Source: Xanthobacteraceae bacterium (GTDB lineage: Bacteria; Pseudomonadota; Alphaproteobacteria; Rhizobiales; Xanthobacteraceae). Taken from it: a stretch of DNA of 37,918 nt. The notes under the pieces were generated by a model, which was not told the DNA's origin, did no database searches, and worked only from the letters and a program-made list of their open reading frames with translations. Position numbers and translations under genes: made by a program. Below, piece by piece: positions 1-37,918 of the stretch (position 1 is its first letter; each line of letters opens with the position of its first letter). The DNA lies in assembly GCA_019241285.1 (NCBI GenBank), contig JAFAXD010000061.1:1-37918 (forward strand), in the 5' to 3' direction.

Positions 1-84
1 GAACAACACCAGCCAATTGGCCACGGTGCCAAACTTGTCGTTCGCCCAATCGATCGCGCTGCTCAGCTTCAGCAGAATGTGCAC
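1..84 (-). CDS. TRAP transporter small permease (DctQ-like), N-terminal fragment cut by window edge
   Basis: Only the first 28 codons are inside the window. Read from a GTG at 84, they give a short amphipathic start (LLKLSSAIDWANDKFG) followed by the beginning of a hydrophobic helix (VANWLVLF). This pattern is typical of the N-terminus of TRAP-type DctQ small permeases, membrane proteins that pair with the large permease DctM and a periplasmic binding protein to import carboxylates. A purine-rich stretch (AAGGGG, then GAGGG) precedes the GTG. The rest of the gene and its partners lie beyond position 1, so the family call rests on a short match and is tentative. Confidence 0.55.
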   Translation of the reverse strand, partial: MHILLKLSSAIDWANDKFGTVANWLVLF

Positions 85-270
85 TTGCCCTCGTTCCCCT
101 TGAGCGCGGGCCGGATTGCGTCCGGCTGCTCCCGCGCTGCGTGCGGCGCTTCCCGGCCGCTCGCTGCGAGCTTAATCCGAATGCGCCTTGGCGCGTCAAT
201 GGAAACTTGGATAAGTCGCCGGTCTGACGGGGCTTTTGCCTGTTCGACTTTGGTCGAATATGAATTCTGA

Positions 271-394
271 CCTCATCCTGAGGAGCCCGAGCGAAGCTCG
301 GGCATCTCGAAGGATGGCCAAGAAGCAGCCTTACCTGGTGGCCGTCCTTCGAGACGCTTGGTCCCCTAGGGGGACCAAGCTCCTCAGGACGAGG
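271..394. repeat. Palindromic REP-like element with cloverleaf folding potential
   Basis: The outer arms 271-285 and 380-394 are inverted repeats with one mismatch (cctcatcctgaggag). Inside are three further hairpins. 285-303 has arms gcccgag/ctcgggc. 305-319 pairs with 340-354 (tctcgaaggatggcc against ggccgtccttcgaga). 357-379 has arms cttggtcccc/ggggaccaag. The order of arms predicts a cloverleaf-like structure. Palindromes of this type are scattered between genes in Bradyrhizobium-like genomes. It sits just past the 3' end of moaA (416) and fills most of the gap to the TRAP gene; nothing else was recognised in 85-415. Confidence 0.75.
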
Positions 395-415
395 GCTGCA
401 AGGGAGGCGCGGTGC

Positions 416-1468
416 TCAGCCGCCCGTCACGCTCATGTGGCGCGCGACCGCGGGGCGCTGGTGGCGCCGGTCAATGACAAAGTCGTGGCCCTTCGGCTTG
501 CGGCTGATGGCTTCGTCGATGGCCGTATAGAGCAGGTCGTCGCTCTCCGATGCGCGCAGCGGTTTGCGCAGGTCGGCGGCATCCTCCTGGCCGAGGCACA
601 TGAACAATGTACCTGTGCAGGTGACCCGCACCCGGTTGCAGGATTCGCAGAAATTATGCGTGAGCGGCGTGATGAAGCCAAGCCGGCCGCCGGTCTCCGC
701 GATCCGTACGTAGCGCGCTGGTCCGCCGGTATGGTAGTCGATCTCGTTGAACGTGAACCGCTGGGCGAGGCCGGCCCGCACCATCGAGAGCGGCAGGTAC
801 TGATCGAGTCGGCCGGCCCCAACGTCGCCGAGGGGCATGACCTCGATCAGGGTGAGGTCCATGCCGAGCCCATGCGCCCATTCGATCAGCCTGACGAACT
901 CATCCTCGTTCACCCCCTTAAGTGCGACCGCGTTGATCTTCACCGCGAGTCCGGCCGCACGCGCGGCCTCGATGCCGTCCAGGACCTTGTGCAGGTCGCC
1001 CCAGCGGGTGATGGCGCGGAACTTGTCGGGATCGAGTGTGTCGAGCGAGACGTTGATCCGCTTGACGCCGACATTCGCGAGGTCCTGGGCGTATTTCTGC
1101 AACTGCGAGCCGTTGGTGGTCAGCGTCAGCTCATCAAGCGCGCCGGATTGCAGATGCCGGCCGAGGGAGGATACCAAAGTCATGATCCCACGACGCACCA
1201 GCGGCTCGCCGCCGGTCAGGCGCAGCTTGCGCACGCCCTTGGCGATGAAGGCCGAACACAGGCGGTCCAGTTCCTCCAGCGAGAGCAGGTCCTGCTTGGG
1301 CAGGAATGTCATGTCCTCGGCCATGCAGTAGACGCAGCGGAAGTCGCAGCGGTCGGTGACCGAAACGCGCAGGTACGTAATGGCGCGCGCGAACGGGTCG
1401 ACCAGGGGGGCCGGGGTCGTCCTGCCGCTGACCTTCGCTATGCCGTCCAGTGCCAACATTCGCGCCAC
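416..1468 (-). CDS. moaA: GTP 3',8-cyclase MoaA (molybdenum cofactor biosynthesis)
   Basis: A 350-residue radical SAM enzyme that, with MoaC, turns GTP into cyclic pyranopterin monophosphate, the first step of molybdenum cofactor synthesis. The N-terminal 4Fe-4S cluster motif is C41-x3-C45-x2-C48 (CDFRCVYC). The GGEP motif of the SAM pocket is at 86-89. The C-terminal second-cluster cysteines are C274, C277 and C291. The chain ends in the Gly-Gly tail required by MoaA, so the gene looks intact and active. The start is a GTG at 1468; an ATG three codons in (1459) is possible, and neither has a strong ribosome binding site. It diverges from the DUF971 gene, and the 77-base gap must hold both promoters. 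Confidence 0.95.
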
Positions 1469-1545
1469 GCGATTTTGCTACCGTAACCGAGCATATATAG
1501 TCCCTCCGCGCTCCCGAGGGGAGGCCACTTTAGGCGAATAAAATC

Positions 1546-1917
1546 ATGGCATTGGGACCAAGTACCCGCGACGTCTGGCCAACCGAGCTGCGGCTCCGCA
1601 AGGACCGCCGTCATCTCGCCGTCAGCTTCGACAATGGGGAGAGTTTCGAGCTCTCCGCCGAATATCTGCGGGTGCGAAGCCCAAGCGCCGAGGTGCAGGG
1701 TCATGCACCCACGGAACGCAAGACGGTGGCCGGTAAGAAGAACGTTGCCATCCTGGAAGTCCAGCCGGTTGGAAACTACGCGGTGCGGTTGGTGTTCGAT
1801 GACCTGCACTCGACCGGCATTTTCAGCTGGCCCTATTTGCGCGAGCTCGGTCAACGGCACGACGCCTATTGGGGCGAATACCTTGAGGAACTGACCGCAA
1901 AGGGGCTCTCGCGATAG
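1546..1917 (+). CDS. DUF971 (GBBH-like N-terminal domain) protein
   Basis: A 123-residue soluble protein matching the DUF971 family, the small domain also found at the N-terminus of gamma-butyrobetaine hydroxylase. Family features visible are the opening WPTELRL, the segment ESFELSAEYLRVRSPSAEVQGH, and the C-terminal part FDDLHSTGIFSWPYLREL. Members in other bacteria often sit beside iron-sulfur or cofactor genes, which fits its position head-to-head with moaA, but its own activity is unknown. The length is normal for the family. No clear ribosome binding site precedes the ATG. Confidence 0.85.
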   Translation: MALGPSTRDVWPTELRLRKDRRHLAVSFDNGESFELSAEYLRVRSPSAEVQGHAPTERKTVAGKKNVAILEVQPVGNYAVRLVFDDLHSTGIFSWPYLRELGQRHDAYWGEYLEELTAKGLSR

Positions 1918-2003
1918 CGCCCCGCGCATGTCTCCCGGCGGACATCTGGCCTGTGTTATGTAAAGCGAGTCGGGGCTGAAAATAATCATCACGGAGGGAC
2001 ATC

Positions 2004-2522
2004 ATGCGCAGATTGGTTCAGCACGCGGCCATTGCCGCGTGCGCAGGCGTGCTTGGAATGGCCTTCATCAATACAGCCGGTGCTCAGCAGGCGCAGTCTG
2101 ATCGCGGCAAGTACCTGGTCTCCATCGCTGGCTGCAACGATTGCCACACGCCGGGTTATTTCTTCGGCAAGCCGGATATGAACCGCTACCTGGGTGGATC
2201 CGAGGTCGGCTTTGAAATTCCGGGGCTGGGCGTGTTCCACGGCCCGAACCTCACGCCCGATCCCGATACGGGTCTCGGCAACTGGAGCGTCGGCCAGATT
2301 GTCACCGCCCTGCAAACCGGCAAGCGGCCGGACGGGCGCGAACTCGCCCCGATCATGCCGTGGCGTGCGTTTGCCAATCTCACCAAGGATGACGCAACGG
2401 CCATCGCGGTGTTCCTGAAGTCGCTTCCGCCGGTGAAGAACAAGGTGGCAGGTCCGTTCGGTCCCAATGAAAAACCAACCGAGTTCGTCATGAAGGTGGT
2501 GCCGGGCGAGGGGAAGAAATAA
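2004..2522 (+). CDS. Periplasmic monohaem cytochrome c
   Basis: 172 residues with a Sec signal peptide (residues 1 to about 28, ending TAGAQQA). It has a single haem attachment motif C44-N-D-C47-H48 and a probable axial Met118 in the segment APIMPW. The flanking text (PNLTPDPDTGLGNWS and RPDGRELAPIMPW) is typical of the small c-type cytochromes that take electrons from periplasmic alcohol, aldehyde or sugar dehydrogenases. No dehydrogenase gene lies next to it here, so its electron donor is unknown. A good site (ggaggg) precedes the ATG. The ClC gene follows 21 bases downstream and may be co-transcribed. Confidence 0.88.
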   Translation: MRRLVQHAAIAACAGVLGMAFINTAGAQQAQSDRGKYLVSIAGCNDCHTPGYFFGKPDMNRYLGGSEVGFEIPGLGVFHGPNLTPDPDTGLGNWSVGQIVTALQTGKRPDGRELAPIMPWRAFANLTKDDATAIAVFLKSLPPVKNKVAGPFGPNEKPTEFVMKVVPGEGKK

Positions 2523-2543
2523 TCCGGCCAGTGCAGATCTCAT

Positions 2544-3878
2544 ATGGATGAAGACCAGGGGCGGGCCGCCCGGGCCGCAGGTGGCGAGACCGCAGCCGGG
2601 GAGGGCAACCTCCTCGTGCTCGCCATTATGGCGCTTGTGGTTGGCGCCGCCTCCGGTCTGATCGGTGCGCTGTTCCGCCTCACGTTGATCTGGTGCGACG
2701 GCCTGCGCGACCAATGGATCGCGTGGGCCCGGACCGGAAGCTTCGCGGGCCTGCTGATCGTGATCGGCGGGACCGCGGCGGCCGTCGCAATCGCCGCCTG
2801 GATTGTGCGGCGGATCGAGCCGCACGCCTCCGGGAGCGGCATTCCGCATGTCGAGGCGGTCCTGCACGGCGACTTGCCGCCGGCGCCGGCGCGTCTGATG
2901 CTCGTCAAGTTCATCGGCGGCGTTCTCGCCATCGGCTTTGGCCTCGCGCTCGGCCGCGAGGGACCGAGCGTGCAGATGGGCGCCAACGTGGCGAACTGGA
3001 TTGGACGGTTGGCCCGGAGAAGCTGGCCTGACTGTCGCGTCCTGCTCGCGGCCGGTGCCGGCGCCGGGCTCGCCACCGCGTTCAACTCACCGATCGCCGG
3101 CGCTGTGTTCGTGTTGGAAGAGCTGGGACGCAAATTCGAACTGCGCATCGCCATCGCGGCGCTTGGGGCTTCGACCGCCGCTATTTCGGTTGCGCGCCTC
3201 TTTCTCGGCGATGCGCCCGATTTCCAAGTGCAGACGTTTGCCAACGTGTCGCCTCCAACCATCCTGCTCTACATCGCACTAGGTGCGATCGCCGGACTTG
3301 CGGGGGTCGCTTACAACCGCACACTTCTTGGCGCGCTTGCTGTGTCCGACCGGCTTGCCCGCTATCCGGTCGAGGTGCGCGCGGCGTTCGTCGGCGGCGG
3401 CGTCGGCGCGCTCGCCTTCTTCGCCCCCGGGCTTGTCGGCGGTGGCGATCCTCTGACGCAGGCGGCGCTCGCCGGCGTACCGGCGCTCGCGATCCTGCCG
3501 GCGCTGTTCCTATTGCGCTTCTATCTTGGCGCGGTCTCCTACGCTGCCGCGACGCCGGGCGGGCTGTTTGCACCGCTGCTTGTCCTGGGTGCCCAGCTCG
3601 GCTTGTTTTGCGGCATTCTGTTCGCCCGCTGGTTTCCCGGGCTCGACATTACGCCGGAAGCGTTTGCGGTGGTCGGCATGGCCGCACTGTTCACCGCGAT
3701 CGTGCGCGCACCGCTCACCGGCATCGTCCTCGTCATCGAAATGACGGCGGCATTCGTGTTGCTGCTGCCCATGCTCGCCGCGTGCTTTGCAGCGATGCTG
3801 GTCGCGACATTATTGCGCGACGAGCCGATCTACGATTCGCTGCGCGAACGCACCATGCGCAGCGCCACCGGACGATAA
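2544..3878 (+). CDS. ClC-family chloride channel or H+/Cl- antiporter
   Basis: 444 residues, about ten or more hydrophobic helices, no C-terminal CBS domains. All anion-selectivity signatures are present: GSGIP (97-101), GREGP (137-141, with gating Glu139), GGLFAP (339-344), and a C-terminal Tyr430 in EPIYDSL matching the pore tyrosine of E. coli ClcA. The pair Glu192-Glu193 in VLEELGRKF aligns with the internal proton glutamate of ClcA, which points to an H+/Cl- exchanger rather than a passive channel. Exchangers of this type help in acid resistance. It sits between the cytochrome c gene and the SMR exporter, with gaps of 21 and 33 bases. Confidence 0.93.
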   Translation: MDEDQGRAARAAGGETAAGEGNLLVLAIMALVVGAASGLIGALFRLTLIWCDGLRDQWIAWARTGSFAGLLIVIGGTAAAVAIAAWIVRRIEPHASGSGIPHVEAVLHGDLPPAPARLMLVKFIGGVLAIGFGLALGREGPSVQMGANVANWIGRLARRSWPDCRVLLAAGAGAGLATAFNSPIAGAVFVLEELGRKFELRIAIAALGASTAAISVARLFLGDAPDFQVQTFANVSPPTILLYIALGAIAGLAGVAYNRTLLGALAVSDRLARYPVEVRAAFVGGGVGALAFFAPGLVGGGDPLTQAALAGVPALAILPALFLLRFYLGAVSYAAATPGGLFAPLLVLGAQLGLFCGILFARWFPGLDITPEAFAVVGMAALFTAIVRAPLTGIVLVIEMTAAFVLLLPMLAACFAAMLVATLLRDEPIYDSLRERTMRSATGR

Positions 3879-3911
3879 TCACTCAAATCACGTGGGAAAA
3901 AGGGACGACGA

Positions 3912-4229
3912 ATGGCTTGGATCTATTTGATTGCTGCTGGACTATTCGAGGTCGGTTGGCCGGTTGGACTGAAATGGGCGCAGCTGCCCGATAAGATCAT
4001 CGTCGGCATCATCGTTGCGGTCGTCTGCATGGCCGTGAGTGGCTGCTTGTTGTACATGGCGCAGAAGGAAATCGCCCTTGGCACGGCTTATGCGGTGTGG
4101 ACCGGCATCGGCGCCGCCGGCACGTTCCTGCTCGGCGTCTGGGTCTTTGGTGATCCGTCAAACCTCGTCCGCTATCTGGGCGTCGGGCTGATCATCGCCG
4201 GCGTGGTGACGCTCAAGCTCGCGCACTGA
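3912..4229 (+). CDS. Small multidrug resistance family exporter, SugE/Gdx type
   Basis: 105 residues with four predicted membrane helices, the standard SMR length. Glu13 in helix 1 (LFEVGWPVGLKW) is the proton/substrate-coupling residue of the family. The segment GTAYAVWTGIGAAGTFLLG is the hallmark of the SugE/Gdx branch, whose characterised members export guanidinium and some quaternary ammonium compounds. The single-gene arrangement implies a dual-topology homodimer. The 33-base gap upstream is far too short for a guanidine riboswitch, so it is probably carried on the ClC transcript. It could be a quaternary-ammonium exporter rather than a guanidinium one. Confidence 0.9.
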   Translation: MAWIYLIAAGLFEVGWPVGLKWAQLPDKIIVGIIVAVVCMAVSGCLLYMAQKEIALGTAYAVWTGIGAAGTFLLGVWVFGDPSNLVRYLGVGLIIAGVVTLKLAH

Positions 4230-4363
4230 CTTGCGGCCGTCTGTATATCGAGCAACCTGGATCGAAGGCGCTTTCGAGGACGTGATCGCCGGCAGTCATC
4301 AGGTTCCCGGCGCCGCGTGGTCACTCGGCAAGACGCTGGTCGGCCACGCAATCCGGGCGAGCG

Positions 4364-4764
4364 CATAGATGACGTTTTTGCCATAGGTGACAGCCGGCGC
4401 GGGATCGCCGCTCCTGATCACAAATGACGCTCATCCACACACCTGCTGCTGCCCCTCCTCGGTGCCTCGCATAGATGACGTCGTTCACATAGATGACGTC
4501 CTTGCCCATAGTTCATCACCTGTATTCTCGACCCAAGGCCGGATGAACATGGCCGGCAGCGACAGCGCCCGGTGCGATGCTGCCCGATTTCTCCTTAGAT
4601 GACGGATCAGACTCGTCATTGCGAGGAGCGAAGCGACGAAGCAATCCAGCGCGGCGGTTCACAGTTGATTGCGCGACCGGGAGTCTCTCTCTGGATTGCT
4701 TCGCTTCGCTCGCAATGACGGATCTGCCATAGATGACCTTTTCTTCTTAGATGACATAGATGAC
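4364..4764. repeat. Dispersed agatgac units with 18- and 9-base spacing
   Basis: The core agatgac (reverse strand gtcatct) starts at 4367, 4473, 4491, 4597, 4731, 4749 and 4758, with one variant aggtgac at 4385. Most copies extend to catagatgacgt. Within each local group the cores are 18 bases apart (4367/4385, 4473/4491, 4731/4749) or 9 apart (4749/4758). This suggests a degenerate 9- or 18-base tandem unit that has decayed between groups. Copies lie on both sides of the palindrome at 4608-4726. A role as protein-binding sites or as relics of a tandem array is possible; neither can be shown from sequence. Confidence 0.7.
4608..4726. repeat. REP-like inverted repeat (cattgcgag...gcaatccag type)
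   Basis: The left arm 4614-4649 (cgtcattgcgaggagcgaag and onward to gcaatccag) and the right arm 4691-4720 (ctggattgcttcgcttcgct to aatgacg) are inverted repeats around a loop of about 40 bases. Imperfect pairing extends to 4608 and 4726. The left arm has a small insertion relative to the right. This sequence type is a well-known mobile palindromic repeat in many alphaproteobacterial genomes. No transposase gene is next to it, so it is probably a non-autonomous element. It could form a long hairpin in RNA and act as a terminator or RNA-stability element after the SMR gene. Confidence 0.8.
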
Positions 4765-5006
4765 AGCGGCGAGCCAATCTCCACCCGGACTTGAGTTCGC
4801 TCACCCGCTCTCCAAGTCCGATCGAAAATCTGATTCAAATTTCAAACAGCCCGACGCGTTCGCGCGTCATTTTGCAACGTCGGCGCATAATTCATTTTGT
4901 TATGGATATGTCAAAACCTATTCGCCGTCCGAGACCCAAGCCAACGAAGGTTTACATCGGTTCCTTGGACCCTCATGGCTTTAGTCGGAGCACCGGGTGA
5001 CCATAC

Positions 5007-6674
5007 ATGACCAACGCGCCGACCCTTATCCTGCGCAACGGTAAGATCATCACCGTCAATAGCCGGTTCGAGATCGCACAAGCCCTCGCCATTCGGGATA
5101 GCCGCATCCTGGCCGTCGGAACCGACGCGGAGATCGCGCCGCTCATCACTCCGTCGACTCGCGTCATTGAGCTGGCTGGACGGGCCGCGATACCGGGCCT
5201 GATCGACGCCCACGCCCATATGGACCGGGAAGGGTTGAAGCAGGCGTTGCCCTCGCTGGGAGGCGTGCGCAGCATTGATGACGTTCTGACCCGCGTTGCG
5301 GCCCTGGCCCGCGATCGGGCGCCCGGCGAGTGGATCGTGACCATGCCGCTGGGCGATCCGCCGGAATTTGAGGGAATGCCTGGCGCGTTGCGGGAGGGAC
5401 GATTCCCGAATCGCTGGGAGCTCGATCAGGCTGCTCCCGATAATCCGGTATTCATCAAGCCGGGCTGGGGCTATTGGCGCGTGACGCTTCCGCTGGTCGG
5501 GATCGCCAACAGCCGGGCGCTCGCTGCCGCGGGCATCGGCAAAACAACAAGATCGCCGGCCATGTCGCTCGAAATCGATCGCGACGCGGATGGCACGCCA
5601 ACTGGCATCTTCCGTGATTTCAACTTCATGCCCATCCTTGAATTGACGCTGTTTCGCGGAGTGCCTGGTTTCGATCTGGCCACGCGGGTGCGCGCGCTCA
5701 CGGCGTCGATGCGCATCTACAACAGTTTTGGCACCACCGGGGTGTTTGAAGGCCACGGCGTCAATGCCGATGTGATTGCTGCCTACCAGCGTGTGCACGC
5801 GGACGGTCCGACGGTGCGCGCGACACTGATGTTCAGCCCGGCTTGGCATACGACCAATGCCGACGATATCGCGGCCACAATCCGCGATTGGGGGCGTTGG
5901 CTCGCCGGCCGCGGCTTGGGGGACGAATGGCTGCGCGTGCAGGGCCTGTTCGCTGAAATCGACACGTCAGCGGAGCATGCGCTGCGCAAGGCCGCATTTC
6001 CCAATACCGGCTGGGCCGGTTTCAACTATGCGGGCTTGCCGGCCGAAGCCGTGAAAGCGCTTCTCCTTGAATGCGCCCGCAATGGCATCCGGGTGGAGGT
6101 GATCGGCACGGCGTTGCTGGAGACGCTGGCGGACGTTTCGCGCGCCGCACCGATTACCGGTCAGCGCTGGGTGCTCGCGCACGTTGACGCCCTCAACGCG
6201 CGCCAACTTGATCTGGTGCGCGATCTCGGGCTTTGCATCACGACCCACACCAACGCGGCCATTTACAAGCGCGGTGCCGCCTTGCGCGACAGGTTTGGTG
6301 CGGCGCGCCTCAATGACTTGGTGCCTCTGCGCCGCCTGCTCGGCACCGGGGTGCCGGTAGGGCTCGCAACCGACAACGTGCCGGTCTCGCTGTGGCATCC
6401 GATCTGGCAGGTTGTGGCGCGCATCGACCGCACCACCAATGCACCGATTGCGCCGGAGCAGGCGCTCACGCGCGAGGAGGCGCTGCGCTGCGCCACGATG
6501 GGCGGTGCCTACCTGAGTTTCGAGGAGGACCTCAAGGGGTCGCTCGAACCTGGTAAACTCGGCGACGTCGTGGTGCTCTCGCAGGATCCGTTGACTTGTC
6601 CTCTCGCGGATCTACGCGATACGGTCGCCGAGATGACGATCGTTGGCGGCGAGGTCGTGTTCGATCGGGCGTGA
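5007..6674 (+). CDS. Amidohydrolase family 3 metal-dependent hydrolase (YtcJ-like)
   Basis: 555 residues of the amidohydrolase superfamily, a TIM-barrel metalloenzyme flanked by a small beta-sandwich built from both ends. The metal-binding H69-A-H71 follows the typical AAIPGLIDAHAH strand. A later metal-site candidate is in WVLAHVDALN, and the C-terminal catalytic aspartate is in GLATDN. The final segment GSLEPGKLGDVVVLSQDP is the usual return of the beta-sandwich. Family members hydrolyse amides, ureas, formyl groups or cyclic imides; the substrate cannot be read from sequence. There is no signal peptide. A ribosome site (ggag or gggtga) precedes the ATG. The aminotransferase gene follows after 23 bases, and the two probably act on the same nitrogen compound. 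Confidence 0.88.
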   Translation: MTNAPTLILRNGKIITVNSRFEIAQALAIRDSRILAVGTDAEIAPLITPSTRVIELAGRAAIPGLIDAHAHMDREGLKQALPSLGGVRSIDDVLTRVAALARDRAPGEWIVTMPLGDPPEFEGMPGALREGRFPNRWELDQAAPDNPVFIKPGWGYWRVTLPLVGIANSRALAAAGIGKTTRSPAMSLEIDRDADGTPTGIFRDFNFMPILELTLFRGVPGFDLATRVRALTASMRIYNSFGTTGVFEGHGVNADVIAAYQRVHADGPTVRATLMFSPAWHTTNADDIAATIRDWGRWLAGRGLGDEWLRVQGLFAEIDTSAEHALRKAAFPNTGWAGFNYAGLPAEAVKALLLECARNGIRVEVIGTALLETLADVSRAAPITGQRWVLAHVDALNARQLDLVRDLGLCITTHTNAAIYKRGAALRDRFGAARLNDLVPLRRLLGTGVPVGLATDNVPVSLWHPIWQVVARIDRTTNAPIAPEQALTREEALRCATMGGAYLSFEEDLKGSLEPGKLGDVVVLSQDPLTCPLADLRDTVAEMTIVGGEVVFDRA

Positions 6675-6697
6675 GCGCAGCGCCGGGAGGGTAGTAC

Positions 6698-7885
6698 ATG
6701 GCAGTTCGAGCAGGCCGGCAATTGCTGGCAATCCCCGGCCCAACCAACATTCCCGACGAAGTGCTGCAGGCGATGCACCGTCCTGCGGTCGACATCTACG
6801 CAGGACCGCTGATCGCGCTCACGGACAGTTTGTTGCAGGATCTCGTGAAGTTGTTCGCGACCGCGGGCAGATCCTACATCTACATCGCGAATGGGCACGG
6901 GGCGTGGGAAGCGGCGCTGACCAACGTTCTGTCCAAGGGCGACAAGGTCCTTGTCTTGGAAAGCGGCATGTTCGCCTTGTCATGGGGCGATGCTGCCAAA
7001 CGTCTCGGTGTCGACGTCGAGGTGCTTGCCGGCGACTGGCGACATGCCGTGCGGCCCGAGCAGGTCGAAGCCCGCCTGCGCCTAGATGCCGGCGCCACGA
7101 TCAAAGCGATTCTCGCAGTTCAGATAGATACCAGCACCGGTGTGCTGACAGATATCAAGGCGATCGGCGAGGCGATCAAGACGGTCGGGCATGATGCGCT
7201 GTTCATGGTTGATACCGTTGCCTCGCTCGCCTGCGTCCCGTTTGCCATGGATGCGTGGGGCGTGGACGTTGCCATGGCGGGCTCGCAGAAAGGCCTGATG
7301 ACGCCCCCTGGCCTTGGTTTCGTGGCTGCCGGCGAGCGCGCCCGCGCGCCGCACCAGAGAGCGGATCTGCGGACACCCTACTGGGATTGGAGCGTGCGCG
7401 ATGGCGAGTCGCACTATCAGAAATATGCCGGCACGCCACCCGAGCAGCTCTTGTTTGCTCTGCGCCAGGCCCTCGACATGTTGTTCGACGAAGGGCTCGA
7501 CAACGTCTTCCTGCGCCACCAGTTGCTGGCCGAGGCCGTGCGCCGTGCGGTTTCGATCTGGCAAAAAGGAAAAAAGATTGATTTCAACGTCGCGGATGCC
7601 GCCCAGCGTTCCAACACGGTGACGACCGTGCTGCTTGGAGAGGGGTTCGACCCGCGTCTTCTACACGATTACTGCAATTTCAAATGCGGGGTCGCGCTTG
7701 GACGCGGACTTGGCAAGCTGAACGGCAGAGCCTTCCGCATCGCCCACATGGGTCACATCAATGCGCCCATGATCCTCGGTACGCTCGGCGTCATCGAGAT
7801 GGCGCTGCGCGCTTTAGACATTCCCCACGGTGGCGGGGGCGTAGAAGCTGCGATCGAATGGCTGACTGACAGTGTAAAGGCTTAG
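6698..7885 (+). CDS. PLP-dependent alanine/serine-glyoxylate aminotransferase family protein
   Basis: 395 residues, fold-type I aminotransferase of class V. The opening GPTNIP motif, the glycine-rich NGHGAWEAAL cofactor pocket (65-74), Asp172 in MVDTVASL (pyridine nitrogen contact) and Lys198 in GSQKGL (Schiff base) are all present, so it should be active. The family includes serine-glyoxylate aminotransferase of the serine cycle, alanine-glyoxylate aminotransferase, and enzymes for 2-aminoethylphosphonate or purine-derived ureidoglycine. No serine-cycle neighbours are present. Pairing with an amidohydrolase suggests breakdown of a nitrogenous compound such as a ureide, though this is inference. 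A strong gggaggg site precedes the ATG. Confidence 0.87.
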   Translation: MAVRAGRQLLAIPGPTNIPDEVLQAMHRPAVDIYAGPLIALTDSLLQDLVKLFATAGRSYIYIANGHGAWEAALTNVLSKGDKVLVLESGMFALSWGDAAKRLGVDVEVLAGDWRHAVRPEQVEARLRLDAGATIKAILAVQIDTSTGVLTDIKAIGEAIKTVGHDALFMVDTVASLACVPFAMDAWGVDVAMAGSQKGLMTPPGLGFVAAGERARAPHQRADLRTPYWDWSVRDGESHYQKYAGTPPEQLLFALRQALDMLFDEGLDNVFLRHQLLAEAVRRAVSIWQKGKKIDFNVADAAQRSNTVTTVLLGEGFDPRLLHDYCNFKCGVALGRGLGKLNGRAFRIAHMGHINAPMILGTLGVIEMALRALDIPHGGGGVEAAIEWLTDSVKA

Positions 7886-7898
7886 ACGCCAGAAATTG

Positions 7899-7925
7899 CT
7901 GTCGCCGGTAAGAATCCGGCGACAG
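7899..7925. terminator. Probable bidirectional terminator hairpin
   Basis: A perfect 10-base-pair stem (ctgtcgccgg / ccggcgacag) with a 7-base loop sits between the convergent aminotransferase and csbD-like genes. No clear T-run follows on either strand, so it may slow transcription or protect 3' ends rather than act as a classical intrinsic terminator. Confidence 0.6.
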
Positions 7926-7975
7926 TAAAGCTTCCTAATACAGCGAAGCAGCGTAAATGGGATATCTCAACGCGA

Positions 7976-8155
7976 TCAGTCGGTCGCCTTGCGTACCGCG
8001 TCCTTGACGTCGCCGGCCGTATTGTGCGCCGAGCCCTTCGCCTTGTCGATCTTGCCTTCCGCTTCCAGTTTGGTATCGCCCGTGATCTTGCCGGCGGCGT
8101 CCTTGATGGCGCCCTTCGCCTTATCTGCAGCGCCTTTCACGTGTTCCCGATCCAT
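7976..8155 (-). CDS. CsbD family general stress protein
   Basis: A 59-residue, highly charged protein: MDREHVKGAADKAKGAIKDA, then a GKITGD turn, LEAEGKIDKAKG and a final repeat ending VRKATD. This is the CsbD family, small hydrophilic helical proteins induced by general stress, first described in Bacillus under sigma B; the molecular function is unknown. The start ATG at 8155 has an excellent site (aaaggag, 6 bases away). A perfect GGAAC-N16-CGTT promoter lies 32 bases upstream, consistent with EcfG control. It diverges from the RlpA-like gene and converges with the aminotransferase gene. Confidence 0.93.
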   Translation of the reverse strand: MDREHVKGAADKAKGAIKDAAGKITGDTKLEAEGKIDKAKGSAHNTAGDVKDAVRKATD

Positions 8156-8187
8156 AAGCAGCTCCTTTGACGTTTAGCTGACCTACC

Positions 8188-8212
8188 AACGTATCGGGCC
8201 ACTCGTTGTTCC
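8188..8212 (-). promoter_or_regulatory. EcfG-type promoter for the csbD-like gene
   Basis: On the minus strand GGAAC (8212-8208) and CGTT (8191-8188) are separated by 16 bases, the alphaproteobacterial EcfG general stress sigma factor consensus. The -10 element ends 32 bases before the csbD ATG. CsbD genes are classic general stress targets, which supports the call. Confidence 0.8.
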
Positions 8213-8243
8213 GTTCCATTTAGGGGTGGCCGTGCGCTCGTGA

Positions 8244-8268
8244 GGAACAAGCCGTCTGCTGTGTCGTT
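8244..8268 (+). promoter_or_regulatory. EcfG-type promoter for the RlpA-like gene
   Basis: GGAAC (8244-8248), 16 bases, CGTT (8265-8268). It is divergent from the csbD promoter, with the two -35 elements only about 31 bases apart. The -10 element ends 35 bases before the ATG at 8304. Both motifs match the consensus exactly. Confidence 0.78.
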
Positions 8269-8303
8269 GATCCGTCAATGGGGCTCCATTTTGGGTGGCA
8301 TGC

Positions 8304-8699
8304 ATGCAGCAAGGCATGTGGAGATTCGCGCTCATGTGCGCGGTCGCGGGATTTGCGGCACCGAGTGAAGCAGGCCAGGATAATCAGGGCCGAGCGAAGG
8401 AGGCACGGCACAGCCTCACGGGCGTCGCATCGATTTACGACCATACATCGGGCTCACATACCGCCAGCGGGGAACGCTTACATGAATCCGCATTGACCGG
8501 CGCCCATCCGTCACTCCCCTTCGGCACAGTCGTCGAGGTGAGCAACAAATACAATGGGCGCAAAGTGCTGGTGCGGATCAATGACCGCGGCCCCTTCGTA
8601 CGCGGTCGTGTCATCGACCTGACCCCTGCAGCAGCGGGCGCGCTGCAGTTCCATGGAACGACCGAAGTTTCGCTCCGGGTGGTCGGTAATCATGAATAG
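8304..8699 (+). CDS. RlpA-like double-psi beta-barrel protein, secreted
   Basis: 131 residues: a short signal peptide (hydrophobic about 6-20, ending PSEAG), then one RlpA-type double-psi beta-barrel domain (roughly 37-115). Family motifs seen are GVASIYD, TASGE, LTGAH, LPFGTVVEV, NDRGPFV and RVIDLT. RlpA proteins are septal lytic transglycosylases acting on peptidoglycan, but this one lacks the C-terminal SPOR domain that directs RlpA to the septum. The Glu of TASGE, the His of GAH and the Asp of NDRGP are kept, so catalysis is plausible. I chose ATG 8304; a GTG at 8295 is the longest start. The EcfG-type promoter upstream suggests a stress-induced cell-wall role. Confidence 0.85.
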   Translation: MQQGMWRFALMCAVAGFAAPSEAGQDNQGRAKEARHSLTGVASIYDHTSGSHTASGERLHESALTGAHPSLPFGTVVEVSNKYNGRKVLVRINDRGPFVRGRVIDLTPAAAGALQFHGTTEVSLRVVGNHE

Positions 8700-8875
8700 G
8701 TGTGCTTTGTCAGCTCGCCGAAATATTGCGGCAGCCACAACAGGATTCCGAGCGCAGCCCAGATGGCGGCACCGAGAAAGAACGGCCGGAAGCCATACGA
8801 GAACAGTGCCGGCCCGGCATAGTCGCGCCGGCGCCGCAGCGCTGCTGGAATGCTTGCCTGTTGGTAGCCATTCAG
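8690..8875 (-). pseudogene. nnrS remnant (N-terminal fragment)
   Basis: Read on the minus strand, 8690-8875 gives about 60 residues containing RRRRDYAGPALFSYGFRPFF, an Ala/Leu-rich helix and LLWLPQYFGEL before a stop (TGA at 8692-8690). The SYGFRPFFL motif and the following helix are characteristic of the first membrane segment of NnrS, a haem- and copper-containing membrane protein of about 400 residues linked to nitric oxide metabolism. No in-frame ATG is visible, and the sequence ends just before the expected metal-binding histidines, running 10 bases into the end of the RlpA-like gene. It looks like a deletion relic. The remaining 8876-9090 shows no recognisable coding content. Confidence 0.65.
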
Positions 8876-9090
8876 ATCGGCCCTGACGCGGTTGCATGTT
8901 GGAAATCGCGTTCACCACATGTGCCAAGTCGCTGCCGCTCGGCGCAGTTCCGCTGGTGTTCCGACGGCAATGTCGAAAGGAAGCCCCGCCACTGGGGCAT
9001 GTTGGCAACAACAGGATTGCCCGTCTCGGCATGCGGGACATTGCGCTGGATCAAACCGTCCAGATCCCTTGGCCGAATGGGTCCGCGTGA

Positions 9091-10173
9091 TCAGAAGCCC
9101 TCGGTTGCGGAGCCCTTGAATGGAACCAGCGACGGCCACGCACGGCGTAGCGCGTCCAGCCCATCGCGTCGGATCTGACTCAGCCGCTTGAGCCAAGCCG
9201 GAAGGCGCGTGCTTGATGTCACTTGGGCGAGCGCCCGCAGGGGATCCCGGCGCAGGAGGGGCGCTTCGATCCAGTGATAGGACGCGAATGCCACGACAAC
9301 AATCAGTACAAGAGCTGGGAACCGTCCGATGTGGAACGACTTTGCCACCGCGAATAGCGGGATATGCCACAGATAAAGCGAGTATGACGCGTCGCCGAGG
9401 CGCACGATCGGTTTCGGAAAGACGATGATCCCGCGCCGCTCCCAGCCGACGTATGCATAAAGGCAAAAGGCTGCGCCTGCACCGAACGTCAGGAGGCGGG
9501 ACACCGGTGCGATCGTGGCGATTTGCACGAACCAGTACTCGCCTGCGCCGAACAGCAACAGACCGATGATCCAGGCGCTGAGCTCGTAACGAATGAGATT
9601 GCGCGCGTTCAACCAGGCGACGCCACACCCAAGTGCGAATTCGAGCGACTGCGCATTGACGGGGAATGTACCATTCGGACCGGTCACGATGACCAGAACA
9701 ACCTGCGCCACGATCCAGATAGCGAGTGTGCGATAAAATCGCTCGGGAGGGCTGACGAGCAGCACGAAGGCGACGGACGCGTAGAAATAAAGTTCAAACA
9801 CCAGCGTCCATGCTTGAGGCAGGTGGCAATTGTCGGTTGTTGTCAGAAGAACGTAGTCGAGTGCCGGTTCATGGCAGCTCATCCACGGTGCCCAGCTGAT
9901 GCCATACACACTCATCAGCACGGAAAAGCCCAGCACGATCCAATAGAGCGGAAAAATGCGCCACCAGCGGCGCACCAGGAAATGCAGGGCGCCGGTTCGC
10001 GGGCGCGCCGCGACCTGGCACATGATGAAGCCGGAAATGACGAAAAAGATATCGACGCCCGACACACCGAGCGTCGCGAACGCGCCAGGCACATACATCA
10101 GGCTGCCGAAATGCGGAATGACGACGAGCGACGCCGCGAGTGCGCGCAGTCCTTGCACGTTCTTGTACAGCAT
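9091..10173 (-). CDS. Acyltransferase 3 family integral membrane protein (OafA-like)
   Basis: 360 residues with about ten hydrophobic helices. It opens with NVQGLRALAASLVVIPHFG, the hallmark of acyltransferase 3, in which the His is catalytic. A second signature is VSGVDIFFVISGFIM, followed by the arginine-rich RRWWRIFPLYW. These enzymes transfer acetyl or other acyl groups from the cytoplasm to sugars of O-antigen, exopolysaccharide, Nod factors or peptidoglycan. No polysaccharide genes are adjacent, so the acceptor is unknown. The ATG at 10173 follows a G-rich stretch that can serve as ribosome site; a TTG at 10185 would add four residues. Confidence 0.88.
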   Translation of the reverse strand: MLYKNVQGLRALAASLVVIPHFGSLMYVPGAFATLGVSGVDIFFVISGFIMCQVAARPRTGALHFLVRRWWRIFPLYWIVLGFSVLMSVYGISWAPWMSCHEPALDYVLLTTTDNCHLPQAWTLVFELYFYASVAFVLLVSPPERFYRTLAIWIVAQVVLVIVTGPNGTFPVNAQSLEFALGCGVAWLNARNLIRYELSAWIIGLLLFGAGEYWFVQIATIAPVSRLLTFGAGAAFCLYAYVGWERRGIIVFPKPIVRLGDASYSLYLWHIPLFAVAKSFHIGRFPALVLIVVVAFASYHWIEAPLLRRDPLRALAQVTSSTRLPAWLKRLSQIRRDGLDALRRAWPSLVPFKGSATEGF

Positions 10174-10361
10174 CCCCCGCCCCAATTGGGCTGCCCGGCC
10201 TCGAGCTGTCAGGCGACAGCGCAGACCTCAGGCAACCACCCCGTCCGCGGACCGTGGAGCATCATTGTGTCTTTATCGCGCCAATGAGCCACCCACAGGC
10301 CATTGATATTGAAGGCCTTTACGGCAGCCGACGCCAATGCGCGGGAAGATCCGAGCACAGG

Positions 10362-11948
10362 CTACGGGTCAATGAGGACGCCAGGATTGAACAGCCCCTG
10401 CGGGTCCAGGGCCTTCTTCGCCGCGCGTAACGCCGCGGCGAAGAGCGGCGGGCGTTGCCGGTCGTACCACGGCCGATGATCACGCCCGACCGCGTGGTGG
10501 TGGGTCACGGTGCCGCCATTCGCAATCACGGCATCGAGCGCCGCGCTTTTGATGGCGCGCCATTGCGCATCGAGCTTGCCCGGTTCGCCGAGCGCGTGGA
10601 ACGTAAAATAGGGCGCGGGCCCGTCCGGATAGACGTGCGTGAAGCGGCAGGTGACCTCGCCCTTGCGGCCGGTTGCAGCAAGGATCGCCTCGGCGGTCGC
10701 GGTCTTGATGGCGTCGTGAAAACCTTCAAAGCGGTCCCACGTGATCGACGTCTCGAACGTATCATTGATCACGCCGCGCAGGATCAGCCGTTCCATGGCG
10801 TAGGGCATGCGAATGAAGGCATTGCGCCACACGCCGGCGGCACCCTCCCGGTGCGATTCGGCGCCGGTTGTCTCGGCCATCCCGCCGTGATCAGCACAGC
10901 ATTCACGTGCCCGCTTCATCCACGGAGCGACATCGTGGTCAGCCGATTCGAAGGCCAGCACCATGATGGCGACCGAGCCGTCCGCCGCGCCTGTGTTGTA
11001 GGCCTCGATCGGATCGAGGATACGGCAGTTCGAAGGGTAGAGGCCGGCCTGAGAGATGGCGCGCACTGCGCGCGCCGCGGAGAAGAAATCGTTGAAGCGC
11101 ACGGCGCCGCCGTCGCGAAATGTCGGGCGGTCCTGCAGGCGCATCCACGCTTGCGTGATGACGCCAAGAATTCCTTCCGAACCGATCATCATGCGGTCCG
11201 GACTGGGGCCTGCGCCGGACCCCGGCAGGCGGCGGCTTTCGATCGCGCCTCGCGGCGTGACCGTCCGCAGCGATTCAACAAAATCGTCAATGTGTGTATA
11301 GAGCGTCGCAAAGTGCCCACCGCCGCGCGTCGCGATCCAGCCGCCGAGCGTCGAAAACTCGAAGCTCTGCGGGAAATGACGCAGCGTGAGACCGTGCGGG
11401 CGAAGCTGCGCTTCGAGCGCGGGGCCGTATGTGCCGCCCTCGATCAATGCCGCGCGCGAGGTTTTGTCCAGTTCCTTCACTTTGTCCATGCGGCGCAAGT
11501 CGATGGTGACCGCGCCGCGATGGCCGTCGCGCTTGGGTTCAACACCGCCGACCACGCTCGACCCGCCGCCGAACGGGGTCATGGTTGCGTCCTCGCCTCC
11601 GGCCCAATCGAGCACGGCGATGAGCTCCGCTTCGTCGCCCGGATAGGCGACCACATCGGGTGCGGCTGCATAGTCGCGCGCCAGGCCGCGGCAGAGCTCG
11701 GGGTAGGATTTGCCGTAGGTGTGAGCGACGCGATCGTAATGGTCGCTGGTACAGAAGGGGAGCGAGGCAGGCGCCGTGACGCGTGGCGCTGCGAGCTTGA
11801 TCTCATCAAGGGGCGGCGCGCTCGTGCTTTGCTTGAGCTCCGTGCCAAAGCGGGCTTGCGCCCGGGCCAGCACGAAGGCCTCTTCTTCCGCTGACAGGCC
11901 TTCGCCCTCGCGACCCCAACCGAAGTGCTTCAACCGCGCTGCTGACAT
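10362..11948 (-). CDS. FAD-binding oxidase, alkyldihydroxyacetonephosphate synthase-like
   Basis: 528 residues of the VAO/PCMH flavoprotein superfamily. The FAD-binding loop is PFGGGSSVVGG in the N-terminal half, followed by the second FAD segment (FSTLGGWIATRGGG) and IGSEGILGVIT. The C-terminal THHHAVGRDHRPWY is the three-histidine active-site motif seen in alkylglycerone-phosphate synthase, and the chain ends with the usual DPQGLFNPGVL. The eukaryotic enzyme exchanges an acyl for an alkyl chain to make ether lipids; bacterial relatives are mostly uncharacterised and may oxidise 2-hydroxy acids instead. The ATG has a gggag site five bases upstream. It is monocistronic as far as can be seen. 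Confidence 0.87.
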   Translation of the reverse strand: MSAARLKHFGWGREGEGLSAEEEAFVLARAQARFGTELKQSTSAPPLDEIKLAAPRVTAPASLPFCTSDHYDRVAHTYGKSYPELCRGLARDYAAAPDVVAYPGDEAELIAVLDWAGGEDATMTPFGGGSSVVGGVEPKRDGHRGAVTIDLRRMDKVKELDKTSRAALIEGGTYGPALEAQLRPHGLTLRHFPQSFEFSTLGGWIATRGGGHFATLYTHIDDFVESLRTVTPRGAIESRRLPGSGAGPSPDRMMIGSEGILGVITQAWMRLQDRPTFRDGGAVRFNDFFSAARAVRAISQAGLYPSNCRILDPIEAYNTGAADGSVAIMVLAFESADHDVAPWMKRARECCADHGGMAETTGAESHREGAAGVWRNAFIRMPYAMERLILRGVINDTFETSITWDRFEGFHDAIKTATAEAILAATGRKGEVTCRFTHVYPDGPAPYFTFHALGEPGKLDAQWRAIKSAALDAVIANGGTVTHHHAVGRDHRPWYDRQRPPLFAAALRAAKKALDPQGLFNPGVLIDP

Positions 11949-12063
11949 TTGTTCTCCCGACGTTTCCGCGGTTCGACAATATCAGGTTTGCGGAAACGGA
12001 CGGCAGCCGCTTGTGCCGGCGAGCACGGGCAATCAACGTTCGTTCGACCGATGATGGTCGGGC

Positions 12064-12303
12064 TCAGCCGACCGCCATCTTGCGAGCGCGCGTTCGGGCC
12101 AGCTTTGCCTGGCGCGGGGACTTACGACTGCCGTCCTGCTTTGCGGTTGTTCGTTTCACGCGGGGCATGGAGGCCATAGAGGCCATGAGTAGTTCCCGTT
12201 CGGCCGCCAGCCAGTGTGCGCCCGCTTCTCCCTCGGGCCGTCCGAGCGCGTCCCAAATCTCGTAGGCGCGCTGGCGTATGCGTGTCTCCAAAGCCTGGTC
12301 CAT
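12064..12303 (-). CDS. DUF2934 domain protein
   Basis: 79 residues. Residues 5-40 match DUF2934: IRQRAYEIWDALGRPEGEAG followed by HWLAAEREL. The remainder is a basic tail rich in Arg, Lys and Ala (ending ARTRARKMAVG), which could contact nucleic acid, though that is speculation. The ATG at 12303 is preceded by a gggagg site; starting twelve codons earlier (12339) is less likely. DUF2934 proteins are abundant in soil rhizobia, and their function is not known. It lies near DUF6894 and other small stress-type genes. Confidence 0.85.
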   Translation of the reverse strand: MDQALETRIRQRAYEIWDALGRPEGEAGAHWLAAERELLMASMASMPRVKRTTAKQDGSRKSPRQAKLARTRARKMAVG

Positions 12304-12384
12304 GGCCGTGCCTCCCATCAATGGCGAGGCTCGATCCATTAGCCGGTTATGGTTAGCGAAAGGTTGATGAGCGCTTCGAGGGAC

Positions 12385-12900
12385 CTATAAGTACTGCCCG
12401 CCATTCGCCCAGATCGCAAACCTGAAGAAATGTTTCAGCTGGTCGCGGTGGCGCCGGTGCATGGACTGGGTTTCGATGAATGTGGCCAGGATCGATCTGG
12501 CCAAGGTCGCATCGTAGCCTTTGCGTTCCAGGCGCGCCACGCGGGCGGTCTGTTCAAAGATATGCTTGTCGCCTCGGTCCAATAGAGCTTCGGCTTCAGT
12601 CAGTTCCTGGCGGACAATGTCGTTGATCAGACCAGAAACCCCAGCGGACTTAACCTCGCTTGGGCGGATGTTCAAAGCCTCGGTGAACGGCAGGTCGAGG
12701 ACGACCCGGCCAAGAACATCCCGGACCTCGAAGCGGGCGTGACCGGGACTGCAGCCGCCGCGACAAGACTCCGCCCATAGGTCGATGGCCGTCCGGTGCG
12801 CCTCCAGGTATGCGGTCTCGAAGTCGGGCAGGTCGATGCCAACATCGTCCTGCTCGAGGGCACCGTCCTCATCGCGCAAATCAAAGAAGAACAGGGGCAT
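12385..12900 (-). CDS. DUF6894-type small protein
   Basis: 171 residues starting MPLFFFDLRDEDGALEQDDV, the characteristic opening of a Bradyrhizobiaceae family (DUF6894) with one beta-rich domain of about 70 residues. That domain ends with a strand VRDVLGRVVLDLPF. The C-terminal 100 residues are helical and charged (LTEAEALLDRGDKHIFEQTA and following), longer than most members, and not recognised. I chose the ATG at 12900; ten more codons upstream are open but lack the family pattern. A possible EcfG-like promoter (GGAAC-N17-GGTT) lies about 120 bases upstream. The function is unknown. Confidence 0.8.
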   Translation of the reverse strand: MPLFFFDLRDEDGALEQDDVGIDLPDFETAYLEAHRTAIDLWAESCRGGCSPGHARFEVRDVLGRVVLDLPFTEALNIRPSEVKSAGVSGLINDIVRQELTEAEALLDRGDKHIFEQTARVARLERKGYDATLARSILATFIETQSMHRRHRDQLKHFFRFAIWANGGQYL

Positions 12901-13020
12901 GGCAGGTCGCTCACCCGACCAGTCTAGCACTTATCGAAATCGTGCGCAGCCATTGGCTCCGCCGCTCGTATCCAGCCAGACACGGGGCTTGGCGTGGAGG
13001 AAATGGCCGGATGCCTCGTC

Positions 13021-13046
13021 AACCCGCGGCAAGTCGGACTAGTTCC
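13021..13046 (-). promoter_or_regulatory. Possible EcfG-like promoter upstream of the DUF6894 gene
   Basis: Minus-strand GGAAC (13046-13042) and GGTT (13024-13021) are 17 bases apart. The -10 differs from CGTT at one base and the predicted leader is about 110 bases, longer than for the other candidates. It is therefore weaker evidence. Nothing else was recognised in 12901-13190. Confidence 0.4.
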
Positions 13047-13190
13047 GGTGGCTGTTTGACCCAGGTCAACCCAAAGACGCGGCGTCCGCTCAACAATATC
13101 AGATCGCAAGTGCGAAGGCGGAAGCTGCCGTCGGGCAGGGAACCGATAAATTGGCTACGGTTTATTACGAGACAGTTGCGGGTGATCAAC

Positions 13191-13349
13191 ATGCGCACGC
13201 GAGCCCAGTGGTACAAGGCCAAAGCCGAGCAATGCTCGGAGCGCGCCAAGGCTGCGCCTGACCCAGAGACCAAGCGAATTTATGAAAACATGGCGCAGGA
13301 GTGGGTCGACCTCGCCAAGCGTGCGCAACAGGCGGGTGATGGCGCTTAG
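13191..13349 (+). CDS. Small charged helical protein (hypothetical)
   Basis: 52 residues starting MRTRAQWYKAKAEQCSERAK and ending ALA-rich after YENMAQEWVDLAKRAQQAG. It is helical and highly charged with no membrane segment. Short proteins of this pattern (WYKAKAEECxxRAK...YExMAxEWxxLA) are common in Bradyrhizobium-like genomes and have no assigned function. The long reading frame reaching back to 12810 has no family-like sequence, so the ATG at 13191 is taken as the start. A GGAAC at 13139 with a poorly spaced GGTT lies upstream and is not a convincing promoter. Confidence 0.7.
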   Translation: MRTRAQWYKAKAEQCSERAKAAPDPETKRIYENMAQEWVDLAKRAQQAGDGA

Positions 13350-13459
13350 CATAAACGCGTCGCCAGCCGGGCTTTTAGGAAACGGGTAACCGCAAATTCA
13401 ATCACCACTGGATACCATTCGGCAAAGATGAGACCGTTGGTCATCGGGGGGACTTGCTC

Positions 13460-13579
13460 ATGACCGACATCGGCTGGACCATCATAATTGCTAGCGTTGT
13501 TGTTTGTTTCGTCTTTCTGCTGCGCGAGCTGGTTCACGTCGACCAGTGTCGTGAAGTACGCGAACAGAAATCAGGCTGA
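13460..13579 (+). CDS. Small single-pass membrane protein (hypothetical)
   Basis: 39 residues: MTDIGWTIIIASVVVCFVFL forms one transmembrane helix, followed by a short charged tail (RELVHVDQCREVREQKSG). It has a good ribosome site (ggggga, about 8 bases upstream) and an ATG start, and its stop falls before the next small gene. No homologue is recognised. Small one-helix proteins like this are often stress-induced envelope factors, but this is only a possibility. Confidence 0.5.
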   Translation: MTDIGWTIIIASVVVCFVFLLRELVHVDQCREVREQKSG

Positions 13580-13733
13580 TCCCCTCTATTCGAGCGTTGT
13601 GCGGAGACCGCCGCTCACCAGTCGAGGAACTCTTCGCAATCCGGAGGATTGTGCACGCGAGCGCTGAGCTCAAGCTGCGGCGGCGCCCCACAAGCGCGCC
13701 GGCCGCGGTAGGCACTGCTCCGGAGTAAGCGAC

Positions 13734-13934
13734 GTGAGTATGGACGAGCGATTTGCCCGCGCGCTCGGCGCGGGCGTGCTCGAATGCTGGGGCCAGCTGC
13801 CCCAGGACATCCAGCACGCCATCTTCGAAGCGGCTGTGCTCGCCGGTCATCACGACGAGCGGGACGAAGCTCTGCGCGAGCAGCTCGCGGTTTTCCTGCA
13901 CGACAACCATCCTCGCACCATAACGCACACGTGA
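13734..13934 (+). CDS. Small soluble protein coupled to the YihY gene (hypothetical)
   Basis: 66 residues from a GTG with a cggag site eight bases upstream (or 64 from the ATG at 13740). The sequence is acidic and helical, including FARALGAGVLECWGQLPQDI, EAAVLAGHHDERDEALREQL and AVFLHDNHP. Its stop codon overlaps the GTG start of the YihY gene (GTGA), so the two are translationally coupled. The pattern resembles a short uncharacterised family in Bradyrhizobium-like genomes. The function is unknown. Confidence 0.7.
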   Translation: MSMDERFARALGAGVLECWGQLPQDIQHAIFEAAVLAGHHDERDEALREQLAVFLHDNHPRTITHT

Positions 13935-14983
13935 GCACGGCCGCCGCAGAACCCAAGAACCGCCGAACGCCGCTCTGGCTGGCCCTGACAGCGGGTGCGG
14001 TTGCGGGCGCCTTCTCACGATCAAGCGTTCAGCCGTCACGTTCACATGCGTCCGGACCAGGGCGTTTGCGCGAGCGAGAACCCGAGCGCATCACGCGGCC
14101 TGTCTCCGGTGCCGCCAAAGATCCGAGCGAGGTCTCGCCGCGAGGCTGGAGGGTGATCCTCACGTCGCTGTGGCGGAGTTTCAACAAAGACCGTGTCCTC
14201 GCGCTCGCGGCAGGCGTCGCGTTCTACGCCATCCTGGCAATCTTCCCGGCGCTGGCCGCTATGGTCGCGCTCTACGGCCTGTTTGCCGATCCGACCACCA
14301 TCGCCGCCCACCTGGACACGATGAGCGGCGTGGTCCCGGGCGGCGGGATAGACGTGCTGCGCGACCAGCTCACGCACGTATCGTCCGCCGGCCAAAGCAC
14401 ACTTGGAATAACGTTTTTGATCGGACTTGCCGTCTCACTCTGGAGCGCGAACTCGGGAATGAAGGCTTTGTTCGATACCCTCAATCTCGTGTTCAAGGAG
14501 GAAGAGAAGCGCGGGTTCATCATGCTGAACGCGATCTCGCTCGCCTTTACGGTGGGGATGATCGTGTTTGCCCTCCTGGCGCTAGGGGCCATCGTGGTCG
14601 TGCCGGTCGCATTCAGCTTCTTCGGCCTGCAGGGCATCGCCGACACACTCATCTCCTACCTGCGCTGGCCGGTTTTGCTCGTCATCGTCGGCCTGATGCT
14701 GTCGGTAATCTATCGTTTTGGGCCGAGCCGTGAGGAGCCGCAGTGGCATTGGATCACGCTGGGGAGTGTGTGCGGCTCGCTGCTATGGCTCGCGGCCTCG
14801 GTGCTGTTCTCGTGGTACGCGGGCAACTTCGGCAGCTACAACAAAACCTATGGCACACTGGGTGCGGCGATCGGCTTCATGGTCTGGATCTGGATCTCGG
14901 TGATCACGGTGCTGCTCGGGGCGGAGCTCGACGCGCAGGGGGAGCAGAAGGCCGGAGCGCGGCAGCATACGTCGGGGCCCTGA
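13931..14983 (+). CDS. YihY/BrkB family inner-membrane protein
   Basis: 350 residues with a basic N-terminal region of about 95 residues, then about six membrane helices. Family motifs are RVLALAAGVAFYAILAIFPA near the first helix, VSLWSANSGMKALFDTLN, and the late helix pair TYGTLGAAIGFMVWIWIS and LLGAELDAQ. The family was once called ribonuclease BN, which is wrong; its function in the membrane is still unclear. I chose the GTG at 13931, which overlaps the preceding stop and gives a sensible N-terminus. The in-frame sequence back to 13784 overlaps the small upstream gene. Confidence 0.9.
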   Translation: MSTAAAEPKNRRTPLWLALTAGAVAGAFSRSSVQPSRSHASGPGRLREREPERITRPVSGAAKDPSEVSPRGWRVILTSLWRSFNKDRVLALAAGVAFYAILAIFPALAAMVALYGLFADPTTIAAHLDTMSGVVPGGGIDVLRDQLTHVSSAGQSTLGITFLIGLAVSLWSANSGMKALFDTLNLVFKEEEKRGFIMLNAISLAFTVGMIVFALLALGAIVVVPVAFSFFGLQGIADTLISYLRWPVLLVIVGLMLSVIYRFGPSREEPQWHWITLGSVCGSLLWLAASVLFSWYAGNFGSYNKTYGTLGAAIGFMVWIWISVITVLLGAELDAQGEQKAGARQHTSGP

Positions 14984-15082
14984 CGGCGGCCCGCTGCTTA
15001 CCTGCAAACACGCGATCAGCTTATCGCAACGCGACCGCAGGTTGGCGGTCCCGGTTTGCAACCAGCCTCGCACACCTGTCCA

Positions 15083-15107
15083 GGAACTAATGACTGCGAT
15101 GCTGGTT
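15083..15107 (+). promoter_or_regulatory. EcfG-type promoter for the four-gene stress operon
   Basis: GGAAC (15083-15087), 16 bases, GGTT (15104-15107); the -10 differs by one base from CGTT. It ends 26 bases before the ATG at 15134 and sits in the gap after the YihY gene. Location and spacing match the other candidates here. Confidence 0.65.
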
Positions 15108-15133
15108 CTTTCTGCGTGGAGGACAGCACAGCA

Positions 15134-15730
15134 ATGGACGCGCATCAGACACCGCACAACACTCAGTCATCTGCGAATTCGCCATCTGGCGGCAGCAGCT
15201 TCACCGACAAAGCCAATGAGGCCGCTCGCAAGGCCGGCGAGACAGCCCAGCAGGCGCAAAATCAGGCCAGAGAAGCCATATCCAATCTGTCATCGCATGC
15301 GGCGGGCACCGTGAAAGAGCTCTTGAACAATCAGGTCAATACGGGTGCCGACTTCGTCAGCGATATCGCGCATTCAATTCATTGTGCGGCCGATGACCTT
15401 AATCACACCGCGCCGCAACTGGGAGAGTTTGCGCACGAGGCCGCGCGCCAGGTCGATGCGTTCGCGACCCGGATGCGGGAAAAGCCGGCCGACGAGCTTT
15501 TCGCGGATGCGTCAGACTTTGCCCGTCGTCAGCCCGCCATTGTGTTTGGTGCTGCTGCGGTGCTCGGTTTTGCGATGTTCCGCGTCTTCAAGGTCGGCGC
15601 CCAGACATCGTACGAATCCTCTTATGGACACTCCTCTCCTGGCCATTCCTCTTCCGGACCTGGGCAATTTGCGCAGCCGGGGAACTGGCCGCAGAGCGGG
15701 GGCTCGGATGAGGTTTGGCGAAACCAGTAG
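15134..15730 (+). CDS. Nutrient-deprivation-induced-type membrane-anchored protein
   Basis: 198 residues. An N-terminal helical LEA-like stretch (24-60, FTDKANEAARKAGETAQQAQ...) is followed by an amphipathic region (70-130) and a single hydrophobic helix (134-150, PAIVFGAAAVLGFAMFR). The tail is rich in Ser, Gly and Pro. The motif RRQP before the helix is shared in form with the two later genes of the operon. It resembles the rhizobial 'nutrient deprivation-induced' proteins, whose role is not established. The ATG at 15134 has a ggagg site; the longer frame from 15056 starts ahead of the promoter motif. First gene of a four-gene operon with a stress-type promoter. Confidence 0.75.
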   Translation: MDAHQTPHNTQSSANSPSGGSSFTDKANEAARKAGETAQQAQNQAREAISNLSSHAAGTVKELLNNQVNTGADFVSDIAHSIHCAADDLNHTAPQLGEFAHEAARQVDAFATRMREKPADELFADASDFARRQPAIVFGAAAVLGFAMFRVFKVGAQTSYESSYGHSSPGHSSSGPGQFAQPGNWPQSGGSDEVWRNQ

Positions 15731-15783
15731 TTTGGCGTGACGGGGTAAGCCCGCCTCCTGCTGCAGAAGGAATTTGGTTGCAA

Positions 15784-16179
15784 ATGACCTCCGAGGCATT
15801 GGGAAAAACCGGACTGGCACGCTCGCTGGCAGATGTCCTCGGGGACATCTCCGAGCTGTTGGCCAAACAAATTCAACTGGCCAAATTCGAGGTCATGGCC
15901 AACATCGGCCGCGGCGTGCGCGCCGCCGTCTGGGCCGGGGCAGCAGCCTTCTTGTTGCTGCTTGCGGCCATTCTGGTGGTTGAAGCGCTGGTACTGGGAA
16001 TTGCGAGCGCAGGTATCGCGCTGCACTGGGCCTGTCTCCTGGTTGCGGCGCTTTTGGTGATCATTGGCGGAGCGTTGCTGATGTACGCGCGTTCGGCAGG
16101 AGCCAACGCCCTAGTCCCGGAACGCAGCCTCAGACAAGTGAACAGAGATATCAGCATCGCGAAGGAGCAGCTGAAATGA
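15784..16179 (+). CDS. Phage holin superfamily III (PF07332-type) membrane protein
   Basis: 131 residues. An N-terminal amphipathic helix (SLADVLGDISELLAKQIQLA) is followed by two long membrane helices (about 42-70 and 78-98), joined by a short turn, and a charged C-terminal tail. This is the pattern of the Phage_holin_3_6 family, which in spite of the name is usually chromosomal and found with DUF3618 proteins. The start ATG at 15784 is the first with a plausible site (agaagg). The stop overlaps the next start (ATGA), so translation is coupled. No lysis genes are present, so a phage role is unlikely. Confidence 0.85.
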   Translation: MTSEALGKTGLARSLADVLGDISELLAKQIQLAKFEVMANIGRGVRAAVWAGAAAFLLLLAAILVVEALVLGIASAGIALHWACLLVAALLVIIGGALLMYARSAGANALVPERSLRQVNRDISIAKEQLK

Positions 16180-16997
16180 ATCGTAGCCAATTTGTTGATT
16201 CTTATGGACAGCCGGTCGATTGGTTGGTTGGCACGGCTAAGCAGAACCCTGAGGCATTCTTGGTCCTGGCAGCCGGCGCCGCACTGCTGATGCGCCGGCG
16301 TGGGTCGACATCGCCGCGCACGCCCGACTACAGTCGCATGCACGACTGGGACCGGGACAATGGCGGCAACGGAGAAGGAAGGGCGAACCAGGCCGCAAAT
16401 CGCATCAGGGAGACCGCGGGCCAGTACGCTTCGTCGATGTCCGAGCAGGCCAACCGCGTCGCCCGAGCCGCCGGTGACTACGCGTCGACCGCGTCGGAAA
16501 GTGCGCGTTCTTATGCATCCACGGCGGCCGATTATGCCAGCGACGCCGGGCGCGCAGTTGGCTCCCACGCATCGCGACTTGCTGGTCAGGCCGCAGACTT
16601 AGCGGACCGGACGCAGTCTGCGGTGCGAAGCGGGGCAGGCAGTGTCATGCGTGAACAGCCGCTCGCCGTGGCCCTCTTGGGCGTGGCTGCGGGCGCCGCT
16701 TTGGCGGCCTTGTTTCCATCGACCCGGGTCGAGGAGGAGGCGCTTCGGCCGGCGCGCGACGCGGTCGTCGAACGGGCCCGCGAGATGGGCGAGAATGTCA
16801 GGCAGGCGGCGAGCGAAGCTGGCGAACAGCTCAAGCAAAGCGCGGCCGACCGCGGGCTCAGCCCTGACGGCATGAAGGAAATGGTCCGCGAAGCTGCCGA
16901 CACGTTCACATCCCGCGTTTCCGGCAAATCCGAATCGCCGGACGACCAAGGCCCCGCATCGCCGGGCGCAAACCGGACGAATGGTCAAGCCGCATGA
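16176..16997 (+). CDS. Membrane protein with LEA-like Ala/Ser repeats (nutrient-deprivation type)
   Basis: 273 residues. The first hydrophobic helix is at 25-40 (PEAFLVLAAGAALLMRR) and the second at 161-181 (QPLAVALLGVAAGAALAALF). Between them (75-155) are repeats of AxxYASxxxE-type segments, such as AGDYASTASESARSYASTAA and onward, resembling LEA or apolipoprotein amphipathic helices. The C-terminal 90 residues are again charged helix, with a Pro/Gly/Ser-rich end. Start and stop overlap its neighbours by 4 bases each (ATGA). It probably forms a membrane-bound coiled surface, possibly protective during desiccation or starvation; this is inference. Confidence 0.75.
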   Translation: MNRSQFVDSYGQPVDWLVGTAKQNPEAFLVLAAGAALLMRRRGSTSPRTPDYSRMHDWDRDNGGNGEGRANQAANRIRETAGQYASSMSEQANRVARAAGDYASTASESARSYASTAADYASDAGRAVGSHASRLAGQAADLADRTQSAVRSGAGSVMREQPLAVALLGVAAGAALAALFPSTRVEEEALRPARDAVVERAREMGENVRQAASEAGEQLKQSAADRGLSPDGMKEMVREAADTFTSRVSGKSESPDDQGPASPGANRTNGQAA

Positions 16998-17803
16998 CCG
17001 ACGGCGAGCTCAACCGACTGGAGCAAGAGGTCGAGCTGGCGAGGACCCGCTTGACCGTGGATCTGGAGCGCCTGCGCGCGCCGGAAACCTTTGCCTCCTT
17101 CAAGCAGACCGTTGTTGATGAAGTCCGTACGTCGAAGGACGAATGGATCGAGCAAGGCAAAGCAATTGCGACAGATCGCATGCGGCAGGTCGTGGATGAC
17201 CTGAAGAACCGGGCCGCGGCGAACCCGCTTGCGGCGGCGGCGATCGGTGCAGGCTTGTTATGGCATCTCAGTCGTCGTCCCCCAATCACATCGCTTCTGA
17301 TCGGCGCCGGCGTGTTTGGTTTGCTGCGGACCGATCCGCGCCAGCCCTCGGCCATTGAGCCGTGGGTCTCGCGCGCGCGTGAGGCCGGAGAAGTCGCGTC
17401 AGAGAAAGTTTCGCAGTTGCGTTCTGCTGCGCGGGATGCCGGAGAGGCCGCTTCGGAAAAAGTCTCGCAGTGGAGTTCTGCTGCACGCGAGGCCAGCGAG
17501 GCTGCCTCAGAAAAAGTTTCGCAGTGGCGTTCTGCCGCACAGGATGCCGCGACCCAGGCCGCTGCTGCAGGCGGCGCAGCCGCGGACAGCGCGCAAAGTT
17601 GGGCGGCGCAATCTACGGATATGGCCCAGGCAAAGCTCGGCGATCTGGCAGACCGCACGAGCGCCCTCGCGGACCGAACCCGGCGCGAGGCTCGCCGATG
17701 GACTGAGGATGCCGAGCGACGTGACGCGGTGTTGTTCGGCGCTGCCGCTGCCGCGCTCGCCGCTGCGCTGGGTATCGCGTATCAGCGACGCGCCGCTGGT
17801 TAA
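16994..17803 (+). CDS. DUF3618 protein with 18-residue repeats
   Basis: 269 residues. The N-terminal DUF3618 motif (LNRLEQEVELARTRLTVDLE RLRAP) is followed by a hydrophobic pair of segments (77-112, NPLAAAAIGAGLLWHLS and TSLLIGAGVFGLL). Residues 128-181 are three near-identical 18-residue units of the type AREAxExASEKVSQWRSA. A further amphipathic segment and a final small hydrophobic helix (DAVLFGAAAAALAAALGIAY) follow. Last gene of the operon, overlapping the previous one by 4 bases. DUF3618 proteins are regularly found behind the holin-like gene; their function is unknown. The repeats suggest recent tandem duplication. Confidence 0.85.
   Translation: MTDGELNRLEQEVELARTRLTVDLERLRAPETFASFKQTVVDEVRTSKDEWIEQGKAIATDRMRQVVDDLKNRAAANPLAAAAIGAGLLWHLSRRPPITSLLIGAGVFGLLRTDPRQPSAIEPWVSRAREAGEVASEKVSQLRSAARDAGEAASEKVSQWSSAAREASEAASEKVSQWRSAAQDAATQAAAAGGAAADSAQSWAAQSTDMAQAKLGDLADRTSALADRTRREARRWTEDAERRDAVLFGAAAAALAAALGIAYQRRAAG
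17375..17536 (+). repeat. Three tandem 54-base repeats inside the DUF3618 gene
   Basis: Units 17375-17428, 17429-17482 and 17483-17536 each code for 18 residues (AREAGEVASEKVSQLRSA and two close variants); a partial fourth begins at 17537. The frame is kept, so copy number could vary without breaking the gene. Confidence 0.85.
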
Positions 17804-17810
17804 TTCTGTT

Positions 17811-17850
17811 GCTGCGAAACTAGACCTTCTGCTGCGAAACTAGACCTTCT
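17811..17850. repeat. Perfect 20-base tandem duplication
   Basis: gctgcgaaactagaccttct occurs twice head to tail (17811-17830, 17831-17850) in the 36-base gap between two convergent genes. The second copy contains the stop codon of the Hint gene (17840-17842), so the first copy is a non-coding duplicate of the end of that gene. Confidence 0.9.
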
Positions 17851-18625
17851 CGTCCGCGGCGAGCACGTCCGCTCGCTCCTGCAGCGCGTCGCGCACGCGC
17901 TCCAGCTTGTTGCGCATGTCGATGACCGGAGATGCGGCGCTGCGCAGATGCGACAGAACGCGCGCGCGTGGCCCGAAGCCGCCTAGCATCGGCGCATAGC
18001 GTCCCGAAGATGCGCCGCGCGCTCCATAGAGCCGCTCATATTCGACGAAGTTGTCGAAACGATCATAGTCTCCGTCGCCGAGCGACTCGCATTCGGCGCC
18101 CTCCGCGTAGATGACGTCATGGCTATCGAGTCGGATGTGGAAATACTCGATCTCATCGAGCTCATTCGCAGGATAGCGTGCGATCGTGGTTCCGTTCACA
18201 AGGTCGAGCGCTTGAATAAGATCGCCATCAAAATGAATCGCGTGCGTATCGGTGATGAATAGATCTGCACTTGGCGTATTGGGTCCGAGCGCATCCCGGG
18301 CAATACGCACCGGCCGAACGAATTCAACCCAGCGTGCACTCTCGGATCTGCGATAGCGCCGCCGCGCCACCCAGAGCACCGGCTTCGCAGCTCCGCTCTT
18401 CGTCACGATCAGGTCGCCAATGCGGATGTCTTCGATCTTTCGATCGCCGTCGACAGTGCGGATGCGCGTTCCCCGGAGAAAGCAGGGCTTACCGCCGTTG
18501 CTCGCTGCGTCGGCGCCACGTGACGTCAGCGCCAGGCCGACGAGACCTGCACCAAGTAGTTTCCCCATTGCCATGACGTTGCGGCGCGTTCTGCGAACTG
18601 CGACCAAGGCCTGAGGCGTATCCAT
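17840..18625 (-). CDS. Hint-domain protein with probable Tat signal
   Basis: 261 residues. The N-terminus has a twin-arginine-like RRTRRNVMAMGKLLGAG and a signal ending SRGADA. A Hint_2 domain follows (48-185): catalytic Cys48 in PCFLRGTRI, VDGDRKIEDIRIGDL, the block-B motif TDTHAIHFD, and a closing HDVIYAEG. Hint domains are the self-splicing or self-cleaving modules of inteins and hedgehog proteins. Here it starts about 8 residues after the likely signal cleavage, so autocleavage would release almost nothing at the N-terminus. The start at 18625 has a ggag site. Stand-alone Hint proteins of this form are frequent in Bradyrhizobium; their role is unclear. Confidence 0.82.
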   Translation of the reverse strand: MDTPQALVAVRRTRRNVMAMGKLLGAGLVGLALTSRGADAASNGGKPCFLRGTRIRTVDGDRKIEDIRIGDLIVTKSGAAKPVLWVARRRYRRSESARWVEFVRPVRIARDALGPNTPSADLFITDTHAIHFDGDLIQALDLVNGTTIARYPANELDEIEYFHIRLDSHDVIYAEGAECESLGDGDYDRFDNFVEYERLYGARGASSGRYAPMLGGFGPRARVLSHLRSAASPVIDMRNKLERVRDALQERADVLAADEKV

Positions 18626-18750
18626 GCGGCGTTTTCTCCGATAAGTCGAACGCAATCGAATGGTATCTTACCGCACCTAGCCCTTCAAGGCGACCTTACT
18701 CATCGGGGTAAGGGGCGCAAACGCAATTCCTGCGTGCTGACGACTCGATT

Positions 18751-19119
18751 TCAAGCCAGCGCGATCATCTGCACTTCCACGAGCGCTCCGTGATGCAGCT
18801 GCGGCGAGACCGCGACGGTTCGCGCGGGACGATGCGAGCCGAACACCTCGGCGTAAACGCGGTTAACGTCGGGCCACAGGTCAATGTTGCTGACGTAAAC
18901 CGTTGCACTCACGACCCGGCTCAAATCGGAGCCCGCGGCTTTGAGGATCGCTGCGACATTGGCAATGGCCTGCCTGGTTTGCGCCTCGATGCCGTCCGGG
19001 ATGCCGCCACCGGGCTTGATTGGCAGTTGCCCGGCAACAAACAGGAAACCGTTTGCCGCGACCGCTTGGCTGTAATGGCCGCCCGCGGCCGGCGCGTTTT
19101 CGGTCGCAATGAATTTCAT
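18751..19119 (-). CDS. RidA (YjgF/YER057c/UK114) family protein
   Basis: 122 residues, normal length for the trimeric RidA family. Features are GGHYSQAVAANGFLFVAGQL, EAQTRQAIANVAAIL, the substrate loop VVSATVYVSNIDLWPDVN, and the conserved RPARTVAVSPQL with the active-site arginine (R in HRPART), ending VEVQMIALA. RidA proteins hydrolyse reactive enamines or imines produced by PLP enzymes. I chose ATG 19119 with a gggag site; seven extra upstream codons are less likely. It is not in an operon with a PLP enzyme here. Confidence 0.92.
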   Translation of the reverse strand: MKFIATENAPAAGGHYSQAVAANGFLFVAGQLPIKPGGGIPDGIEAQTRQAIANVAAILKAAGSDLSRVVSATVYVSNIDLWPDVNRVYAEVFGSHRPARTVAVSPQLHHGALVEVQMIALA

Positions 19120-19196
19120 CCTGAAGCTCCCGTCAGGCAATTGGGGCGCCTGATCGCGCGCACGACTAAGTCATTATCAACTTGGTGGCAATGAGT

Positions 19197-20909
19197 TCAC
19201 GCCGGCGCCGCGGCGGGCGCGGTGTAGCGCCGAGTGATGGCGCGACCGATGCGATGGCGGCTCTCATCGGCCCCTAGCGCCGGATCGGCCTCGACGCCCG
19301 CCGTCTCGTCAGCGAGTTCGTCATCCTTGATCACCCGGCGAAACCAGATCGAGTAATCGCCGCGCCGGAGATGATGCATCCAGGTGCGATCATCGACGCC
19401 CCGCGCCAGCTCAAGAAACAGGCCCAGGTTCCGCGCCCGCAGATTCAGCGCATTTTCAGGTCCGCGGAAATAAAAGCTTTCATCCTTTCCGAGATCGCCC
19501 TGGGCATATTTGCGCGTGTGGCGTTTGTGGCTCTGCTTGGGTCGGAGCGGTTTGACGGGACGTGCAGGCTCCTGCGAACCTCGCCGCCACACCAACACCT
19601 CGTCGTCGGCGGGGTGCCTTTCGATCCGCGGCGGGTCTATTCGCAACACCCCACAGAAAGTCTTGATGACGTCAGCAGCATCACCGAGCGCGACCACGAC
19701 TTCCACGCCCTTGAGCGCCTCAGCGGAGACTGATTCGGGATGAACCGTGATGAAAATGGCGGCCGGGATAGTCTCAGGCAGAACCTGGGACACGTCGCGG
19801 CGCGCCGTTGGTAAAAGATGATGAGATTCATCGAGCAACAACCAATGCGGCCGTCCCGTCTGTGCCCGCAAAGTCGCGACCTGCGGCAAGAGGTTGGCGA
19901 AAAACGCGGGCCGCTCGTTGGCATTCAGGGATTGCGTGTTGATGACGACGTTCGTCGCATGCTGGCGCAACAGCTTGATCGATTCCTGCATGGTCGGCGC
20001 GGTCGTGGGATCACCGATCGACACTGCGTTGTGCAATTCATCGTAGTCGCCTTCCGGATCGAAGACGCAAAACTCGAATGCCTGTTCGGCCATCCGCTCC
20101 GTCAGGGCGGTTGCCAGCGTTGATTTGCCAATGCCGGACTTGCCGGCGATCAGGACACTGCCTGCATAGGGTTCAATCAGAACCTCCTGGCCTGCATCAT
20201 CGTGTCCGAGCGGAAGCCCGTGCCGCGCGGACGGCAGGATGCGCGCGTCGTCGCGCTCGATTGCCTGCATCAGCTCAACCACGCCAGAGCTGGCCCGGCC
20301 GGCGAGTTTGATGTCGGCACTCTCCTTGAGCATCGGCAAAGCGTTGGCAACCGCTGCGCCGCAGCCGCTGGCGCGCAGGAAGGCGTGGTCGTTCTCGGCG
20401 TCACCGACGGCCACCACGTTGTGCGCCGACAATTCGAGCTCCGGCAGCACAGACGCCAGCCCCGTGGCCTTGTTGACGCCGGCCGGGAGCACCATGACGG
20501 CGCCTTTGTTGAAGATGATCTGCAACTCGAGACCGAGGTCGCGAATGACCTCAAGCACGGTAGCTCCATGCGGTTCCCAAGTGGCGACAATGGCGCGACC
20601 GACAGACAACGGTGCGACGTTGCGCTCGCGCAATCGCTGGACAAATGCGGCGGGCGGTGGCTCCGCGATCACCGTCTCCCGTTCACTCGCCGGATCGTAA
20701 ATCAAGGCGCCGTTTTCGGCGACGACGCGGTCGAATACAGCAAGTTGCGGAAAGCAGCGCTTGAGATCCGGCAATTCGCGCCCGGTCACCAGGATGAGGC
20801 GCCGACCGGTGGCCTTGAAGCGCTCAAGTGCCGCCAGGGTCGCGGCATCAACCACGCCCTGGCTCGCGAGTGTTCCATCGTAATCGGTGGCAAGCGCGCG
20901 CACGTACAA
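19197..20909 (-). CDS. HAD phosphatase fused to a P-loop ATPase and a C-terminal DUF5752-like region
   Basis: 570 residues from a TTG at 20909, which has a gggag site 5 bases upstream. Residues 1-220 are a Cof-type HAD-IIB phosphatase: nucleophile Asp9 and Asp11 (DYDGTLA), VTGR (41-44), Lys147, and GDAEND (169-174). Residues 235-440 are a P-loop ATPase: Walker A GKSGIGKST (256-264), Walker B LLLDESHH (357-364), FDPEGDYDEL (283-292) as in HerA/DUF87-type ATPases. Residues 475-560 resemble the DUF5752-like module (NLGLFLELARGV, HHLRRGDYSIWF, IKDDELA). The longer frame to 21248 lies upstream of an exact EcfG-type promoter and looks non-coding. The role is unknown; sugar-phosphate removal driven or gated by ATP is one guess. 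Confidence 0.85.
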   Translation of the reverse strand: MYVRALATDYDGTLASQGVVDAATLAALERFKATGRRLILVTGRELPDLKRCFPQLAVFDRVVAENGALIYDPASERETVIAEPPPAAFVQRLRERNVAPLSVGRAIVATWEPHGATVLEVIRDLGLELQIIFNKGAVMVLPAGVNKATGLASVLPELELSAHNVVAVGDAENDHAFLRASGCGAAVANALPMLKESADIKLAGRASSGVVELMQAIERDDARILPSARHGLPLGHDDAGQEVLIEPYAGSVLIAGKSGIGKSTLATALTERMAEQAFEFCVFDPEGDYDELHNAVSIGDPTTAPTMQESIKLLRQHATNVVINTQSLNANERPAFFANLLPQVATLRAQTGRPHWLLLDESHHLLPTARRDVSQVLPETIPAAIFITVHPESVSAEALKGVEVVVALGDAADVIKTFCGVLRIDPPRIERHPADDEVLVWRRGSQEPARPVKPLRPKQSHKRHTRKYAQGDLGKDESFYFRGPENALNLRARNLGLFLELARGVDDRTWMHHLRRGDYSIWFRRVIKDDELADETAGVEADPALGADESRHRIGRAITRRYTAPAAAPA

Positions 20910-20943
20910 ATGCGCTCTCCCGTGAATTGTTAGCTGTCGCACC

Positions 20944-20968
20944 AACGGCTGCGGAGCCGGCCAGTTCC
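20944..20968 (-). promoter_or_regulatory. EcfG-type promoter for the HAD-ATPase fusion gene
   Basis: Minus-strand GGAAC (20968-20964), 16 bases, CGTT (20947-20944), an exact match. The -10 ends 34 bases before the TTG at 20909. It also decides the start, because every upstream candidate would precede the transcript. Confidence 0.75.
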
Positions 20969-21049
20969 GCCAACCCGCGTTCGCGGAACACCGCCGCGGT
21001 TCCGGCACTTGTTTAATGAGGTGAAGCGCCAGTTGGGAGTCTATCCAGC

Positions 21050-21367
21050 GTGACGAGGGAAGCCCCAAAGTCTCTACGCAGTGGTGCCATCGTGGATCGG
21101 TTGCGGGCCGATATCGACCGGGGCAAGACGGGCGACAAGGTGCCTGCCGCCGATCCGGCGGCGGTCCCGCTCGGCACGGACGATGAGTTTGCAGATGTTG
21201 CACCAGCATCATCCGCGGCCGCGCGCACGCATGCGCGGGAGATCGCAACCGGCCCGGCGCAACCGCCGCAACGCATGCGTGGCCTCGGCCACGCCTGGAT
21301 TTTGGTTGGCCTGGTCGTGTTGCTGGCGGCCGGACTGATCGGAGCGATGATCGCCTGGCGTGGCTGA
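21050..21367 (+). CDS. Small membrane-anchored protein (hypothetical)
   Basis: 105 residues from a GTG. A basic N-terminus (TREAPKSLRSGAIVDRLRAD) is followed by an acidic, Ala/Pro-rich middle and one C-terminal membrane helix (HAWILVGLVVLLAAGLIGAM) ending IAWRG. This is a tail-anchored arrangement with the soluble part probably in the cytoplasm. No domain is recognised. It diverges from the HAD-ATPase gene and converges with the HpaB-type gene, 26 bases away. No clear EcfG-type element precedes it: a GGAAC at 20985 has no matching -10. Confidence 0.65.
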   Translation: MTREAPKSLRSGAIVDRLRADIDRGKTGDKVPAADPAAVPLGTDDEFADVAPASSAAARTHAREIATGPAQPPQRMRGLGHAWILVGLVVLLAAGLIGAMIAWRG

Positions 21368-21393
21368 ACTTGGCGGTGCCATCTTCTCCCGGT

Positions 21394-22980
<1,587 letters not shown>

Positions 22981-23209
22981 GCGTTTCTCCCGATGTGCCT
23001 TTGGGGAAGGCCTGGTTCTCGTCATTTTGTCCGGGCGAAGCCTAGCATGGTTCGGCAGCGGACTGATTCAAATTAGAAAAAACTATCGACCGGGGGATAG
23101 GGGATAACTGCGAGCCTTAGGGGCGCTTGTCAGCGAGTTGTCATGCGGTCGGACTAGTCCCGTCCCCCCGGGCCGCGTTGCGGCGATGGATTCGATTGGC
23201 GGTGCTGTG

Positions 23210-23431
23210 ATGGCGATTGAATCATTTGCGGATGATGCCCAGCATTGGCAGGATCGAGCCGAAGACATTCGGCGCACGACCTCGTCGATTCACGACCCGG
23301 AGGTGAAAGCGCGTCTGCTGCGGATTGCGAACGGGTACGAAATTTTGGGACGCACGGCGTCTCGCTTGCTGCGCCGCCAATGCGAAAAGAAGGCCGCATC
23401 CGGTGCGCGCAAGAAGTCGGTAAGGCGTTGA
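23210..23431 (+). CDS. Small helical protein (hypothetical)
   Basis: 73 residues starting MAIESFADDAQHWQDRAEDI, then a charged helical core (HDPEVKARLLRIANGYEILG) and a very basic tail (KKAASGARKKSVRR). The core pattern HWxxRAEexR...HDPExKxxxLRIAxxYExL recurs in small Bradyrhizobium-like proteins of unknown function and is reminiscent of the protein at 13191. The start is uncertain: ATGs at 23186 and 23210 are both possible, and the longest frame begins at 23138. No good ribosome site helps to choose. Confidence 0.6.
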   Translation: MAIESFADDAQHWQDRAEDIRRTTSSIHDPEVKARLLRIANGYEILGRTASRLLRRQCEKKAASGARKKSVRR

Positions 23432-23700
23432 GCTGGTCACTGCACAGTGCTTCATCACGCCTTGTTTCCGGTAGAGCTTCGGCGGACGGAACTAGTCGAC
23501 TGGTGATGAGTTAAGAGCGATTCCCGATCTCACCTGCCATCTTGAAACCTGAGGTACGAAATTATTCGAAGTTGATGACTGTTGGTCCGATAATACCTAA
23601 TTTGATGTTCTCAACAGTATGTCAGCAAAACGTCGCAAACGCGTCATGGACGCGTGATTGCCTTCTCGCGCTTTGAAACATCAAATCGAGGGAGACGCCG

Positions 23701-25932
23701 ATGCTGACGCCGGAGCACATCGTCATCGTCATCGAAGAGAATCACGACAAAGATCAAATCGTTGGAAATCCCAATGCGTCGTATATCAACAACACTCTGA
23801 TAAAGGACGGACTATATTACTCCAACGCGCACGGCACCGATCACCCAAGCCAGCCGAACTATTTGGAACTGTTCGCCGGCGCCAACCCCGGTGTCCAAGG
23901 CGTCAACTCGCCGCTGCAGCAGCATTATCCGGCGGGAGTTGACCCGAACAGTCCGGCCGTCCAGAACGCACTGAACAACGGCGACAACTATAACACGGCC
24001 CAGCCCTTCTCGATTCCAAATCTCGGCGCTGAGTTGTTGGCCGCCGGAAAGAGTTTCGCAGGTTACTCAGAGGGCTTGCCTTCGGCAGGCTTTACCGGTG
24101 CGCAAGCGAACGGGATCAACGGCAACCGCGCCTATGTGGAAAAGCATAATCCCTGGGCGCAGTTCGAAGGGAACGGACCCAATCAATTGCCGGCGTCGAC
24201 AAATCAGCCACTGACCACGTTTCAATCCACGTCCGACTTCGCAAATCTGCCGACCGTGTCGTTCGTTGTCCCCAACGAGTACAACGACATGCACGACACG
24301 GTCAGCAAGGTTGGCCTCTATGCCGACCCCAGCACGCCAGGGTTCGACAAATTCGGCAATCCCGTCAATGACGACAGCACGATTCAAAACGGCGACACCT
24401 GGCTGAGCAACAACATCGAAGCCTATCGCGAGTGGGCGACCACACACAACTCGCTGCTCATCACGGTCTTCGACGAGAACGATTACGATTTCACCAACGC
24501 CAATAACATTCCGCTGGTGATCGACGGCGACCCGAGACTAGTTGAGCCAGGCGTGAACAGCTCCTATGTCAATCACTTCGATCTGTTGAAGACGGTCGAG
24601 AGTTATTATGGCCTGGATCCGACCGGCAAAGCCGCAACCGCCCAGGGCCTACCCCAGAACGGGCAACTGCTGGCCGATCCGATCGTCGGGCCGACACATA
24701 AGTTTCAGCCGTCGAAGGGCGACACACAGCCGGATTCACTAACCATCGGTGACGGGCATCTCTTTGCGGCTTACGGCAATGGCGTCGCGAGCGACGGTAC
24801 GGGAACCGGCACCAGTGAGATCGTCCAATACGATCTCTCCGGCCATATCCAGCACACTTACGACGTGAAGGGCTCGGTCGATGGATTGAAATTTGATCCC
24901 ACGACCGAAAAACTCTGGGCGCTGCAGAACCAGGACGGCAACTCCACGCTGACACTGATCAACCCGGAAACGCACCACGTCTCCAAGCCGCTCGCGTACG
25001 ACGACACGTCCGCGACGCGCGGCTATGACGACGTCGTGTTCCAACACGGCAACGTATTCCTCAGCTATACGAATCCGAATCCGGCCAATCCGAGCGACCC
25101 CGTCATCGTCAAGCTTGACGGCGGGGACCGTCCAAAAGGCGAGCTTGAGACAACCCCTATCCTGACCTTTGGCGCGACCGGCACCAACACGGTGACGCAG
25201 CAGACCGGGCAGATGGTGCCGCTCAACGACCCCGACTCGTTGAAGACGGCGCCCAACGGCGACTTGCTGCTGAGCAGCGGTGATGATGGCACGATCATCG
25301 ATGTCCATGATGCCGGACAGGCAGATCAGAGCGTCAGCTTCACCGAGATCGTCGACAGCATGGGCAATCGCGTCAAGGGACTTGACGACGTGATCAAGAC
25401 CGACGCCAAATCTGGCACGTTCTATCTCAGCGACACGACAACAAACACGATCGAGTCGTTTCATGTCAGCAACTTGAACCCGAATGACTATTACGCCTCC
25501 GTCTCTAGCCTGGGCGGATTCGGGCAAGTCGACCCGAGCACGGGCCAGTTCCAGCTACTGCTTGCGGCTCCCGGAGCGCACGGCTTGGCCTTTGTGCCGG
25601 ACGGTGGGAGCGGATCCGGAGACCACGACCATGGGGATGGGTCGCACGGGCACGACTTGAGCGACCTCATTTTTGATTCCGCTGGCAACGGGCTCCCGTC
25701 CACGGCTCAGTCGAGCAACAATGGTTTTGGGTCAAGCGCAGGCTGGTGGCGCCCTGCTGCAAACAATGGACCGTCATTTCCCCAAGCAATCGGGTCGGAT
25801 GTGTCAAGCATGGCGGAGGCTTTCCGTCCTGCGAGCGCCGATGCGGTGGCTTTGGGTGGTGGGGATAGGGGGTTCATCTTGCCCCCGTCTCAGCCTATTC
25901 CTTCGCAGCTTGGTATCCTCCACCACACATAG
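23701..25932 (+). CDS. Phosphoesterase (acid phosphatase AcpA/PLC-like) fused to a beta-propeller
   Basis: 743 residues. Residues 5-310 are a phosphoesterase of the PF04185 group: IVIVIEENHD, the HPSQPNY motif (48-54) with the probable catalytic Ser50, FDENDYD (257-263) and NHFDLLKTVESYY with a metal-binding His292. Residues about 335-640 repeat beta-strand units such as DSLTIGDGHLFAAYGNG, KFDPTTEKLWALQ and DSLKTAPNGDLLLSSGDDGT, as in YncE/SMP-30-like propellers. A His/Asp/Gly-rich stretch (GDHDHGDGSHGHD, about 655-668) and a low-complexity tail follow. No Sec or Tat signal is visible; a TGA lies nine codons before the ATG in frame, and a gaggga site supports that ATG. Export by type I secretion or a cytoplasmic role are the alternatives. 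The upstream 23520-23700 stretch is AT-rich. Confidence 0.8.
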   Translation: MLTPEHIVIVIEENHDKDQIVGNPNASYINNTLIKDGLYYSNAHGTDHPSQPNYLELFAGANPGVQGVNSPLQQHYPAGVDPNSPAVQNALNNGDNYNTAQPFSIPNLGAELLAAGKSFAGYSEGLPSAGFTGAQANGINGNRAYVEKHNPWAQFEGNGPNQLPASTNQPLTTFQSTSDFANLPTVSFVVPNEYNDMHDTVSKVGLYADPSTPGFDKFGNPVNDDSTIQNGDTWLSNNIEAYREWATTHNSLLITVFDENDYDFTNANNIPLVIDGDPRLVEPGVNSSYVNHFDLLKTVESYYGLDPTGKAATAQGLPQNGQLLADPIVGPTHKFQPSKGDTQPDSLTIGDGHLFAAYGNGVASDGTGTGTSEIVQYDLSGHIQHTYDVKGSVDGLKFDPTTEKLWALQNQDGNSTLTLINPETHHVSKPLAYDDTSATRGYDDVVFQHGNVFLSYTNPNPANPSDPVIVKLDGGDRPKGELETTPILTFGATGTNTVTQQTGQMVPLNDPDSLKTAPNGDLLLSSGDDGTIIDVHDAGQADQSVSFTEIVDSMGNRVKGLDDVIKTDAKSGTFYLSDTTTNTIESFHVSNLNPNDYYASVSSLGGFGQVDPSTGQFQLLLAAPGAHGLAFVPDGGSGSGDHDHGDGSHGHDLSDLIFDSAGNGLPSTAQSSNNGFGSSAGWWRPAANNGPSFPQAIGSDVSSMAEAFRPASADAVALGGGDRGFILPPSQPIPSQLGILHHT

Positions 25933-25952
25933 AACGGCCGTCCCTCTGGCCT

Positions 25953-25977
25953 CCCCGGGCAGATCGACTGCCCGGGG
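25953..25977. terminator. Probable terminator hairpin after the phosphoesterase gene
   Basis: A perfect 10-base-pair GC-rich stem (ccccgggcag / ctgcccgggg) with a 5-base loop starts 21 bases after the stop codon. No T-run follows, so it may be a strong pause or a 3'-end stabiliser. Confidence 0.6.
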
Positions 25978-26040
25978 CTCGCGAGCTCCCTTAAAGTCAT
26001 CGCGTCTGGTAGACCACGTTCTAGAGACGCGGTTGCCCAG

Positions 26041-27018
26041 ATGGAATTGCCACCCCTGTTGCGACGAAATGTTGATCGGGCGCTGAGCGGCGTCCGGCTT
26101 GCCGATCTTGCCGCCGCGGCTGCGGCGCTGTCGCAGCGTTATCGCGATGAACATCACGATAATGAGCTCCACGTCCGCAGTGAGCGCGATGCGCTCGCTT
26201 ATCTTGCTGTCCGGCTGCCGGCAACCTACGCGGCGGTGCGCGCCAGCTTTGCAGCGGTCGCGCAAGCGCGTCCCGATTTTGCGCCAAAAACACTACTCGA
26301 CGTTGGCGCAGGACCTGGAACCGCGTTGTGGGCGGCCGCGGATTGTTGGCCCGATATTGCCGACGCAATGCTGCTCGAAGCGAGTTCGATTTTTCGCAGC
26401 TGCGGGGAGGCGCTCGCGCGCGGGGTAGAATTGCCGCGGCTGAGTTGGCGCGTAGCTGACATTGCGACCGGCGCGATCGATTCGCCGGCCTGTGATGTCG
26501 TTAGCCTGGCGTATGTGCTGAATGAGCTTGCACCCGCGGTCCGGGAACAAGTTCTGAAGCGGCTCTGGGACGTGACCGCCGACACGCTGGTCATTGTCGA
26601 ACCGGGAACGCCCGCCGGTTGGGAGCGCGTTCTCGCGGCCCGCCGGCAGCTGATTGACGCCGGCGCGCATGTGCTCGCGCCATGTCCGCACGCGTGCGCT
26701 TGCCCGTTGCAGGAACCCGACTGGTGCCACTTCGCTGAGCGCGTCGCCCGCTCGCGCCTGCATCGGCTGGCCAAGGAAGCAGAGGTCCCCTGGGAGGACG
26801 AGAAATTCAGCTACGTGGCGCTCTCGCGCACGCCCGCCGTGGTTGCTGCGCCGCGCGTCATCGCGCGCCCCCGCAAGGGCAGCGGGCGGGTTACACTGAA
26901 GCTCTGCCGTTCTGATGGATCTGCGGGTGAAACGCTATTTTCGCGTCGCGACGGCAATGCGTTCAAGCGCGCATGGCGCAGCGATTGGGGATCTCAAATC
27001 GATCTCGATACGCGTTAG
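26041..27018 (+). CDS. Rsm22-like ribosomal small-subunit methyltransferase family protein
   Basis: 325 residues. A Rossmann SAM-binding motif is in TLLDVGAGPGTALWAA; catalytic-region and post-motifs include LAYVLNELAPAVREQVLKRL and LVIVEPGTPAGW. The cysteine cluster CPHACACP...WCHF (residues about 218-235) is the probable iron-sulfur site of the Rsm22 family, related to mitochondrial Rsm22/METTL17, which is needed for small ribosomal subunit assembly. Methyltransferase activity is not certain for all members. The ATG at 26041 follows the upstream hairpin by about 63 bases. Single gene. Confidence 0.85.
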   Translation: MELPPLLRRNVDRALSGVRLADLAAAAAALSQRYRDEHHDNELHVRSERDALAYLAVRLPATYAAVRASFAAVAQARPDFAPKTLLDVGAGPGTALWAAADCWPDIADAMLLEASSIFRSCGEALARGVELPRLSWRVADIATGAIDSPACDVVSLAYVLNELAPAVREQVLKRLWDVTADTLVIVEPGTPAGWERVLAARRQLIDAGAHVLAPCPHACACPLQEPDWCHFAERVARSRLHRLAKEAEVPWEDEKFSYVALSRTPAVVAAPRVIARPRKGSGRVTLKLCRSDGSAGETLFSRRDGNAFKRAWRSDWGSQIDLDTR

Positions 27019-27158
27019 CGTTGTGTGCCTCGTCGCGATATATCCTGAGCATATCTAACAGTAGGCCATTTATAATTGTTTCAAACGGAATCGCTGCCTA
27101 GAATGACGCGCTCACAGGTGCGCCGGCTCTGTTGAAGCGATGAACGGAGCGTTTCCGC

Positions 27159-28136
27159 ATGGCCCTGGGCTTCGTGCGCCTGTTCGGCGTCGCGTTGTGT
27201 CTGCTGTCGCCGGCCTTCCTGGCCGCGCAAGACGTTTATCCAAATCGGCCGATCACCATGGTTGTGACGTTTGCGCCGGGCGGATCATCGGACGTGCTCG
27301 CGCGCACGGCGGCGGCGGCGCTGTCCTCCGGTCTCGGCGAGCAAGTGGTGGTCGATAACCGGCCTGGGGCAGGTGGCCACATCGGGGCCGCCGTGGTCGC
27401 GCACGCAGTCCCGGATGGGTACACGATCCTGTTTGGCACCAACGGGACGCTCGGCATCGGCCCCGCGATCTACGCTGAGCTCAGCTACAATCCCGAGCGC
27501 GACCTCGCGCCGGTCGGGCTTCTGCACACTTTGCCGCAATTGCTGATCGTCAACCCGTCAGTGCCAGCGAAGGATGTGTTGGAGCTGATCGACTATGCCC
27601 GGCGCAATCCCGGTGCGCTGTCGTTTGCTTCATCGGGGATGGGAGCGGCCTCGCATCTTGCCGGCGAATTGCTCAAACAGCAGGCCAAGATCGATATCGT
27701 CCACATTCCCTATAAAGGCGGTGGTGCCGCGGTCGCCGATCTCATTTCGGGCCGCGTGTCGATGATGCTGGAGACGATACCCAACGCGCTCCCTCTGGTG
27801 CGCAGCGGCCAGATGCGAGCCATCGGGGTCACCACCAAGGAGCGCTCCGCGCTGGCGCCGGACATCCCCAGCCTTGCCGAAACAGGGCTGCCCGATTTCG
27901 ACGTCAGTGCCTGGACGGGATTGTTTGCACCCGCCGGCACGCCTGACACCATTATCGAGCGCCTGAACGCCGAGACCCGCAAGATCGCCGGTGAGCAGGA
28001 CTATGTCGCGCAGATCCACACGATGGGGACGGACGTGGCGAGCTCAAGCCCCGACGCCTTCGGCAAGTTTGTCAGTGATGATGTCGACCGGTGGAGCGCC
28101 GTTATTCGCAAGGCCGGTATTCCGCAAATCGAATGA
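27159..28136 (+). CDS. Tripartite tricarboxylate transporter substrate-binding protein (Bug family)
   Basis: 325 residues: a signal peptide (1 to about 24), then the Bug signature YPNRPITMVVTFAPGGSSDV, GAGGHIGAAVVA, the hinge GTNGTLGIGPAI, VHIPYKGGGAAVADLISGRV and a C-terminal helical lobe. Bug proteins are periplasmic binding proteins that capture carboxylates such as citrate or aromatic acids. They are hugely expanded in some proteobacteria and often lack partner permeases; no TctA/TctB genes are present here. The ATG at 27159 has a ggag site. It is co-transcribed with the TauD-type dioxygenase 36 bases downstream, which suggests it binds that enzyme's substrate. Confidence 0.92.
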   Translation: MALGFVRLFGVALCLLSPAFLAAQDVYPNRPITMVVTFAPGGSSDVLARTAAAALSSGLGEQVVVDNRPGAGGHIGAAVVAHAVPDGYTILFGTNGTLGIGPAIYAELSYNPERDLAPVGLLHTLPQLLIVNPSVPAKDVLELIDYARRNPGALSFASSGMGAASHLAGELLKQQAKIDIVHIPYKGGGAAVADLISGRVSMMLETIPNALPLVRSGQMRAIGVTTKERSALAPDIPSLAETGLPDFDVSAWTGLFAPAGTPDTIIERLNAETRKIAGEQDYVAQIHTMGTDVASSSPDAFGKFVSDDVDRWSAVIRKAGIPQIE

Positions 28137-28172
28137 GCGCCGCGGCGCGCGTCGTAGTCTCTGGAGGACGCC

Positions 28173-28985
28173 ATGAATTATGAAACCATCACTGTCGAGC
28201 CGGTCTCGCCGCATATCGGCGCGGAGATCGGCAATGTCGATCTGACGCGGCCGCTTTCCAACAAGCAAGTCGAAGAATTGCACCGTGCATTCATTCAGCA
28301 CCAGGTCATATTCTTCCGCGACCAGAAGATCAGCTTCGATGATCAGATCCGGCTTGGCCGTTATTTCGGCCCGCTCGGGTCGCATGTCGGCAAGTCGACA
28401 ATCAGCAAGACGACCGATAATCCCTACGTGCGGAAATTCCACTATGACGAAAAATCGACGCAGGTCTCCGGCGAGAATTTTCATAGTGACCAATCGTGTG
28501 CGGAGATCCCGCCCCTCGGCAGCATTCTGTACAACCACACGGTGCCTCCGGACGGCGGTGGCGACACCATGTTCGCGAGCATGTATGCGGCCTACGATGC
28601 GCTGTCCCCGCGGATGAAAACCTATCTGTCGGGGCTTACCGCGACCCATGACGGCACGCGCGTATTCGGTCCCGGCACGCCGGTTTCGGTCCACCCGGTG
28701 ATCACCAAGCATCCGGTCACGGGCAAAAAGGTGATTTACGTCAATACGGACTTCACCGCGAAGATCAATGAGCTGCCGGCGCTCGAGGGTGAGCGCGTGT
28801 TGCGATTCCTGATCGACCACTGCAACAAGCCGGAATGGACCTGCCGCTTCCGCTGGCGCGCGCATTCGATCGCGTTCTGGGACAACCGCTGCACGCACCA
28901 CAAAGCGATCTGGGATTATTGGCCGAATGTTCGTTCCGGCTATCGTATCCAAATCGAGGGAACCGCTCCGCCCGAAGCGGGCTAA
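28173..28985 (+). CDS. TauD/TfdA family Fe(II)/2-oxoglutarate dioxygenase
   Basis: 270 residues. The iron-binding facial triad is seen: His104-Ser-Asp106 in NFHSDQS and His243 in WDNRCTHHKA. Arg258 in SGYRIQIEG should bind 2-oxoglutarate. The N-terminal GAEIGNVDL and HQVIFFRDQ are typical. Known relatives release sulfite from taurine or cleave 2,4-D and other ethers; the substrate of this one is unknown. It follows the Bug binding protein after 36 bases and has a ggagg site. A complete pathway is not present nearby. Confidence 0.9.
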   Translation: MNYETITVEPVSPHIGAEIGNVDLTRPLSNKQVEELHRAFIQHQVIFFRDQKISFDDQIRLGRYFGPLGSHVGKSTISKTTDNPYVRKFHYDEKSTQVSGENFHSDQSCAEIPPLGSILYNHTVPPDGGGDTMFASMYAAYDALSPRMKTYLSGLTATHDGTRVFGPGTPVSVHPVITKHPVTGKKVIYVNTDFTAKINELPALEGERVLRFLIDHCNKPEWTCRFRWRAHSIAFWDNRCTHHKAIWDYWPNVRSGYRIQIEGTAPPEAG

Positions 28986-29053
28986 TCGCCGGCGGAAACA
29001 CCCAAATCTCTGGCTGAAGGGAAACAATTTGCTGCGTCGTTGATTGAACCCTC

Positions 29054-29338
29054 ATGAAGCCGGTTCTCATCCTCGTTGCTGCCGTTTTGGCGCTCTCGCC
29101 GTCGCTGGCGGGCGCGCATCCGCAGCAGTCTCGCCAGGGTCATGCGCACGGCAGGCACGCCTTGGCTTACGCGTATGCCCAGCCTCGCGCGGCGCCGGCC
29201 CGACGCAGTGCCTCGTCGTGGCGCGGTCCGGATCCTTCCTATGGGCCCGGCACCCCCGCGTTTCGCTGGTATCAGTCACACGGCCGATGCGTCATCGACG
29301 AAGGTTATGGCCGTTACAGCTTCTGCGATGAGTTCTGA
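29054..29338 (+). CDS. Small secreted protein (hypothetical)
   Basis: 94 residues: a signal peptide (MKPVLILVAAVLALSPSLAG, cleavage near AHP), a His/Gln/Arg/Ala-rich middle, and a C-terminal motif SHGRCVIDEGYGRYSFCDEF whose two cysteines could form a disulfide in the periplasm. Similar small exported proteins with a GRCVxDEGxGRxxxC end occur in Bradyrhizobium-like genomes without assigned function. No strong ribosome site; single gene. Confidence 0.7.
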   Translation: MKPVLILVAAVLALSPSLAGAHPQQSRQGHAHGRHALAYAYAQPRAAPARRSASSWRGPDPSYGPGTPAFRWYQSHGRCVIDEGYGRYSFCDEF

Positions 29339-29418
29339 GCCCCTTCGACTTGGGCCGAAAACAAACCGTCTCATACTGGCGGGAGCGGACCTGAGTGCAT
29401 CAAAACACATAAAGCTCA

Positions 29419-30291
29419 ATGCAGAAGCCCATCCAACCCGCGGCTGAAGACGAGCAGACGTTCAGTCCTGCGGCTAAACTCGACGGTCTTTCCGAGCATC
29501 AGAAACAAGAAGTGGAATCTCAGAGCCGGCCTAATGCCGCGCTCATTCATGAAACGGTGCGCGCGGAGGGCGAGAGCGAGCTGGAGCGGGCGGTTTGGGC
29601 GCTGGCCCTCTCGGGACTTGCCGCCGGGTTGTCCATGGGGTTCTCGCTCCTGGTTCAGGGCAAGCTCCACGCGGTCCTTGCGGGGACTGAAGCGCAGCCG
29701 CTTATCGCTCCGCTAGGCTATACGGTCGGATTTTTGATCGTCGTTCTCGGCCGGCAGCAACTCTTCACGGAGAATACACTCACGCCGATTCTGCCGCTTT
29801 TGTACAACCGCGACCTGACGACGCTGGGGCGCGTGGCCCGGTTGTGGGTTGTGGTGCTGGTCAGCAACACAGTGGGCACCTTTCTGTTCGCGTCCGCACT
29901 CGCGCACGCTGGGGTTTTTGACCAGGAGGCCATGCGAGCTTTCACCGACGTGAGCCGGCCAACTCTAGAAGGCGGATTTTCCGTCACGCTCATGCGTGCG
30001 GTGCTGGCCGGCTGGCTCATTGCCTTGATGGTCTGGTTGTTGCCGGCGACCGAAGGCTCTCGTCCGATGGTGATTCTGATCATCACCTACGTGGTCGGCC
30101 TCTGTGGGCTCGCCCACATCATCGCCGGCTCTGTCGAATGCGCGTTTCTGGTCGCAACCGGCGCCGCTTCCTGGCATCAGTACCTGATGGTCTTCTACGC
30201 ACCAACGTTGCTCGGCAATATTTTGGGAGGCGTGGCGCTGGTCGCAGTTCTCAATTATGGCCAGGTCGCGCCCGAGATTGGACACTCCTGA
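29419..30291 (+). CDS. Formate/nitrite transporter (FNT) family membrane protein, YfdC-like
   Basis: 290 residues. A hydrophilic N-terminus of about 50 residues (with LDGLSEHQKQEVESQSRPNA) is followed by about six membrane helices: ALSGLAAGLSMGFSLLVQGK, LGYTVGFLIVVLGRQQLFTE, RLWVVVLVSNTVGTFLF and later segments, with HIIAGSVECAFLVATGAASW as the typical late FNT motif. The FNT family forms pentameric channels for small anions (formate, nitrite, hydrosulfide). The long N-terminus and the QLFTENTLTP segment match the YfdC branch, whose substrate is unknown. Single gene, convergent with PPK2. Confidence 0.88.
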   Translation: MQKPIQPAAEDEQTFSPAAKLDGLSEHQKQEVESQSRPNAALIHETVRAEGESELERAVWALALSGLAAGLSMGFSLLVQGKLHAVLAGTEAQPLIAPLGYTVGFLIVVLGRQQLFTENTLTPILPLLYNRDLTTLGRVARLWVVVLVSNTVGTFLFASALAHAGVFDQEAMRAFTDVSRPTLEGGFSVTLMRAVLAGWLIALMVWLLPATEGSRPMVILIITYVVGLCGLAHIIAGSVECAFLVATGAASWHQYLMVFYAPTLLGNILGGVALVAVLNYGQVAPEIGHS

Positions 30292-30320
30292 CAACCTGCC
30301 TCAGACGCGTAGGTTTGCGG

Positions 30321-31190
30321 TCAGCCATGCTTGGCGCTCGGTGCGCGCTTCGCTTTGACCCCGGCGCGTACGGCGGCGTGATATTTCCGGCGGATGTCGG
30401 CGAGATCGACGCGCGTTGGCGGCAGTTTCAGGCTCATCTCGTCCATTGTGTCGGCGATGATCTGCGAGACCGCCAGGTTGCGAAACCATTTATGGTTTGA
30501 CGGGATGATGTACCAAGGCGCGTTCTTCTTGCTCGTCGAAGCCAGCGCGTCCTCGTATGCCTCCACATACGCGGGCCAGAGCTTGCGTTCGGAATAGTCG
30601 CTCTCGCTGATTTTCCAGCGCCGCGACGGGTCGTCGAGCCTTTGCGCGAAGCGGGAGAGCTGCTCCTCTGGGCTGATATGCAGATAGAATTTCAAGACGC
30701 GCGTACCGTTGGCGGCGAGCATGCCTTCGAAGTCGTTGATCAGGTCGTAGCGTTTCGACCACACCGACTTCGGTACCAGCTTGTGTACGCGCACCACCAG
30801 CACATCCTCATAGTGTGAGCGGTTGAAGATCACGATCTCGCCCTTGCCTGGCGTATGCTGGTGCACACGCCAGAGGAAATCGTGGGCAGCCTCGCTTGGA
30901 CTGGGTTGCTTGAAACCAATGACGGAGGTGCCCTGCGGGTTCACCCCGCTGAACACATGTCTGATAGTCCCATCCTTGCCGGCGGCATCGAGGGCCTGCA
31001 ACACGACAAGGAGGGATTGCTGACCATCCGCGTAGAGGAGGTACTGCAGCTTGTCCATGCGCTCGCGATGCTTCTCGATGTCGGGGACCGCCTTCGCATG
31101 CGTCTCATGTTCGCCCGTGTAGGACGGATCGATCTTCGCCAGGTGGACCTTCGCACCGGGTTGAACAACAAATTTCTTGCGATAGTCCAT
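30321..31190 (-). CDS. Polyphosphate kinase 2 family protein
   Basis: 289 residues. Walker A is LDAAGKDG (67-74), the second motif is FNRSHYEDVLVVRVH (from 122), and the lid region is RLDDPSRRWKISESDYSER. These residues define the PPK2 family, which moves phosphate between polyphosphate and nucleoside mono- or diphosphates and so can regenerate ATP or GTP under phosphate or energy stress. Length and single domain fit class I or III PPK2; the class cannot be fixed from motifs alone. A gggagg site precedes the ATG. It begins 13 bases after the stop of the P-type ATPase remnant. Confidence 0.9.
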   Translation of the reverse strand: MDYRKKFVVQPGAKVHLAKIDPSYTGEHETHAKAVPDIEKHRERMDKLQYLLYADGQQSLLVVLQALDAAGKDGTIRHVFSGVNPQGTSVIGFKQPSPSEAAHDFLWRVHQHTPGKGEIVIFNRSHYEDVLVVRVHKLVPKSVWSKRYDLINDFEGMLAANGTRVLKFYLHISPEEQLSRFAQRLDDPSRRWKISESDYSERKLWPAYVEAYEDALASTSKKNAPWYIIPSNHKWFRNLAVSQIIADTMDEMSLKLPPTRVDLADIRRKYHAAVRAGVKAKRAPSAKHG

Positions 31191-31203
31191 ACGAAGCCTC
31201 CCG

Positions 31204-31599
31204 TTATGCTGCGGCCAGGCGCCCGAGTTCTTGATTGACCAACTGCATGCTCTTTGCCTGTCGCGCGGTGTGATAGGCGCTGAAACGCTCGGTGATCAAG
31301 CGAGCCCCGCCGAGGACGAGCATCCAGGCAATGTTGTAGGCCCAGATCCAACCGATCAGGGACCAGGAGATCGCCGGGACAAGCAGACCGAGCCCGCACA
31401 TCAGGACCGCGATGGCCTGTGTCAGAAGGATGGCAACGAAACGCGGCGCCGCTGGAAACGGCAGCAGGAAGAACCAGCGCTCCGTGCGGGTGACGAACAG
31501 CAGCAAGTGGCCACCAGCGACCAATTGCAGAAACATGACGGTTTGCAGCTGGCCGGTGGTGGTGAGTCCGAAACGACAATCCCGAGCAATCGGCACGAC
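31204..31599 (-). pseudogene. P-type H+-ATPase remnant (C-terminal part)
   Basis: About 131 codons remain, from a boundary near 31599 to the TAA at 31204. They read LQTVMFLQLVAGGHLLLFVTR, FVAILLTQAIAVLMCGLGLL, WSLIGWIWAYNIAWMLV and a charged tail, the last membrane helices of plasma-membrane H+-ATPase-like P-type pumps, which are normally about 800 residues. The phosphorylation (DKTGT), nucleotide-binding and N-terminal membrane parts are absent; the sequence upstream is the 3' end of the NicO gene in another frame. A GTG just beyond the remnant might restart translation, so a short membrane peptide could still be made. Most likely a deletion relic. Confidence 0.7.
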
Positions 31600-31610
31600 G
31601 AGGTGGGCCA

Positions 31611-32711
31611 CTATGCGCCGAACAAGCGTTCGGTCGCCATATAGCCCATGAGGAGCAAGAGACCGAACAGGACGACCACAAGCGATGCGCCGAGTTCCAG
31701 CCCCCGCAATGCCACACCCCCGATCCCGCTGCGCAAGCCGGCGAGCCTCCGCGCGACCGAACCCGCTGCGACTGCGAATGTCGCAATGGCCGCCACGGTG
31801 AGCGCGGTTCCGATGCCCATGACAAAGGTCGACACCACGCCCAGCCAGAACAGCCCTTGGGCAAGGGCGAACACGAGAAGCAGGATGGCGCCCGAACACG
31901 GCCGCAGGCCGACAGCCAGGATGGCACCCACCCCGCGTCGCCAGCCGCCTGGTCCGGACAGAAGCTGCGGCTGCGGGCCATGCGCATGGCCGCAGCCACT
32001 ACACACGGCGTGCTCGTGCGCGTGGATGGGGTGATGATCATGATGGTGATCGTGGTCGCGGGCGCAGGCGACAGCGCCGTCGGCGTGCCCGAAATGATCA
32101 TGGTGAGAAGTGTAATCCGGCAGCTTGGCAGAGTTGTAGCCGTGCAGCTCCATCAGGAAGCCTCGTCCCTTCATCCAGCACAAGCGCAAGCCGACGGCGA
32201 CGATCAGGCAATAGCTCGCGATCTCGACGGCGCGGGCCGCTTGCGTCATGGTCGCCGCCGTCCCGCCGAGGATAGCTGCAAAAATCCCGACGATCACAAC
32301 GGCGGCGAGCGCTTGGATCAGCGCCGATGCGAACGAGAGGGCAATGCCGCGCCGCCAGGTCTCGCCGTTGGCGATGAGATATGACGAGATCACCGCCTTA
32401 CCATGCCCAGGCCCGGCTGCATGAAAGATACCGTAAGTGAAAGACAGACCGAGCAGGGCGTAGACGGCAGTTCCGTTGGTCTTGGAAGCGCGGATCATAC
32501 CGCTGAAGTCGCGATAGTAGGCAGCCTGCTTCGTCAGCACCCAGCCGAGCAGTCCGCCTTCGTCAGGAGGTGCGAAATGCGGGGCACGTCCGACACCAAA
32601 CGCGCCTTGCGCGCATGTGACATCGATGCCGGCGCAGAGCACACAGGCCGCAACCGCCAGCACAGCGATGATGAAGATGACCGCATCATTTCGGTTGGAA
32701 TTGAACAACAT
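31611..32711 (-). CDS. NicO/RcnA-type nickel/cobalt transporter
   Basis: 366 residues with a probable signal or first helix (11-30), then about six membrane helices. Motifs are YGIFHAAGPGHGKAVISSYL, the long His-rich loop (HHDHFGHADG, DHDHHHDHH, HAHEHAVCSGCGHAHG, about residues 203-245) and VGLRPCSGAILLLVFALAQG. The family covers both nickel/cobalt uptake (NicO, HupN-like) and efflux (RcnA). Position at the end of a TonB operon favours uptake of metal brought into the periplasm, but an efflux role is not excluded. The ATG has a G-rich site. It follows DUF1007 after 25 bases. Confidence 0.9.
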   Translation of the reverse strand: MLFNSNRNDAVIFIIAVLAVAACVLCAGIDVTCAQGAFGVGRAPHFAPPDEGGLLGWVLTKQAAYYRDFSGMIRASKTNGTAVYALLGLSFTYGIFHAAGPGHGKAVISSYLIANGETWRRGIALSFASALIQALAAVVIVGIFAAILGGTAATMTQAARAVEIASYCLIVAVGLRLCWMKGRGFLMELHGYNSAKLPDYTSHHDHFGHADGAVACARDHDHHHDHHPIHAHEHAVCSGCGHAHGPQPQLLSGPGGWRRGVGAILAVGLRPCSGAILLLVFALAQGLFWLGVVSTFVMGIGTALTVAAIATFAVAAGSVARRLAGLRSGIGGVALRGLELGASLVVVLFGLLLLMGYMATERLFGA

Positions 32712-32736
32712 GTTGTTGGCCCCCCCAAAGTCCTAC

Positions 32737-33396
32737 TCATGGACACCGCATCAGAATCTTATTGGCAAAATGTGACCCCATCCCGGCAAACGCTTCGGAC
32801 ACCTGGAACGATTTGTTGAGGCGCTGGACTGAAGGAACAGCATCGGTTGGCCGGACCAGGTCTACCGTGCATTGGGCCGGCGCACTGACGAGCTTGACCG
32901 GATCCTTCTCATCGAACTCGAAATCGATGAAATACTCCGGATCATAGACATCGATCTCGAGATCGCGCGTGCGCACAGGCGCTTTGAGCGGCAGGGTGAA
33001 ATGCAGCGTAAGAACAGCGTCCGTATAGTCGAGCCAGTAATCGACCGGGTCGTTGAATGCGTCTTTGCGCTTCTTGCCCTCGATGCGCGCGTAGTTGAAG
33101 TAATCGTATTCCTTGAGCGAGGTGACGTTCGTCTCGGCCAGCGGCGCCAGCTCCTCACGGGTGTAGACGCCGTTCTTCTTGTGCTCGATGCCCTGCAGCG
33201 CGTAGGTCGAGAACATATCGTCGAAGCTCCAGGCGTGCCGGATTCCCGTAACGGATCCGTCTTGTGCGTAGATGACTTCGCTCTTCATGGTTACCCAGAC
33301 ATGCGGATGCGCATGCGCCGAGCCGGCCGAAGCGAACAGCGCCACGGCGAGGGCAAGCAGAATGCGCGAAGCGAAACTCGCGTCAGCGTAGCGCAT
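32737..33396 (-). CDS. DUF1007 periplasmic protein
   Basis: 219 residues from the ATG at 33396, which overlaps the end of tonB by 14 bases. A signal peptide (ILLALAVALFASAGSAHA) precedes AHPHVWVTMKSEVIY, the DUF1007 opening in which the His residues may bind metal. Acidic, aromatic segments follow (LKEYDYFNYARIEG, DLEIDVYDPEYFIDFEFDE). DUF1007 proteins are regularly found beside or fused to NicO/RcnA-type metal transporters and are thought to help in metal transfer in the periplasm. The function is not proven. Confidence 0.88.
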   Translation of the reverse strand: MRYADASFASRILLALAVALFASAGSAHAHPHVWVTMKSEVIYAQDGSVTGIRHAWSFDDMFSTYALQGIEHKKNGVYTREELAPLAETNVTSLKEYDYFNYARIEGKKRKDAFNDPVDYWLDYTDAVLTLHFTLPLKAPVRTRDLEIDVYDPEYFIDFEFDEKDPVKLVSAPAQCTVDLVRPTDAVPSVQRLNKSFQVSEAFAGMGSHFANKILMRCP

Positions 33397-34054
33397 AGCT
33401 GATCGGCACCTCCAGAAACAGGTCCCTTTCACTCGCCCCATTCGGTGGGACGGGGAACGGCTGGGCACGTTCGAGCAGGTCCAAGGTTTCCTGGTCGAGA
33501 ATCGAGGAGCCCGAACTTTTGACGATGCGCGCGCTCACAACGTGACCCTCGGAATCAAGAATGAATGCAACTCTCACCGTCCCTTGGTGCGCGCGCAGGC
33601 GCGCTTGATGCGGGTAGCGTTTGAACTGGTTGAGGCGGGTGTTGATCGTCATCTGCCATTTGCGCACCACATCAGGTGAGACCTTGGGCGGCGCCTTGGC
33701 CTCTTGCTCCTCCTGCGGCATGACCTGCGGGGTAGGCGGAGTCGGTTGCGGCTGCTGTTCCTCTTTTGGAAGGGCAACCTCGGCATCCTTCTGCTCGGGC
33801 TGCTCCTCGGGCTTGACTTGTTGTTGCACGGGGTTGGCCGGCGTGTAGTCCATGCGCTGCTGCTCCGGCGTGAAATCGCCGAGCGCGACGTCGAATTCGA
33901 CTGCTTCCGAGCCCGGTGGAGCGTCATTGATATCGCTGTGTTCGAGCAATTTCGCGACCGCGAAGGCATGCAGGAGGACGACGGCCACGAAACAGGCCCC
34001 CCAACGCAGGAGTCCCTGCGTGCGGTCGGACGGAATGGTAAGGTCGTTGCTCAC
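33383..34054 (-). CDS. tonB: TonB family energy transducer
   Basis: 223 residues: a cytoplasmic N-terminus, one membrane helix (LLRWGACFVAVVLLHAFAVA) containing the conserved His, a Pro/Glu/Gln-rich periplasmic spacer (about 65-125), and the C-terminal TonB domain (QFKRYPHQARLRAHQGTVRV, EGHVVSARIVKSSGSSILD, LLERAQPFPVPP). TonB carries energy from the ExbB-ExbD proton channel to the outer-membrane receptor. Start overlaps exbD by 4 bases and end overlaps the DUF1007 gene by 14. The dedicated copy suggests it serves the receptor of this operon. Confidence 0.95.
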   Translation of the reverse strand: MSNDLTIPSDRTQGLLRWGACFVAVVLLHAFAVAKLLEHSDINDAPPGSEAVEFDVALGDFTPEQQRMDYTPANPVQQQVKPEEQPEQKDAEVALPKEEQQPQPTPPTPQVMPQEEQEAKAPPKVSPDVVRKWQMTINTRLNQFKRYPHQARLRAHQGTVRVAFILDSEGHVVSARIVKSSGSSILDQETLDLLERAQPFPVPPNGASERDLFLEVPISYALR

Positions 34055-34476
34055 GGGTTCTTGTCGGTCTCGAGGCCTACCAGGGCGACCTTAAGAAAGC
34101 CCGAGCGGCGCAGCATATTGATCACCTCGGCAAAATCCCCATACGGCAGGGACTTGTCGGCGCGCAGGAAAATGGGCTGGTTCTTGTCGCCATTGGTTGC
34201 GGCTATCAGGGCGGACGCAAGCTCATCGCGCGGGACTGGATTATCGCCGAGCGCGAGCGAATGGTCGGCCTTGATGGTCAGGAATATCGGCTTGTCCGGG
34301 CGCTTTTGCGGCTCGGCTGTCAGTCCCGGAAGGTTGACGTTGACGTCAACGGTCGCCAGCGGCGCGGCGATCATGAAGATGATCAGAAGCACCAGAATAA
34401 CGTCGATGAAGGGGGTGACGTTGATTTCGTGGATGTCGGTAAGCTCATCGTCACCGTGGTCGAGACGGACGCTCAT
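34051..34476 (-). CDS. exbD: ExbD biopolymer transport protein
   Basis: 141 residues, normal for ExbD. A short cytoplasmic segment (DHGDDELTDIHEINVTPFID) leads into one membrane helix with the conserved proton-carrying Asp (TPFIDVILVLLIIFMIA), then a periplasmic domain (RADKSLPYGDFAEVINMLRR). With ExbB it forms the proton-driven motor for TonB. The gap from exbB is 6 bases and the overlap with tonB is 4 (ATGA), a coupled operon. Confidence 0.95.
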   Translation of the reverse strand: MSVRLDHGDDELTDIHEINVTPFIDVILVLLIIFMIAAPLATVDVNVNLPGLTAEPQKRPDKPIFLTIKADHSLALGDNPVPRDELASALIAATNGDKNQPIFLRADKSLPYGDFAEVINMLRRSGFLKVALVGLETDKNP

Positions 34477-34482
34477 GGCGCA

Positions 34483-35481
34483 TTACTCCGCTGGCAGTCG
34501 CGTCGCCATGGCGGGGGGGCGCCTGCGCTCCGCTGGCTGAGCGATTTCGCGGCTGGTGAGGTTGAGCACCTCGGTGCTGGTATTGGCAAACAGCGCCTTG
34601 CAGCCGGCAATCGAGCGCGCAAGATAATTGTAGATCACCACTGCCGGAATGGCGGCCGCAAGGCCCAGCGCCGTTGCCAACAGTGCTTCGGCGATGCCAG
34701 GTGCGACGACCGCAAGATTGGTGGTATGCGCCTTCGAAATCCCGATGAAGCTGTTCATAATGCCCCAGACGGTGCCGAACAGGCCGACGAACGGCGCCGT
34801 GGCGCCGATGGTGCCGAGAATGCCGGTCCCGCGCCCGAGCTGGCGCCCGACGGTCGCTTCGATGCGCTCGATCGTCGCTGCCAGCCGCTCGCGGATGCCC
34901 TCGCGGTCCGAGCGATCCGGTGATTTCTCGAGCTCCAGCACAGCGGCGCGCACCAGCCGGGCAGCAGCGCTGCCCGTGTCGCCGACCCGTGTGTGGGCGT
35001 CGGCGAGCGAGCGAGCGCTGGCGATGGCGCGGTGGAGCTTGCGTAGCCGCGCCTTGAAGGCGGCAAGCTCGAGCCACTTGGCGAGCGCAATGGTCCAGGT
35101 CACGACGGAAGCGAACGCAAGCCCGATCATGACGGCCTTCACCAGGTTGTCCGCGTTCATGAACATCCCCCAAGGGGAGAGATCGCGGGGCAGCAGAGAT
35201 GAAAGATCCGGCGCGGGCTGGGTTTGCGGGGGTTGAGCTTGCAGGGGCTGGGCCGTGTCGGGTGCGGGGGGAGGCGCGGCATTGGGGACGGGCGCCGCCG
35301 TAGGCGGGCTGCCGGTCGTCGCGGCCGGCGAACTCCCCGGGACCTGAGTCGGTGGGCTCGTCGGAGCTTGAGTCTGCGCCGAAGAGGGCAGGGCCCCAGC
35401 GATCAGCGCAAGCCAGAGAACGCCGGCGCGCAGCGCGCCGCGCCGGCGCAGGGAACGCGGTGAACAGGACTGTCGAGACAT
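34483..35481 (-). CDS. exbB: ExbB proton channel protein with Pro-rich periplasmic extension
   Basis: 332 residues. A signal sequence (GALRAGVLWLALIAGALPSS) and a Pro/Gln/Ala-rich segment of about 60 residues precede three membrane helices: NLVKAVMIGLAFASVVTWTI, TAPFVGLFGTVWGIMNSFIG and EALLATALGLAAAIPAVVIY. The last two contain the ExbB/MotA signature. The extension is known in TonB-linked ExbB of alpha- and betaproteobacteria. The start at 35481 lies 19 bases after the receptor stop; the open frame to 35691 overlaps the receptor gene and is not used. Partner of ExbD and TonB. Confidence 0.93.
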   Translation of the reverse strand: MSRQSCSPRSLRRRGALRAGVLWLALIAGALPSSAQTQAPTSPPTQVPGSSPAATTGSPPTAAPVPNAAPPPAPDTAQPLQAQPPQTQPAPDLSSLLPRDLSPWGMFMNADNLVKAVMIGLAFASVVTWTIALAKWLELAAFKARLRKLHRAIASARSLADAHTRVGDTGSAAARLVRAAVLELEKSPDRSDREGIRERLAATIERIEATVGRQLGRGTGILGTIGATAPFVGLFGTVWGIMNSFIGISKAHTTNLAVVAPGIAEALLATALGLAAAIPAVVIYNYLARSIAGCKALFANTSTEVLNLTSREIAQPAERRRPPAMATRLPAE

Positions 35482-35500
35482 GCTGTCTGCCTTACCGGGT

Positions 35501-37840
35501 CTAGAGTTTCTGCGATACGCCGACGAAATACCCGCGACGCGGGCCCCATTGCGGCGCGAACACGCCGATGCCGGTGCCATTGCGGATCTCGTACTCTGTG
35601 TCGAACAGGTTGATGACGTCGAACCGCACCGTAATGGGCTTGTCGCCCGGCATGGCGATCTCGCGTGACATGCCGACATTGACCTGTCCATAGGGCGCGA
35701 CGTGATCGAGATTGAGCTGACCGGATCTCAGTCCGCTGCCATAGATCATGTCTGCCGTGAAGCGAGTGCCGTTCCACAGATACGCGATACCGGCCGAGCC
35801 TGTCCAGGTCTGGGCGTGATCGGTAAAGATCCAGGAATGCGCGAGGAACGCCAGATCGTCGGCGCTGAATAGGTATTGGTTGGACACGATGTTGGTGCCG
35901 CGCTGTCTGCCCCAGGCAAGATTGCCATAGGCGCTGAAATCGCCGTGCTTGAGTTTGATGCCGCTTTCGATGCCGTAGTTTTCCCCCCATTCGTAGTTGA
36001 AAGCGGTCAGCACCAGGGCTTGGCCGAACTGGCCGTCGTCGAGCAGGTCGTGCGCAAGCTTGTAGTAGCCATCGATCGACACGTCCACGCCGGGCACGAG
36101 CTGCTGGTTCGCGCCGATGTCAATTACGGTGCCGCGCTCCGGTAGGACCGGACTTACAAATGGGACTTGCGGCTGCTGCGTCGTGTTGGTGAACAAGCTG
36201 ACGTTAGTCGGCGCCGCCGTCGACTGTGTCGGCGGCGTGAAATAGCGGGCCCACCCCGCATGGATGCTCAGCGTCTCCCATGGCTTGAAGACGAAGTTAA
36301 TGCGCGGGCTGACCTGATTGGCAGTGACAAACTGCCACATCTGGTCGAAGCGCAGGCCGTAATTGAGGGTTACGTAATCGGTGAGCCGCCATTCGTCCTG
36401 AAGGTAGACGCCGGCAAGAAATCCCCATTGTGTATTTGGATCGGTGACCCCGAATGGTGTCGTACCTATATTGCCGGTGGTCGGATCGACCGGCAACAGC
36501 GCGTAGTTATTATTGATGTTGGTGACCTCCGCGTTGGTGGTGAAGCCAGTCCTGATGGTGTGACGATCATTCCAGCGATAGGCCGCATCGGTCTGGATGC
36601 CGTTCGTGAACGCACCACGGAAGACGGTCGAAGCCACGCCGTTGAACACCAGGTCGCCGAGCGTATCGGGCCGAAAGAGGACGCTGGCATAGCGATTCAC
36701 GTAGGCGACCTGCACGTCCCAATCGTCGACTTTCTTCTGCCAGGCGATCACGCCGAAGATGTTGCGTTCGTACTGATTCTCGTTGAGGTTTGATGAGCTA
36801 TTCGCAGGGTCGTTCGGCCCCACCCCATCGACAGTGAATCCCGGAGGCTGACCCGGGTTGTTGGGTATCTGGAACTTTGCCTGATACCACCCGGTCATGA
36901 TGCTGGTGCGTGAGGAGTCGTCGTTTAACGTCGACGCATAGGCGAACGCTTTGCCCTGCGCGGTATGATCATGAATGGCCTGGTAGGCCGGCGTCGTATT
37001 CTCGATGCCAAGGTCGTTGGCCCAGTAGCGTCCGACCACGAAATACTCGGTCTTGCCGATGACGCCGCCATATTCCGAGGGGGTGGTGATCTGCTCGTGC
37101 GAACCGCCATAGAGTCCTATGCTGCCGGTGCCAGGCGAGTTGGGTACCCGGGTCGTGATGTCGACGACCGCCGCCGTGCGCAACCCGTATTGTGCGGGCA
37201 AGATGCCGGTGAGCAGCGACAGGCTGCCTATAAAGCTCGATTCCAAAACCTGGCCGAATTGAGACACGCCATCGGGCAGCAGGACGCCATTGATCCGGTA
37301 GCTGACATTGCCGTGCTCGTTGCGTATGTGAATCTGTCCGCTGGCCGCGGAGTCCTGGCTCACGCCGGGTGCCTGCAGCAGCACCTTGTCGAGCGGCGTG
37401 TTGGTGCCGCCCGGCATGTTCTCGATGGCCTCGTGGCTGATCTCGTAGGTATTGGCGCCAGACGGCTTGGTGATGAAATCGCGCTGTTGATCGAACGCAC
37501 GGGTTTGTTGGATCACGCGTTCGGCTGCTTGCGCTGCTATCTGTTCAGGCGATGGAGGCGGTGGTGCAGCAACGGGCTGTGCCACGCGGATCGGTGCCGC
37601 AGCCGGCTTTGATGCCACGGCGGGTTTGGGCGCGGTTACCCGACGCGGTGCGACCGCCTCCTGCCGTTGTGCGGGTTTGGCCGCGACGGCGGGTTTGGCC
37701 GGAGGCTTGGGAGTCTCTTCTTTCGGGGCCTCGACTTTGACTTCGGGCAATTCCTCCTGCGCCAGGGACCAATCACTGGCAGTGATGAGGGCGAGCATGG
37801 AGCTGCTCAGCAACAGGCCAGCCCGAATACGGGTACGCAT
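35501..37840 (-). CDS. TonB-dependent outer-membrane receptor, probable nickel/cobalt receptor
   Basis: 779 residues from an ATG at 37840 with a ggag site six bases upstream (ATGs at 37846 and 37858 are alternatives). A signal peptide ends near SLAQ (about 28). A Ton-box-like LPEVKVEAP lies at 31-39, followed by a Pro/Ala/Lys-rich linker to about 115. The plug domain (about 118-225) includes TPLDKVLLQAPGVSQD, YRINGVLLPDGV and LPAQYGLRTAAVVDITTRVP. The 22-strand barrel runs to the C-terminus, ending FVGVSQKL. The substrate is inferred only from the operon, which ends with a NicO-type metal transporter. Cobalamin or a metal chelate are possible. The window ends just upstream, so the control region is incomplete. 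Confidence 0.9.
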   Translation of the reverse strand: MRTRIRAGLLLSSSMLALITASDWSLAQEELPEVKVEAPKEETPKPPAKPAVAAKPAQRQEAVAPRRVTAPKPAVASKPAAAPIRVAQPVAAPPPPSPEQIAAQAAERVIQQTRAFDQQRDFITKPSGANTYEISHEAIENMPGGTNTPLDKVLLQAPGVSQDSAASGQIHIRNEHGNVSYRINGVLLPDGVSQFGQVLESSFIGSLSLLTGILPAQYGLRTAAVVDITTRVPNSPGTGSIGLYGGSHEQITTPSEYGGVIGKTEYFVVGRYWANDLGIENTTPAYQAIHDHTAQGKAFAYASTLNDDSSRTSIMTGWYQAKFQIPNNPGQPPGFTVDGVGPNDPANSSSNLNENQYERNIFGVIAWQKKVDDWDVQVAYVNRYASVLFRPDTLGDLVFNGVASTVFRGAFTNGIQTDAAYRWNDRHTIRTGFTTNAEVTNINNNYALLPVDPTTGNIGTTPFGVTDPNTQWGFLAGVYLQDEWRLTDYVTLNYGLRFDQMWQFVTANQVSPRINFVFKPWETLSIHAGWARYFTPPTQSTAAPTNVSLFTNTTQQPQVPFVSPVLPERGTVIDIGANQQLVPGVDVSIDGYYKLAHDLLDDGQFGQALVLTAFNYEWGENYGIESGIKLKHGDFSAYGNLAWGRQRGTNIVSNQYLFSADDLAFLAHSWIFTDHAQTWTGSAGIAYLWNGTRFTADMIYGSGLRSGQLNLDHVAPYGQVNVGMSREIAMPGDKPITVRFDVINLFDTEYEIRNGTGIGVFAPQWGPRRGYFVGVSQKL

Positions 37841-37870
37841 CTTCATCTCCAAACACATGTCGGCCGAGCC

Positions 37871-37896
37871 AATGAGGCATCAGGCAGGTAATGAGG
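37871..37896. promoter_or_regulatory. Possible operator: direct repeat upstream of the TonB-receptor operon
   Basis: aatgagg occurs at 37871-37877 and 37890-37896, a 19-base period, 30-55 bases upstream of the receptor start. It could be a regulator site, but no known metal-regulator consensus is recognised and the window stops soon after. Confidence 0.25.
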
Positions 37897-37918
37897 AAAG
37901 CGCCGGGTGCAGGACTGA

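Follow-up and report, generated by a model that had tools for sequence, protein, structure and literature searches.

Architecture of the fusion gene

The analysed window, a 37,918-nucleotide stretch from a Xanthobacteraceae bacterium, carries a HAD-HerA-DUF5752 fusion gene on its minus strand (19197..20909, stop included) that encodes 570 amino acids. The protein begins with a HAD-IIB phosphatase module (residues 1-223; 20241..20909), followed by a P-loop ATPase of the HerA/DUF87 type that spans approximately residues 231-472 (19494..20219). The third module, DUF5752/OrfY-like, makes up the C-terminus; it was modelled as residues 452-570 (19200..19556), with globular structure starting at about residue 460. 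Profile and fold comparisons agree with the original prediction that three such modules are combined in a single gene, the DUF5752 likeness being distant. The TTG at 20909 was taken as the best start because homologues, which open with M-Y-x-x-A-L-A-T-D-Y-D-G-T, begin at this point; translation places the end of the stop codon at 19197. The span first proposed, 19197-20968, is thus correct at 19197 and not at 20968, which is the 5' end of the promoter-like site and from which the reading is out of frame. On the same strand, 57 bases past the end of the gene, starts an ORF that looks RidA-like by eye (18751-19140), and the two may be co-transcribed. A 271-residue protein encoded at 17840-18655, also on the minus strand, consists mostly of a Hint_2 domain (PF13403, E 3e-39).

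The HAD module is matched by the Pfam family Hydrolase_3 (E 9e-26) and by the HAD-IIB model TIGR01484 at 89.7 bits, above the cut-off of 41.8, whereas the Cof model TIGR00099 (81.3 bits against 137) and TIGR01487 (archaeal phosphoglycolate phosphatase) remain below their cut-offs. An AlphaFold2 model of the fusion protein, built from 23 sequences, has a mean pLDDT of 87.6. Superimposition of its N-terminal part onto PH1421 (1wr8) gives a Z score of 27.2 over 220 residues with an rmsd of 2.5, and the alignment, covering residues 2-223, takes in the C2 cap that the predicted fold places after motif II and before motif III. D9, D11, T42, K147, D170 and D174 are invariant across 23 diverse sequences, and all the catalytic residues of a HAD-IIB phosphatase are in place in the putative N-terminal phosphatase domain. 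The complete motifs described earlier therefore stand, and the Cof-type label is replaced by HAD-IIB, with a small PH1421-like C2 cap, because the Cof score falls short of its cut-off. The 25 top-ranking Pfam families for the fusion protein, which extend down to E 0.065, do not include the trehalose phosphatase family PF02358 (Trehalose_PPase); a PF02358 search of the source genome returned only a separate OtsB on contig C318.

The ATPase module scores 38.3 bits against DUF87 (PF01935; cut-off 23.2), and residues 231-472 superimpose on SsoHerA (4d2i) with a Z score of 20.1 over 224 residues (rmsd 3.1); other HerA structures match too. Walker A (GKSGIGKST, 256-264), the DPEGDY strand (284-289) and Walker B (LLLDES, 357-362) are all intact, in line with the HerA/DUF87-like ATPase with complete Walker motifs predicted at the outset. 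Fold comparison reveals that the N-terminal HAS barrel of HerA is absent, the N-terminal 223 residues forming the HAD domain.

The C-terminal 119 residues alone yield a well-folded prediction (pLDDT 82). Its DUF5752-like label is fair but distant: DUF5752 (PF19027) matches 21 of 22 family members with E up to 1 allowed (best E 3.5e-5), whereas the source protein itself reaches 12.2 bits against a cut-off of 23. The nearest fold is OrfY (4cso), at a Z score of 10.6 against 5.1 for the next row, with a weak profile match to the same chain (E 0.027). Fold matches beyond OrfY, at Z scores of about 5 or less, were set aside as not meaningful.

Upstream of the gene, the minus-strand sequence GGAACTGGCCGGCTCCGCAGCCGTT (20944..20968) is an exact EcfG-type GGAAC-N16-CGTT site that ends 34 bases before the TTG, so the pattern match bears out the predicted promoter position. 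The window holds five exact sites of this type, against a mean of about 0.9 per shuffled window; in related loci, a slightly looser pattern occurs by chance at about 0.08 per kb. No simple sigma-70 promoters were found near the fusion gene. One of the exact sites starts at 8212, just upstream of a 59-residue ORF on the minus strand (7976-8155) that resembles a CsbD-like stress protein by eye, which suggests that the motif functions in the source organism. Another, at 8244 on the plus strand, points to an ORF of RlpA-like appearance (8295-8699).

EcfG-like sites also precede the Aminobacter relatives of the fusion and otsB of the source genome, where two such sites lie upstream, and they occur in several other alphaproteobacterial lineages. 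Fusion and otsB are plausibly co-regulated in the source genome, going by these shared motifs; EcfG control of otsA and otsB is established in Bradyrhizobium diazoefficiens (PMC8092242). The exact site is missing before most Mesorhizobium copies, and the operons with HAD-only relatives described below have no EcfG sites upstream. A Mesorhizobium operon that includes an upstream SDR gene bearing the EcfG site was considered and rejected, with no consistent site up to 2 kb upstream.

Distribution of the family and loss of modules

The three-module order recurs, at 45-63% identity over full-length homologues, in Mesorhizobium, Sinorhizobium, Aminobacter, Agrobacterium, Devosia, Acidisoma and Burkholderiaceae, and also in a gammaproteobacterial MAG, Cyanobacteria, Nitrospirota and, by tblastn, Nonomuraea. 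Its presence in many independent assemblies and phyla rules out a mis-joined neighbour or an assembly frameshift, one of the outcomes that would have undone the original prediction. A strict signature of Walker A, Walker B and C-terminal patterns is passed by 97 of 120 distinct family sequences, several of the other 23 being spelling variants. The family is sparse across the phylum (11 of 349 sampled genomes), and a HAD relative is carried by 94 of 146 Mesorhizobium genomes. A phage origin was not indicated: among 50,697 phage records there is no full-length match. A literature search for the HAD-HerA fusion, DUF5752 and OrfY returned nothing on them in the papers searched; within that scope the earlier description of the fusion as undescribed holds. 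The HAD-HerA fusion is real, widespread and, within the papers searched, uncharacterised.

HAD-only members are present in Mesorhizobium and, separately, in Cyanobacteria. Both groups are nested among fusions in a midpoint-rooted tree, and the ATPase and C-terminus have therefore probably been lost in these lineages. HAD-only cyanobacterial relatives were seen at three loci (L103 7986-8651, L129 and L130); one lies on a Nostoc plasmid, with no neighbouring ATPase gene noted.

Decay of the ATPase within longer members is evident in the beta lineage that is linked to glg genes. L135, L136 and L137 no longer have the Walker B aspartate, and L137 is without the C-terminus as well; L138 combines a destroyed Walker A with the absence of the C-terminus. 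The HAD motifs are intact in all four. Family members beside glycogen genes at L148 (7155-8693) and L147 (6704-8317) have decayed Walker motifs, no C-terminal module and an intact HAD domain. Across the family, every lineage preserves the HAD active site, whereas several have discarded the ATPase and C-terminus or show them in decay, and no ATPase-DUF5752 protein without a HAD domain was found among plasmid records. Because the HAD domain is always kept while its partners are lost or decaying, the predicted phosphatase is the core activity, the part that selection retains, and the ATPase is an accessory that can be dispensed with.

Trehalose gene neighbourhoods and OtsB loss

Neighbourhoods of family members repeatedly contain genes of trehalose and alpha-glucan metabolism. 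The Aminobacter fusion is transcribed divergently from genes for a GT4 protein, the debranching enzyme amylo-alpha-1,6-glucosidase (GDE) and trehalose-6-phosphate synthase (TPS); in M. ephedrae it closely follows GDE-TPS-OtsB. Four Mesorhizobium genomes have a HAD-GT4-GDE-TPS operon, identified by Pfam and BLAST, whose first gene encodes a HAD-only relative sharing 54-60% identity with the HAD module. Caballeronia and Paraburkholderia (Burkholderiaceae) carry beside the fusion a GT4 gene of the rhizobial GT4 family (48-51% identical), and several Burkholderiales have glgC, or glgP-glgA-glgC, next to the gene. General stress genes, such as SDR, CBS, Dps and catalase, are among the other neighbours; inspection of the neighbourhoods brought no conspicuous nuclease or defence genes to light. 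The GT4-GDE-TPS(-OtsB) set was also observed in Mesorhizobium at L207 (7389-12575), L209 and L215; in genomes such as G959, OtsB is missing from its usual place after TPS. Judged by these neighbourhoods, the family belongs in the setting of trehalose/alpha-glucan stress metabolism, and the pairing of phosphatase and ATPase, initially judged hard to explain by known pathways, is no longer without a candidate pathway.

Among 146 Mesorhizobium genomes, OtsB (PF02358) is absent from 24 and TPS from 10. Fourteen genomes possess TPS and lack OtsB; 13 of these carry a member of one HAD clade, four as a HAD-only protein and nine as a closely related full fusion, and the fourteenth (G906) has only a partial TPS match. 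The absence of OtsB is not an assembly gap in G959 and G977, each a single contig, or in G924, which consists of two. OtsB is kept in all 16 tree-classified genomes that have only the main type of fusion. A raw contingency of clade against OtsB loss gives a Fisher p of 3e-15, counted over related genomes with tree placement from 30 loci only.

OtsB is missing with a relative present in three lineages: the HAD-only Mesorhizobium, the nine-genome Mesorhizobium group and Aminobacter aganoensis, which has the full fusion and GT4-GDE-TPS. The fusion and the synthase operon lie apart in the nine-genome group, so its case is one of gene content. The gene of the OtsB-replacing clade and OtsB occur together in G993 and in G972 (apparently the genome of locus L063, with identical OtsB coordinates), as expected if the gene arrived first and OtsB was lost later.

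The OtsB-replacing clade differs in its cap, with W111 changed to R or L, H114 to N and T117 to I; G993, in which OtsB is still present, retains W111. The source protein keeps W111 and H114, along with T at 117 (or a neighbouring A/T in relatives), and its substrate may therefore differ from that of the OtsB-replacing clade. Contig C318 of the source genome encodes both OtsA and OtsB, so trehalose synthesis there does not require the fusion; a 595-residue ORF of GH15-type look lies by eye between otsA and otsB (L213, 4471-8533). Since the genome keeps OtsB and the cap changes are absent, trehalose-6-phosphate is only a probable substrate of the source protein, which may act on this compound or on a sugar phosphate close to it within the GT4/alpha-glucan set. 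A uniform trehalose-6-phosphate function across the family was ruled out, as no trehalose-6-phosphate synthase was found in several family genomes.

Proposed function and relation to known systems

The best explanation of the whole, to which we assign a probability of roughly 55%, is a sugar-phosphate phosphatase that is induced by stress and has a HerA-type ATPase as its base. Osmotic, heat or desiccation stress would induce the gene through EcfG, and the HAD domain would dephosphorylate trehalose-6-phosphate or a closely related sugar phosphate, thereby completing a compatible-solute or alpha-glucan route. The ATPase, most likely a regulator of the phosphatase and a putative ring former to judge from its fold and loss pattern, would assemble into a HerA-like ring with the HAD domains positioned where HerA has its N-terminal HAS barrel, and would couple phosphatase output to the ATP state or to its own assembly with partner enzymes. 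The C-terminal module would bind a partner or ligand. A bolder form of this proposal, that a HerA-type ring ATPase was recruited away from DNA and membranes to hold phosphatases while ATP gates compatible-solute synthesis under stress, is one we hold tentatively and with more doubt than belief.

HAD-IIB enzymes are frequently promiscuous, and members of the family reside in genomes without any trehalose-6-phosphate synthase and beside the general stress genes named above. The protein could accordingly be a stress-time metabolite-repair phosphatase with a broad hexose-phosphate range, near trehalose genes through shared stress regulation only. The loss of OtsB in three lineages, the operonic position of the HAD-only copies and the clade-specific cap changes that accompany OtsB loss make this rather unlikely. 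HerA proteins usually work on DNA with nuclease partners, as in the HerA-NurA system, and the genuine HerA fold and motifs, together with weak PADLOC matches to HerA and mad8, would suit a translocase on DNA whose HAD domain trims a DNA-end or nucleotide phosphate in repair or phage defence. The main argument against such a machine is that the ATPase decays while the HAD domain stays. It is further opposed by the absent HAS barrel, the lack of conspicuous nuclease or defence genes in the inspected neighbourhoods, the trehalose operons that contain HAD-only copies, and the C2-capped HAD-IIB fold, for which small-molecule substrates are typical; we regard it as improbable. Membership of a defence system was rejected for want of a convincing PADLOC match and of defence neighbours.

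The sharing of one chain by a phosphatase and a P-loop NTPase also recalls PFK-2/FBPase-2, in which case the P-loop domain would be a kinase and the HAD domain its opposing phosphatase on one sugar. A profile that touches APS kinases across the P-loop (E 1.3e-5) is set against a HerA fold extending over about 224 residues (Z 20), the DPEGDY strand and a DEAH-like Walker B, and such a two-way switch would not easily allow HAD-only and ATPase-decayed members to persist. We consider it the most improbable of these explanations.

If the stress-induced sugar-phosphate phosphatase is the true reading, rhizobial trehalose synthesis would have a named substitute for OtsB, in a pathway on which Bradyrhizobium diazoefficiens depends for nodulation and for survival under stress (PMC8092242), and the roles of HerA-type ATPases would extend beyond membrane machines and the processing of DNA; with an ATP-gated ring, a HerA-type motor would for the first time be devoted purely to metabolism. 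Proteins that annotated plasmid records name only HAD-family hydrolase, and public records 'HAD-IIB family hydrolase', would gain a testable function.

PH1421 of Pyrococcus horikoshii and the HAD-IIB enzymes share the HAD core, the small C2 cap and all four motifs with the fusion protein, but PH1421 is a lone domain, whereas here the HAD domain is joined to an ATPase and a third module. HerA/FtsK-type translocases (SsoHerA, HerA-NurA) have in common with the family the P-loop core and its fold, Walker A and B and the DPEGDY strand; the family differs in having no HAS barrel, no nuclease partner seen, a fused HAD domain and a dispensable ATPase. OrfY of Thermoproteus tenax, named 'transcription factor' in its PDB entry, displays the fold of the C-terminal module and its D(F/Y)xxW...LA motif, but it is a separate protein and the likeness is distant.

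At the level of gene sets, the msc-gt-tpsp genes of T. tenax likewise place synthase and phosphatase beside a GT4 protein, which there activates trehalose-6-phosphate synthase through complex formation (PMC3634074). The phosphatase of that complex is fused to the synthase, with no HerA ATPase, and the likeness in gene content is a lead only. OtsB, a HAD-IIB enzyme of the trehalose-6-phosphate route, occupies the same operon neighbourhood as the family; the fusion belongs to a distinct subfamily that has no PF02358 match, carries an ATPase and coexists with OtsB in the source genome.
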